Shown: positions 1-40,547 of the stretch, piece by piece
How positions within the stretch are numbered: position 1 is the stretch's first letter
How the letters are laid out: each line of letters begins with the position of its first letter
DNA from: Vulcanimicrobiota bacterium
GTDB taxonomy: Bacteria > Vulcanimicrobiota > Vulcanimicrobiia > Eremiobacterales > Eremiobacteraceae
DNA length: 40,547 nucleotides
Direction: 5' to 3'
Assembly (NCBI GenBank): GCA_013290125.1
Contig: JABCYQ010000025.1
Coordinates: 1-40,547 of the forward strand
Notes under the pieces: generated by a model
Database searches by the model: none
Told to the model about the DNA's origin: nothing
The model's input: only the letters and a program-made list of their open reading frames with translations
Program-made: the position numbers and the translations under genes

Positions 1-429
1 ATACTTGTCGTACGCCGTCGTGAAGATCTGGTTGGCGAGATCTTCGTCAGCCGAAACGTCGGGCGGGGCGGAGACCGAGGCGGACGGCAGAACCGCCGCG
101 ACTTTCTTGGTCTTCAAAAGCGCGTTGAGGGCGTCGCGCTCGCCTTTGAGCAGGGCGGTGTCGTCTACGGGTTTGTAATACTCCGCGTGGAGCTTTTCAA
201 AGGCGCGGTCGAGCATGTCGACGCCGCCGGATCGAGTGTCGCCGCTCGTCGCGTCCGTGACCGAAGCGTTTGAATATTGATTCCCGCCGTCGTTAAGAGC
301 GAAGACCGGTCGCTCATTGTGGAAGAGTCCGCCTCCGCTGCGCTGTGCGGCGGCAACGGTGAACCCGATGCCCGCGGCTGCGGCGAAAAGAACGGCGGCG
401 AGGGCGGCGATACGGAGTTTAAACGGCAC
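1..429 (-). CDS. S41-family C-terminal processing peptidase, N-terminal part (runs off window)
   Basis: This is an open frame of 143 codons without a stop, cut by the left edge of the window. It starts at a GTG (427-429) with an AAAGGA ribosome-binding site about 12 bases upstream. Residues 1-28 form a signal peptide or anchor (VPFKLRIAALAAVLFAAAAG). A linker of about 45 residues follows, and then a helical stretch with LHAEYYKPVDDTALLKGE, which resembles the segment before the PDZ domain of CtpA/CtpB proteases. The PDZ and catalytic Ser/Lys region lie outside the window, so the family call rests on this short region and on the neighbours: ftsE-ftsX-M23-S41 is a common bacterial order. Such proteases trim periplasmic or envelope proteins, often peptidoglycan hydrolases or their regulators. 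It may have its own promoter in the 171-base gap before it. Confidence 0.6.
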   Translation of the reverse strand, partial: MPFKLRIAALAAVLFAAAAGIGFTVAAAQRSGGGLFHNERPVFALNDGGNQYSNASVTDATSGDTRSGGVDMLDRAFEKLHAEYYKPVDDTALLKGERDALNALLKTKKVAAVLPSASVSAPPDVSADEDLANQIFTTAYDKY

Positions 430-539
430 GAGCGGTGTTGATCCTTTCGGGATTTTGATCGGGGAAGCGGCCGCGTTTTGCGGAGGTCCCGGCTCTTATG
501 TACCCGGACGGCTCACTTCTCCAACCGCCGGCGAAAGCC

Positions 540-569
540 CTAATAGTATTGTCGTCAACTTTACGTCAA
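540..569 (-). promoter_or_regulatory. Candidate sigma70-type promoter for the S41 peptidase gene
   Basis: On the minus strand TTGACG (564-569) is followed 18 bases later by TATTAG (540-545), inside the AT-richer part of the gap between the M23 gene and the S41 gene. Match and spacing are acceptable but not perfect, and a second TTGACG-like hexamer lies just downstream. It was found by eye only. Confidence 0.35.
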
Positions 570-600
570 ATCCGCCAAATTCGTCGCGGGACTGCAGGCC

Positions 601-1935
601 TTAAAGCTTGGTGAGAGGGTCAAATGGCACGCCGTCCTTGCGTATCTCAAAATGAAGGTGCGGGCCGGTCGCGTAGCCCGTGGCGCCCACCGCCCCGATC
701 ACTTGGCCGCGCTGTACGTTCTGATCCACCGAGACGTACATCGCCGAACAGTGCGCGTAGAGCGTGGAGTATCCGTCGCCGTTGTCGATCGTGATGAGAT
801 TGCCGTAGCCCCCGTACCAGCCTGCGTATATGACACGGCCGTCGGCCGCCGCGCGTATCGGCGTTCCATAATCCACACCGATATCCACGCCCGAGTGCAG
901 GGCGTACCGGCCGGTGTACGGATCGGTGCGATACCCGAAGGGCGACGTGATCGGACCGCGCACGGGCCAGATGAAAGCGACCGGACCGCCGATCGGCGAC
1001 TCGGGCGGCGGCGGGAGCCCGGCCGCGATCGCTGCGGCGCGGCGCGCCGCCGCTGCCGCGCGACGGGCGGCAAGCGTGGCCAGGTAGTCCTCGCGTTGCT
1101 TCTCGACGATGAGCGCCTGGAGTCGCGCTTCCTCTGCCGCGCTCAGACCTTCGAGTTCGACGACTTGCTGGGCAATCACGTTGCGCTGCGCTCGCGCCGC
1201 CCCGAGCAATTGGCGCCGCTCATCAGCTAACCCGGCCAGCTGCTGTTCCTTGCTGGACTGCGCCTGTTCGGCGGCGGCGAGTTGCGCGTTCGCCACTTCG
1301 AGCCCGCGGACGAGTCCCTCGTATCTCGCTTGTTCGGTGTTGATGCCCGCGATAAGTTGCGAATCGGATTTGAGGATCGCGCGCACGAAATCCCAGCGCT
1401 CGACGAAGTCGGCGAACGACGTGGCATCGAGCAGCACGTCGAGGTACGATACGGGTCCATATTCGTAGACGTCGACCAAGCGTTGGTCGAGCGCGGTGCG
1501 ATGCCGGTCGAGACTCGCGCGCGTGGCAGCGAGCTGCGTGCGCCGGATATCCAGACGAAGTTTGATCTGTCTGATCTGACGGTCGAGCTGGTCGATGGTG
1601 GCGTTGACCATGCTGATGCCGTTGTTCGTGTCGGCAAGCTCTTGCGCGATCGTGATGACTTTGAAACGCGCGCCATGCAGCAGAACACGTTTCGTGTGCA
1701 ACTGCGCTTGCGTGGCGTGGATGGCGGCTTGGTTCTGTTTGATCTTCTCGGTGATGGGGACGGGCGTGGGCCCCGCGGCCATGACCGCAACAGCAAGCAC
1801 CGCGATCGCAGCGATTCCCTTGAAGGGGCCGACTTGTCTGAAGGGGCCGGCCTGTCTGAAGGGGCCGACCTGTCGGAAGGGGCCGACTTGTCTGAAGGGG
1901 CCGACTTTATGTCGGCCCTCGTTACGCCACCCCAT
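601..1935 (-). CDS. Secreted M23 murein hydrolase with coiled coil (EnvC/NlpD-like), repeat-extended N-terminus
   Basis: This is a 444-residue protein. Its ATG overlaps the ftsX stop as TGATG, so translation is probably coupled. Residues 11-39 are five translated copies of an 18-bp repeat (V/A-GPFRQ). A hydrophobic signal segment (GIAAIAVLAVAVMAAG) follows, then a long coiled coil (about 60-280) and a C-terminal LytM domain. The zinc and catalytic residues are present: His347 and Asp351 in HSGVDIG, His395 in YAHC, and His426/His428 in HLHFE. EnvC of E. coli has lost such residues and only activates amidases; here the site looks intact, so the protein may cut peptidoglycan itself, gated by FtsEX. 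A start after the repeats would leave almost no signal peptide, which supports translation of the repeats. Alternative: a GTG inside the hydrophobic segment. Confidence 0.85.
   Translation of the reverse strand: MGWRNEGRHKVGPFRQVGPFRQVGPFRQAGPFRQVGPFKGIAAIAVLAVAVMAAGPTPVPITEKIKQNQAAIHATQAQLHTKRVLLHGARFKVITIAQELADTNNGISMVNATIDQLDRQIRQIKLRLDIRRTQLAATRASLDRHRTALDQRLVDVYEYGPVSYLDVLLDATSFADFVERWDFVRAILKSDSQLIAGINTEQARYEGLVRGLEVANAQLAAAEQAQSSKEQQLAGLADERRQLLGAARAQRNVIAQQVVELEGLSAAEEARLQALIVEKQREDYLATLAARRAAAAARRAAAIAAGLPPPPESPIGGPVAFIWPVRGPITSPFGYRTDPYTGRYALHSGVDIGVDYGTPIRAAADGRVIYAGWYGGYGNLITIDNGDGYSTLYAHCSAMYVSVDQNVQRGQVIGAVGATGYATGPHLHFEIRKDGVPFDPLTKL
1822..1918. repeat. Five tandem 18-bp units of repeat family A ending in a palindrome
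   Basis: Units GAAGGGGCCGACTTGTCT start at 1822, 1840, 1858, 1876 and 1894 with one or two changes each. The last unit continues into a stem-loop (GGGCCGAC 1898-1905, loop TTTAT, GTCGGCCC 1911-1918). The 18-bp period keeps the minus-strand reading frame of the M23 gene open. The palindrome is the same core seen at 15842, 20208, 24841 and 37508. Confidence 0.9.
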
Positions 1936-2861
1936 CAGCTGGCGCGCAGATATCTGCTGACGGAGAGCATGCTCGCGAGCATCCCGACAACCGCGCCCGT
2001 TGCAAGCAGCTCGATCGCGATCGTGCCAACCGGCACGACCGTGAAGTTGAACGGCAAGAACGGCAGATCGATCGCGATCTTCGGCGCAAATGCATGGAAT
2101 GCGGCATCGAGCAATCCGATGCCGATGAGCGCGCCCGTGAGCCCGGTCAGGATCCCTTCGAAGACGAACGGCCAGCGAACGGTCCAACGCGTCGCACCCA
2201 CGAGCTGCATTATGCGTATCTCACGGCTGCGTGCGAACACCGTCAAGCGGATGGTGTTGTAGATGAGCAGTGCCGTCGCGGCGAGCAGGAGCGCGACGAT
2301 GCCGAACCCGACCGCGCCCAGCACCGATTCGATCCGCAGAAGTTTTTCCGTGACTTCGCTGCGGTACGTGACGTTAGCGACCGTCGGAAGTCCGCGCAGC
2401 CGCGTGGCGATGGAGGCGGCGTCGGCCGGATCGATCGGGTGCACGACCAGCGCGTCGGGCAACGGATTGGTGTTGATCACATCGAGGTTCATCTGGCCGC
2501 GTAACCGATTGCGCAGTGCGTCCATCGCCTGTTTCTTCGAGATGAAGGTGACCGTGTCGACCCGCGGGTCGGACTTCATGACGCGCATCGTGCCGTCGAT
2601 GGCCGACTGCGGCGACTTGTCCTTGAGGTAGGCGGCGATCGTGACCTGCCCGACGACCTGCTTCATGAACAGCTCGAACGAGTCATGAAAGAAAAGAATA
2701 GTGCCGAGCAGCACCACTGAAACGGCGACCGTGCCGATCGCCGTGAGCGCCATGGTGAGATTGCGGGTGAAGTTCTGGGCCACTTCGGCCCAGAAAAACC
2801 GCACCTTACCCCAATCCAATGTGGTAATGTCCTCGCTCTTGGTCGTGCGCGATGCGCCCAT
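1935..2861 (-). CDS. ftsX: Cell division protein FtsX (ABC-type permease subunit)
   Basis: FtsX is the inner-membrane partner of FtsE. The pair uses ATP to control septal peptidoglycan hydrolases. The protein has a cytoplasmic N-terminus and a first membrane helix around residues 40-62 (ALTAIGTVAVSVVLLG). A periplasmic domain of about 115 residues with the AAYLKDKSPQSAIDGTM-type segment follows, then three more helices near 178-200, 222-247 and 272-300. This is the classic four-helix FtsX layout. The ATG at 2861 overlaps ftsE by 56 bases. A GTG at 2804, one base after the ftsE stop, is an attractive alternative that would remove 19 residues and better match the short N-terminus of other FtsX proteins. 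The stop overlaps the start of the M23 gene, which supports one ftsE-ftsX-M23 unit. Confidence 0.93.
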   Translation of the reverse strand: MGASRTTKSEDITTLDWGKVRFFWAEVAQNFTRNLTMALTAIGTVAVSVVLLGTILFFHDSFELFMKQVVGQVTIAAYLKDKSPQSAIDGTMRVMKSDPRVDTVTFISKKQAMDALRNRLRGQMNLDVINTNPLPDALVVHPIDPADAASIATRLRGLPTVANVTYRSEVTEKLLRIESVLGAVGFGIVALLLAATALLIYNTIRLTVFARSREIRIMQLVGATRWTVRWPFVFEGILTGLTGALIGIGLLDAAFHAFAPKIAIDLPFLPFNFTVVPVGTIAIELLATGAVVGMLASMLSVSRYLRAS

Positions 2862-3495
2862 TCGAAAGCCGCACGACGCGTCTGCGCATGCGATCCACGA
2901 CCGATTGATTGTGGGTCGCGACCACCACCGTCGTACCCTTGGCGTTGATGCGCGCGAGCAGCGCCATGATCTCGTTCGACGTCTCGGGGTCGAGGTTGCC
3001 GGTGGGCTCGTCGCAAAGCAAGATCAGCGGATTGTTCACAAGCGAGCGTGCGATCGCGTTGCGCTGCTGCTCGCCGCCCGACAATTCGTACGGGAACATC
3101 TTGGCCTTGTGGGCGATGCCGACGAGTTCCAGCATGCGCGGCACGCGGCGGACGACATCGCGCGAGCTCGCACCCGTCACCTGCAGCGCGTACGCCACAT
3201 TCTCCCAGACCGTTTTTTGCTGGAGCAGCTTGAAGTCTTGGAACACAACGCCGACTTTGCGGCGCAGGAATGGTATCTGCGCCGCCGGGAGGTCGAGGAG
3301 GCTGACGCCGTCGACTTCCACGCAGCCGGACGTTGGATCAATCTCGCGGTTAATGCACTTGAGGAGGCTCGACTTGCCTTGGCCGGACCCGCCGACCAAG
3401 AACAAGAATTCACCGCGACCGATTTCAAGGTCCACGTTGGACAGGGCGTGCACGCCGTTCGGATAGACGAGGCCCACGTCCCTGAAGACGATCAT
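2806..3495 (-). CDS. ftsE: Cell division ATP-binding protein FtsE
   Basis: This is a 229-residue ABC ATPase of the usual FtsE size. Walker A is GGSGQGKSS (35-43); most FtsE proteins have GPSGAGKST, so the P-loop is slightly atypical. The Q-loop lies in VVFQDFKLL, the signature is LSGGEQQR, Walker B is LILLCDEPTGNLD, and the switch His lies in VVATHNQS. FtsE energises FtsX to regulate peptidoglycan hydrolysis at the septum. The start at ATG 3495 was chosen because MIVFRDVGLVYPNG is the normal FtsE N-terminus; upstream in-frame codons have no family match. It is the first gene of the operon and is divergent from the acyl-CoA dehydrogenase gene, with a 57-base gap that should hold both promoters. 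Confidence 0.95.
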   Translation of the reverse strand: MIVFRDVGLVYPNGVHALSNVDLEIGRGEFLFLVGGSGQGKSSLLKCINREIDPTSGCVEVDGVSLLDLPAAQIPFLRRKVGVVFQDFKLLQQKTVWENVAYALQVTGASSRDVVRRVPRMLELVGIAHKAKMFPYELSGGEQQRNAIARSLVNNPLILLCDEPTGNLDPETSNEIMALLARINAKGTTVVVATHNQSVVDRMRRRVVRLSNGRIAHDQERGHYHIGLG

Positions 3496-3552
3496 TGAGG
3501 TGGTGAGTTCGCCGCCAGGCGGGACTGCCCTATCGCGGAGAATACCGGGCCG

Positions 3553-4701
3553 ATGAATTTCGACCTCACGACCGAGCAGTTGGATGTGCAGAAGTTGTGC
3601 CGCGAGTTCGCCGACGGCGAAATCGCTCCGCACGCAGAGGCGTGGGACGCAAGCGCGACGTTTCCGCTCGACGTCGTCAAGAAGATGGGCGCGCTCGGAC
3701 TGCTCGGGCTTCCGTTCCCGGAAAAATATGGCGGCGCTGGGGCCGACACGGTCTCATACGCGCTTGCGGTCATGGAGATCGGCCGCGCCGATGCATCCGT
3801 CGGCATCACGATGGCAGCGCACGTCTCGCTCGGCGCATCGCCCTTTCTGCTCTTCGGCACGGAAGAGCAAAAAGAACGCTGGCTCACACCGCTCGCGCGC
3901 GGCGAGAAATTGTGGGCGTTTGGGCTGACCGAGCCGCAAGCCGGTTCGGACGCCGGCGCCACGAAGACGACCGCCGCGCTCTCCGACTCGGGCTGGACGA
4001 TCAACGGCACCAAGTGCTTCATCACAAACGCCGGCACGCCGATCACCGCCGGCGTCACGATCACCGCGGTGACGGGCACGGGCGCGGACGGCAAGCCCGA
4101 GATCTCCAACATCATCGTGCCGCAAGACGCGCCCGGTTACTCGCAAGCGAAGCCGTATAAGAAGATGGGTTGGCGCGCTTCGGACACGCGCGAACTCTCA
4201 TTTCAGAACGCGACCGTGCCGGCGGAGAATCTGCTCGGTCCGCGCGGGCGCGGATTTAAGCAGTTCTTAGACATCCTCGATGGCGGGCGCATCAGCGTCG
4301 GCGCGCTCTCGGTCGGTTTGGCACAAGCGTGCTTCGACGCCGCGTCGAAATACGCGAAGGAGCGACACCAATTCGGCAAACCGATCTCGAAATTTCAGGC
4401 GATCAGTTTCCAACTCGTCGATATGGCGGTGGAGATCGAACTCGCGCGCACCGCCGTCTTGAAAGCGGCGTGGCTCAAGGATCAGGGGCGTGATTTCGCC
4501 ACCGCTGCGGCGATGTCCAAGTTGTATTCGGGCGAGGTGTCGCGGCGCTGCGCCAACGCAGCCGTGCAGATCCACGGCGGCTACGGATTCATGGACGAGT
4601 ACCCGGTGTCGCGTTACTTCCGCGATTGCAAGATCAATGAGATCGGGGAAGGCACGAACGAAGTGCAGCGTATGGTGATCGGCCGACTGCTCGGGTTTTG
4701 A
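3553..4701 (+). CDS. Acyl-CoA dehydrogenase (short/medium-chain type)
   Basis: This is a 382-residue FAD flavoprotein of normal length that makes the alpha-beta double bond in acyl-CoA and passes electrons to ETF. The three ACAD parts are visible: a helical N-domain starting MNFDLTTEQLDVQKL, the beta-domain with AFGLTEPQAGSDAG and MGWRASDTRELSF, and the C-domain with RHQFGKPISKFQ. The catalytic base is Glu366 in GEGTNEVQR, the SCAD/MCAD/butyryl-type position; the residue before Gly is Ile-Gly rather than the usual Ile-Tyr. It is divergent from ftsE and translationally coupled to the small lipoprotein gene downstream (TGATG). A second paralogue lies at 15919-17061. The substrate cannot be told from sequence alone. 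Confidence 0.93.
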   Translation: MNFDLTTEQLDVQKLCREFADGEIAPHAEAWDASATFPLDVVKKMGALGLLGLPFPEKYGGAGADTVSYALAVMEIGRADASVGITMAAHVSLGASPFLLFGTEEQKERWLTPLARGEKLWAFGLTEPQAGSDAGATKTTAALSDSGWTINGTKCFITNAGTPITAGVTITAVTGTGADGKPEISNIIVPQDAPGYSQAKPYKKMGWRASDTRELSFQNATVPAENLLGPRGRGFKQFLDILDGGRISVGALSVGLAQACFDAASKYAKERHQFGKPISKFQAISFQLVDMAVEIELARTAVLKAAWLKDQGRDFATAAAMSKLYSGEVSRRCANAAVQIHGGYGFMDEYPVSRYFRDCKINEIGEGTNEVQRMVIGRLLGF

Positions 4702-5090
4702 TGAATATTGTTATGCAACCAGCACAATATAAGGCGTGGCATCTCGCCTGCGCCGCGACTACTATTTCGACTCTGATCTTCGTTGCGGGCTGCGGTGCAC
4801 CGAATAAGGATGCGGCGCAATCCGCGAAACAACCGTCACCCCCGATGGCCTATGCGACAGCGCAACTCGCGAAAGGCCGCGCACCGGCCGCGCCTGTGGA
4901 CCACGACGCCGCGGCGCCGTCACAACGTCGAATCGTTCAATCGAGTTGCCCGAAGGATATCGTCGTATGGCTGAGCCCGACTGCGCGGACCTACGTGCTG
5001 CCCGGAGCGCCGGGTTTCGCTAAGCTAAGGCACAGCGTTTACGCATGCAAAGGGTTCGCCGACTCCATGGGTTTCAAGTCGGCCCCTTGA
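4701..5090 (+). CDS. Small putative lipoprotein, function unknown
   Basis: This is a 129-residue protein whose ATG overlaps the stop of the acyl-CoA dehydrogenase gene by one base (TGATG). The N-terminus is a lipoprotein signal: a hydrophobic segment around 13-29 ending in FVAGC, with the lipidation Cys followed by GAPNKD. The mature part has a low-complexity Ala/Gln/Pro linker and then a C-terminal region of about 50 residues with two cysteines (SSCPKDIVVW and VYACKGF) that could form a disulfide. I recognise no family. The last codons and stop (FKSAP then TGA) lie in a half copy of repeat family A (5076-5088), so the C-terminus seems to have been set by a repeat. An alternative in-frame ATG is at 4713. 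Confidence 0.65.
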   Translation: MNIVMQPAQYKAWHLACAATTISTLIFVAGCGAPNKDAAQSAKQPSPPMAYATAQLAKGRAPAAPVDHDAAAPSQRRIVQSSCPKDIVVWLSPTARTYVLPGAPGFAKLRHSVYACKGFADSMGFKSAP

Positions 5091-5135
5091 AAATGTAGGG
5101 CACAAAAACGTAGGGCGGACCTTTATGGTCCGCCC
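5076..5135. repeat. Half copy of repeat A plus palindrome of family C between convergent genes
   Basis: AAGTCGGCCCCTT (5076-5088) is the right half of family A. The family C palindrome GGGCGGACC (5113-5121), loop TTTAT-type, GGTCCGCCC (5127-5135) follows. It lies between the convergent lipoprotein genes and could end transcription from both sides, although no T-run follows the stem. Confidence 0.75.
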
Positions 5136-5158
5136 AGGCGAAATAGAATGATTCGCCC

Positions 5159-6262
5159 CTAGTGCGTCTCGTCGATCGCGATGCCGAAACCGCTCAGGCT
5201 CGGCACGAACGAATCCACGAATCCCTTGCGGCCCTTCCAGTTGTTCTGATGGCCCGACAGCGTGGTCGCGTTGGGGTAGCTCAAGACCTGGCCTTGGCCC
5301 AGCGGGTTGCCAGGATCGTAGACGAACAGTATATTGCGAATATCGTCGTACGCCAGTCCCTTCGGATTGGCAAAGCCGGTTACTACTTGAGCGTGTCCGG
5401 CCGGCCCATTCGTGGTGCTCGCTTGGCTCAGCACGGTGAGCTGGCCATGCTGGTCGGAGACGACGAATAGAACGTCTTGGCTCGAGTTGTACGCCATACC
5501 GTCCGTCTGGAGCAAGCCGGTGATCTGCGTGCTTGACGAAAGATTGATATTGGTGTGCGCGACCACAGCGGCCTCGGCTTGTGCGCCGAAACTGTCGAAT
5601 GCAGCGACGATGCTCCCGAAGTCGCTCACGAAGAGAATATCCCGCGTCTTGTCATAGTAGATCTCTTGCGGCTGCGGCGGCGGCGAATATTGGATTTGCG
5701 GATCGGTCATATTCAACGTAGCCGATGCCACTGGCTGTGTGTTGCCGCCCGTCCCCAGCGTGCTCGCATTTTGATAGATCTGCACGACCGGCGCGTTGTT
5801 GACGAGCACGAAGAGCAGGTCATTGTTGTCATCATACGCGGCCGCGCCGTTGATGTTCGCAAGCGAGACGACGGACGTCGGGCCGGAATTGTTCGGCAAC
5901 GCGGTGGGCATCGCGTAGACGTCGATCGGTCCGGATACGCCCGGACACGGCCTGCCCGCGCATGACGGCATCCAGAGCACGTTCTTGTCGGGCGAGTACA
6001 CGACGTCGTTGAGGCTGACGGTCGGCGCCGATAAAGTTAGGTTCGCAAATGCAAAGCCGTTGTGCCCGGATGCGTTTTCGTAAATGCGAATCGTTTTCGA
6101 GCTCGTGTCTTGGACGAACAAGGTATCCGGGAACGGCGACACGGTGCCAGATGGAATGGGCGTCGGCGTCGGGGTGGTGCCGTACTTGCCGCACCCTCCC
6201 TCTGCGAAGACCGCGAAGAGTGAAAACGCGAAAAACAGAGCGATACCCGAGCGTGGGGTCAT
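5159..6262 (-). CDS. Lipoprotein with beta-propeller-like repeats, function unknown
   Basis: This is a 367-residue protein. A hydrophobic signal peptide (IALFFAFSLFAVFAEGGC) ends in a lipobox-like EGGC, with Cys at about 24, followed by a Thr/Pro linker (TTPTPTPIPSG). The rest consists of repeated blocks of about 45-50 residues with the pattern Y-x-x-x-x-D-x-LFV followed by a short strand, for example NDLLFVLVNNAP, RDILFVSDFG, QDVLFVVSD and RNILFVYDPG. This pattern suggests a six- or seven-bladed beta-propeller resembling NHL or lactonase-type folds. No catalytic residues can be assigned. It sits downstream of the two TonB-dependent receptors on the same strand with a 278-base gap, so co-transcription is uncertain. 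The ribosome site GGAG lies about 12 bases before the ATG. Confidence 0.7.
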   Translation of the reverse strand: MTPRSGIALFFAFSLFAVFAEGGCGKYGTTPTPTPIPSGTVSPFPDTLFVQDTSSKTIRIYENASGHNGFAFANLTLSAPTVSLNDVVYSPDKNVLWMPSCAGRPCPGVSGPIDVYAMPTALPNNSGPTSVVSLANINGAAAYDDNNDLLFVLVNNAPVVQIYQNASTLGTGGNTQPVASATLNMTDPQIQYSPPPQPQEIYYDKTRDILFVSDFGSIVAAFDSFGAQAEAAVVAHTNINLSSSTQITGLLQTDGMAYNSSQDVLFVVSDQHGQLTVLSQASTTNGPAGHAQVVTGFANPKGLAYDDIRNILFVYDPGNPLGQGQVLSYPNATTLSGHQNNWKGRKGFVDSFVPSLSGFGIAIDETH

Positions 6263-6540
6263 CTAATGCACGGTCTCCTACGGCTATTTATGAGCGGGGC
6301 AAGAAAAAAGGCGCTCGATCGTTGCCGGCGCCGCACCCCTGCGCTGGTCTACGTTGCGCTTGATTTTGCACTACGGGCGGCGGGGACCTGCCCGAGAAGC
6401 GCGTCCACGGGACGGGTTATTCGATTTGGGTAAGCGATGCTTGCCCAACTGCGGTAGGGATAAATTGATGTCGATAGTTGGTGGTAATAAAGAAGTAGGG
6501 CAAGCGATGCTTGCCCTACGACTATCGTGACTCGGCGAAT
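6263..6540. repeat. Intergenic region with two family B palindromes
   Basis: The gap between the lipoprotein and the first TonB receptor holds GGGTAAGCG-ATGCTTGCCC (6428-6446) and a longer copy, GTAGGGCAAGCG-ATGCTTGCCCTAC (6496-6520, a near-perfect 12-bp arm palindrome). The second copy lies just after the stop of the receptor gene and may work as its 3' stem-loop. The rest shows no gene; it should contain the lipoprotein promoter. Confidence 0.75.
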
Positions 6541-9500
6541 TTACATCTTCGTCGAGTACTGCACGATGATCCCGTGGTACGGAGAGACCGAGGTCGGGAC
6601 GTACGGGTAGTACGACTCGCCTACGTAGCCGGGGCTGATGCCGGCGTTGAGCGCGTAGAACGGGTTGCTGCTGTATCCGATCACCTGATCTTTGCTCGGG
6701 TACTCCCACGGATAACCGTGGTTGCTGACCGAGGTGAACAGGTTAGTGAACAGCACGCCGACTTTCGATTTGCTCGAGAGGTCGTGTGAGATGCCCATGT
6801 TCATGGTGACCCACGACGGACCTTGGAGCGAACCGAAGGCATCGAACGTGTGCGTGTACGGATCCGGGTTTCCGCCGAAATCAAGCGGATCGCCGTACGG
6901 GTTGCCCGACTGGTAGTTGAAGGTCGGTGAGAAATCCCAACCATTCATGCGTTCGTCGAGGTTGAGGTTCCACACCCACTTCACGTCGTACGAGCTGGTC
7001 GCGGGGGGCGCTTGCGTGAATGACGGCGAGTAGTACGCGTTGGGATCTTCCATCGCGTAGTGCGTGCCGTTCGCCGTGTTGTAAGCAGCGATCTGCGTGT
7101 TGATCAAGCCGATGATCGACACGCCGTTCGCGGCCGGACCGAAGTGGATCTTGGAATCCGTGTACGTGCCGGCGAGCGTCGCGGAGAGACCGTTCTCGCT
7201 CGTGCGGTTCTTTTGCATCAGGAACTCCGCGCCGTGGATGCGCGCGTTACCGAAGTTGTAGCCGGTCACGAACGACGGCTGTGACGGGTTGACGGGCAGG
7301 TTTAGCACCTGGCCGCGCGTGACGCGCGCGTACGGGGTGACCTTGAACGACAAACCGCCGCTGAAGTCGTGCTCGTAGGAGACGTCGTAGTTCGTGCTGT
7401 CCTCAGGCTGCACGTTGTGCACCGCGAGGAAGCCTAGACCACCGTAGAACCGGTTCAGCACCGCGACGGTGTCGTTGACGCCGAATTGCGGAGCCGCGCG
7501 GTATTCTTCGAACGCCGAGTTCGGCGGCTGGACGTAACGTCCGACCGACGCGCGGAACACGTTCGACGGGTCAGCGGCAAACGTCACGCCGAAGCGCGGG
7601 CTGAACTCGTTGAACACGAGCGACCCGTTGACGTCTTGCCAGGCTGCCGCACCAGGTAAGAGTTTCGGATTGCCGACGATCCCTGCTCTGGCTGTCAGGA
7701 AGCCGTTGCACGGTTCGCCGACCGCGTAGGCGTAGCCGTCGAGACAGACGCCGTAGCGATTCTGGGATTGTTCGGCCATGCCGTTGGGCCCATTGATCTG
7801 CAGCGGCATCAGTCCGAACTTGAACTGATCGTAGCGCACACCGATGTCGAAGTTGAACTTGTCGCTCGGTTTAAACGTGTCGGCCAGAACTGCGTCCGTG
7901 GTAATGGGTGTGGTGCTGGACCAATACGCGTACGGAGAGTTGATCGAGGCGACGTTTTGGCCCGGGGCGCACGCGACGAACGTGGCTGTCGCCAGGTCAC
8001 CGCACTGCACATAGCCGCCGGCTGCGTTGACGCTTAGGCCTTGACTCTGGCTGATGAGCCAGTTGGCGTAGTTGTAGCGCAGCGTCAGGTCCTTGGAATA
8101 ATCGGCGTCGAACTTGATGAGGTTCTGCCGGTTGACCTGATTCTGGTAGTTGAGCGAAAGTCCGGTGGCGTTGTCGTGCAGTTGATAGAACGTTCCGCCG
8201 TTCAGACCTTCCGTGGGCTCGTCGAGGTTCCACGCGGAGAACAGCGAGTACGCGAACAGTCTGACGAACGATGTGTCGGTCAGCGAACGCGTGTAGCCGA
8301 GTTTCTCGATATTGTAGACGGTGCTCTGACTGTCGAAGAAGCCCAGCGGAACGGGGCCCTTTGATCCGCCAGCCGTTGGCCACGTATATGCGCCGAGTTT
8401 GGTCGGATCGTACGAGGCATTCAACGTACCCGTGTACGGGTTGCCGATCGGCCAGAGGATTCGGCCCGTGACTGGGTCGGTTCCGCCGCCCGTCTCAAAT
8501 GCGTAGAAGTTCGGATCGAGATTCGCGCCCGAATACGGGAACGGACCGCCGGTCGCGCCCATCACCGCAAGTGCCTGCACGTCGTCCGACAGACCGTTGT
8601 GGGTCAGCGTCCAGTGCAAGTTCGCCGTGGTATCGCGCGACTGGTTGTACGGCAGAGCGTTGTTGGCGAAGAACGACTCGCCCATCGGGATGTTGAACGT
8701 ATGACCGACCGTGCAATCCAATGTACCACCGAAGTTGCCCTTGACGAACGGGCAACCGGGGTCGTTGGCCGGCGTACTGATCTGCGTGTTATCCTGGTTG
8801 CTGCGATCGCCGTAGAGATAGCTCTGGTCGTTCGACAGCGAGGAGATGTAGTAGCTGAAACGATTGTCCGGCGTGCCGCCGAACATCGCGATGTGCAGCG
8901 CGTGCGCGAACGCCTGTCCGCCGAACGAGCCGTCGAATTCCGCACCGCCCGGATAGCGGCCGCGTTGGATCGTGCCGTTGATGAAGCCCGACATCGCGCG
9001 GCCCGAATCGGCAGGCGCGCCGCCGGTATACACTTCAACGCTGGCCAGACCGTTTGTGGCGAGTGCGGAGCTGTTATAGAAGTCGAAGCCGCGATTGAGC
9101 GGAATGCCTTCCAACTCGAACCCGACTTGGTCGTACGAGCCGCCGCGCAAGCTCAAGGTGCCTTGACCGTTGTATGTTCCGCCCTGGCCGACTGCACGCA
9201 CCACGCCCGGCAACGAGCCGACAACGCCGTTTTGGCTGTACAGTGATTCGGCGCCGCCGGAGGAGCCTTGATATCCGCTGATCTTCGTCGCGTTGACGGC
9301 GTAGAGATCGCCGGTGACGGTCTTAGAGACAACGCCGGCTTGCGCCGTCGCAGTGATGTGACCGAGTACCGAAACGGTCGGATGGATCTTCATATCGCCG
9401 TTCGTGTCTTGGTCGGCTGTGACGGTCAGACCGTACAGCGTGCTGACATCGAATCCGGTTTTGGAAGCCGTGACGCTATACGTGTCGGGCGAAAGGTTGA

Positions 9501-9711
9501 GGACTGCGTAGAAGCCCTTCGCATCCGTTGTCACGCTGGCGCTTTGTGACGGCGATGTCGCCGTGATCTTGACGCCCGCAACTGGGGCGCCTGTCTGGTC
9601 CGTAACCGAACCGCTGATGGAACCCGTCGTGCCGGCCAGAACCCATGTTCCCTGGACCAGCATGACGACGAGCGCCAGAAGAGCGATTCGGAGTAGGCCC
9701 TTGATACCCAT
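6541..9711 (-). CDS. TonB-dependent outer-membrane receptor with carboxypeptidase-regulatory-like N-domain
   Basis: This is a 1056-residue protein. The start is ATG 9711 because a perfect AGGAGG lies 7 bases upstream and a signal peptide follows directly (residues 1-27, ending VLAG). Residues about 28-115 form a carboxypeptidase-regulatory-like beta-sandwich (GSVTDQTGAPVAGVKITATS, then FYAVLNLSPDTYSVTASKTG). The plug domain (about 150-250) contains SLRGGSYDQVGFELEGIPLN. The remainder looks like beta-barrel strands rich in Tyr, Asn and Gly. Members of this Oar-like group import or bind large substrates in a TonB-ExbB-ExbD-dependent way; the substrate is unknown. It is a paralogue of the next gene, with the same order of domains and a shared GTW-LAGTTG junction after the signal peptide. 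No TonB, ExbB or ExbD gene is in the window. Confidence 0.88.
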   Translation of the reverse strand: MGIKGLLRIALLALVVMLVQGTWVLAGTTGSISGSVTDQTGAPVAGVKITATSPSQSASVTTDAKGFYAVLNLSPDTYSVTASKTGFDVSTLYGLTVTADQDTNGDMKIHPTVSVLGHITATAQAGVVSKTVTGDLYAVNATKISGYQGSSGGAESLYSQNGVVGSLPGVVRAVGQGGTYNGQGTLSLRGGSYDQVGFELEGIPLNRGFDFYNSSALATNGLASVEVYTGGAPADSGRAMSGFINGTIQRGRYPGGAEFDGSFGGQAFAHALHIAMFGGTPDNRFSYYISSLSNDQSYLYGDRSNQDNTQISTPANDPGCPFVKGNFGGTLDCTVGHTFNIPMGESFFANNALPYNQSRDTTANLHWTLTHNGLSDDVQALAVMGATGGPFPYSGANLDPNFYAFETGGGTDPVTGRILWPIGNPYTGTLNASYDPTKLGAYTWPTAGGSKGPVPLGFFDSQSTVYNIEKLGYTRSLTDTSFVRLFAYSLFSAWNLDEPTEGLNGGTFYQLHDNATGLSLNYQNQVNRQNLIKFDADYSKDLTLRYNYANWLISQSQGLSVNAAGGYVQCGDLATATFVACAPGQNVASINSPYAYWSSTTPITTDAVLADTFKPSDKFNFDIGVRYDQFKFGLMPLQINGPNGMAEQSQNRYGVCLDGYAYAVGEPCNGFLTARAGIVGNPKLLPGAAAWQDVNGSLVFNEFSPRFGVTFAADPSNVFRASVGRYVQPPNSAFEEYRAAPQFGVNDTVAVLNRFYGGLGFLAVHNVQPEDSTNYDVSYEHDFSGGLSFKVTPYARVTRGQVLNLPVNPSQPSFVTGYNFGNARIHGAEFLMQKNRTSENGLSATLAGTYTDSKIHFGPAANGVSIIGLINTQIAAYNTANGTHYAMEDPNAYYSPSFTQAPPATSSYDVKWVWNLNLDERMNGWDFSPTFNYQSGNPYGDPLDFGGNPDPYTHTFDAFGSLQGPSWVTMNMGISHDLSSKSKVGVLFTNLFTSVSNHGYPWEYPSKDQVIGYSSNPFYALNAGISPGYVGESYYPYVPTSVSPYHGIIVQYSTKM

Positions 9712-9852
9712 AGGGTTTCCTCCTGAGATGTGTTGCAATAAACGTCGGCCGGCAATGCGCAAGCCGAAAACTATTCTTATAAGTCGGGGGGGATGGGACC
9801 TTTGACCTTAACGATGTTTTCATCTACGCCTAATCGTCCCGACGGCGTATGA

Positions 9853-9887
9853 ACAGCGGGCCCCGGCGCTATGCCGGGGCCCGCTGT
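9853..9887. terminator. Strong GC-rich stem-loop between the two TonB receptors
   Basis: A perfect 15-bp stem (ACAGCGGGCCCCGGC, 9853-9867) with a 5-base loop and its complement at 9873-9887 lies 27 bases after the stop of the upstream receptor gene. No clear T-run follows on the minus strand, so it may be a terminator or an mRNA-stabilising structure that sets different levels for the two receptors. Confidence 0.65.
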
Positions 9888-9914
9888 CCCTTTGTCCTAC
9901 GAGGTCTTATGCGA

Positions 9915-12900
9915 TCAGAGTTTGATCTTCACGCCCAAGAACGCATTGAACGGTTGGATGGTCGGGTTTTCCTGATACGGGTACTGGACCATCGGTTGGA
10001 AGGTCGAGCCCGGGTTGTAGACGTTCGAGCCGTACGGCAGCGGTGCGCCGTAGCCCGGCAACAAGTAGCCGCACACGTTGTGATTCGCGAACCGCGTCCA
10101 CGGTTCTGATGTACCGCCGGTGCACGTATTGACGATGTTCGCCAAGTTGAGCGTCAGCGCAACTCGCGGACTAACGTCGTACGACAACTGCATGTGCATC
10201 AGCAACTGATTCGGCGATCGGAACGCTCCGAGTGTGTCGAAGTTGCCTGTGAACGGATCCGGTGTAGGAACTAAGCCGGTGCACGTAAGTGCATCGAACG
10301 GAGTACCTGTTCCGCCGAACTTGTAACGCGGATCGCCGGCAACTGTTCCGCCCAACGCGGCTGTGCACGTCGACGGATCGACGCCGTTGCCCGTAAGCGG
10401 ATCGCCATAGTAGCCGCCTTCGAAGTACTGGAACTGCGGCGAGATGGCGAGCTTGTTGATCTTGTAGTTCAAGACGAACGTCATGGCCAACGGCGTTTCG
10501 TACGATCCGCTGGCGGCTTCAACGACGCCAGGTATCGTGCTAAACGGAATGTACGCGCCGTTGAGGTCGAGCAGCGGCCGAGCCGGTGCGTTGTAGTACG
10601 GGTTGGCGATGCCCGTTGCGAGTTCGGTCGGGATTGCGGTGGCAACGCCGCCGTTTACTCCGCAAAGCGAGTTCGGATTCGTCGAACCCGCGACGCCCGC
10701 GCACGCTTTCGTGAAGTCGTTGTACTGCTGGATCGCCTGGTTGTCGGTACTGAGCACGCTGCCGCCATTTTGTAGCGCGCTATACTTGATCAAGCTGCGC
10801 GTAAACGTAACAGAGAGCAGTCCGGACAACCCGTTGTGGTTGAAGTCGCCCTTCGTCAGTTCGAACTCGACGCCGTCTGAGGTCTGTCTGCCGGCGTTGA
10901 GTCCTGAAACGAAGCCCGTCTTCTGATCCAAGAAGAAGTTCTGGATCTGATCCTTCGTCTGGCGCAAGAACGGCGTCAGCTTGAAGCTCACATCTCCGCT
11001 CTGATGCTCCAATGAGAGATCGTAGTTATTGGAAGTTGGCGGCCTGATCTGGTGCGACGTTGTGGTGAAGCCGAACTTCCAGAAATTGCCGCCGTCATAC
11101 GACGCAAGATCCTGCTGGAGCAGGTTGTATTGCTCGTAGGCCGTGTTCGGCGCTTGCGTATATCTGCCGTAGCTGAAGCGGATCACGTTATCCGGGTTGA
11201 GCGTGTACGTGCCGCCGATACGCGGCTGGAACACGTTGTACGTGACCGTGTCGTTGGGCAGGTTTGTGAGATGTACCGGAACCTGACCGGCCGGGCATGC
11301 CTGGTTTGCACCGGTGTCGTTCGCCGGATTATAGACAGGTGTGCTACCCGGCGTGGGCGATACGCAGAAGCTGCTGTTGTACGAATTGAACCAGAAGTTG
11401 CGTGCGGCTCCGCCCGTATCCGAGAGCTTGTAGCGGAAGCTGTCGAAGCGCACGCCGTAGTTGAACAGCAATTGCCCCGTCGGCTTCCATTGATCGGTGA
11501 TCGAACCGGAGAGGAACGTCGGATCGGCTTGGTTGCCGCCGCCGCGACGTCCGTTTTCCGCCACGAACCACTCGCACGTTCCCGTGCCGCAGTTCGCAGG
11601 CAGCGTCAGAGCAGCGTCGGATATGCCCGCGAGTGTTACTTTGCCCGCGAATTGGCTGTAGCAGCTGACGGGAGTTCCGACTGCAGGATCGGTCGGGTGG
11701 ACTTGTACCGTCACATAGCAGGTTCCCGATGTCGGCGAGCTCGCGTTGACGGCCCACAGGAACGGCCGATTGCCGCCGTTGACCATCGTCGTGTCGTTGG
11801 CGCGGTAGTCGTGCGCGAACGTGTCGCTGACTTCCACGTTGAGCAAGTTCTTGTCGTTGATCTGGCTCGCATACGACGCGCTCGCGCCGTTTGTGGTCGT
11901 CTGCACGTAGTAGTTGAGCGGGCAATAACCGATGAAGTTGGTCCACGCCGTATTCGGGCAGGTCTGCGGCCACACCGAGTAGTTCGTATAGCCGTAGATG
12001 CGGAAGTACGACGAGGTCCCAATGTTCTTCTGGTATTGCAGTTTGATGATCGAGTTGGGGTTGGCCGTGCCATCCCGCTGATTTGGATCGATCGCAGCCA
12101 ACGCACCGCCGAAGTACGGTGACGGATGCGTGCTGTTCGGGTTGTACGGGAAATAGTAGGGATTGACCATGCTTTGCAGCGTGGCGGCTGTAACGCTTGA
12201 ACCTAGCGCAACGCCGACTCTCCCCAGGTACTGTGCGCCGACGCCGGGTCCGCTCAAGTAGCCGAAAACCGGACCGCCGTTAGCGTTCTGGAGAGCGCCG
12301 GGAGTCGTGACGCCCCAGTCTGATGCTGAGCTGTAGTATTGGTTGTGCAGGTACGAGTTGTCGTACAGCAGCTGTATGTCGTCCTTGCCAGCGTCATTAC
12401 GATGCGGCAGGCCGAAATGCAGGTTGACGATGTTCTCGTAATCCCAAACGTCAGCAACGTTGAAGCTGTCCACGGGCGACGCGAGCAAGTACCCGCCCGG
12501 CCCGTTGCCATTCACGTAGCATGATGCGAGGTTCGGATTGCCGCCCGCGGCTTGCGAGGTGCCTGGTGCGACCGGGCATCCTAGCCGAGCTGCAGGTGTG
12601 CCCCACATCTGCGTGATGCCGGCGCCGTTGTTCTCGTCGAAGTAGCGGAACGCTTGATTGTATCCGCCGACACCGACGAAGTAGGTGAAGTTGCGATCCG
12701 GTGTTGCACCGCCGACTTCGAGAGACGCCTTGTTATACAGCGCGGGTGCGCCGATGCCGAGGCTGACTTCGCCGAAGCCCGGATACGTGCCATTGCGGAT
12801 GACCTGGTTGATATAGCCGGCCAAGCCTTGCGACTCGGAGCTCGCGGGAGCGGCGCCGGTGTAGACCTGCAGCTCTTGCTGTCCGAGGGCTGAGGCTGTC

Positions 12901-13532
12901 GACGTCGGGTAGTTGTCGTACGAGCGCAGGACGGGGACGCCGTCGAACTCGTAGCCGACTTGGTCGAAGTCACCGCCGCGGATGTGGATCGTCTGGAACC
13001 AGCCCATTTGGCCGGAGGGGACGACGACACCCGGGGTTGTCGCGATGGCGCCGTATGCAGCATCGAGGCTGCCGCCGCCGCCGAGCGACGCGACTTTGGC
13101 CTGCGTTGCCGCGTTGACCGAATAGACGTCGGACGTCGTTCCGGCTTTCACGAGCGCGCTTGCCGCAGTCGTTGTGACGTGACCGAGAACTTTGGTCGAC
13201 GCCTGAGTCTTGAGATTCACAACTTGGGTGGAGTCGGCGAATACCGAGACACCCGGTTGAGAAGTCGTGTCGTAACCGTCTTTGCTCGCCGTGACTTCGT
13301 ACGTGTCAGGCTGGAGCGAGACGAACGTGAAGTGACCGCCGGTATCGGTGGTCGTTGAAACCGACTCGGACGGGGATGATGCTGTAACCTTAGCGCCAGC
13401 GAGCGGAGTGCCGTCCTTCAACGTCACACTACCGTTCAAGCCGCCGGTTGTGCCTGCCAGTGCCCATGTTCCCTGGAAGAGCAGCACCAACGCCGCCAAG
13501 AGGGCTATTCGAACCCAACCGTTTTTCAACAT
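9915..13532 (-). CDS. TonB-dependent outer-membrane receptor, second paralogue
   Basis: This is a 1205-residue protein. ATG 13532 is preceded by AGAGGG about 6 bases upstream. Residues 1-27 are a signal peptide (IALLAALVLLFQGTWALAG). Residues about 28-110 are a carboxypeptidase-regulatory-like domain (LNGSVTLKDGTPLAGAKVT; FVSLQPDTYEVTASKDGYD). The plug follows with TTPGVVVPSGQ and IHIRGGDFDQVGYEFDG, and then a large barrel. Several cysteine-containing loops occur (for example ANCGTGTCEW and NTCTGGTSEP), unlike the first paralogue, and may form disulfides in surface loops. The barrel is about 150 residues longer than in its neighbour. The gene is separated from sucD by 213 bases that hold a family C palindrome and presumably its own promoter. 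Confidence 0.88.
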   Translation of the reverse strand: MLKNGWVRIALLAALVLLFQGTWALAGTTGGLNGSVTLKDGTPLAGAKVTASSPSESVSTTTDTGGHFTFVSLQPDTYEVTASKDGYDTTSQPGVSVFADSTQVVNLKTQASTKVLGHVTTTAASALVKAGTTSDVYSVNAATQAKVASLGGGGSLDAAYGAIATTPGVVVPSGQMGWFQTIHIRGGDFDQVGYEFDGVPVLRSYDNYPTSTASALGQQELQVYTGAAPASSESQGLAGYINQVIRNGTYPGFGEVSLGIGAPALYNKASLEVGGATPDRNFTYFVGVGGYNQAFRYFDENNGAGITQMWGTPAARLGCPVAPGTSQAAGGNPNLASCYVNGNGPGGYLLASPVDSFNVADVWDYENIVNLHFGLPHRNDAGKDDIQLLYDNSYLHNQYYSSASDWGVTTPGALQNANGGPVFGYLSGPGVGAQYLGRVGVALGSSVTAATLQSMVNPYYFPYNPNSTHPSPYFGGALAAIDPNQRDGTANPNSIIKLQYQKNIGTSSYFRIYGYTNYSVWPQTCPNTAWTNFIGYCPLNYYVQTTTNGASASYASQINDKNLLNVEVSDTFAHDYRANDTTMVNGGNRPFLWAVNASSPTSGTCYVTVQVHPTDPAVGTPVSCYSQFAGKVTLAGISDAALTLPANCGTGTCEWFVAENGRRGGGNQADPTFLSGSITDQWKPTGQLLFNYGVRFDSFRYKLSDTGGAARNFWFNSYNSSFCVSPTPGSTPVYNPANDTGANQACPAGQVPVHLTNLPNDTVTYNVFQPRIGGTYTLNPDNVIRFSYGRYTQAPNTAYEQYNLLQQDLASYDGGNFWKFGFTTTSHQIRPPTSNNYDLSLEHQSGDVSFKLTPFLRQTKDQIQNFFLDQKTGFVSGLNAGRQTSDGVEFELTKGDFNHNGLSGLLSVTFTRSLIKYSALQNGGSVLSTDNQAIQQYNDFTKACAGVAGSTNPNSLCGVNGGVATAIPTELATGIANPYYNAPARPLLDLNGAYIPFSTIPGVVEAASGSYETPLAMTFVLNYKINKLAISPQFQYFEGGYYGDPLTGNGVDPSTCTAALGGTVAGDPRYKFGGTGTPFDALTCTGLVPTPDPFTGNFDTLGAFRSPNQLLMHMQLSYDVSPRVALTLNLANIVNTCTGGTSEPWTRFANHNVCGYLLPGYGAPLPYGSNVYNPGSTFQPMVQYPYQENPTIQPFNAFLGVKIKL

Positions 13533-13714
13533 TGAGGTTCCCTCTTGAGAGAGTTAAGTGAAGCACGCGCCAATCGTGCGCGAATTCGCCGTTTTGTGCG
13601 TACCAAAATGGAGCAAGCGGCCCTGTGCCACTCACTTCCACGAGGCGCGCTTCAATATTAAGCAAATCCTAACCTTGCTCTATGGGAGCTCTATGCGGGA
13701 CGGCATTGGTGGCT

Positions 13715-13736
13715 GGCGGACCATTAAGGTCCGCCC
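13715..13736. repeat. Family C palindrome after sucD
   Basis: GGCGGACC (13715-13722), a short ATTAA-type loop and GGTCCGCC (13728-13735) form a stem-loop 10 bases after the sucD stop. It resembles the palindrome at 5113-5135 and is well placed to end the sucCD transcript before the receptor gene. Confidence 0.7.
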
Positions 13737-13745
13737 AACATGAAA

Positions 13746-14615
13746 TTAGGCGAGTGCTTTTTGCACCAGCGACGGAATGTCTGAGGGACTGTCCGCTACC
13801 GGCACTTTCACCCGTGCGAATGCGGCGAGTTTTGACTCCGGCGTGCCGGAGTTGCCGCTGATAATCGCGCCGGCATGGCCCATGCGTTTGCCCTTCGGCG
13901 CCGACCTGCCACCGATGAACGCGACCGCGGGCTTCGTGAACCCGCGCCGCTCGATGAGGTCGGCTGCATCTTCTTCGTCGGATCCGCCTATCTCGCCGAC
14001 GATCACGACCGCGTCGGTGCCCGGATCTTTCTCGAACGCCTCGAGACAATCGACGAAGACCGTGCCGATGATCGGATCGCCGCCGATGCCCACGCATGTG
14101 CTCTGGCCTATTCCATTGCGCGTGAGGTGGTCGACTATCTCGTAAGTCGCCGTTCCGCTGCGGCTGATGAGGCCGACTTTCCCCGGCTTGAACACGTGGC
14201 CCGGCATGATGCCCGCAAGCGCGGCGCCGGGTGTGATCACGCCCGGGCAATTCGGACCGATCACGCGCGTCTTCGGCCCGATGACGGCGAGCGCTCGGAT
14301 CATGTCGTGGACGGGTATGCCTTCAGTTATGCAGATGACGAGACGAATGCCGGCATCGGCGGCTTCGAGCACCGCGTCTGCTGCGAACGGCGGCGGCACA
14401 AAAATTACGGATACGTCGGCGCCGGTTTTATCGCGCGCTTCGGCGACGCCGTCGAAGACCGCGAAACCCTCGACCGTCTGCCCGCCTTTGCCCGGCGTGA
14501 CGCCGCCGACGAGGTCAGTACCGTACGCGCGCATGCGGTTAGCATGATACAGACCTTCGCGGCCGGTGATGCCCTGCACGATGACTTTCGACGTCTTATC
14601 GAGATAGATTGACAT
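13746..14615 (-). CDS. sucD: Succinyl-CoA ligase, alpha subunit
   Basis: This 289-residue subunit binds CoA and carries the phosphohistidine in the reversible step succinyl-CoA + NDP/ADP + Pi to succinate + NTP/ATP + CoA of the TCA cycle. The N-terminal Rossmann CoA-binding fold contains [11 protein letters not shown] and GGVTPGKGG, and the active His247 lies in [25 protein letters not shown] and [11 protein letters not shown] are typical family segments. It lies 24 bases after sucC with GGAG 5 bases before the ATG, so the two subunits are expressed together. A paralogous metal-dependent citrate or malate ligase is unlikely given full-length agreement with SucD. Confidence 0.96.
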
Positions 14616-14639
14616 TCGCTCTCCCGTTTTTTCTCTGAA

Positions 14640-15800
14640 TCATTTCGCTAGGGCCACGGCTTTGCGCGCGCCTTCGTTCATCGTCTCGACAGACGTGATG
14701 CCGCTCGCGGCGAGCAACGCGCGGCCTTCCTTTTCGTTCGTGCCGGTCAACCGGATGACGAGCTTGTCCTTGCTCCATCCGCCGCTTGCGAGCGCTTGGA
14801 TCAGACCCTTCGCCACTTCGTCGCCGCGCGTGATGCCGCCGAAGATGTTGATGAAGAGCGATTTCACTTTCGGGTTGGAGGTGACGATGTTCACCGCTTC
14901 GCGCATAAGTGCGGCCTGTGCGCCGCCGCCGATGTCGAGAAAGTTCGCGGGATTTCCCCCGGCCTGTTTCACCGCATCTAACGTTCCCATGACGAGGCCG
15001 GCGCCGTTGCCGATGATGCCGACGTCGCCATCGAGCTGCACGTAGTTGTTCTCACCGAGACCGGCCTTGATCGCGCGCTCCTTGAGCGGATCCGTCTCCG
15101 CTTCGGTTTTCCACGATGCCAGTTCAGGGCGCCGGATCAGTCCGTTGTCGTCGAGCTCGACTTTGGCGTCAGAGGCGATGAGTTTCCCGTCCTTCGTGAT
15201 GGCAAGCGGATTGATCTCGACGAGCATCGCGCCGGCGCTGAAGAATACTTCATAGAGTTTGCCGAGAAGCGACGCGAACTGATTCCAGATCTCTTTCGGC
15301 AGCTTCGCCTCGCGTGCGACGCGCCGTCCCACGAATGAGGAATAGCCCATAGCCGGATCGATCCGATAGCGCGCGATCGCTTCGGGGTGTTTCTCCGCGA
15401 CTTCCTCGACGTCCATCCCGCCCATCGCCGACGCCATGATGATCGGGCGCTTGCTGGCGCGATCCACGGCGATGGAGAGGTAGAGTTCCTTGGCGATGTC
15501 CACGCGCTGTTCTATCCAGATGCGGTGAGCGATTTCACCCTCGGGATTCTGCGCGTTCGCGATGCGCATGCCGAGGATCGCCTTCGCGGGCTCGACGACG
15601 TCGTCGGCGTTCGAGCAGAATTTGATTCCCCCGGCCTTGCCGCGTCCGCCGATGAGGACTTGCGCTTTCACGACCGACGGCGCCGGATACGCGCGCATGA
15701 TCGCGACCGCTTCCTCGACTGTCGAGGCGACGTGGCCTGGCGGCGTCGGAATGCCGGCCTGTGCGAATAGCGTCTTGCCTTGGTACTCTAAGAGTCGCAA
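14640..15800 (-). CDS. sucC: Succinyl-CoA ligase, beta subunit
   Basis: This 386-residue subunit has an N-terminal ATP-grasp domain (LLEYQGKTLFAQAGIP; KAQVLIGGRGKAGG) that binds nucleotide and Mg2+ (EINPLAITKDGK), and a C-terminal ligase domain (GNGAGLVMGTLDAV, NFLDIGGGAQ, FINIFGGITRGDEVAKG). It forms the heteromeric enzyme with SucD. The start is TTG 15800, with AAGGAG eight bases upstream. The gene follows the acyl-CoA dehydrogenase on the same strand, but a 66-base double palindrome (15842-15907) separates them, so sucCD may be partly uncoupled from the fatty-acid genes. Confidence 0.96.
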   Translation of the reverse strand: MRLLEYQGKTLFAQAGIPTPPGHVASTVEEAVAIMRAYPAPSVVKAQVLIGGRGKAGGIKFCSNADDVVEPAKAILGMRIANAQNPEGEIAHRIWIEQRVDIAKELYLSIAVDRASKRPIIMASAMGGMDVEEVAEKHPEAIARYRIDPAMGYSSFVGRRVAREAKLPKEIWNQFASLLGKLYEVFFSAGAMLVEINPLAITKDGKLIASDAKVELDDNGLIRRPELASWKTEAETDPLKERAIKAGLGENNYVQLDGDVGIIGNGAGLVMGTLDAVKQAGGNPANFLDIGGGAQAALMREAVNIVTSNPKVKSLFINIFGGITRGDEVAKGLIQALASGGWSKDKLVIRLTGTNEKEGRALLAASGITSVETMNEGARKAVALAK

Positions 15801-15841
15801 TCGATGTTCTCCTTGAATTCTCGCTTCGACGATTTCGTTCT

Positions 15842-15907
15842 GAAGGGGCCGATTTTATATCGGCCCACGTTACGTTAGCCAGGGCCGACATAGAGTCGGC
15901 CCCTTCA
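15842..15907. repeat. Family A double-hairpin element
   Basis: The element consists of a left hairpin GAAGGGGCCGAT-loop-ATCGGCCC, a 15-base spacer beginning ACGTTACGTT, and a right hairpin GGGCCGAC-loop-GTCGGCCCCTTC. The halves are mirror images, so the whole element is also one long inverted repeat. It lies between sucC and the acyl-CoA dehydrogenase. Confidence 0.88.
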
Positions 15908-15918
15908 AATCGGAGTAG

Positions 15919-17061
15919 TCATAATCTGCCCAGCAGTTCGCGCGCTATAAGGATGCGTTGGACCTCGGACGTGCCTTCGTATATCTCCGTGATCTTGGCG
16001 TCGCGATAGTAGCGCTCGGCCGGGAATTCGGTCGTGTAGCCGTAGCCGCCCAACACCTGCACGCACTCGGCCGCGTGTTTTCGCGCCGCGGTCGACGCAA
16101 AGAGCTTCGCCTTCGATGAAGCGTCAAGCACCTGCATGCCTTGGTCCTTCATCCATGCCGCGCGATACAACAGCAAGCGCGCAGCGTCGAGATCCACCGC
16201 CATGTCGGCGATCTTGAACGCAACGGCTTGGAAGTGGCCGATCGGCGAGCCGAATTGTCGACGGTCCCGCGCGTAGGCTTGCGCGGTATCCAAGCACGCC
16301 GCCAGAATACCAACGGATTGCGCGGCGATGCCGAGCCGCCCGATGCCAAGACTCGCAAGCGCGATCTTGTAGCCTTCGCCTTCGCTGCCGAGGAGTCGAT
16401 CGGCCGGCACGCGCGCGCCTTCGAGCACCACGTCGGTCGTATCTGATGAATGGATGCCGAGTTTCTCGGTCTTCCGCCCGAGCATGAGCCCCGGCGTTTC
16501 GCGATCGACGAGAAACGCGGAGATGCCTTTCGGTCCCGCACCGCCGGTGCGCGCGAAGATGACGAGCGCCTTTGCGAACCCGGCGTTTGTGACCCACTGC
16601 TTGCGCCCGTCCAAAACGTAATGATCGCCGTCGCGCACGGCGCGCGTGCGCAGCGCGCTTGCATCGGATCCCGACTCGGCTTCTGTCAACGCGAAGCCCC
16701 CGAGCCATTCGCCCGCGCACATCTTCGGCAGATATGCCACGCGCAATTCCTCGCGCGCGAACTGCTCGATGATGCGCGTGATCAGGCCCGCGTGGACGGA
16801 GACGGTGACGCCGACGCCCGCGTCGGCCCTGCTGATCTCCTCGATCGAGATCGCGACGCTGATCGCATCGAGTTGCGCGCCGCCATACTTCTCCGACACC
16901 GACATCCCCATGATGCCGATCTCGCCGAGCGCCGCGAACACGTCAACCGGAAACGTATGATCGCGATCCCAGGCGGCGGCATTCGGCGCGATCTCGCGCG
17001 CCGCAAACGTCGCGACGGCTTCGCGCACCGCCCGCTGGTCGTCAGTGAGATTGAAGTTCAT
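15919..17061 (-). CDS. Acyl-CoA dehydrogenase (butyryl-CoA/short-chain type)
   Basis: This is a 380-residue ACAD with the full three-domain pattern: MNFNLTDDQRAVREAV at the N-terminus, GFALTEAESGSDASALRT and KLGIHSSDTTDVVLEG in the beta-domain, and RRQFGSPIGHFQAVAFKIAD in the C-domain. The catalytic Glu362 lies in IYEGTSEVQR, the canonical short-chain form. It would oxidise butyryl-CoA or similar acyl-CoA with FAD, passing electrons to ETF. Its ATG overlaps the stop of the hydroxyacyl-CoA dehydrogenase gene by four bases (ATGA), and that gene follows a thiolase, so three of the four beta-oxidation enzymes are encoded together. The enoyl-CoA hydratase gene is not in the window. Confidence 0.95.
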   Translation of the reverse strand: MNFNLTDDQRAVREAVATFAAREIAPNAAAWDRDHTFPVDVFAALGEIGIMGMSVSEKYGGAQLDAISVAISIEEISRADAGVGVTVSVHAGLITRIIEQFAREELRVAYLPKMCAGEWLGGFALTEAESGSDASALRTRAVRDGDHYVLDGRKQWVTNAGFAKALVIFARTGGAGPKGISAFLVDRETPGLMLGRKTEKLGIHSSDTTDVVLEGARVPADRLLGSEGEGYKIALASLGIGRLGIAAQSVGILAACLDTAQAYARDRRQFGSPIGHFQAVAFKIADMAVDLDAARLLLYRAAWMKDQGMQVLDASSKAKLFASTAARKHAAECVQVLGGYGYTTEFPAERYYRDAKITEIYEGTSEVQRILIARELLGRL

Positions 17062-17900
17062 GGATACGCGTAAAAGCCGCGCCCGCTCTTACGCCCGAGG
17101 TGCCCTGCGGCCACCATCCGCTTCAAGAGCGGGCACGGCCGGTACTTCGAATCGGCGAAGCCGTCGTAGAGCACTTCCATGATCGAGAGACACGTGTCGA
17201 GCCCGATGAAATCTGCGAGTTCGAGCGGACCCATCGGATGATTCATGCCGAGCTTCATCACGGTATCGATCGCCTCGGCCGAAGCGACGCCTTCGAAGTG
17301 CGCGTAGATCGCTTCGTTGATCATCGGCATGAGGACGCGGTTGGAGATGAAGCCGGGAAAATCGCGGACTTCGACGGCCGTCTTCCCGAGAGAAAGCGCG
17401 AGATCACGCACGGCGGCGAACGTCGTATCGCTCGTCGCGAGGCCGCGGACGATCTCGACGAGTTTCATCACGGGAACCGGATTCATGAAATGCATGCCGA
17501 TCACGCGGTCGGGCCGTGTAGTGGCCGCGCCGAGGACCGTGATCGATATGGATGACGTGTTCGAAGCGAGGATCGCTTCGGAAGGCGTGGCCCGGTCGAG
17601 CGCGATGAAGAGCTGCTTCTTCAGCGCCTCATCTTCGGTCGCCGCCTCGATCGCGATGCCGACGTCGGCGGGCGCGGTGATGTCGATGTGCGGAGTGATG
17701 CGCGCCAGCAGCGCGCCGGCCTGCGTTTGCTCGATCTTGCCGCGCCCGATGGCGCGTTCGAGGTTCTTCTCTATCACTCCGACGCCGCGCCGGATCGCCG
17801 CCTCGGAGACGTCGTGAAGCAAAACGTCGTGACCGACCGCAGCGAAGACATGCGCTATGCCGGCGCCCATCTGGCCGGCGCCGACGACGAGGACGCGCAC
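17058..17900 (-). CDS. 3-hydroxybutyryl-CoA / 3-hydroxyacyl-CoA dehydrogenase
   Basis: This 280-residue NAD(P)-dependent enzyme interconverts 3-hydroxyacyl-CoA and 3-oxoacyl-CoA. The Rossmann motif GAGQMGAG lies at 7-14, the SNTSS serine segment at 113-117, and catalytic His137 in GMHFMNPVPVMKLVEI. The C-domain has DFPGFISNRVLMPMINEA and GLDTCLSIMEVLYDGFADSKYRPCP. The start is GTG 17900, four bases after the thiolase stop, because the Rossmann strand begins right there; upstream in-frame sequence is only the shadow of the thiolase. Length and single-domain form match the HBD/FadB2 type rather than the long fused FadB. The stop overlaps the dehydrogenase gene (ATGA). Confidence 0.95.
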   Translation of the reverse strand: MRVLVVGAGQMGAGIAHVFAAVGHDVLLHDVSEAAIRRGVGVIEKNLERAIGRGKIEQTQAGALLARITPHIDITAPADVGIAIEAATEDEALKKQLFIALDRATPSEAILASNTSSISITVLGAATTRPDRVIGMHFMNPVPVMKLVEIVRGLATSDTTFAAVRDLALSLGKTAVEVRDFPGFISNRVLMPMINEAIYAHFEGVASAEAIDTVMKLGMNHPMGPLELADFIGLDTCLSIMEVLYDGFADSKYRPCPLLKRMVAAGHLGRKSGRGFYAYP

Positions 17901-17904
17901 GTGC

Positions 17905-19227
17905 CTAGCGGACTTCCACCAACATCGCGTCGCCCTGGCCGCCGCCGCTGCAGATCGCCGCGATGCCAAGACCGCCCCCGCGAGCACGTAGCGCGTGCAC
18001 GAGGTGGCCGACGATGCGCGCGCCACTGGCGCCGAGCGGATGACCGAGAGCGATCGCTCCGCCGTCGACGTTCACTTTGTCCAAGTCCAAGCCGAGGCGG
18101 TCCGCCGACGTCAAGGTCACGGCGGCGAAGGCCTCGTTGATCTCCCAGAGCGCGATGTCCGAGGCTTTGAGCCCGTGCCGGTCGAGCAGTTTCTGCGCGG
18201 CAAGCGCCGGCACGAGCGGCAAATACGGCGGATCCCACGCGGCGGTTTCATGACCGCGGATCGTCGCGAGCGGCGTCAAGCCGTTGGCTTTCGCAAAATC
18301 TGCGCCGGCGAGCACGAGTACGGCTGCGGCGTCGTTCACGCCCGGCGCGTTGCCGGCCGTGATGTTGCCGTTCTTGACGATGGGCTTGAGTTTCGCCAGC
18401 GTCGCGAGATCGGTGTCTTTGCGCGGCGACTCGTCGCGATCCACGAGATTGAACGGCGCGCTCGGATCCGCAAGGTAAGGCGAGAACTTCGCAGGATCTG
18501 CCACGAATTGATCCGGGGTTTGATCGGCGAACATCGCGCCGACGCCGACTGCGACGCGCGGCGCGGGGACGCGATCCGCTATGAGCTTGCCGCGCTGCTT
18601 CGTCGCCACTTTGAGCGGGATCAATTCCTCAGCGAAGCGCCCTTGATCGTGGGCAGCGATCGCGAGCCGGTGGCTGCGCAACGCGAACTCGTCCTGCTGC
18701 GCGCGCGTGATGCCGAAATGCGTGGCGACGCCGTCTGTCGCGTCGGCCATCATGCAATGAAAGTACGCTTCCCACAATCCGTCGTGCACCATCGCATCGA
18801 GGAGCTGCGCGTTTCCCATCTTGTACCCGAAGCGCGCCTGCGGCACGAGATACGGAGCGCCCGACATGCTTTCCATGCCGCCTGCAATCACGGTGCGCGC
18901 TGCGCCAGTTTGGATCAAGCGATGCCCGTTCGCGATCGCGAGCATGCCCGATGCGCAGACTTTGTTGACGGTATCCGCGACGATCGTCTTCGGGAGGCCG
19001 GCGAAGAAAACGGTCTGGCGCGCCGGCGCCTGCCCGGTGCCGGCTTGGATCACTTCACCCATGATGGCGTGATCCAGGGCCTCCGGTGCCACGCCGCTTT
19101 TTTCCACGGCGACGCGGACGGCCTCACCGCCGAGCGTCGTGGCTGCGAGCGATGAGAGTGCGCCGCCGAGTTTGCCTATCGGCGTGCGAACGGCGGATAG
19201 AACGACAGTATCATTCATAGTGCTCAT
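17905..19227 (-). CDS. Acetyl-CoA acetyltransferase (thiolase)
   Basis: This is a thiolase II-type enzyme of 440 residues that makes or cleaves acetoacetyl-CoA or 3-oxoacyl-CoA. The acyl-accepting Cys91 is in VNKVCASGM, and the C-terminal His396 (GHPLGASG) and Cys426 (CSGGGQG) complete the catalytic set. GGMESMSGAPY and NAPGVNDAAAVLVL are family segments. It is longer than the usual 390-400 residues because of an expanded loop around 230-285 (PDQFVADPAKFSPYLADPS). The start is ATG 19227 (MSTMNDTVVLS); a second ATG at 19218 is possible, and an upstream extension has no family support. It is the first gene of the thiolase-HBD-ACAD set, with an intrinsic terminator about 40 bases upstream of the start codon. 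Confidence 0.95.
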   Translation of the reverse strand: MSTMNDTVVLSAVRTPIGKLGGALSSLAATTLGGEAVRVAVEKSGVAPEALDHAIMGEVIQAGTGQAPARQTVFFAGLPKTIVADTVNKVCASGMLAIANGHRLIQTGAARTVIAGGMESMSGAPYLVPQARFGYKMGNAQLLDAMVHDGLWEAYFHCMMADATDGVATHFGITRAQQDEFALRSHRLAIAAHDQGRFAEELIPLKVATKQRGKLIADRVPAPRVAVGVGAMFADQTPDQFVADPAKFSPYLADPSAPFNLVDRDESPRKDTDLATLAKLKPIVKNGNITAGNAPGVNDAAAVLVLAGADFAKANGLTPLATIRGHETAAWDPPYLPLVPALAAQKLLDRHGLKASDIALWEINEAFAAVTLTSADRLGLDLDKVNVDGGAIALGHPLGASGARIVGHLVHALRARGGGLGIAAICSGGGQGDAMLVEVR

Positions 19228-19267
19228 GACATCCGGCGTATTTTCCCGATTACCGGAGTGCGCCTCC

Positions 19268-19294
19268 AAAAAAAGAGGCCGCCTTGCGGCGGCC
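19268..19294 (-). terminator. Intrinsic terminator upstream of the thiolase operon
   Basis: On the minus strand GGCCGCC-GCAA-GGCGGCC (19277-19294; 7-bp stem, GCAA tetraloop) is followed by TC and seven T residues (19268-19274). It ends transcripts coming from the methyltransferase-like gene or from a leader or small RNA in 19295-19522. Its position 41 bases before the thiolase start would also fit attenuation. Confidence 0.85.
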
Positions 19295-19522
19295 GTACGT
19301 TCCTGATTCCCGTTCGACTACAGTCCTTAGCCTTGAGTCTCCGCAGAATCGACCAGTGGCACGTCGGACGGGGATGATTGCATTTCGCACCGCACCCTCG
19401 CCTTTGCTTTCGCAATTCGGCTCTGTTTTTGGCCCGAACCCCGTGATTTGGTCCCACGATGCGGAATATTTTGGCCCGTCGTTGCCCCCGTCGGGCGAAG
19501 GCTTCACAGCCGGGACAAAAGC
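19295..19522 (-). ncRNA. ORF-free 228-base region ending in a terminator: candidate leader or small RNA
   Basis: No convincing protein frame is visible between the methyltransferase-like gene and the terminator. The minus strand has features of folded RNA: TTGC-GAAA-GCAA with a GNRA loop, several short GC stems, and A-rich single-stranded runs (CCAAAA, CCAAAAA). It may be a small RNA, a regulatory leader of the thiolase operon, or just a long 3' UTR. I could not match it to a known riboswitch, RNase P RNA, tmRNA or SRP RNA. Confidence 0.3.
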
Positions 19523-20146
19523 TCAGAAAAACAGCCCGAAGCCGCTCCACGGCCCTAATTTCAGCACCACAACGACGACCATCAAGATGAAGAACGTCAG
19601 CGTGATGACCTCGGCGCGCGCGATCACTTCAGCACGCCATCGGCCGAATCGATCTTCCGGAGCAAGCCTGCTTCCGATCGGCACGATGCTCGGCACGGCC
19701 TTGACGTATCGTCGATATTTGTCGCCGAACACGCCGGCCAAGTACGATTCTTCGAGCGGAATGATGATCGCGTAGACGCCGCAGACGAGCAGCGCGACGA
19801 TAGCGGTCATGATCGCGGCTTCGAGCAGCGAGACGCCGCCTGCGAATGCGATCAAGAAGCCGAGCGCGATGATAGCGTTTGCCAAGTAGAGAGGATTGCG
19901 CACTGCGCCATACGGACCGCCGGTGATGAGCGTGGGGGCGGTGACGATCGCCGCGCGCGTCGTCACGCCGGAATAACCGACGGCCCAGATCCGAATCGCT
20001 TCCCCGATTGCGGCGACGACGACGCCGATCACCGCGCTCTGCAAAGTCGGTCTGCCGAAGACGAGCAGCACAAGTGCCACGGGCACGAGCAACGCGCCGC
20101 GATTCTTGAAGACGAGCGTTCTGAACCCGCCTGAGTTCACGTGCAT
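19523..20146 (-). CDS. Isoprenylcysteine carboxyl methyltransferase / phospholipid methyltransferase-like membrane protein
   Basis: This is a 207-residue membrane protein. Hydrophobic segments lie near 18-32, 36-52, 85-102, 105-128 and 180-197. The family signature GGPYGAVRNPLYLAN (SAM-binding region, here RNP in place of the more usual RHP) is followed by EESYLAGVFGDKYRRYVKAVP, the conserved C-terminal motif of the ICMT/PEMT-like group. Bacterial members methylate unknown, probably lipid or small, substrates in the membrane. The start is ATG 20146. The gene stands alone: a family A repeat separates it from rmd upstream, and a terminator lies downstream. The substrate cannot be inferred. Confidence 0.8.
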   Translation of the reverse strand: MHVNSGGFRTLVFKNRGALLVPVALVLLVFGRPTLQSAVIGVVVAAIGEAIRIWAVGYSGVTTRAAIVTAPTLITGGPYGAVRNPLYLANAIIALGFLIAFAGGVSLLEAAIMTAIVALLVCGVYAIIIPLEESYLAGVFGDKYRRYVKAVPSIVPIGSRLAPEDRFGRWRAEVIARAEVITLTFFILMVVVVVLKLGPWSGFGLFF

Positions 20147-20207
20147 GGCCCGCTAGATTTATTTCGAGCGACGACCCGACCTTTATCTATCCGGAGGGGG
20201 GCCGATT

Positions 20208-20271
20208 GAAGGGGCCGACTTTATGTCGGCCCACGTTACGTTCGCTTGGGCCGACTAGCGTCGGCCCCTTC
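20208..20271. repeat. Family A double-hairpin element
   Basis: The left hairpin GAAGGGGCCGAC-TTTAT-GTCGGCCC, a spacer beginning ACGTTACGTT, and the right hairpin GGGCCGAC-TAGC-GTCGGCCCCTTC lie between rmd and the methyltransferase-like gene. A degenerate extra start (GGGGGGCCGATT) precedes it at about 20195. Confidence 0.88.
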
Positions 20272-20293
20272 AGACGACCCGGCAGACGATCCG

Positions 20294-21244
20294 TCAGACG
20301 AGAAATGATTCGTACAGATCGCGCAGTGTGCGATCCAGCGGAATCGTCGGCTTCCAGCCCGTGTCGCGGCGCAGCGCCGTCGCATCGCCGACCAACAGCG
20401 GCGTGTCCGAGGGGCGCATGCGCGCTGGATCTTCTTCAATTTTCACGCGCACGCCGGCGATATCCAGCAGCGCGTCGACGATCTCGCGCATGCTGATCGA
20501 ATCACCGCTGCAGACGTTGTACACTTTGCACGGCGCGCCTCGTTCTGCGAGCGCCCGATACGCGGCTGCGACATCGCGCACGTCGAGGAAGTCGCGCTTC
20601 GCCGTTAGGTTGCCGACGCACAGCACAGGCTTCTGTTCACCGCGCGCGATCGCCGCGATCTGCCGCGCGAAGGCCGGAGCCGCGAATAGATCGCTCTGCC
20701 CCGGCCCAGTGTGATTGAAAGAGCGCGTCGCAAGCGCGCGCGCCCAGCCGCAACGCGCGTATTGCAATGTGGCGACTTCGGCTGCAGCCTTGCTCGCTGC
20801 GTACGGATTGAGCGGACGAAGCGGCGTGCTTTCGCGGAGCGGCAGCAATGCGGGGTCCACGTTGCCGTATGCGTCTGCCGACCCGACCACGATCACTGCC
20901 GCGTCGGGCGCTTCACGCCTGCATGCTTCGAGCAGGCGGATCGTGCCCATGAGATTCACTTCGAGCGTGTCCGCCGGGTCGGCGATCGATGCGGGAACGG
21001 ATGATTGCCCGGCCAGATGATAGACCGCATCCGGCCGCGCATCGCGCACTGCGGCGGTAAGAGATTCGGCATCCGAGAGTTCGATCTGCCGCCACTGAAC
21101 CCGCGCAGCCTCGGACTCGCCGAGAGTGTGCAGAGCCATGCGCCGGGAGCGCGCACCGCCGAACACGACATCGCCCGCTTCCAGCAGTTCGCGGATCAGC
21201 CACTGCCCGACGAAGCCGTCTGCTCCGGTGACTAGCGCGCGCAT
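20294..21244 (-). CDS. rmd: GDP-6-deoxy-D-mannose reductase (GDP-D-rhamnose synthase)
   Basis: This is a 316-residue short-chain dehydrogenase/reductase of the extended type. The NADP-binding TGADGFVGQWL is at 7-17, the active Ser is in VVGSADAYG, and the Tyr and Lys are in NPYAASKAAAE. Segments SFNHTGPGQSDLF, KRDFLDVRDVAAAY, VYNVCSGDSISMREI and DPARMRPSDTPLLVGD closely follow Pseudomonas-type Rmd. It reduces the 4-keto-6-deoxy sugar made by GMD to GDP-D-rhamnose. The gene begins directly after the gmd stop with no spacing, so the two enzymes are made together. Other GDP-sugar reductases such as fucose synthase (WcaG) lack the RDFLDVRD/CSGxxxxMRE combination. The product may serve surface polysaccharide; no glycosyltransferase is near. 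Confidence 0.88.
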   Translation of the reverse strand: MRALVTGADGFVGQWLIRELLEAGDVVFGGARSRRMALHTLGESEAARVQWRQIELSDAESLTAAVRDARPDAVYHLAGQSSVPASIADPADTLEVNLMGTIRLLEACRREAPDAAVIVVGSADAYGNVDPALLPLRESTPLRPLNPYAASKAAAEVATLQYARCGWARALATRSFNHTGPGQSDLFAAPAFARQIAAIARGEQKPVLCVGNLTAKRDFLDVRDVAAAYRALAERGAPCKVYNVCSGDSISMREIVDALLDIAGVRVKIEEDPARMRPSDTPLLVGDATALRRDTGWKPTIPLDRTLRDLYESFLV

Positions 21245-23254
21245 CTATTTCGAATTGCGAAGCCGTGCTAGATCCGCGTCGACCATCATCTTGATCAGTT
21301 CGGCGAACGTCGTCTTTGGTGTCCAACCGAATGCAGCTTTTGCTTTCGAGGCATCGCCGACGAGCACGTCGACTTCGGCGGGGCGGATGAATTTCGGGTC
21401 CAGGACGACGTGTTTGTGCCAGTCCAATCCGACGACACCGAATGCCGCCTCGACCAATTCTTGGACGCTGCGTGTCTCGCCGGTCGCGATGACGTAATCG
21501 ACGGGTTCGTCTTGTTGCAGCATGTGCCACATCGCTTCGACGTAGTCGCCGGCATAGCCCCAGTCGCGCCGGGCATCGAGGTTGCCCAACCGAAGTTCGT
21601 CAGCGAGCCCGAGTTTGATGCGAGCGGCCGCATCGGTCACTTTGCGAGTGACGAATTCGAGCCCGCGCCTCGGAGAGTTGTGGATGACGCACTCCCCAAC
21701 GCCGGCGTGAAACCGCTCGCTTGCGGTGGACAAGTCGTAGAGCCAGCCGTCGTATGCCGGCAGCGGCGTGACGCGTTTCACTTCCTTGAGTTCGCGCCGC
21801 AGATGGCGGCCTTTGCCGGTCAAGAGCGGCGTGCGGAGGTTTATCGCGTAATACGGTCCCGGCCGCTCCGCGGGCCCCTCGTCGATGTTGAGCACGAGAT
21901 CGATGTCGAGCGCCTTGCGCGCCATCCACCACAAACCCATCGCGAGCACGGGCGAATTCGTCTTGAAATTCTTGAAGGGGTAGCGGGCGTCGCCGCGTTT
22001 GAGGCCATCAGTCGCGTTGTAGCCGTCCAAAAACCAGGTCCATGTCTGCGCATCCGCGTTGAGGACGATCTGAGGAACGCGCTTCGTTCCGTCATCCGTG
22101 TAGCAGATTTCGTATATCCAGGTCGCGAAGGCGGCGGCACCGTTCAACGCTAGCGCACCCACGGTTGCACCCGGACGGAAACCGGATGAGGTCCGGCCCT
22201 CTGTCGACCAGCCGCACGCGACGCGTTGCCACGTGGAGGCGAATCGCTTCCTTAATGCTCCGTCGTTATTCGTGAATCTCGCGCTGATATGCCCATCGAC
22301 CTCGTAGGCAGACCCATCCCCGACAAAAGCGCCCAGCAGCCACGCCAGATCGTGGCTGATCGTGGTGGTTTCCGGCGGGGCGGGCAGCGCCGCTCGCTTC
22401 ATCGAGTCGCCGGGCCGCACGTCGCCCGCCGCGCGCTCGCAGCCGTCCATGAACACGACGTGGTCGCGCGTTGCGGTCACGCTGCCGCAGCGCGCTTCGA
22501 TGCGCGTGACACCTTTGTCCGAACGCGATGGTGCGTGGTGATACGCGGTTCCGCCGAGCACGTCGACGAACCGTTCGCCATCCCAGACCTCGAGCCGTTC
22601 CGTCGCGAAGCGCTGCATCGCGGGTCCCTTGGGCCGCACTCGCAAGACTTCGCCGATCGGCACGACGTCGATAAGGCCGCGTTCACGGATGATGACCGGA
22701 GTATTCGCGGGCACGCTCTCGTGGTTGAAAAGTATACCTGAACAGGCATAAAGCCCGTACGACTCGCGATAGTTCACCGTGATCCAGTGGCCATACACTT
22801 TGGCCACGCCGTACGGACTGCGCGGGTAGAACGGCGTGTTCTCGTTCTGCGGCGTCTGCACGACCTTGCCGAACATCTCGCTGCTCGACGCCTGGTAGAA
22901 GCGCGCGTCAGGCTTCAGACCGCGCAGCGCCTCGAGTAGCCGCGTGACGCCTACCGCCGTGAACTCCGCCGTGAGGACCGGCTGTGCCCACGATGTGGGG
23001 ACGAACGATTGCGCCGCGAGATTGTAGACTTCGTCCGGTTGCGCTTCGCGGATCGCGGTCGCAAGCGAATGTTCGTCGAGCAGATCGCCTGAGAGCAACG
23101 TGATCTTGTCCACGATGTGCGCGATGCGGTCGAAGGAGTTGGTGCTGGAACGGCGCGTGATGCCGAAGACATCATAGCCCTTCGCGAGCAGAAACTCAGC
23201 CAGGTACGATCCGTCCTGACCGGTGATGCCCGTGATCAACGCACGCTTAGCCAA
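21245..23254 (-). CDS. gmd: GDP-mannose 4,6-dehydratase precursor interrupted by an intein
   Basis: This is a 669-residue precursor. Residues 1-179 and 527-669 together form a 322-residue GMD of ordinary length, which converts GDP-D-mannose to GDP-4-keto-6-deoxymannose with NADP. It shows [16 protein letters not shown] (NADP site, 8-23), the catalytic SSSE (123-126), Tyr148 and Lys152 in SPYGVAK, ILFNHE (174-179), and, after the intein, [12 protein letters not shown] and [19 protein letters not shown]. In other GMDs NHE runs directly into SPRRG; here 347 residues split them. Functional enzyme therefore requires protein splicing. The start is TTG 23254 with AAGGAG five bases upstream. rmd follows with zero spacing. 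Identification of the GMD exteins is very secure. Confidence 0.96.
21677..22717 (-). mobile_element. Intein with LAGLIDADG homing endonuclease domain inside gmd
   Basis: Residues 180-526 of the precursor (347 aa) have intein architecture in order: Ser1 at the N-junction ([14 protein letters not shown], block A); block [13 protein letters not shown] with the T-x-x-H motif; endonuclease block [11 protein letters not shown] and block [11 protein letters not shown], each with its acidic residue; block H-like [19 protein letters not shown]; block [16 protein letters not shown]; and block G VIHN followed by extein Ser+1. The penultimate His, terminal Asn and Ser+1 needed for splicing are all present, so it should be active. 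The coding bounds fall exactly between GAG (E179) and TCT (S527). Base composition looks like the host's by eye, which suggests long residence or a similar donor. Confidence 0.93.
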
Positions 23255-23321
23255 TGCCGCTCCTTCATCGCCGCAAAGCGAATGCCGCTCATTCCGCGCA
23301 AGAGGCGGGTGGCACCTCGCA

Positions 23322-24251
23322 TCAGATCGCGCCCGCTTCGATGCCCGGACTCTTCAACTCGTTCGCATAGGCGACAATGCCGAGTCCCATCAAAGCGACT
23401 AGCCCCCCGACTGCGGTCGTCAGCGGAATCGTCTGATGCAAGAAGAGATAGGCCAACAGCGCGGCGATCGGCGGTTGAGCGAGGATCGCCACGCCGACGA
23501 CCGTGGCCGGCATAAGACCGAGCGAATGAGAGATGAGCGTGTGCCCGCCTACCGTCACGACGAGCGCAAGCAGCAGCGCAAAACCGAGATCGTGCAAGCT
23601 CACCGCGGGCGATGTGCCAGACGCGAACATCGCGATCCACATGCAAGCGGCGCACGCGGCATATACGATGGTCGCGTAGCGCGGCGCATCCACGCGCATG
23701 CGCACGCGCCGGCCGAGCAGCAGATACCAGGTCTCGACGAGCGCGGCGGCGAGCGCAAGCCCATCTCCAAGCAGTGCTGTTCCGGATACGCGCAGGTCCA
23801 TGCCGGCGACGATCGCCGTGCCGCAGACCGCAACGGCGATTCCCACAATCGCGAGCGGGCGCGGCCGTTCAGCGAAGAACAGCGCGCTGAAGAGCGCGAT
23901 CCAGATCGGGTCGGTGCTGACCATGAGCATCGCGCTCGACACCGTTGTGAAGCGGATGCCGACGGCCCAAAGCGTCAGATCAGCGGCGAAGAGCGCGCCC
24001 GCGATCGTCGAGAGAGCGATGTCGCGACCGCCGAATCGCGCGGCGGTGTCTCGCGAGCCGCTCCAACGTCCGATCAGAACGAGCGGCAAGATGAGCACGG
24101 CGGCGAAGAGGCTTCGATACGCGACCATCGCGATGGGCGGCGCATGCGCTAGTGAATAGAAGATGCCAGCCCACGATAGACCGGTGACGCCGGCGAGCAA
24201 CAGCGCGTAGCGCGCGACGATCGGACCGCCGCGCCGCGCTTGCGCGGTCAA
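23322..24251 (-). CDS. EamA/DMT-family transporter
   Basis: This is a 309-residue inner-membrane protein with ten predicted helices arranged as two EamA repeats of five. The first has [16 protein letters not shown] and [29 protein letters not shown], and the second has [31 protein letters not shown]. Members export or import small metabolites; the substrate cannot be read from sequence. The start is a TTG overlapping the stop of the thioesterase gene (TTGA), suggesting coupled translation. A gap of 67 bases separates its stop from gmd, which carries its own good ribosome site. Confidence 0.88.
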
Positions 24252-24772
24252 CTATTGTGCGCGGCGTCGTGCAGCGCACGTTCCTGTTCGCGCGTTTCTT
24301 TGCGTTGGCGGTAGCGCAGTTCGGCCTGCTGATAGCGCAGCTTCTCGCTCTCCGATTCTGGAACCACGCGCGGGATCGGCACCGGTTTGCCGCGCTCATC
24401 GAGCGCGACGAAGATGAGGTATGCCGAGGCGACATGATGCCGTTCGCCCGATTCGAGATTCTCTGTCTCGATGTGCACGCCGACTTCCATCGACGTTTTA
24501 TGCGTGTAGTTGACCGCGGAGCGAAGCTCGATCATGTCGCCGATGCGCACCGGGTAGAGGAAGTCGAGCCGATCGATGCTCGCCGTGACGCACAGGCGGC
24601 CTGCGTGCCTGATCGCGGCCGTGGCAGCCGCTTGGTCGACAAGCTTCATGATGTGACCGCCGTGAACGTTCCCCATGGGGTTGGCGTCGGCGGGCTCGGC
24701 GAGTGTCGCGAGGACCGAGACCGAAGCGGAAACCGGCCGTTCCGTTGCTCGTGATCTGCTATGCTCTGTCAT
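24248..24772 (-). CDS. Acyl-CoA thioesterase (hotdog fold)
   Basis: This is a 174-residue single hotdog-domain protein of the acyl-CoA hydrolase (YciA/BACH-like) group, which releases free CoA and acid from acyl-CoA. NPMGNVHGGHIMKLVDQAA contains the conserved Asn-x-x-G-x-x-x-GG and the Asp of the active-site helix; LDFLYPVRIGDMIELRS is the typical second segment. A charged Gln/Arg/Glu helix of about 40 residues ends the protein. The start is ATG 24772 (MTEHSRSR). The frame stays open further upstream, but that part is translated repeat family A and has no family match. The gene begins next to the repeat cluster, divergent from the ECF sigma gene. Confidence 0.88.
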   Translation of the reverse strand: MTEHSRSRATERPVSASVSVLATLAEPADANPMGNVHGGHIMKLVDQAAATAAIRHAGRLCVTASIDRLDFLYPVRIGDMIELRSAVNYTHKTSMEVGVHIETENLESGERHHVASAYLIFVALDERGKPVPIPRVVPESESEKLRYQQAELRYRQRKETREQERALHDAAHNS

Positions 24773-24820
24773 GGGCCCACGTGTTCGCTCCGAAACACGC
24801 TTTGGCTTCACGTTGTATTT

Positions 24821-24938
24821 GAAGGGGGCCGATTTTTCTGAAGGGGCCGATTTTATATCGGCCCGGGCCGACGAAACGTGGGCCGACATAAAGTCGGCCC
24901 CTTCAAAATCGGTGGGCCGAGATAAAGTCGGCCCCTTC
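24821..24938. repeat. Cluster of family A repeats between divergent genes
   Basis: An incomplete left unit (24821-24839) is followed by GAAGGGGCCGAT-TTTAT-ATCGGCCC (24840-24864), a short GGGCCGACGAAACGT link, a right hairpin GGGCCGACATAAAGTCGGCCCCTTC-type (24880-24904) and a second right hairpin (24914-24938). The 280-base gap between the thioesterase and sigma genes is largely filled by this cluster; the remainder holds the candidate ECF promoter. Confidence 0.85.
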
Positions 24939-25002
24939 AGGATGGCCCTAAGGCGCGCGGACCGGGACGAAGGCGGCCTAGGACCGTTTACCGCAGTATG
25001 CT

Positions 25003-25030
25003 GGAACTTTTCTTCAGTTTTATGGTATCC
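25003..25030 (+). promoter_or_regulatory. Candidate ECF-type promoter upstream of the sigma factor gene
   Basis: GGAACTT (25003-25009) matches the GGAAC -35 element common to ECF sigma factors. GTATCC (25025-25030) lies 17 bases after GGAAC and could be the -10 element. The position 20-45 bases before the ribosome site would suit autoregulation by the encoded sigma factor. It was found by eye only. Confidence 0.4.
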
Positions 25031-25064
25031 AAACACGACGGGAGGTTAGGTCATCAACGCGACG

Positions 25065-25691
25065 GTGCCGGGTGACGAGACGCTCGTAGCCCTCGTCCTC
25101 AAGGGAGACACCCAGGCCTTCGCGCCGCTGGTGGAGCGACACCAGCGCGGAGTCGTCAACTTTATCCACGCTAGCGTCCGATCGGCCGAGGACGCAAACG
25201 ATCTGTCTCAGGAGACCTTCATGCGGGCCTACGCTCACCTCCGGACCTTCAACCCCGATCTCGGCAAGTTCTCCACGTGGCTCTATCAGATCGCCCGCAA
25301 CGTCGCCCGCACGCACCTCGGCAAAGAAGGCCGCCGACCGCCTACCGAAGACCTCTACGAAGACGAGACCATCGAGCAGCGGATCCCCGACACGCGTCGC
25401 GACGCCGCGCCCGACGCCACGCTCATCGCGGGCGAAGACGAAGCGCTCGTCCGTTCCGCGCTCACTCAGATACCGGAGAAGATGCGCGCGGCGCTCGCGC
25501 TTCGATATTTCAATCATCTCGAGTACCAGGAGATCGCCGACACGATGCAAGTGACCCTCGGCAACGTCAAGACATTGATCCACCGCGGCAAAGCGGCACT
25601 CGCGCGCGAGCTCAGCGTTGAGCACCCGACCGGCTTGTTGGGTGCAAGCGCTCCACAGGAGATACGCGGACGTGAATTGCTCAGCTTGTAG
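25065..25691 (+). CDS. RNA polymerase ECF-type sigma factor
   Basis: This is a 208-residue group 4 sigma factor. Region sigma2 spans about 15-85 (FAPLVERHQRGVVNFIH, DLSQETFMRAYAHL, FSTWLYQIARN) and binds core polymerase and the -10 element. Sigma4 spans about 135-190 (IPEKMRAALALRYFNHLEYQ, IADTMQVTLGNVKTLIHRGK), with a helix-turn-helix for the -35 element. The GTG at 25065 is the first ordinary start, but GGAGG (25041-25045) lies 19 bases before it. An in-frame ATC at 25053 has ideal spacing, and an in-frame TAG at 25047 prevents any longer form, so the true start may be ATC. The gene overlaps its anti-sigma gene by 20 bases. It would control envelope genes when released from the anti-sigma factor. 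Confidence 0.93.
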   Translation: MPGDETLVALVLKGDTQAFAPLVERHQRGVVNFIHASVRSAEDANDLSQETFMRAYAHLRTFNPDLGKFSTWLYQIARNVARTHLGKEGRRPPTEDLYEDETIEQRIPDTRRDAAPDATLIAGEDEALVRSALTQIPEKMRAALALRYFNHLEYQEIADTMQVTLGNVKTLIHRGKAALARELSVEHPTGLLGASAPQEIRGRELLSL

Positions 25692-26202
25692 TTCGAGGCT
25701 CGCGGCCTACCGCGACGGCGACCTGTCGCGCGCCGATGCACGCCTCGTGAGCGAACACCTCGCCGGCTGCTCGGCATGCAAGGCCCTCGACGCACGCATG
25801 CGGCGTGTGGACGCGGCACTCACGAGAATCGTGTTGATCGAACCAGCACCCGATTTCACGGCCACCATCATGGCGAAAATCGCGGCCATGCCGTCGCCTG
25901 CGCGGCGCCGCGTCGTGTGGCCGTGGTTCGCGGCGTATGTCTTCGCGACGTGGGCAGTCGTGGCAATGCTCAGCGCACTACATGTCCTGAATCTCAGCGC
26001 GATCGTCGGCCGCATCGGCGGATTCGCCGGTCAAGCCGGAGTCGCACTCGAGACCCTCTCTCGTCTTGGTGGTCACTTCCACGTCGCCGACGTCGCCGCG
26101 ATCGCGGTGGCCATAGAGATCATACTACTCGCCGTCGCAGCGACGGCAGGACGCAAGTACCTGCCGCGCCTCGGGTCGGCGTTGCTTGGAGCCCGATCGT
26201 GA
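25672..26202 (+). CDS. Zinc-finger anti-sigma factor, membrane-anchored
   Basis: This is a 176-residue protein starting at GTG 25672, with AGGAG ten bases upstream. Residues 1-50 form an anti-sigma zinc-binding domain: NCSACSSRLAAYRDGDLS followed by EHLAGCSAC, giving the H-x3-C-x2-C motif plus an upstream Cys. A short linker with PDFTATIMAKI leads to a membrane helix (about 85-105, WFAAYVFATWAVVAMLSAL) and a second hydrophobic segment near 140-160. It should hold the overlapping ECF sigma factor inactive at the inner membrane. Overlap with the sigma gene (20 bases) and with the next gene (GTGA) fixes the three as one regulatory unit. No site-2 protease gene is present. Confidence 0.88.
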   Translation: MNCSACSSRLAAYRDGDLSRADARLVSEHLAGCSACKALDARMRRVDAALTRIVLIEPAPDFTATIMAKIAAMPSPARRRVVWPWFAAYVFATWAVVAMLSALHVLNLSAIVGRIGGFAGQAGVALETLSRLGGHFHVADVAAIAVAIEIILLAVAATAGRKYLPRLGSALLGARS

Positions 26203-27233
26203 TCAACGAAATTTTTCTGCCTCGCATATGGGGATGGCCCGCGACGGTGTCCGCGGCGGCGGCTGCGGCCGTCGCACTCGCGACATGTTCGCTGCCGGCG
26301 GCTGCCGCGTACGGACACAACCAAGGCGACCGAGTCGTCTTCGGATCGAGTGTGGTCATTCCAGTGGGCGATGAGGTCAAAGGCGATCTCGTCGTCATGG
26401 CGGGCAGCGCAGAAGTCCATGGCACCGTCGACGGCGACGCAGTCGTCATGGCCGGCAGTCTCTACATCGCGCCGGAGGGCGTCGTAAAAGGCGAGACGGT
26501 CGCGCTCGGCGGCAGCGTGGACAACGAGTCGTCCTATAAGAAATCCGGCGGAGTGTCAACCCTTCCTCCCCTATCGCCGATGCCCATCATCACACCGATC
26601 ATCGTTCCGCCGATGCACGTCGTGCCGGAAGACGTCGCTTACAGCGACGACGGCCACAGACGCGACTGGATCGAAGTGCTGATAACGTTTGGCGTACTGA
26701 CGCTCCTTGCTTTCGCGCTCTTCCCGGCCCGCACGCGGCTGACGCTTGATCAATTGCTGCATCGGCCGGCGCTCGCCGGAGTCCTCGGGTTGACGTGGCC
26801 GTTCACGCTGAGCATCATCACCGTGGGCCTCGCGATCACCGTGCTCGGTATCGTGCTCATTCCCGTGGCGGTGGTTGCCGCAGCGCTCGGCTTCTTAGTA
26901 GGGCGCGCCGCACTCTCGATGTATCTTGGACGACAGTTCTTCGAGTTCAGCAAAGTCGCGGAGCCGAGTCCGTTCGCTTCGATCGGGCTTGGTCTGCTCA
27001 TCATCACCGTACTCGAAGGAATCGCGCCGCTCTGGCTTGGCATCGTGCTCGAAGCGATCGTGAGCGCGCTTGCGATCGGCTCCGCCATGTTGCCGCTTCT
27101 CAATCGACAGGGTTGGCCGCACCCGACCTTCTCGGCTCCGCCGCCCGCGGGGACGCAGATGAACCCGCCGCCGGGCCCGATCTACGCGCCGCCGTCTGCG
27201 CCGCCGCCGAGCGGCCCACCCGCAATCCCGTAG
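26199..27233 (+). CDS. Bactofilin-like polymer-forming domain membrane protein
   Basis: This is a 344-residue protein starting at GTG 26199 (overlap GTGA with the anti-sigma gene), with GGAG seven bases upstream. An N-terminal signal segment (about 12-38) is followed by short beta-helical repeats (VKGDLVVMAGSAEVHGTVDG, DAVVMAGSLYIAPEGVVKGE), as in bactofilin/polymer-forming domains. A Pro-rich linker and three or four membrane helices (about 150-280) come next, then a Pro-rich C-terminal tail (PPPGPIYAPPSAPPPSGPP). Location at the end of the ECF/anti-sigma unit suggests it senses envelope state or is the main target. The beta-repeat part appears to be on the periplasmic side, unlike cytoplasmic bactofilins. 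The exact function is unknown. Confidence 0.75.
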   Translation: MINEIFLPRIWGWPATVSAAAAAAVALATCSLPAAAAYGHNQGDRVVFGSSVVIPVGDEVKGDLVVMAGSAEVHGTVDGDAVVMAGSLYIAPEGVVKGETVALGGSVDNESSYKKSGGVSTLPPLSPMPIITPIIVPPMHVVPEDVAYSDDGHRRDWIEVLITFGVLTLLAFALFPARTRLTLDQLLHRPALAGVLGLTWPFTLSIITVGLAITVLGIVLIPVAVVAAALGFLVGRAALSMYLGRQFFEFSKVAEPSPFASIGLGLLIITVLEGIAPLWLGIVLEAIVSALAIGSAMLPLLNRQGWPHPTFSAPPPAGTQMNPPPGPIYAPPSAPPPSGPPAIP

Positions 27234-27264
27234 TCTGCCCGTCGCGATTCTGAAGGCAGATTCT

Positions 27265-27292
27265 GAAGGGGCCGACGCTAGTCGGCCCCTTC
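27265..27292. repeat. Compact family A palindrome between convergent genes
   Basis: GAAGGGGCCGAC-GCTA-GTCGGCCCCTTC forms a perfect 12-bp stem with a 4-base loop between the 3' ends of the bactofilin-like and M3 peptidase genes. It is a likely bidirectional terminator, although no T-run is present. It differs from other family A copies in being a single short hairpin. Confidence 0.85.
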
Positions 27293-27334
27293 AGGTTAGT
27301 CGGCGAAGGTCGAATTGTCGGCGCGGTGAGGATT

Positions 27335-29428
27335 TTATTTCGGCGGAGAGATCCCCAGATATCGATAGAACGCGTCGTAACTCACCGGCCGGCCTAGGAA
27401 ATGCTCGAGCAGAACGTCGGGTTCGTACACCGCGCCAGGCTGCAATATGTCCTTGCGATAGCGCATGCCGGCGATCGGACTTTCCAATCCGTAGCGCTGG
27501 AACACCGTGAACATATCTTGTGCAAAGACGCGCGACCACAGATAACCGTAGTAACCCGCATCGTATCCGCTCATCAGATGCGAGAACGATGCCTCGGGAT
27601 ACGTGCCCGCGATCATGTGGCCGACCGTCATCTGCGAAACGAGCTTCGCCCATAAAGCGTTGGCGTCGACTTTCGGCCCCGAGCTGTGCAGCGTCATGTC
27701 GTACGCCGAAAAGAAGGCCTGACCGGTGTAGTCCGCACCGTCACCGACGTGCTGCAGCGCGACCATCTTCGCGATGAGCGCGTCGGGCAGCGGTTTTCCC
27801 GTCGTGACGTTGCTCGACACGATCTTCAAGATCGAAGGCTGCCACATCCAGTTCTCGAGCATCTGGGACGGCGCTTCGACGAAATCGCCGCGCACATTCG
27901 TGCCGTAGAGCGTCTCGTATGGCGCGGTGGAAAGCGTCGAGTGCATGCCGTGACCGAACTCGTGGAAAAATGTAACGACGTCGTCGTGGCTCAAGAGCGC
28001 GGGCTGTCCGGGCGCGGGGGCCGGCCAATTCCCCACGATCGCTGTCACGGGCTTTTGATACGTGCCGTCCGGCAACACGCGGCCCGGCAGAACGCCGAAG
28101 TTCGCGAAGTGACCGAATTTGCCGTCGCGCGGGAAGAGGTCGAGATAAAACCAGCCGATAGCTTTGCCGGTCGCGGCATCGTTGATCGCGTATTCGCGCA
28201 CGCCCGGAGCCCAGGCATCGGCGGCGGCGATCTGCGTGAAACGCACGCCGAGCAATTTCTGATAGATCGAGAACACGCCGGCGATGACGTGATCCACCGG
28301 GAAATACTGTCGGACGACCTGATCGTCTACCGCATATCGCGTCTTGATGAGCTTGGTCTCGTAATACGCTCCATCCCAGCCAGCGTAAGGTGTCGGATCG
28401 CCCGACGCCTTCTTGAGCGCGACGAGCGTCGCTCGCTCGTACCGCGCTTTCGGCAGCAGCGTCGTATCGATCTGCGTGAGGAAGGCCATCACGCGCGTCG
28501 GCGACTTGGCCATCTTCGCAGCGAGTTGGTAATCGGACCATTGCGCGAAGCCGAGAGCACGTGCGAGTTGATAGCGAAGCGTCACGGCCTGCTCGAGCCG
28601 CTGCACGTTTGCCTCGCCGCCACGGCGGTCGTACGCGAAGTAGTATGCTTTGCGCGCGGCGCCGTCGGTCTCGTTGTCCATGAACTGCGAGTACGTGCTC
28701 TCGTTGACCGGCACGCTATATCCAGCTGCGGTTTTGGCAAGCGTCGCCACGAATGCCGGCGGAAGCGACGTCGCGTCAGCCGCCGATATCGCGATCGCGC
28801 TCTTGTCTTCGGCGAGCGCGCGCTGGAACGCGATCGTGACGCCCGAAAGCGTGTCGAAGAGCTTTGTCACGCGGTCGCGTTGCGCGGGCGGCAAGGCGAC
28901 GCCGGCGCGGATGCCGGACAAGACATACGTGTCGACAAGTTTCTTCGCGGCATCGGTCTTGGCGTCGCCGAGCGCTTGGACGCGCGCCGCGATCGCATAG
29001 ATCTTTGGGTCGGCGTTCAGCGCGTTGAAATAATCCGACAGTTTTTGCTGGCAGTCGTTGGCGGCGTCGCGCACGTCTTTCGTAGGCCCGACCGAGCCGA
29101 GGAACGTCTGCGCCGTCGTGCCGTCGTTGAGCACCGCTTCCGCCGTCTCGATCTGCAGGAGCGAATCGTCGAACGTCCACTCGGGCGCCGAGAGCGATTC
29201 GACCTTAGCGATCGTCGCTTTCGCTGTGGCGATCTGATCGTCGCAGGTCTGCTCGATCTGCGCGGCCGTTTGATGCCATTGCAGGCCGGTTTGCGCCGGC
29301 AAAACGTCAAAGCCCACAAATTGCGGCCCGGGGGCAAGCGAGGCTTGCCCTACTACGGGAGCGGCGAGCGTTGCGAACGAGGCAAGCATGGTGCAAGCGA
29401 CGGCGATCTGAACGCGCGGTGTTTTCAT
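27335..29428 (-). CDS. Secreted M3-family (thimet/Dcp-like) zinc metallopeptidase
   Basis: This is a 697-residue protein. The start is ATG 29428 with GAGG seven bases upstream, followed by a signal peptide (MKTPRVQIAVACTMLASFAT). The zinc site is HEFGH (His489, Glu490, His493) in TFFHEFGHGMHS, with the third ligand Glu518 in DFVEAPSQMLENW. This combination is diagnostic for M3A oligopeptidases, which degrade short peptides. A signal peptide suggests a periplasmic enzyme. The codons for residues 25-34 (VVGQASLAPG), at the likely signal-peptidase site, are a family B palindromic repeat. It lies 23 bases after the CoA-transferase B gene, so it is the last gene of the catabolic operon and could supply amino acids to it. 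Confidence 0.92.
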   Translation of the reverse strand: MKTPRVQIAVACTMLASFATLAAPVVGQASLAPGPQFVGFDVLPAQTGLQWHQTAAQIEQTCDDQIATAKATIAKVESLSAPEWTFDDSLLQIETAEAVLNDGTTAQTFLGSVGPTKDVRDAANDCQQKLSDYFNALNADPKIYAIAARVQALGDAKTDAAKKLVDTYVLSGIRAGVALPPAQRDRVTKLFDTLSGVTIAFQRALAEDKSAIAISAADATSLPPAFVATLAKTAAGYSVPVNESTYSQFMDNETDGAARKAYYFAYDRRGGEANVQRLEQAVTLRYQLARALGFAQWSDYQLAAKMAKSPTRVMAFLTQIDTTLLPKARYERATLVALKKASGDPTPYAGWDGAYYETKLIKTRYAVDDQVVRQYFPVDHVIAGVFSIYQKLLGVRFTQIAAADAWAPGVREYAINDAATGKAIGWFYLDLFPRDGKFGHFANFGVLPGRVLPDGTYQKPVTAIVGNWPAPAPGQPALLSHDDVVTFFHEFGHGMHSTLSTAPYETLYGTNVRGDFVEAPSQMLENWMWQPSILKIVSSNVTTGKPLPDALIAKMVALQHVGDGADYTGQAFFSAYDMTLHSSGPKVDANALWAKLVSQMTVGHMIAGTYPEASFSHLMSGYDAGYYGYLWSRVFAQDMFTVFQRYGLESPIAGMRYRKDILQPGAVYEPDVLLEHFLGRPVSYDAFYRYLGISPPK
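29331..29353. repeat. Family B palindrome inside the M3 peptidase gene
   Basis: GGGGCAAGCG-AGGCTTGCCCTAC matches the palindromes at 6428, 6496 and 37477. On the minus strand it encodes VGQASLAP at the predicted signal-peptide cleavage region. Confidence 0.8.
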
Positions 29429-29451
29429 CGAGTACCTCTTAGATGAGTCCT

Positions 29452-30186
29452 TTAGAGATAGAGCTTGTCCGGATCGAGCACGTCGCGGAGCAGGTGCAGC
29501 TCGTCGTCGGTGGGTGGAGGGATCTGCTCGAGCGTCGCGCGCACGCGCAACGGCCAGCCGACTTTGGCTTTGACGTCCTCGACCTCGACCTTGGGATAGA
29601 TCCCCACCAACTCGAGTTCGCCGTCCTGCGGTGAAGGCGCGAGAATGCCGACGTCGGTGACGATACGCATCGGACCGCCGCCAGGTTGGTGCAGTTCCTT
29701 TCGGGTCCCGTGCTTCCCCGCGTGACCGGGCGACGTGATGAAGTCGACCTCCGCCGGAAACGACCGCGCCGACAGCGCCGCCGCGACGATGACGCGTTCT
29801 GCGTGCACCGCGATCTCGCAAGCGCCGCCGCTTCCCGGCAGCCGCACTTTCGGTGCGTCGTATTTTCCGATCACGGTGGAATTGATGTTGCCGTAACGAT
29901 CCACTTGCGCGCCGCCGAGGAACCCGACTTGGATGCGCCCGCCTTGCAAGTAGAGCATGAAGATGTCGGCCATCGATGCGACTGAGAGCGACCCGGTCAC
30001 GAGCGCCGGATCGCCGATGGAGACCGGCAATCGGTCGGGCACCGCGCCCACCGCCCCCGATTCATAGATGAGCACGAGATTCGGCGCATGCGTCGCGCGC
30101 GCCAGGTTGCACGCAAGATTCGGCAATCCGATGCCGACGAACACGACGTCGCCGTCGCGCAGTTCTTTTGCCGCGCGCACCGCCAT
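29452..30186 (-). CDS. CoA-transferase, beta subunit (GctB/IpdB/3-oxoacid CoA-transferase type)
   Basis: This class I CoA-transferase subunit has about 244 residues. GIGLPNLACNLAR, LVLIYESGAVG (the family's active-site region), GFLGGAQVDRYGNINSTVIG and the C-terminal TDDELHLLRDVLDP are typical segments. With the A subunit it should move CoA between acyl and free acid. The usual catalytic Glu corresponds to the E of YESGAVG. The ATG at 30186 would cut the conserved start: family members begin about nine residues earlier, where the in-frame codon is ATC (30211-30213), two bases after the A-subunit stop. The substrate is not clear; the family includes glutaconate, 3-oxoacid and steroid-ring CoA transferases. 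Confidence 0.88.
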   Translation of the reverse strand: MAVRAAKELRDGDVVFVGIGLPNLACNLARATHAPNLVLIYESGAVGAVPDRLPVSIGDPALVTGSLSVASMADIFMLYLQGGRIQVGFLGGAQVDRYGNINSTVIGKYDAPKVRLPGSGGACEIAVHAERVIVAAALSARSFPAEVDFITSPGHAGKHGTRKELHQPGGGPMRIVTDVGILAPSPQDGELELVGIYPKVEVEDVKAKVGWPLRVRATLEQIPPPTDDELHLLRDVLDPDKLYL

Positions 30187-30214
30187 CAGCTCGGAATTAG
30201 TATAAGCGGCGATT

Positions 30215-31180
30215 TCAGAAGCCGTAGTTGACCCCTTCGCAGACCTGATCTTCGGCGTTGAGGCGCTCGCGCACGGCCGGCCCGAGCTTGAGGAGGTACT
30301 CGTTGCGGTCGGCCACACCGAAGACGAACTCGTCAAGCCATGCCTGCAGGCCGGCCTCTTCCTTTGAGATGTTCTCCCACGCGACGTAGAAGTCGTTGTC
30401 GCGATCGTAGTAGCCTTGCGCGTACGACGGGTGCGCACCCCACGGCTCGTGCACGACCGCATCGACGATAATGCCGGGGATCAGCGTGCGATTGGGATCG
30501 GCGCGTATGATCGCTTCGCTGACGATCTCCTCGACGACGAGGATGACGCGCTTTGCCGCAAACGCCGCTTCTTTCTGCACGCCGTACAAGCCCCAGATCT
30601 GTGCGTCGCCGCCCGCGTCAGCCCGCTGCGCATGGATGATCGCGACGTCCGGATTGATGGCCGGAACGGTCGCAAGTTCTTCGCCGGTGTAGGGACAGAT
30701 GACGGTCCTGATCTGCCGATTGACGTCGGGAAGATCGCTGCCGCGATAGTTGCGCAGCGGCCAGAACGGCAATTTCGCGGCGCCGGCCGCAAAGCGCGCC
30801 ATCAGTCCGTAGTGCGAGTACTCCTCGATCTCGAGTTTGTGCGGTATGCCCTTCTCCACCGCGCGTCGCAGCGCGAAGAGCGAACCGACACCCGGATTGC
30901 CAGCCCACGAGAAGATCAGTTTCTTCGCGCAGCCGGCGGCGATCATCTGGTCGTAGATGAGATCCGGCGTCAAGCGGCAGAGCGTGAGATCGCGCCGGCG
31001 TTGGCGGATGATCTCGTGCGCGGCCGCGAAACATATAAGATGGGTGAAGCCCTCGATGACGACGACGTCGCCGTCGTGAACGTAGCGCGACACGGCGTCG
31101 CTCATGGACATCAGTTTCGCGGACGAGACCGGCGCGCGTGCCCCGGCTGGTCCCCCCGAACCGATGCCCGCCGCGGTCAC
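30215..31180 (-). CDS. CoA-transferase, alpha subunit
   Basis: This is the partner of the beta subunit. The conserved part runs from KLMSMSDAVSRYVHDGDVV through AAHEIIRQRRRDLTLCR, SWAGNPGVGSLFALRRAVE and IWGLYGVQKEAAF, to VDAVVHEPWGAHPSYAQGYY near the C-terminus, as in GctA/IpdA-type proteins. The GTG at 31180 overlaps the stop of the aminotransferase gene (GTGA) and gives 321 residues with a Gly/Ala-rich N-terminal stretch. ATG 31111 would give 298 residues and lose little of the conserved fold. I prefer the GTG because of the coupling pattern seen throughout this operon. The enzyme probably activates the acid formed by the upstream aminotransferase and dehydrogenase reactions. Confidence 0.87.
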   Translation of the reverse strand: MTAAGIGSGGPAGARAPVSSAKLMSMSDAVSRYVHDGDVVVIEGFTHLICFAAAHEIIRQRRRDLTLCRLTPDLIYDQMIAAGCAKKLIFSWAGNPGVGSLFALRRAVEKGIPHKLEIEEYSHYGLMARFAAGAAKLPFWPLRNYRGSDLPDVNRQIRTVICPYTGEELATVPAINPDVAIIHAQRADAGGDAQIWGLYGVQKEAAFAAKRVILVVEEIVSEAIIRADPNRTLIPGIIVDAVVHEPWGAHPSYAQGYYDRDNDFYVAWENISKEEAGLQAWLDEFVFGVADRNEYLLKLGPAVRERLNAEDQVCEGVNYGF

Positions 31181-32481
31181 GCCGGAACCCGCAGCTCCGT
31201 GAGCACCTCGTCGAAGATGCGCAGCGCGATGCGAACGTCTTCCGCATCGATCACGAGCGGCGGCGCGATGCGGATCGTGCTCCGTCCGCAGCCGAGCAGC
31301 AAGAGACCTTTCTTGAACGCAGCGAGCTCGATCTCGTGGACGAGATGCACGATCGGCTCTTTCGTCTTTCGATCCTTGACGAATTCCACGCCGATCATCA
31401 GGCCGACGCCGCGGACATCGCCGATGATGTCGTGCTTTTTCTTCAATTCGTTGAAGCCCGCGAGCAGCAGCGAGCCCATCGCAGCGGCGTTCGCCATGAG
31501 ACCGCCTTCGACGAGGTCGAGCGTGGCGAGCGCGGCAGCGCAGCCGACCGGATTGCCGCCGAACGTGCTGCCATGGCTCCCGTGGCCCCACGACATGACG
31601 GATTCTTTCGCAACGATCGCGCCGATCGGCAGGCCCGAACCCAAGCCTTTTGCTAGCAGCGTGATGTCGGGCGTGACGCCGAGCGCTTGCGACGCGAACA
31701 TCTGACCGGTGCGGCCAACGCCGGATTGTACTTCGTCGAAGATCAGCACCGCGCCGTGCTCGTCGCAGAAATCGCGCCAAAAGTCCAAGAAGTCCCGCGA
31801 CGGAATCACGTAGCCGCCCTCGCCGAGGATCGGTTCCATGATGACCGCGGCGATCTCGTCTTCGCCGACGCGCTCGCGGAAGAGATTCTCCGCTGCGTCG
31901 CGCCAGTTGGTGGGATGGTAGGGATTGTCGTACGGCAAGTGATGGACGCCCGGCATCAGCGGCCCGAAATGCCTGCGATACTTCACCTTCGACGAGCCGA
32001 GCGAGATCGCACCCATGCTGCGGCCGTGAAACGAGCCGTGGAACGAGATGATGTACTGACGCTTCGTGTGGCTGCGCGCGAGTTTGATCGCGCCTTCCAC
32101 AGCCTCGGTGCCGGAGTTGGTGAGAAATACGCGCTTCGGCTCCGGCCCCGGCGCGAGTTTCGCAAGCCGTTCGCAGAGCTGGGCGAAGACCGGATAATAG
32201 AAATCCGTGGCGCACATGTGCGAGAATCTGTTCAGTTGTTCGGTCGCGGCGGCGACCACGGTCGGATGGGCGTATCCGGTGGATGAGACCGCGATGCCCG
32301 CCATCATGTCGAGATAGCGGTTGCCGTCCACGTCCTCGACCATGGCACCCAATCCGCGCGCCGCGACGAGAGGGTACTCTTTGATATAGGAGGTCGACGC
32401 ATAACGCGCGTCCTGCGCGATGATCTTCTCCGCGTTCGGACCCGGCGGCACGACGCCGATGAATGGATAATTCTTCGCCAT
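31177..32481 (-). CDS. Class III aminotransferase (4-aminobutyrate aminotransferase-like)
   Basis: This is a 434-residue PLP enzyme. Asp249 (LIFDEVQSGVGRTG) and the PLP Lys278 (LLAKGLGSGLPIGA) are present, along with TNSGTEAVEGAIKLAR, FHGSFHGRS and EPILGEGGY, as in GABA/ornithine-type aminotransferases. It would transfer a terminal amino group (GABA, 5-aminovalerate, ornithine or similar) to 2-oxoglutarate. The start is ATG 32481 (MAKNYPFIGVVPPGPNAEKI); an in-frame TTG at 32511 with a very close AAGGA is possible. It is separated from the aldehyde dehydrogenase gene by about 100 bases that contain a possible operator, and it overlaps the CoA-transferase A gene (GTGA). The exact substrate is an inference. 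Confidence 0.9.
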   Translation of the reverse strand: MAKNYPFIGVVPPGPNAEKIIAQDARYASTSYIKEYPLVAARGLGAMVEDVDGNRYLDMMAGIAVSSTGYAHPTVVAAATEQLNRFSHMCATDFYYPVFAQLCERLAKLAPGPEPKRVFLTNSGTEAVEGAIKLARSHTKRQYIISFHGSFHGRSMGAISLGSSKVKYRRHFGPLMPGVHHLPYDNPYHPTNWRDAAENLFRERVGEDEIAAVIMEPILGEGGYVIPSRDFLDFWRDFCDEHGAVLIFDEVQSGVGRTGQMFASQALGVTPDITLLAKGLGSGLPIGAIVAKESVMSWGHGSHGSTFGGNPVGCAAALATLDLVEGGLMANAAAMGSLLLAGFNELKKKHDIIGDVRGVGLMIGVEFVKDRKTKEPIVHLVHEIELAAFKKGLLLLGCGRSTIRIAPPLVIDAEDVRIALRIFDEVLTELRVPA

Positions 32482-32543
32482 AGTAATCGTTCGTTCTGGA
32501 AGGCCGTTCAACCGTCCTTTTTAGGCCAAATGGCGCGTTAACC

Positions 32544-32583
32544 GGCCATACATTCGACGATTTCTGGCCATATCACATATGTG
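32544..32583. promoter_or_regulatory. Possible operator: direct repeat plus palindrome
   Basis: GGCCATA occurs at 32544-32550 and again at 32566-32572, exactly 22 bases apart (two helix turns). A perfect 10-bp palindrome CACATATGTG (32574-32583) follows. They lie in the 102-base gap between the aldehyde dehydrogenase stop and the aminotransferase start and are AT-richer than the surroundings. They could bind a dimeric regulator; no regulator gene is nearby. Confidence 0.25.
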
Positions 32584-34170
32584 TTAGGTCATCCGGGTCC
32601 GAGACTGCTCCCGGAGGAACTGCGAGACGTAATACGGGCCGCAGCCGCCTTTGCCGGTGATGCCCGAACCCTTCCACCCGGTGAACGATTGCACGCCGGG
32701 CCAAGCTCCGGTGGTTGCTCCGGTGCGGCGGTTGACGTACAGCACGCCGGCCTCCATCTCGTCGAAGAAGCGCGCGACCTCCGTCTCATCGGCGGAGAAC
32801 AGTCCGCCTGTCAAACCGAGATTCACCTTGTTCGATTCGTGCAGCGCTTGGTCGAACGATCGGACGACGCCGACGGCGAGGAACGGGAGAAACAGTTCGC
32901 GCGCGAACAATTCGTGATCGAGCGGCAGTTTTGCGACCGTGGGCTCCACGTACAATCCGGCGGCGAGCTTGCCTTCGCGCAGGCGCGATCCGCCGGTGAG
33001 GATCTCGCCCCCCGACTTAGCCGACTTGACGCTCTCTTCGAAGGTGCGCACGGCGGACTCGCTGATCACCGGACCCATGTAGATATTCTTATCTGTGGGA
33101 TCGCCGATCGCGAGTTTCAGCGTCTTCTCTTTAAGAAGTTCGAGGAATCGCTCGGCGACGCTCTCGTGCACGTAGACGCGCGAACACGCGCTGCATTTCT
33201 GTCCTTGCAGCCCGAAAGCCGAGCGCATGACGCCATCCGCCGCCATGTCGAGATCGGCGCTAGCCGCGACGATCGCCGCGTTCTTGCCGCCGAGTTCCCC
33301 GAGAATCGGTTTGGCAAACGGCCCGCCGCTGCCGAACTCGCGCATGAGCCGCATGCCCACTTCTTGCGAACCGGTGAAGGCGATGCCGTCGATATCGGCA
33401 TGCTGTACGAGTTGTTCGCCGACGGACGAGCCCGAACCGTAGAGCAAGTTGAAGACGCCGGCGGGCATGCCGGCGGCGGCATACGCGCGGGCGAGCATCT
33501 CGCCCGTGAGCAGCGCGAGCCCCGCGGGTTTGAAGACGACCGTGTTGCCGGCGACGAGCGCAGCGCTCGACATGCCGGTGGCCAGCGCCATCGGGAAATT
33601 GAACGGCGAGATGACGGCGAAAACGCCGTACGGCCGAAGCACGTCCTGCGTCTGCTCGTTGGGCGCGAGCTTGCCGAGCGGCCGCACGAATCCGTCGGCG
33701 TGCTCCACTTGATCGGCGTAGTAGTCGATGAGATCCGCCGATTCTTCCGCGTCGCCCAGCGACTCCATGCGATTCTTGCCGATCTCGACCGTCATGACCG
33801 CGGCGATCTCAAAGCGCATCTCGCGGATCTTCTCGGCCGCGCGGCGCATGATGGCGACGCGCTCTCTCCATGGCATGCCGGCCCATGCGGCTCTGGCGTT
33901 CTTCGCGGCCTTGACCGCGTCGTCGACTTGGGTAGGCGTCGCGCCCGTAAACGAGCCGACTTTCCAACCGCGATCGATCGGAGAGAGCGACTGCAGCGTC
34001 TCGCCGCCGCCCTTCACCCAAGCGCCATTGATGTACAGATGATGTTCGGCGCCGAGTTTGCCGCGTAAGTCGGACAACGCTGCGTCGAACGATTTATGGA
34101 TCTCACCCATGTCCGCGCTGATGGCGGAGTAGGTGATCTTCGGCGCTTTGGCGGCGGTGGTTGCGGTCAT
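32584..34170 (-). CDS. Aldehyde dehydrogenase, 1-pyrroline-5-carboxylate dehydrogenase (RocA/PutA) type
   Basis: This is a 528-residue NAD(P)-dependent aldehyde dehydrogenase with an N-terminal extension typical of P5C dehydrogenases (KAPKITYSAISADMGEIHKS). The catalytic residues are Asn191 in SPFNFPM, Glu292 in GELGGKN and Cys326 in GQKCSACSRVYV; QKCSA is characteristic of the P5CDH group. It would oxidise glutamate semialdehyde (from proline or ornithine) or a similar omega-semialdehyde to the acid. The ATG overlaps the upstream aminotransferase stop (ATGA), so the transaminase may deliver the semialdehyde directly: ornithine to glutamate semialdehyde to glutamate is one fit. No proline dehydrogenase is present in the window. 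Confidence 0.92.
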   Translation of the reverse strand: MTATTAAKAPKITYSAISADMGEIHKSFDAALSDLRGKLGAEHHLYINGAWVKGGGETLQSLSPIDRGWKVGSFTGATPTQVDDAVKAAKNARAAWAGMPWRERVAIMRRAAEKIREMRFEIAAVMTVEIGKNRMESLGDAEESADLIDYYADQVEHADGFVRPLGKLAPNEQTQDVLRPYGVFAVISPFNFPMALATGMSSAALVAGNTVVFKPAGLALLTGEMLARAYAAAGMPAGVFNLLYGSGSSVGEQLVQHADIDGIAFTGSQEVGMRLMREFGSGGPFAKPILGELGGKNAAIVAASADLDMAADGVMRSAFGLQGQKCSACSRVYVHESVAERFLELLKEKTLKLAIGDPTDKNIYMGPVISESAVRTFEESVKSAKSGGEILTGGSRLREGKLAAGLYVEPTVAKLPLDHELFARELFLPFLAVGVVRSFDQALHESNKVNLGLTGGLFSADETEVARFFDEMEAGVLYVNRRTGATTGAWPGVQSFTGWKGSGITGKGGCGPYYVSQFLREQSRTRMT

Positions 34171-35558
34171 GATATCCTCGTGGCGGCAGCAAGTGGGGGT
34201 TTGGTCGCGTGAATCTCGCGTGCCGTCGCAGCGACGGCTATGCGCATGCTTTCCGTGAGCTCGTCCAATTCAGACTGCGAGATGTTGAACGGCGGCGCGA
34301 TAATGATGAGGTCGCCGTTCGTTCCGTCGGCGTGACCCACGTTTGGCCACACGACGAGCCCTGCTTTTAAACATTCTTTGACGAGCGTCTCGACGACTTT
34401 CGCGCCGCGCGGGAACGGCGCTTTTGTCGAACGGTCGGCTACTAGTTCGATACCGGCCAGCGCGCCGAGGCCGCGCACGTCGCCGACGATGTCTGCACCG
34501 TCGCCCTGGGCCGTCAGCGTGCCGAGGCGGCGCAGCAACTCCGGGCCCAGACTTGCGGCGCGCGCGACGAGATCGTGTTTGCGCACGTACCTCGCGACCG
34601 CCAGCCCCGCCGCGGCAGCCAGCGGATTGTGCGAATACGTCTGAGCGTGTTGAAAGCCGCCGCTGCCGCGTTCGATCGTCTCGACGATCGTTCGCTTGAC
34701 GAGCAACGCCGAGAGCGGCGAGTAGCCGGCGTTCAATCCTTTGCCCATCGTGATAATGTCGGGCATGACCGGACCGCCGTCGCGCGCGCGGTAGTGGTCC
34801 AGACCGAAATATTTCCCCGTTCGGCCGGCGCCGCACAGCACTTCATCCGCGATGAAAAGGATGCCGAACTCATCGCAGAGCTCGCGCACGCGCGCGTAGT
34901 AGCCGTCCGGCGGCACGGACGCGCCGGTCGATGATCCGCCGATCGGCTCGGCGATGAATGCAGCGACGTTCTCCGGTCCGACGCGCGCGATCGATTCGGC
35001 GAGCGCTTCGCCCGTCATCGCCGGCGCCGCCGTGCCGAGCGGTCCTGCGCGATACGGATAGGGCGCATCGATCATGACGACGTCGAGCAGCCACGGCGCA
35101 TACATCTTCCGATAGCTTTCGCGCGCCGATGCGGAGAGCGCGAGCAGCGTGTTGCCGTGATAGCCGGGCGTGCGCGCGATGATGATGCGCCGCTGCGTCT
35201 CGCCGCGTTCTACGTGATACTGGCGGCTCAGCTTGAGCGCCGCTTCGACGGCCTCGGAGCCGCTGCTCAGGAAGTATGCGAGGTCGACGCCGGGCGGCGC
35301 GTATTGGGCGAGCAGATCGGCGAGCTCTTCGACCGGGCGATTGGTGAACGCCGTGCCGTTGACATACGCGATAGTGCGCGCCTGCTCGGCGATGGCGTCG
35401 GCGATCTCTTCGACGCCGTGGCCGATGCACGCGACCATCGCGCCGCCGGAGCCGTCCAGATAGCGCTTGCCGTCGGCGTCGTAGAGATAGACGCCTTTGC
35501 CGCGCACGATCGTAGGTAGCTCGACGTTGAGTTTGCGATAGAAGACATGTCCGCGCAT
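34167..35558 (-). CDS. Class III aminotransferase (omega-amino acid type)
   Basis: This is a 463-residue PLP enzyme. Asp238 is in FIADEVLCGAGRTGKYF and the Schiff-base Lys273 in ITMGKGLNAGYSPLSALLV. LSSGSEAVEAALKLSRQY and TPGYHGNTLLALSASAR place it in the broad omega-transaminase (BioA/pyruvate-transaminase-like) branch, different from the GABA-type enzyme at 31177-32481. The start is ATG 35558 (MRGHVFYRKLNVELP); the flippase gene ends seven bases before it. The stop overlaps the aldehyde dehydrogenase gene (ATGA), implying a shared pathway that turns an amine or omega-amino acid into a semialdehyde and then an acid. The substrate is undetermined. Confidence 0.9.
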   Translation of the reverse strand: MRGHVFYRKLNVELPTIVRGKGVYLYDADGKRYLDGSGGAMVACIGHGVEEIADAIAEQARTIAYVNGTAFTNRPVEELADLLAQYAPPGVDLAYFLSSGSEAVEAALKLSRQYHVERGETQRRIIIARTPGYHGNTLLALSASARESYRKMYAPWLLDVVMIDAPYPYRAGPLGTAAPAMTGEALAESIARVGPENVAAFIAEPIGGSSTGASVPPDGYYARVRELCDEFGILFIADEVLCGAGRTGKYFGLDHYRARDGGPVMPDIITMGKGLNAGYSPLSALLVKRTIVETIERGSGGFQHAQTYSHNPLAAAAGLAVARYVRKHDLVARAASLGPELLRRLGTLTAQGDGADIVGDVRGLGALAGIELVADRSTKAPFPRGAKVVETLVKECLKAGLVVWPNVGHADGTNGDLIIIAPPFNISQSELDELTESMRIAVAATAREIHATKPPLAAATRIS

Positions 35559-35565
35559 GGGACGC

Positions 35566-36900
35566 TCAAACTTCGGCGACAGGGGGCATGGGCGCCTGCG
35601 GCGCGATCGGCGTGGCTTTTGCGCTTTGCAGCGAATGCAGCACACAATAAGCGACTGCGGGAATCAGGAGCGCGTTTGTCGCGATGGCGATGGTGAGCAA
35701 GCGCGTCCAACTCACTCCGTACACGGCCATGAGCGCTGCTTCGATCGCCGCCGCGATCCCTATGAATATCGCCACTCGATATTCTCTGACCGCGGTGAGA
35801 TACGCGGTCCCCAATGCGCAGATCGCGAACAGGCCCTCGTCGATCGCGTAGAGCCGAAGAATTGGAATTGACGCGGCGAACTTCGCTCCGTACGACGCAC
35901 CGATCACGACTTGCGGAAAAAATGCGAGCGCGGCGACGCACGTGACGGTGAGCAGCGCTCCCGCTCCGTACGCGAGTCCGAGGAGGCGCGTGACGGCTTC
36001 GCGGCCCGCGTGATGCGCCGCGGCCGCTTTTGGCATCATGATGAGATTGATCAGGCCGACGCCGTATGGCACGATGCGCGCGATCGTGCCCGCCGCGCCA
36101 TAGTAACCTGCGTCGGCGCCGGATAGATGATGCTTCGCGAAGACCGTGTCGATGAGCATGAGGGCGGTCGCGCCGACCGTCACCGCCAACACTTTGAGAG
36201 ATTCGCCGCCCAATCGCAAGTGATCGTGCGCAGCCTTGTCGTACGGCTGCGCCGGGCCGCGATGCAAGACCGCCGGCAAGACGACGAGCGCACCAAACGT
36301 AATGCCGCCGATAAATCCGCCCACCGCACCCAAGACGCGCCAGCCGAGGATCACGAATACGAGAGCGAGCGCGAGCTTGACGACCGACTCCCCCACAAGC
36401 GATGTGGCGAAGATTTGGAAACGGTGTGCGCCCTGCGCGCAACCGCGCCAAAACGTGGCGACCGTGGCGATAGCGCAATACAGCGCGAAGGCCGACCATA
36501 GTTGCCAACCGGTGATATGCAGGTAGGGGCCGAGGATCAGACTCGACGCGAGCAAGCACAATCCGATCAGCGCGGCGATTCCAAAAACTGGCGCGGCGGT
36601 GTGCCGTACGAATTCTCCGATTTGATCGTCGCGATGGGAAACCCAGAGGCGCGCGGTCTCTTGGAGCGCGACCGTGTTGAGTGAGGAACCGATGACGCCG
36701 ATCATCACCGCGATCGCGAGAAATGCGGTCAGCGTTCCGTAGTCGTCCGGGCCGAGCCGTCGCGAAATCGTGAAATGGAAAACGTAGTTGATCACGTTGG
36801 CGGCTAGCGCCGAGCCTATCACGAGGCCGGCGTCTCCGGCGAGGCGCCGGAGGTCGAAAGCCCCCCGTACTATGGCGATCGGCGGAACCTGTTCTTCCAT
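35566..36900 (-). CDS. Polysaccharide flippase-like membrane protein (MOP superfamily)
   Basis: This is a 444-residue membrane protein with about 12 helices. The N-terminal helix GLVIGSALAANVINYVFHFT is followed by SRRLGPDDYGTLTAFLAI, the conserved RxLGxxxYG-type motif of Wzx/RfbX lipid-linked oligosaccharide translocases. It would flip undecaprenyl-linked repeat units across the inner membrane for surface polysaccharide. A Pro-rich C-terminal tail (PIAPQAPMPPVAEV) extends past the last helix. It is the first gene of the long minus-strand run and lies only seven bases upstream of an aminotransferase, although no glycosyltransferase is nearby. It may be linked in function to the gmd/rmd genes elsewhere in the window, but that is speculation. 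Confidence 0.85.
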   Translation of the reverse strand: MEEQVPPIAIVRGAFDLRRLAGDAGLVIGSALAANVINYVFHFTISRRLGPDDYGTLTAFLAIAVMIGVIGSSLNTVALQETARLWVSHRDDQIGEFVRHTAAPVFGIAALIGLCLLASSLILGPYLHITGWQLWSAFALYCAIATVATFWRGCAQGAHRFQIFATSLVGESVVKLALALVFVILGWRVLGAVGGFIGGITFGALVVLPAVLHRGPAQPYDKAAHDHLRLGGESLKVLAVTVGATALMLIDTVFAKHHLSGADAGYYGAAGTIARIVPYGVGLINLIMMPKAAAAHHAGREAVTRLLGLAYGAGALLTVTCVAALAFFPQVVIGASYGAKFAASIPILRLYAIDEGLFAICALGTAYLTAVREYRVAIFIGIAAAIEAALMAVYGVSWTRLLTIAIATNALLIPAVAYCVLHSLQSAKATPIAPQAPMPPVAEV

Positions 36901-37025
36901 CGTGCGGGCAATTGTCCGGGCCGACTCGACCGGCCTTTACGCAAAGGGCGAGGCTTAGCGCGGCCCGAATGCATCGGCTCCGCGGACCAAATGCGGTTCG
37001 CCGCCTTTCCATTGAGGGCTCTATC

Positions 37026-37472
37026 GTGGCAACCGTCGTAGGTATTTTTCCGGATCACTCAAGCGTCTCGAAGCTTATCGAGAATCTAAACGCCGCAGGT
37101 CATGACGTCTCGCGCGCGCATGTCCTCTGCAACGATGACATACCCACCGATATCTGCGAGAGCGGCGTCAAGTGCACGTGGATCGGCGATGTCAACCGGA
37201 CGATGGCGGGCGGTGGATCGCTCAGCGCAGCGGACGGCATCAACATCAGCGTGCCGGGACTCTCTGGTTCACCCAGCGGTGACGTGGTGTATGGCGACTC
37301 GATCAACGACTATCTCGCCGAACTCAACGTGCCTGACGGCCGCACCGATGACTATGCGGTTGCAGTCGAAGCGGGCAGAACGGTCGCCGGCTACCGCGCC
37401 GATGACGGCCAAGCCGAAGCGCTGCGCGGCGCCTTCTCTTCAGCCGGCGCAACCGTCGTCGACGTTTTCTAA
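37026..37472 (+). CDS. Small protein resembling general-stress-protein 17M/YflT domain, function unknown
   Basis: This is a 148-residue protein. The start is GTG 37026, with GAGG eight bases upstream; earlier in-frame codons look non-coding. It begins TVVGIFPDHSSVSKLIENLN, like the N-terminal strand-helix of YflT/GSP17M and related DUF1269-type domains, in which a glycine-rich central part follows (MAGGGSLSAADGINISVPG). The C-terminal half ends with a short alpha/beta unit that repeats the N-terminal pattern (DYAVAVEAGRTVAGYRADD, AEALRGAFSSAGATVVDVF), so the protein may be a pseudo-duplicate. It has no signal peptide or membrane helix, and a cytoplasmic stress role is inferred only. It is divergent from the flippase and convergent with larE. 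Confidence 0.6.
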   Translation: MATVVGIFPDHSSVSKLIENLNAAGHDVSRAHVLCNDDIPTDICESGVKCTWIGDVNRTMAGGGSLSAADGINISVPGLSGSPSGDVVYGDSINDYLAELNVPDGRTDDYAVAVEAGRTVAGYRADDGQAEALRGAFSSAGATVVDVF

Positions 37473-37476
37473 AATT

Positions 37477-37568
37477 GGGCGAGCGATGCTCGCCCTACTA
37501 CGGTGCTGAAGGGGCCGACTTTATGTCGGCCCACGTTTTTTACGGGCCGACATAAAGTCGGCCCCTTC
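37477..37568. repeat. Family B palindrome followed by a family A double hairpin, between convergent genes
   Basis: GGGCGAGCG-ATGCTCGCCC (37477-37495) is five bases after the stress-protein stop. The family A element at 37508-37568 has a left hairpin, the spacer ACGTTTTTTAC and a perfect mirrored right hairpin. It ends two bases before the larE stop. Together they probably end transcription in both directions; the T-run in the spacer supports this for the plus strand. Confidence 0.9.
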
Positions 37569-37570
37569 AT

Positions 37571-38365
37571 TTACGTCTTATCGTTGAGCGAGCCGGTTCG
37601 ATAACCGCGCGCATCGATCTCGAGCTGCACGTATCCGACGTCTGCGAAGGCACGCTCAACGCGGGGGCGCATCTCGCTCAGCCGCCTTAGATCTGCAACC
37701 GGGACTTCCACGCGCGCGAGCGATCCGAAGTGTCTCACGCGCACGACTGGAAATCCCGACGCACGCAGATAGCTTTCCGCAAGGTCGATGCGGCGCAAAT
37801 CGTCTTCTTCGATGCGCGTGCCGTACGGAACGCGCGACGAGAGGCACGGCGTCGCCGGTTTCTCCCACACGGACAATCCGAGTTTTTTCGCAAGCGCGCG
37901 GACGTCGGATTTGGTGAAGCCGGTTTCAGCGAGCGGACTTCGAACGCCGAGCGTCCGCGCGGCGCCGCGACCTGGCCGCACGTCCAGCGCAGCAACACCA
38001 TCGTCCGCATTGAAGCCGTCGACGACGTGCACGATGCCGCGCTCGTCAGCGAGCGCGCGCAATCGCGAAAACAACTCGTGCTTGCAATGGTAGCAGCGGT
38101 CGCGTTCGTTCGCGCGATACTTCGCCTCGTCGAACTCGTGCGTCTCAAGTGTTTCGTGGCGCGCACCGATCGCTCGCGCGAGCGCGACTGCAGCTTCGAG
38201 TTCGCCGCGCGCCATCGAAGCCGAGACGCCGGTGACGCCGAGCGCCGATGCGCCGAGCTCTTGCGCGCAGATCGCGAGCACGACGGCGCTATCCACTCCG
38301 CCAGAATAGGCGATGACTGCGCTTCCAAGAGTCTGAACGGCGGATCGAAGATCGGACTCAGGCAT
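37571..38365 (-). CDS. larE: Pyridinium-3,5-bisthiocarboxylic acid mononucleotide synthase LarE (three-cysteine type)
   Basis: LarE is a 264-residue PP-loop enzyme that turns both carboxylates of the pyridinium nucleotide made by LarB into thiocarboxylates. The ATP loop SGGVDS is at 21-26. Conserved segments are DGFNADDG, GVRSPLAETGFTKSDVRALA, SSRVPYGTRI and the C-terminal IDARGYRTGSLND. Three cysteines stand in conserved places: Cys91 and Cys94 in DRCYHCK, and Cys174 in ATPCLSSR. The Lactiplantibacillus plantarum enzyme, as I recall it, lacks the CxxC pair and sacrifices its own Cys176. The three-Cys form is associated with a [4Fe-4S] cluster carrying a labile sulfide. ATG 38365 overlaps larC by eight bases. 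Confidence 0.92.
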   Translation of the reverse strand: MPESDLRSAVQTLGSAVIAYSGGVDSAVVLAICAQELGASALGVTGVSASMARGELEAAVALARAIGARHETLETHEFDEAKYRANERDRCYHCKHELFSRLRALADERGIVHVVDGFNADDGVAALDVRPGRGAARTLGVRSPLAETGFTKSDVRALAKKLGLSVWEKPATPCLSSRVPYGTRIEEDDLRRIDLAESYLRASGFPVVRVRHFGSLARVEVPVADLRRLSEMRPRVERAFADVGYVQLEIDARGYRTGSLNDKT

Positions 38366-39668
38366 CGGCCACGACCGAAGCTGCGTTGGCCGCAAGCCAT
38401 TCATCCGCGGCGCGCTCGGCGATGCGCATAACGTCGACGAGCGCCGTGCCATCGCGGTGTGCGATCGCCTTCACGTCGTCGTACTCTGGGCGCGCGCGTG
38501 GTCCGGCGGGTGTCTGCACCACCTTCATGCGGATCGCGCCGATCTCGGTCTCGATCGTATGGATGCTGCGAGGATTGACGGCGCGCCGGGCAGTCCAGCG
38601 CCGGACGCCTATCGAAGTCGTCTCGGTCAGAAGCGATGCGATCACCGCTTCGGCGCGTTCTGCGGACGCGAGTGCCGTCAACAGAATGCCGGGCCGGCCC
38701 TTCTTCATATGCGCGGGCGTCGTCCACACATCGAGCGCTCCGGCGGCGAAGAGGCGCTCAAAGACGTGTTCGTACGCTTGCGGATTCATGTCGTCGATAT
38801 TCGTCTCGATCTGCTCGACCTCGTCGGGCGAAGCGCCCGCGGACGCGTTTGACGTCTCCGTCACGTCGCCGATGATCACGCGCAGCACGTTTGCGAACGG
38901 GAAGTCCGAGCGACCGCTTCCATAACCTACGGCGCGAATCGTCATCGGCGGCCGCAGCGCAAACGTCGCGACCGTGGTCAAGATGGCCGCGCCGGTCGGC
39001 GTGACGAGTTCGCCGTCCACGTCGACGTCGTACGTCGGCGCGCCGCGGAGCAATTCCATCGTGGCCGGCGCCGGCGACGGCAGCGAGCCGTGCGCGGAAG
39101 AGATCGTGCCGTGACCGCATGGCAGCGGTGAGCAATACGCTTGCTCGATATCGAGCATGTAGAGGCCGAGCGCCGCGCCGACGATGTCCACGATCGCGTC
39201 GACTTGGCCGACTTCATGGAACGCGATCTCACTCACCGGCTGCCGGTGCACGCGCGCTTCTGCGTCACCTAGGCGATGGAAGATCGCGCGCGCCGTCTTC
39301 TCGACGGCCTCAGGCAGAGACCCGCCGCGGATCACGGCGAGTATTTCCGCGAGTGTGCGATGCGCTCCATGCCCAACGCCCGCTGCGCCCGTCGCATGGC
39401 CGGCGTGATCGTGGTCGGCGTGATCGTGGCCCGCGTGACCCTGGGCGTGATGATCGTAATCGTGATCCTCGCCTGGAACGCTAACATCCAGGTAGAGAGC
39501 GCCCAGTCCGCGCTTGTGGACCGGCATCGCGCTCATCGTCCAACCGCTCACGGGCAGGCGGCGAAGTTCGCGCTCCAACGCGTCGAGGCTCAAGCCCGCG
39601 TCGACGAGCGATCCGAGGATCATGTTCCCGCTCGCGCCGGCGAAACAGTCGAAGTATGCGATCCGCAC
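38358..39668 (-). CDS. larC: Nickel insertion protein LarC (pyridinium-3,5-bisthiocarboxylate nickel chelatase)
   Basis: LarC is a 436-residue protein that uses CTP to insert nickel into the dithiocarboxylated pyridinium nucleotide. The N-terminal segment is RIAYFDCFAGASGNM. A His/Asp-rich loop at 69-103 with about 14 histidines (EDHDYDHHAQGHAGHDH and beyond) is suited to nickel binding. SEIAFHEVGQVDAIVDIVG, AYCSPLPCGHGTISSAHG and PTGAAILTTV follow, and then the C-terminal domain (VEQIETNIDDMNPQAYEHV). The gene is one uninterrupted frame, unlike L. plantarum, where larC1/larC2 need a programmed frameshift. The start is GTG 39668, whose G is also the last base of the larB stop (TAGTG). It is co-translated with larB and larE. 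Confidence 0.94.
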   Translation of the reverse strand: MRIAYFDCFAGASGNMILGSLVDAGLSLDALERELRRLPVSGWTMSAMPVHKRGLGALYLDVSVPGEDHDYDHHAQGHAGHDHADHDHAGHATGAAGVGHGAHRTLAEILAVIRGGSLPEAVEKTARAIFHRLGDAEARVHRQPVSEIAFHEVGQVDAIVDIVGAALGLYMLDIEQAYCSPLPCGHGTISSAHGSLPSPAPATMELLRGAPTYDVDVDGELVTPTGAAILTTVATFALRPPMTIRAVGYGSGRSDFPFANVLRVIIGDVTETSNASAGASPDEVEQIETNIDDMNPQAYEHVFERLFAAGALDVWTTPAHMKKGRPGILLTALASAERAEAVIASLLTETTSIGVRRWTARRAVNPRSIHTIETEIGAIRMKVVQTPAGPRARPEYDDVKAIAHRDGTALVDVMRIAERAADEWLAANAASVVADA

Positions 39669-40450
39669 TATGCGCGATCCGTCTGGGCGCGGACTGCAGA
39701 CCGATTGATCCGCGACGCCGCGCATGCGGCGCCGAAGCCGTTGTCGATGTTCACGACCGCCACGCCGCCCGCGCAAGCGTTCAGCATGGTCAGCAAGGCA
39801 GCGAGTCCGCCGAATGAAGCGCCATAGCCGACGCTCGTCGGAACCGCGATCACCGGTTTGTCCGTCAGGCCGGCGATGACGCCGGGCAGCGCGCCGTCCA
39901 TGCCCGCGACGGCCACGACGACATTCGCGCTGCGCAGAGCGCCGATGTGACCGAGCACGCGGTGCAAACCTGCGACGCCCACATCGTCGACGCGCGCGAC
40001 CGCATTGCCCATGATGTCAAGACTGACCGCGGCCTCAGCGGCCACATCGCGGTCGGCGGTGCCTGCTGAGACGACACACACGCTGCCGACGCGCGGCAAC
40101 GGCTCGCGTTCGACAACGACGATGCGCGCATCGTCCTCATAGTGCGCGTCGGGCGCGAACGTTCGCACGGCGTCGAAATGCTCGCGCGTTGCGCGCGTGG
40201 CGAGCACGGTCGCGCCGCGGTTCAGCATGGCGAGCGCGATCGCGCCGACTTGATCGGGCGTTTTTCCGGGGCAGTAGATGACCTCAGGAAATCCGGTGCG
40301 CGTTGCGCGCAGATGATCGAGCGTTGCGAAGTCCAGTCCGTCGCCGGCTTGGCACGTGCCAAACGCCGCCGCGGCTTCATCGACTGAAATTGCGCCTTCG
40401 CGAACGGATTCGAGAATGCGTTCGAGCGTGGAACGGAGATCGTCGGGCAC
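39668..40450 (-). CDS. larB: Pyridinium-3,5-biscarboxylic acid mononucleotide synthase LarB
   Basis: LarB is a 260-residue protein that carboxylates nicotinic acid adenine dinucleotide at C5 and splits off AMP, the first step to the nickel-pincer nucleotide. The N-terminal helix region is followed by RTGFPEVIYCPGKTPDQV, the conserved family segment with a key Cys. An AIR-carboxylase (PurE)-like domain comes next: VVSAGTADRDVAAEAAVSLD, VVAVAGMDGALPGVIAGL and VIAVPTSVGYGASFGG. The C-terminus is GVAVVNIDNGFGAACAA. The start is GTG 40450; there is no strong ribosome site. larB-larC-larE form a compact operon. The lactate racemase larA, or another enzyme using the cofactor, is not in the window and may lie beyond the right edge. 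Confidence 0.94.
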   Translation of the reverse strand: MPDDLRSTLERILESVREGAISVDEAAAAFGTCQAGDGLDFATLDHLRATRTGFPEVIYCPGKTPDQVGAIALAMLNRGATVLATRATREHFDAVRTFAPDAHYEDDARIVVVEREPLPRVGSVCVVSAGTADRDVAAEAAVSLDIMGNAVARVDDVGVAGLHRVLGHIGALRSANVVVAVAGMDGALPGVIAGLTDKPVIAVPTSVGYGASFGGLAALLTMLNACAGGVAVVNIDNGFGAACAASRINRSAVRAQTDRA

Positions 40451-40547
40451 AGCGTCCGCGATTTCGCCTTTCGATCAACGCGGCCCCCTTGCGAAGGCGC
40501 GTGTCGTATGGCGAAGGAGAACGCGGGAATCCGCGGCGACCTGGTGA
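40451..40547. other. Right-edge sequence, unresolved
   Basis: The last 97 bases are too short to assign. On the plus strand ATG at 40508 opens MAKENAGIRGDLV up to the edge and could be the start of a divergent gene. On the minus strand, one frame (ending in TGA near 40477) could be the C-terminus of a gene upstream of larB. Neither can be decided here. Confidence 0.2.

Follow-up and report, generated by a model that had tools for sequence, protein, structure and literature searches.

Repeat-derived N-termini of two secreted proteins

The window, i.e., the whole stretch of 40,547 nucleotides analysed here, belongs to a genome of 2.9 Mb in 55 contigs (G000) that we compared with two sister species of the same genus (G001 and G002). 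On its minus strand, positions 27335..29428 encode a secreted M3-family peptidase of 697 amino acids (PF01432 in Pfam; 381.3 bits, cut-off 27) that has Candidatus Eremiobacterota MAGs among its closest named relatives and carries an insertion in its signal-peptide region. These relatives make an origin of the window from that group probable. The initial annotation had placed an in-frame copy of a palindrome in this gene, and we indeed find one at codons 25-33, differing by one mismatch from the consensus of the 102 copies of its family (hereafter family 1). Positions 29332-29353 read GGGCAAGCGAGGCTTGCCCTAC on the plus strand, and the full unit extends to 29356 (29332..29356, minus strand; coding-strand sequence GTAGTAGGGCAAGC[C]TCGCTTGCCC). 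In the open reading frame 29428-27335(-), these codons are GTA GTA GGG CAA GCC TCG CTT GCC C and encode VVGQASLAP, with the single mismatch to the consensus (GCA>GCC) being synonymous.

The family-1 consensus is a 25-nt GTAG-tagged palindrome, GTAGTAGGGCAAGCATCGCTTGCCC, composed of GTAGTAG and a perfect 8-bp stem (GGGCAAGC/GCTTGCCC) with a 3-nt loop. Across the 102 catalogued copies, which are pattern-search matches in G000 that were read in fetched stretches after removal of double hits, it is sharp over these 25 nt, and the flanks show no conservation except for a pyrimidine-rich 5' stretch. A search of G000 with the 22-mer at up to one mismatch found 59 matches compared to ca. 2e-5 expected by chance, and the reversed pattern gave no match in the same genome. 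At the same threshold, G001 had 39 hits and G002 had 330 (some of them a palindrome counted twice), with a single hit among 22 more distant relatives. Three further copies lie on the plus strand of the window and are all intergenic as previously described, though the middle one starts at 6498 rather than 6496: a degenerate copy with two mismatches (6428..6449), its tandem partner with an exact core (6498..6519), and the stem variant GGGCGAGC (37477..37501) with genes converging on either side.

A second, unrelated secreted protein of the window also has an N-terminus written by repeats, as had been noted before. This M23/EnvC-like peptidase (601..1935, minus strand; PF01551 and PF24568) has its residues ~6-39 encoded by a family-2 palindrome (GGGCCGACATAAAGTCGGCCCCTTCA; 1893..1918, minus strand) and four tandem 18-nt units (TGAAGGGGCCGACTTGTC; 1821..1892, minus strand) that are read in frame as (VGPFRQ)n. 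Both lie between the start of the gene, a TGATG overlap that is conserved in the sister species, and its hydrophobic core. The orthologue of G001 carries a diverged in-frame version of the repeats, and that of G002 has none. The 18-nt units preceding the hydrophobic core are related to the family-2 repeat. Family 2 also forms an inverted pair at 37507..37569, consisting of two 26-nt arms that are 100% complementary and adjoin the family-1 copy at 37477.

Family 1 belongs to the GTAG-tagged REPs

Judged by its GTAG tag, stem, loop, and mainly intergenic placement, the family-1 palindrome is a GTAG-tagged REP and thus one of the short, non-autonomous repeats that RAYT (TnpA-REP) HUH transposases mobilise. 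Like family 1, the known GTAG REPs and REPtrons are palindromes of 20-40 bp with GTAG at one end that are present in many dispersed, mostly intergenic copies, form tandem pairs, provide TAG stops, occur inside open reading frames, and are associated with RAYT genes, for family 1 with RAYT-like genes of a sister species (PMC3733652, PMC2817692, and PMC8266576). In addition, its stem of 8 bp and loop of 3 nt follow the layout that has been reported for the Stenotrophomonas REP. Based on gene calls from a home-made gene finder, the 102 family-1 copies in G000 divide into 81 intergenic ones, 10 that overlap the edge of a gene, and 11 within 10 predicted genes.

The association with RAYT-like genes is seen in a sister species: two Y1-type transposase genes of G002 (L145 and L147, assigned by PF01797) have family-1 copies next to them, which at L147 occupy both sides in inverted orientation, though this latter gene may contain a frameshift close to the 3' end. 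Unlike known GTAG REPs and REPtrons, no family-1-flanked RAYT was found in G000, where the sole Y1 transposase (C26:289) scores 91.8 bits against the NCBIfam model REP_Tyr_transpos (NF047646; cut-off 80) but stays below the cut-off of the IS200 model, and has on its flanks copies of family 2 (GGGCCGACATAAAGTCGGCCC), the second palindrome family present in the window. The mobiliser is therefore deduced from the sister species, and mobilisation of family 1 by a RAYT is what these gene neighbourhoods suggest. Further differences from the known GTAG REPs are that family 1 is a new sequence family with a doubled GTAGTAG head and that it resides in Candidatus Eremiobacterota-like genomes.

The RAYT gene of G000 (positions 229-741 of L133:1-830) sits between family-2 arrays, with four copies upstream and three downstream in inverted orientation, and the Y1 transposase of G001 (L146, contig C59) has a third REP family, CGGACCATAAAGGTCCG, on either side, with nine copies upstream and three downstream. 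Together with family 1 in G002, three REP families are thus seen around Y1 transposases, one per species. The third family was also seen fused in frame behind family 1 at two loci (L115 and L110).

Two other classes of palindromic repeats invite comparison. Clustered inverted or tandem REPs as in REPINs or BIMEs are found around the RAYT genes and in family 2 at 37507-37569, but the copy in the M3 peptidase gene is a single REP, unlike these doublets. Rickettsia palindromic elements (RPE) resemble family 1 in being palindromic and tolerated in frame within protein-coding genes, and RPE-1 copies at N-termini have been reported as expressed. However, RPE-1 is described as longer, comes from a different clade, and probably differs in sequence, and family 1 is mostly intergenic (predicted genes contain 11 of its 102 copies), unlike the placement of RPE.

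An insertion specific to one lineage

Comparison with orthologues supports the earlier suggestion that the repeat-encoded residues of the M3 peptidase are an insertion, because residues 25-33 are absent from all orthologues examined. The protein of G000 begins with MKTPRVQIAVACTMLASFATLAAPVVGQASLAPGPQFVGFDVLPAQTGLQWHQ, while those of G001 (87% identical; MTTPRIPTALCAAALSCVIALACARAASAAAMYEMYLPANTGLQWHQ) and G002 (77% identical; MNKHLLGVVSAAAFVLAFASAPLGAIAAPAPETLPPATGLQWHQ) lack VVGQASLAP and have signal peptides that are 7 and 9 residues shorter, respectively. Since both sister species lack these residues, the copy in the M3 gene is a lineage-specific insertion, and since signal peptides evolve fast, its exact boundaries cannot be fixed from these differences (+7 relative to G001, +9 relative to G002).

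Two artefacts could mimic such an insertion. The repeat would be extragenic if the start codon had been misassigned and translation began downstream, which is a known problem of annotation that applies to one of the other genes with an internal family-1 copy (L083) and perhaps a second (L110), and the literature on GTAG REPs cautions that N-terminal copies may reflect misassigned starts (PMC3733652). For the M3 peptidase we consider this very improbable: its signal peptide lies upstream of the repeat and in the same place as in the orthologues, the start of the G001 orthologue is homologous (MxTPR), and downstream initiation would yield a protein without a signal peptide. Even more improbable is an assembly chimera joined at the repeat. 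REPs at contig ends do yield such joins (see L245 below), but the copy in the M3 gene is 11 kb away from the contig end and the orthologous locus of G001 aligns to the flanks of the insertion both upstream and downstream, which argues for an insertion rather than a misjoin or a misassigned start.

Our preferred reading, to which we assign a probability of ca. 90%, is that a GTAG-REP inserted in frame into the signal-peptide region of the M3 peptidase and survived at a tolerant site without having been targeted there. Under this reading, the insertion occurred recently and in this lineage only, with GTAG on the coding strand, and the REP landed at a site that follows the hydrophobic core and precedes the mature protein, adding VVGQASLA(P). 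The gene probably survived because this site tolerates added residues, the insertion left an open frame, and the small, neutral peptide brings a permissible signal-peptidase site of its own (GQA/S); the insertion as such is probably neutral.

The inserted peptide carries a permissible signal-peptidase site that may be used for cleavage, given that A29/S30 (GQA/S) obeys the -3/-1 rule and comes after the hydrophobic core. Its initial description as the expected cleavage site is plausible. It could thus be argued that the REP was exapted, with its phase-0 peptide VVGQASLA supplying the site in use and being kept for that purpose, and the same frame is used by most gene-internal copies of G000 as well as by both copies in a G002 gene (L255). 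We nevertheless regard exaptation as unlikely: A22/A23 (TLA/A) upstream of the repeat equally obeys the -3/-1 rule, the orthologues have their own sites without any repeat, cytoplasmic linkers in which cleavage is not at stake use the same frame, and a signal of selection is not measurable from one near-identical copy.

Intragenic copies favor tolerance over targeting

If placement of family 1 ignored genes, ca. 92 intragenic copies would be expected in G000 compared to the 11 observed. Eight of the ten genes containing them were taken as robust cases (the M3 peptidase, L143, G6PDH, Mfd, a 2-oxoglutarate dehydrogenase/E2 fusion, an MFS-acyltransferase fusion, L117, and L127), while L083 and L110 were left out owing to doubts about where they start. 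In L143, a secreted protein encoded on contig C44, a clean in-frame insertion of 39 nt two codons past the conserved start is absent in both sister species. Glucose-6-phosphate dehydrogenase (G6PDH) carries an in-frame REP (L126:3099-3120; 18 nt net) in a loop between conserved segments; the five relatives and two solved homologues that we aligned lack this insertion. Further copies are located in an acidic linker of Mfd (L118:2920-2941) and in the linker of the 2-oxoglutarate dehydrogenase/E2 fusion. The insertions in the MFS-acyltransferase, the E2 fusion, and L127 are common to G000 and G001. The copy in L117 (phase 1) is REP sequence but was rejected as a clear insertion, lying in a hypervariable loop that has about equal length in several relatives.

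All eight robust intragenic copies have GTAG on the coding strand, and none of them uses the one phase in which TAG would be read in frame. At gene edges, nine copies provide the TAG stop of the neighboring gene. Of the intergenic or gene-edge copies for which the nearest gene boundary is a 3' end, 43 have GTAG on the coding strand of that gene and 17 do not (P 0.001). The supply of stop codons and the composition of the encoded peptide may contribute to this orientation bias.

The M3 and EnvC-like proteins had been taken to suggest that insertion near signal peptides is tolerated or even preferred. The location of the other insertions in linkers, loops, and terminal extensions fits tolerance, and a preference is not supported. 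That REPs insert preferentially in or near sequence coding for signal peptides would seem to follow from nominal counts: signal peptides comprise ca. 1.4% of codons by a crude secretion predictor and received family-1 copies in two of the eight robust genes of G000 (nominal P 0.005), the only intragenic family-2 copy in the sampled sequence is in a signal-peptide region as well, and adding the other families and the sister-genome insertion gives 3 of 11 (nominal P 0.0004). However, these counts include the cases that prompted the question, one of them among the two family-1 genes. Outside the window, a signal peptide is the site of one of eight robust family-1 insertions, which does not amount to a significant excess (P 0.11 if signal peptides are 1.4% of codons and 0.28 if they are 4%).

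The same lack of enrichment was observed out of sample, as stretches around 46 copies in G001 and ca. 210 in G002 (~250 in total) contained no valid signal-peptide insertion. Intragenic insertions in these stretches comprised three shared with G000 and one in a new gene, L255. The lone candidate was L245 on G002 contig C6, an apparent signal peptide with VLGQASLAHP, which we rejected as an artefact: it starts at a contig end, and its first 77 nt (L245:1-77) match a REP array on contig C4 (L300:1501-1577) with 100% identity, probably as an assembly-graph overlap. Two other G002 hits in an ORF of 37 amino acids were spurious, as this ORF lies inside a REP array. Moreover, purifying selection at other sites is expected to produce the same bias as a preference. 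We consider targeting of signal peptides distinctly improbable. The simplest account of the data is a tolerance of non-structured sites together with selection for open frames, and family-1 insertions in genes would accordingly be rare survivors at tolerant sites for which signal-peptide targeting is unneeded.

In L255 (L255:2083-2140; G002 contig C15), two tandem family-1 REPs that are 36 nt apart lie in frame within a linker (VLGHASLAQSKPVLGQASLAQ).

Relation to previous work and implications

In-frame intragenic copies of GTAG REPs at permissive sites and their provision of TAG stops for neighboring genes have been described before (PMC3733652). Intragenic insertion of GTAG-REPs as such is hence already published, and what is new is the family and its clean examples, i.e., species-specific insertions in signal peptides that distinguish our cases from the published ones. 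In our literature searches, no description of signal peptides containing REPs came up, nor any paper dealing with REPs of the Candidatus Eremiobacterota-like group, a little-studied group to which intragenic GTAG-REP insertion is now extended. The orthologous sites without the insert, including those of the textbook 39-nt signal-peptide case, make the acquisition of mobile DNA in frame directly testable.

Beyond the individual genes, it is conceivable though doubtful that GTAG-REPs in this genus are a recurrent source of new protein sequence for signal peptides, linkers, and enzyme loops, in which it became fixed. Should this be true, the phase-0 frame in GTAG sense would supply a ready-made peptide that is compatible with export, VVGQASLAP, and includes a putative signal-peptidase site. 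Some caution is warranted when interpreting such sequences because residues derived from REPs can be misread as conserved functional motifs, and overlaps like the one at L245 illustrate how a REP may mimic an N-terminal fusion in a MAG. The copy in Mfd may be compared with the literature, in which DNA repair genes are often the site of intragenic GTAG REPs.
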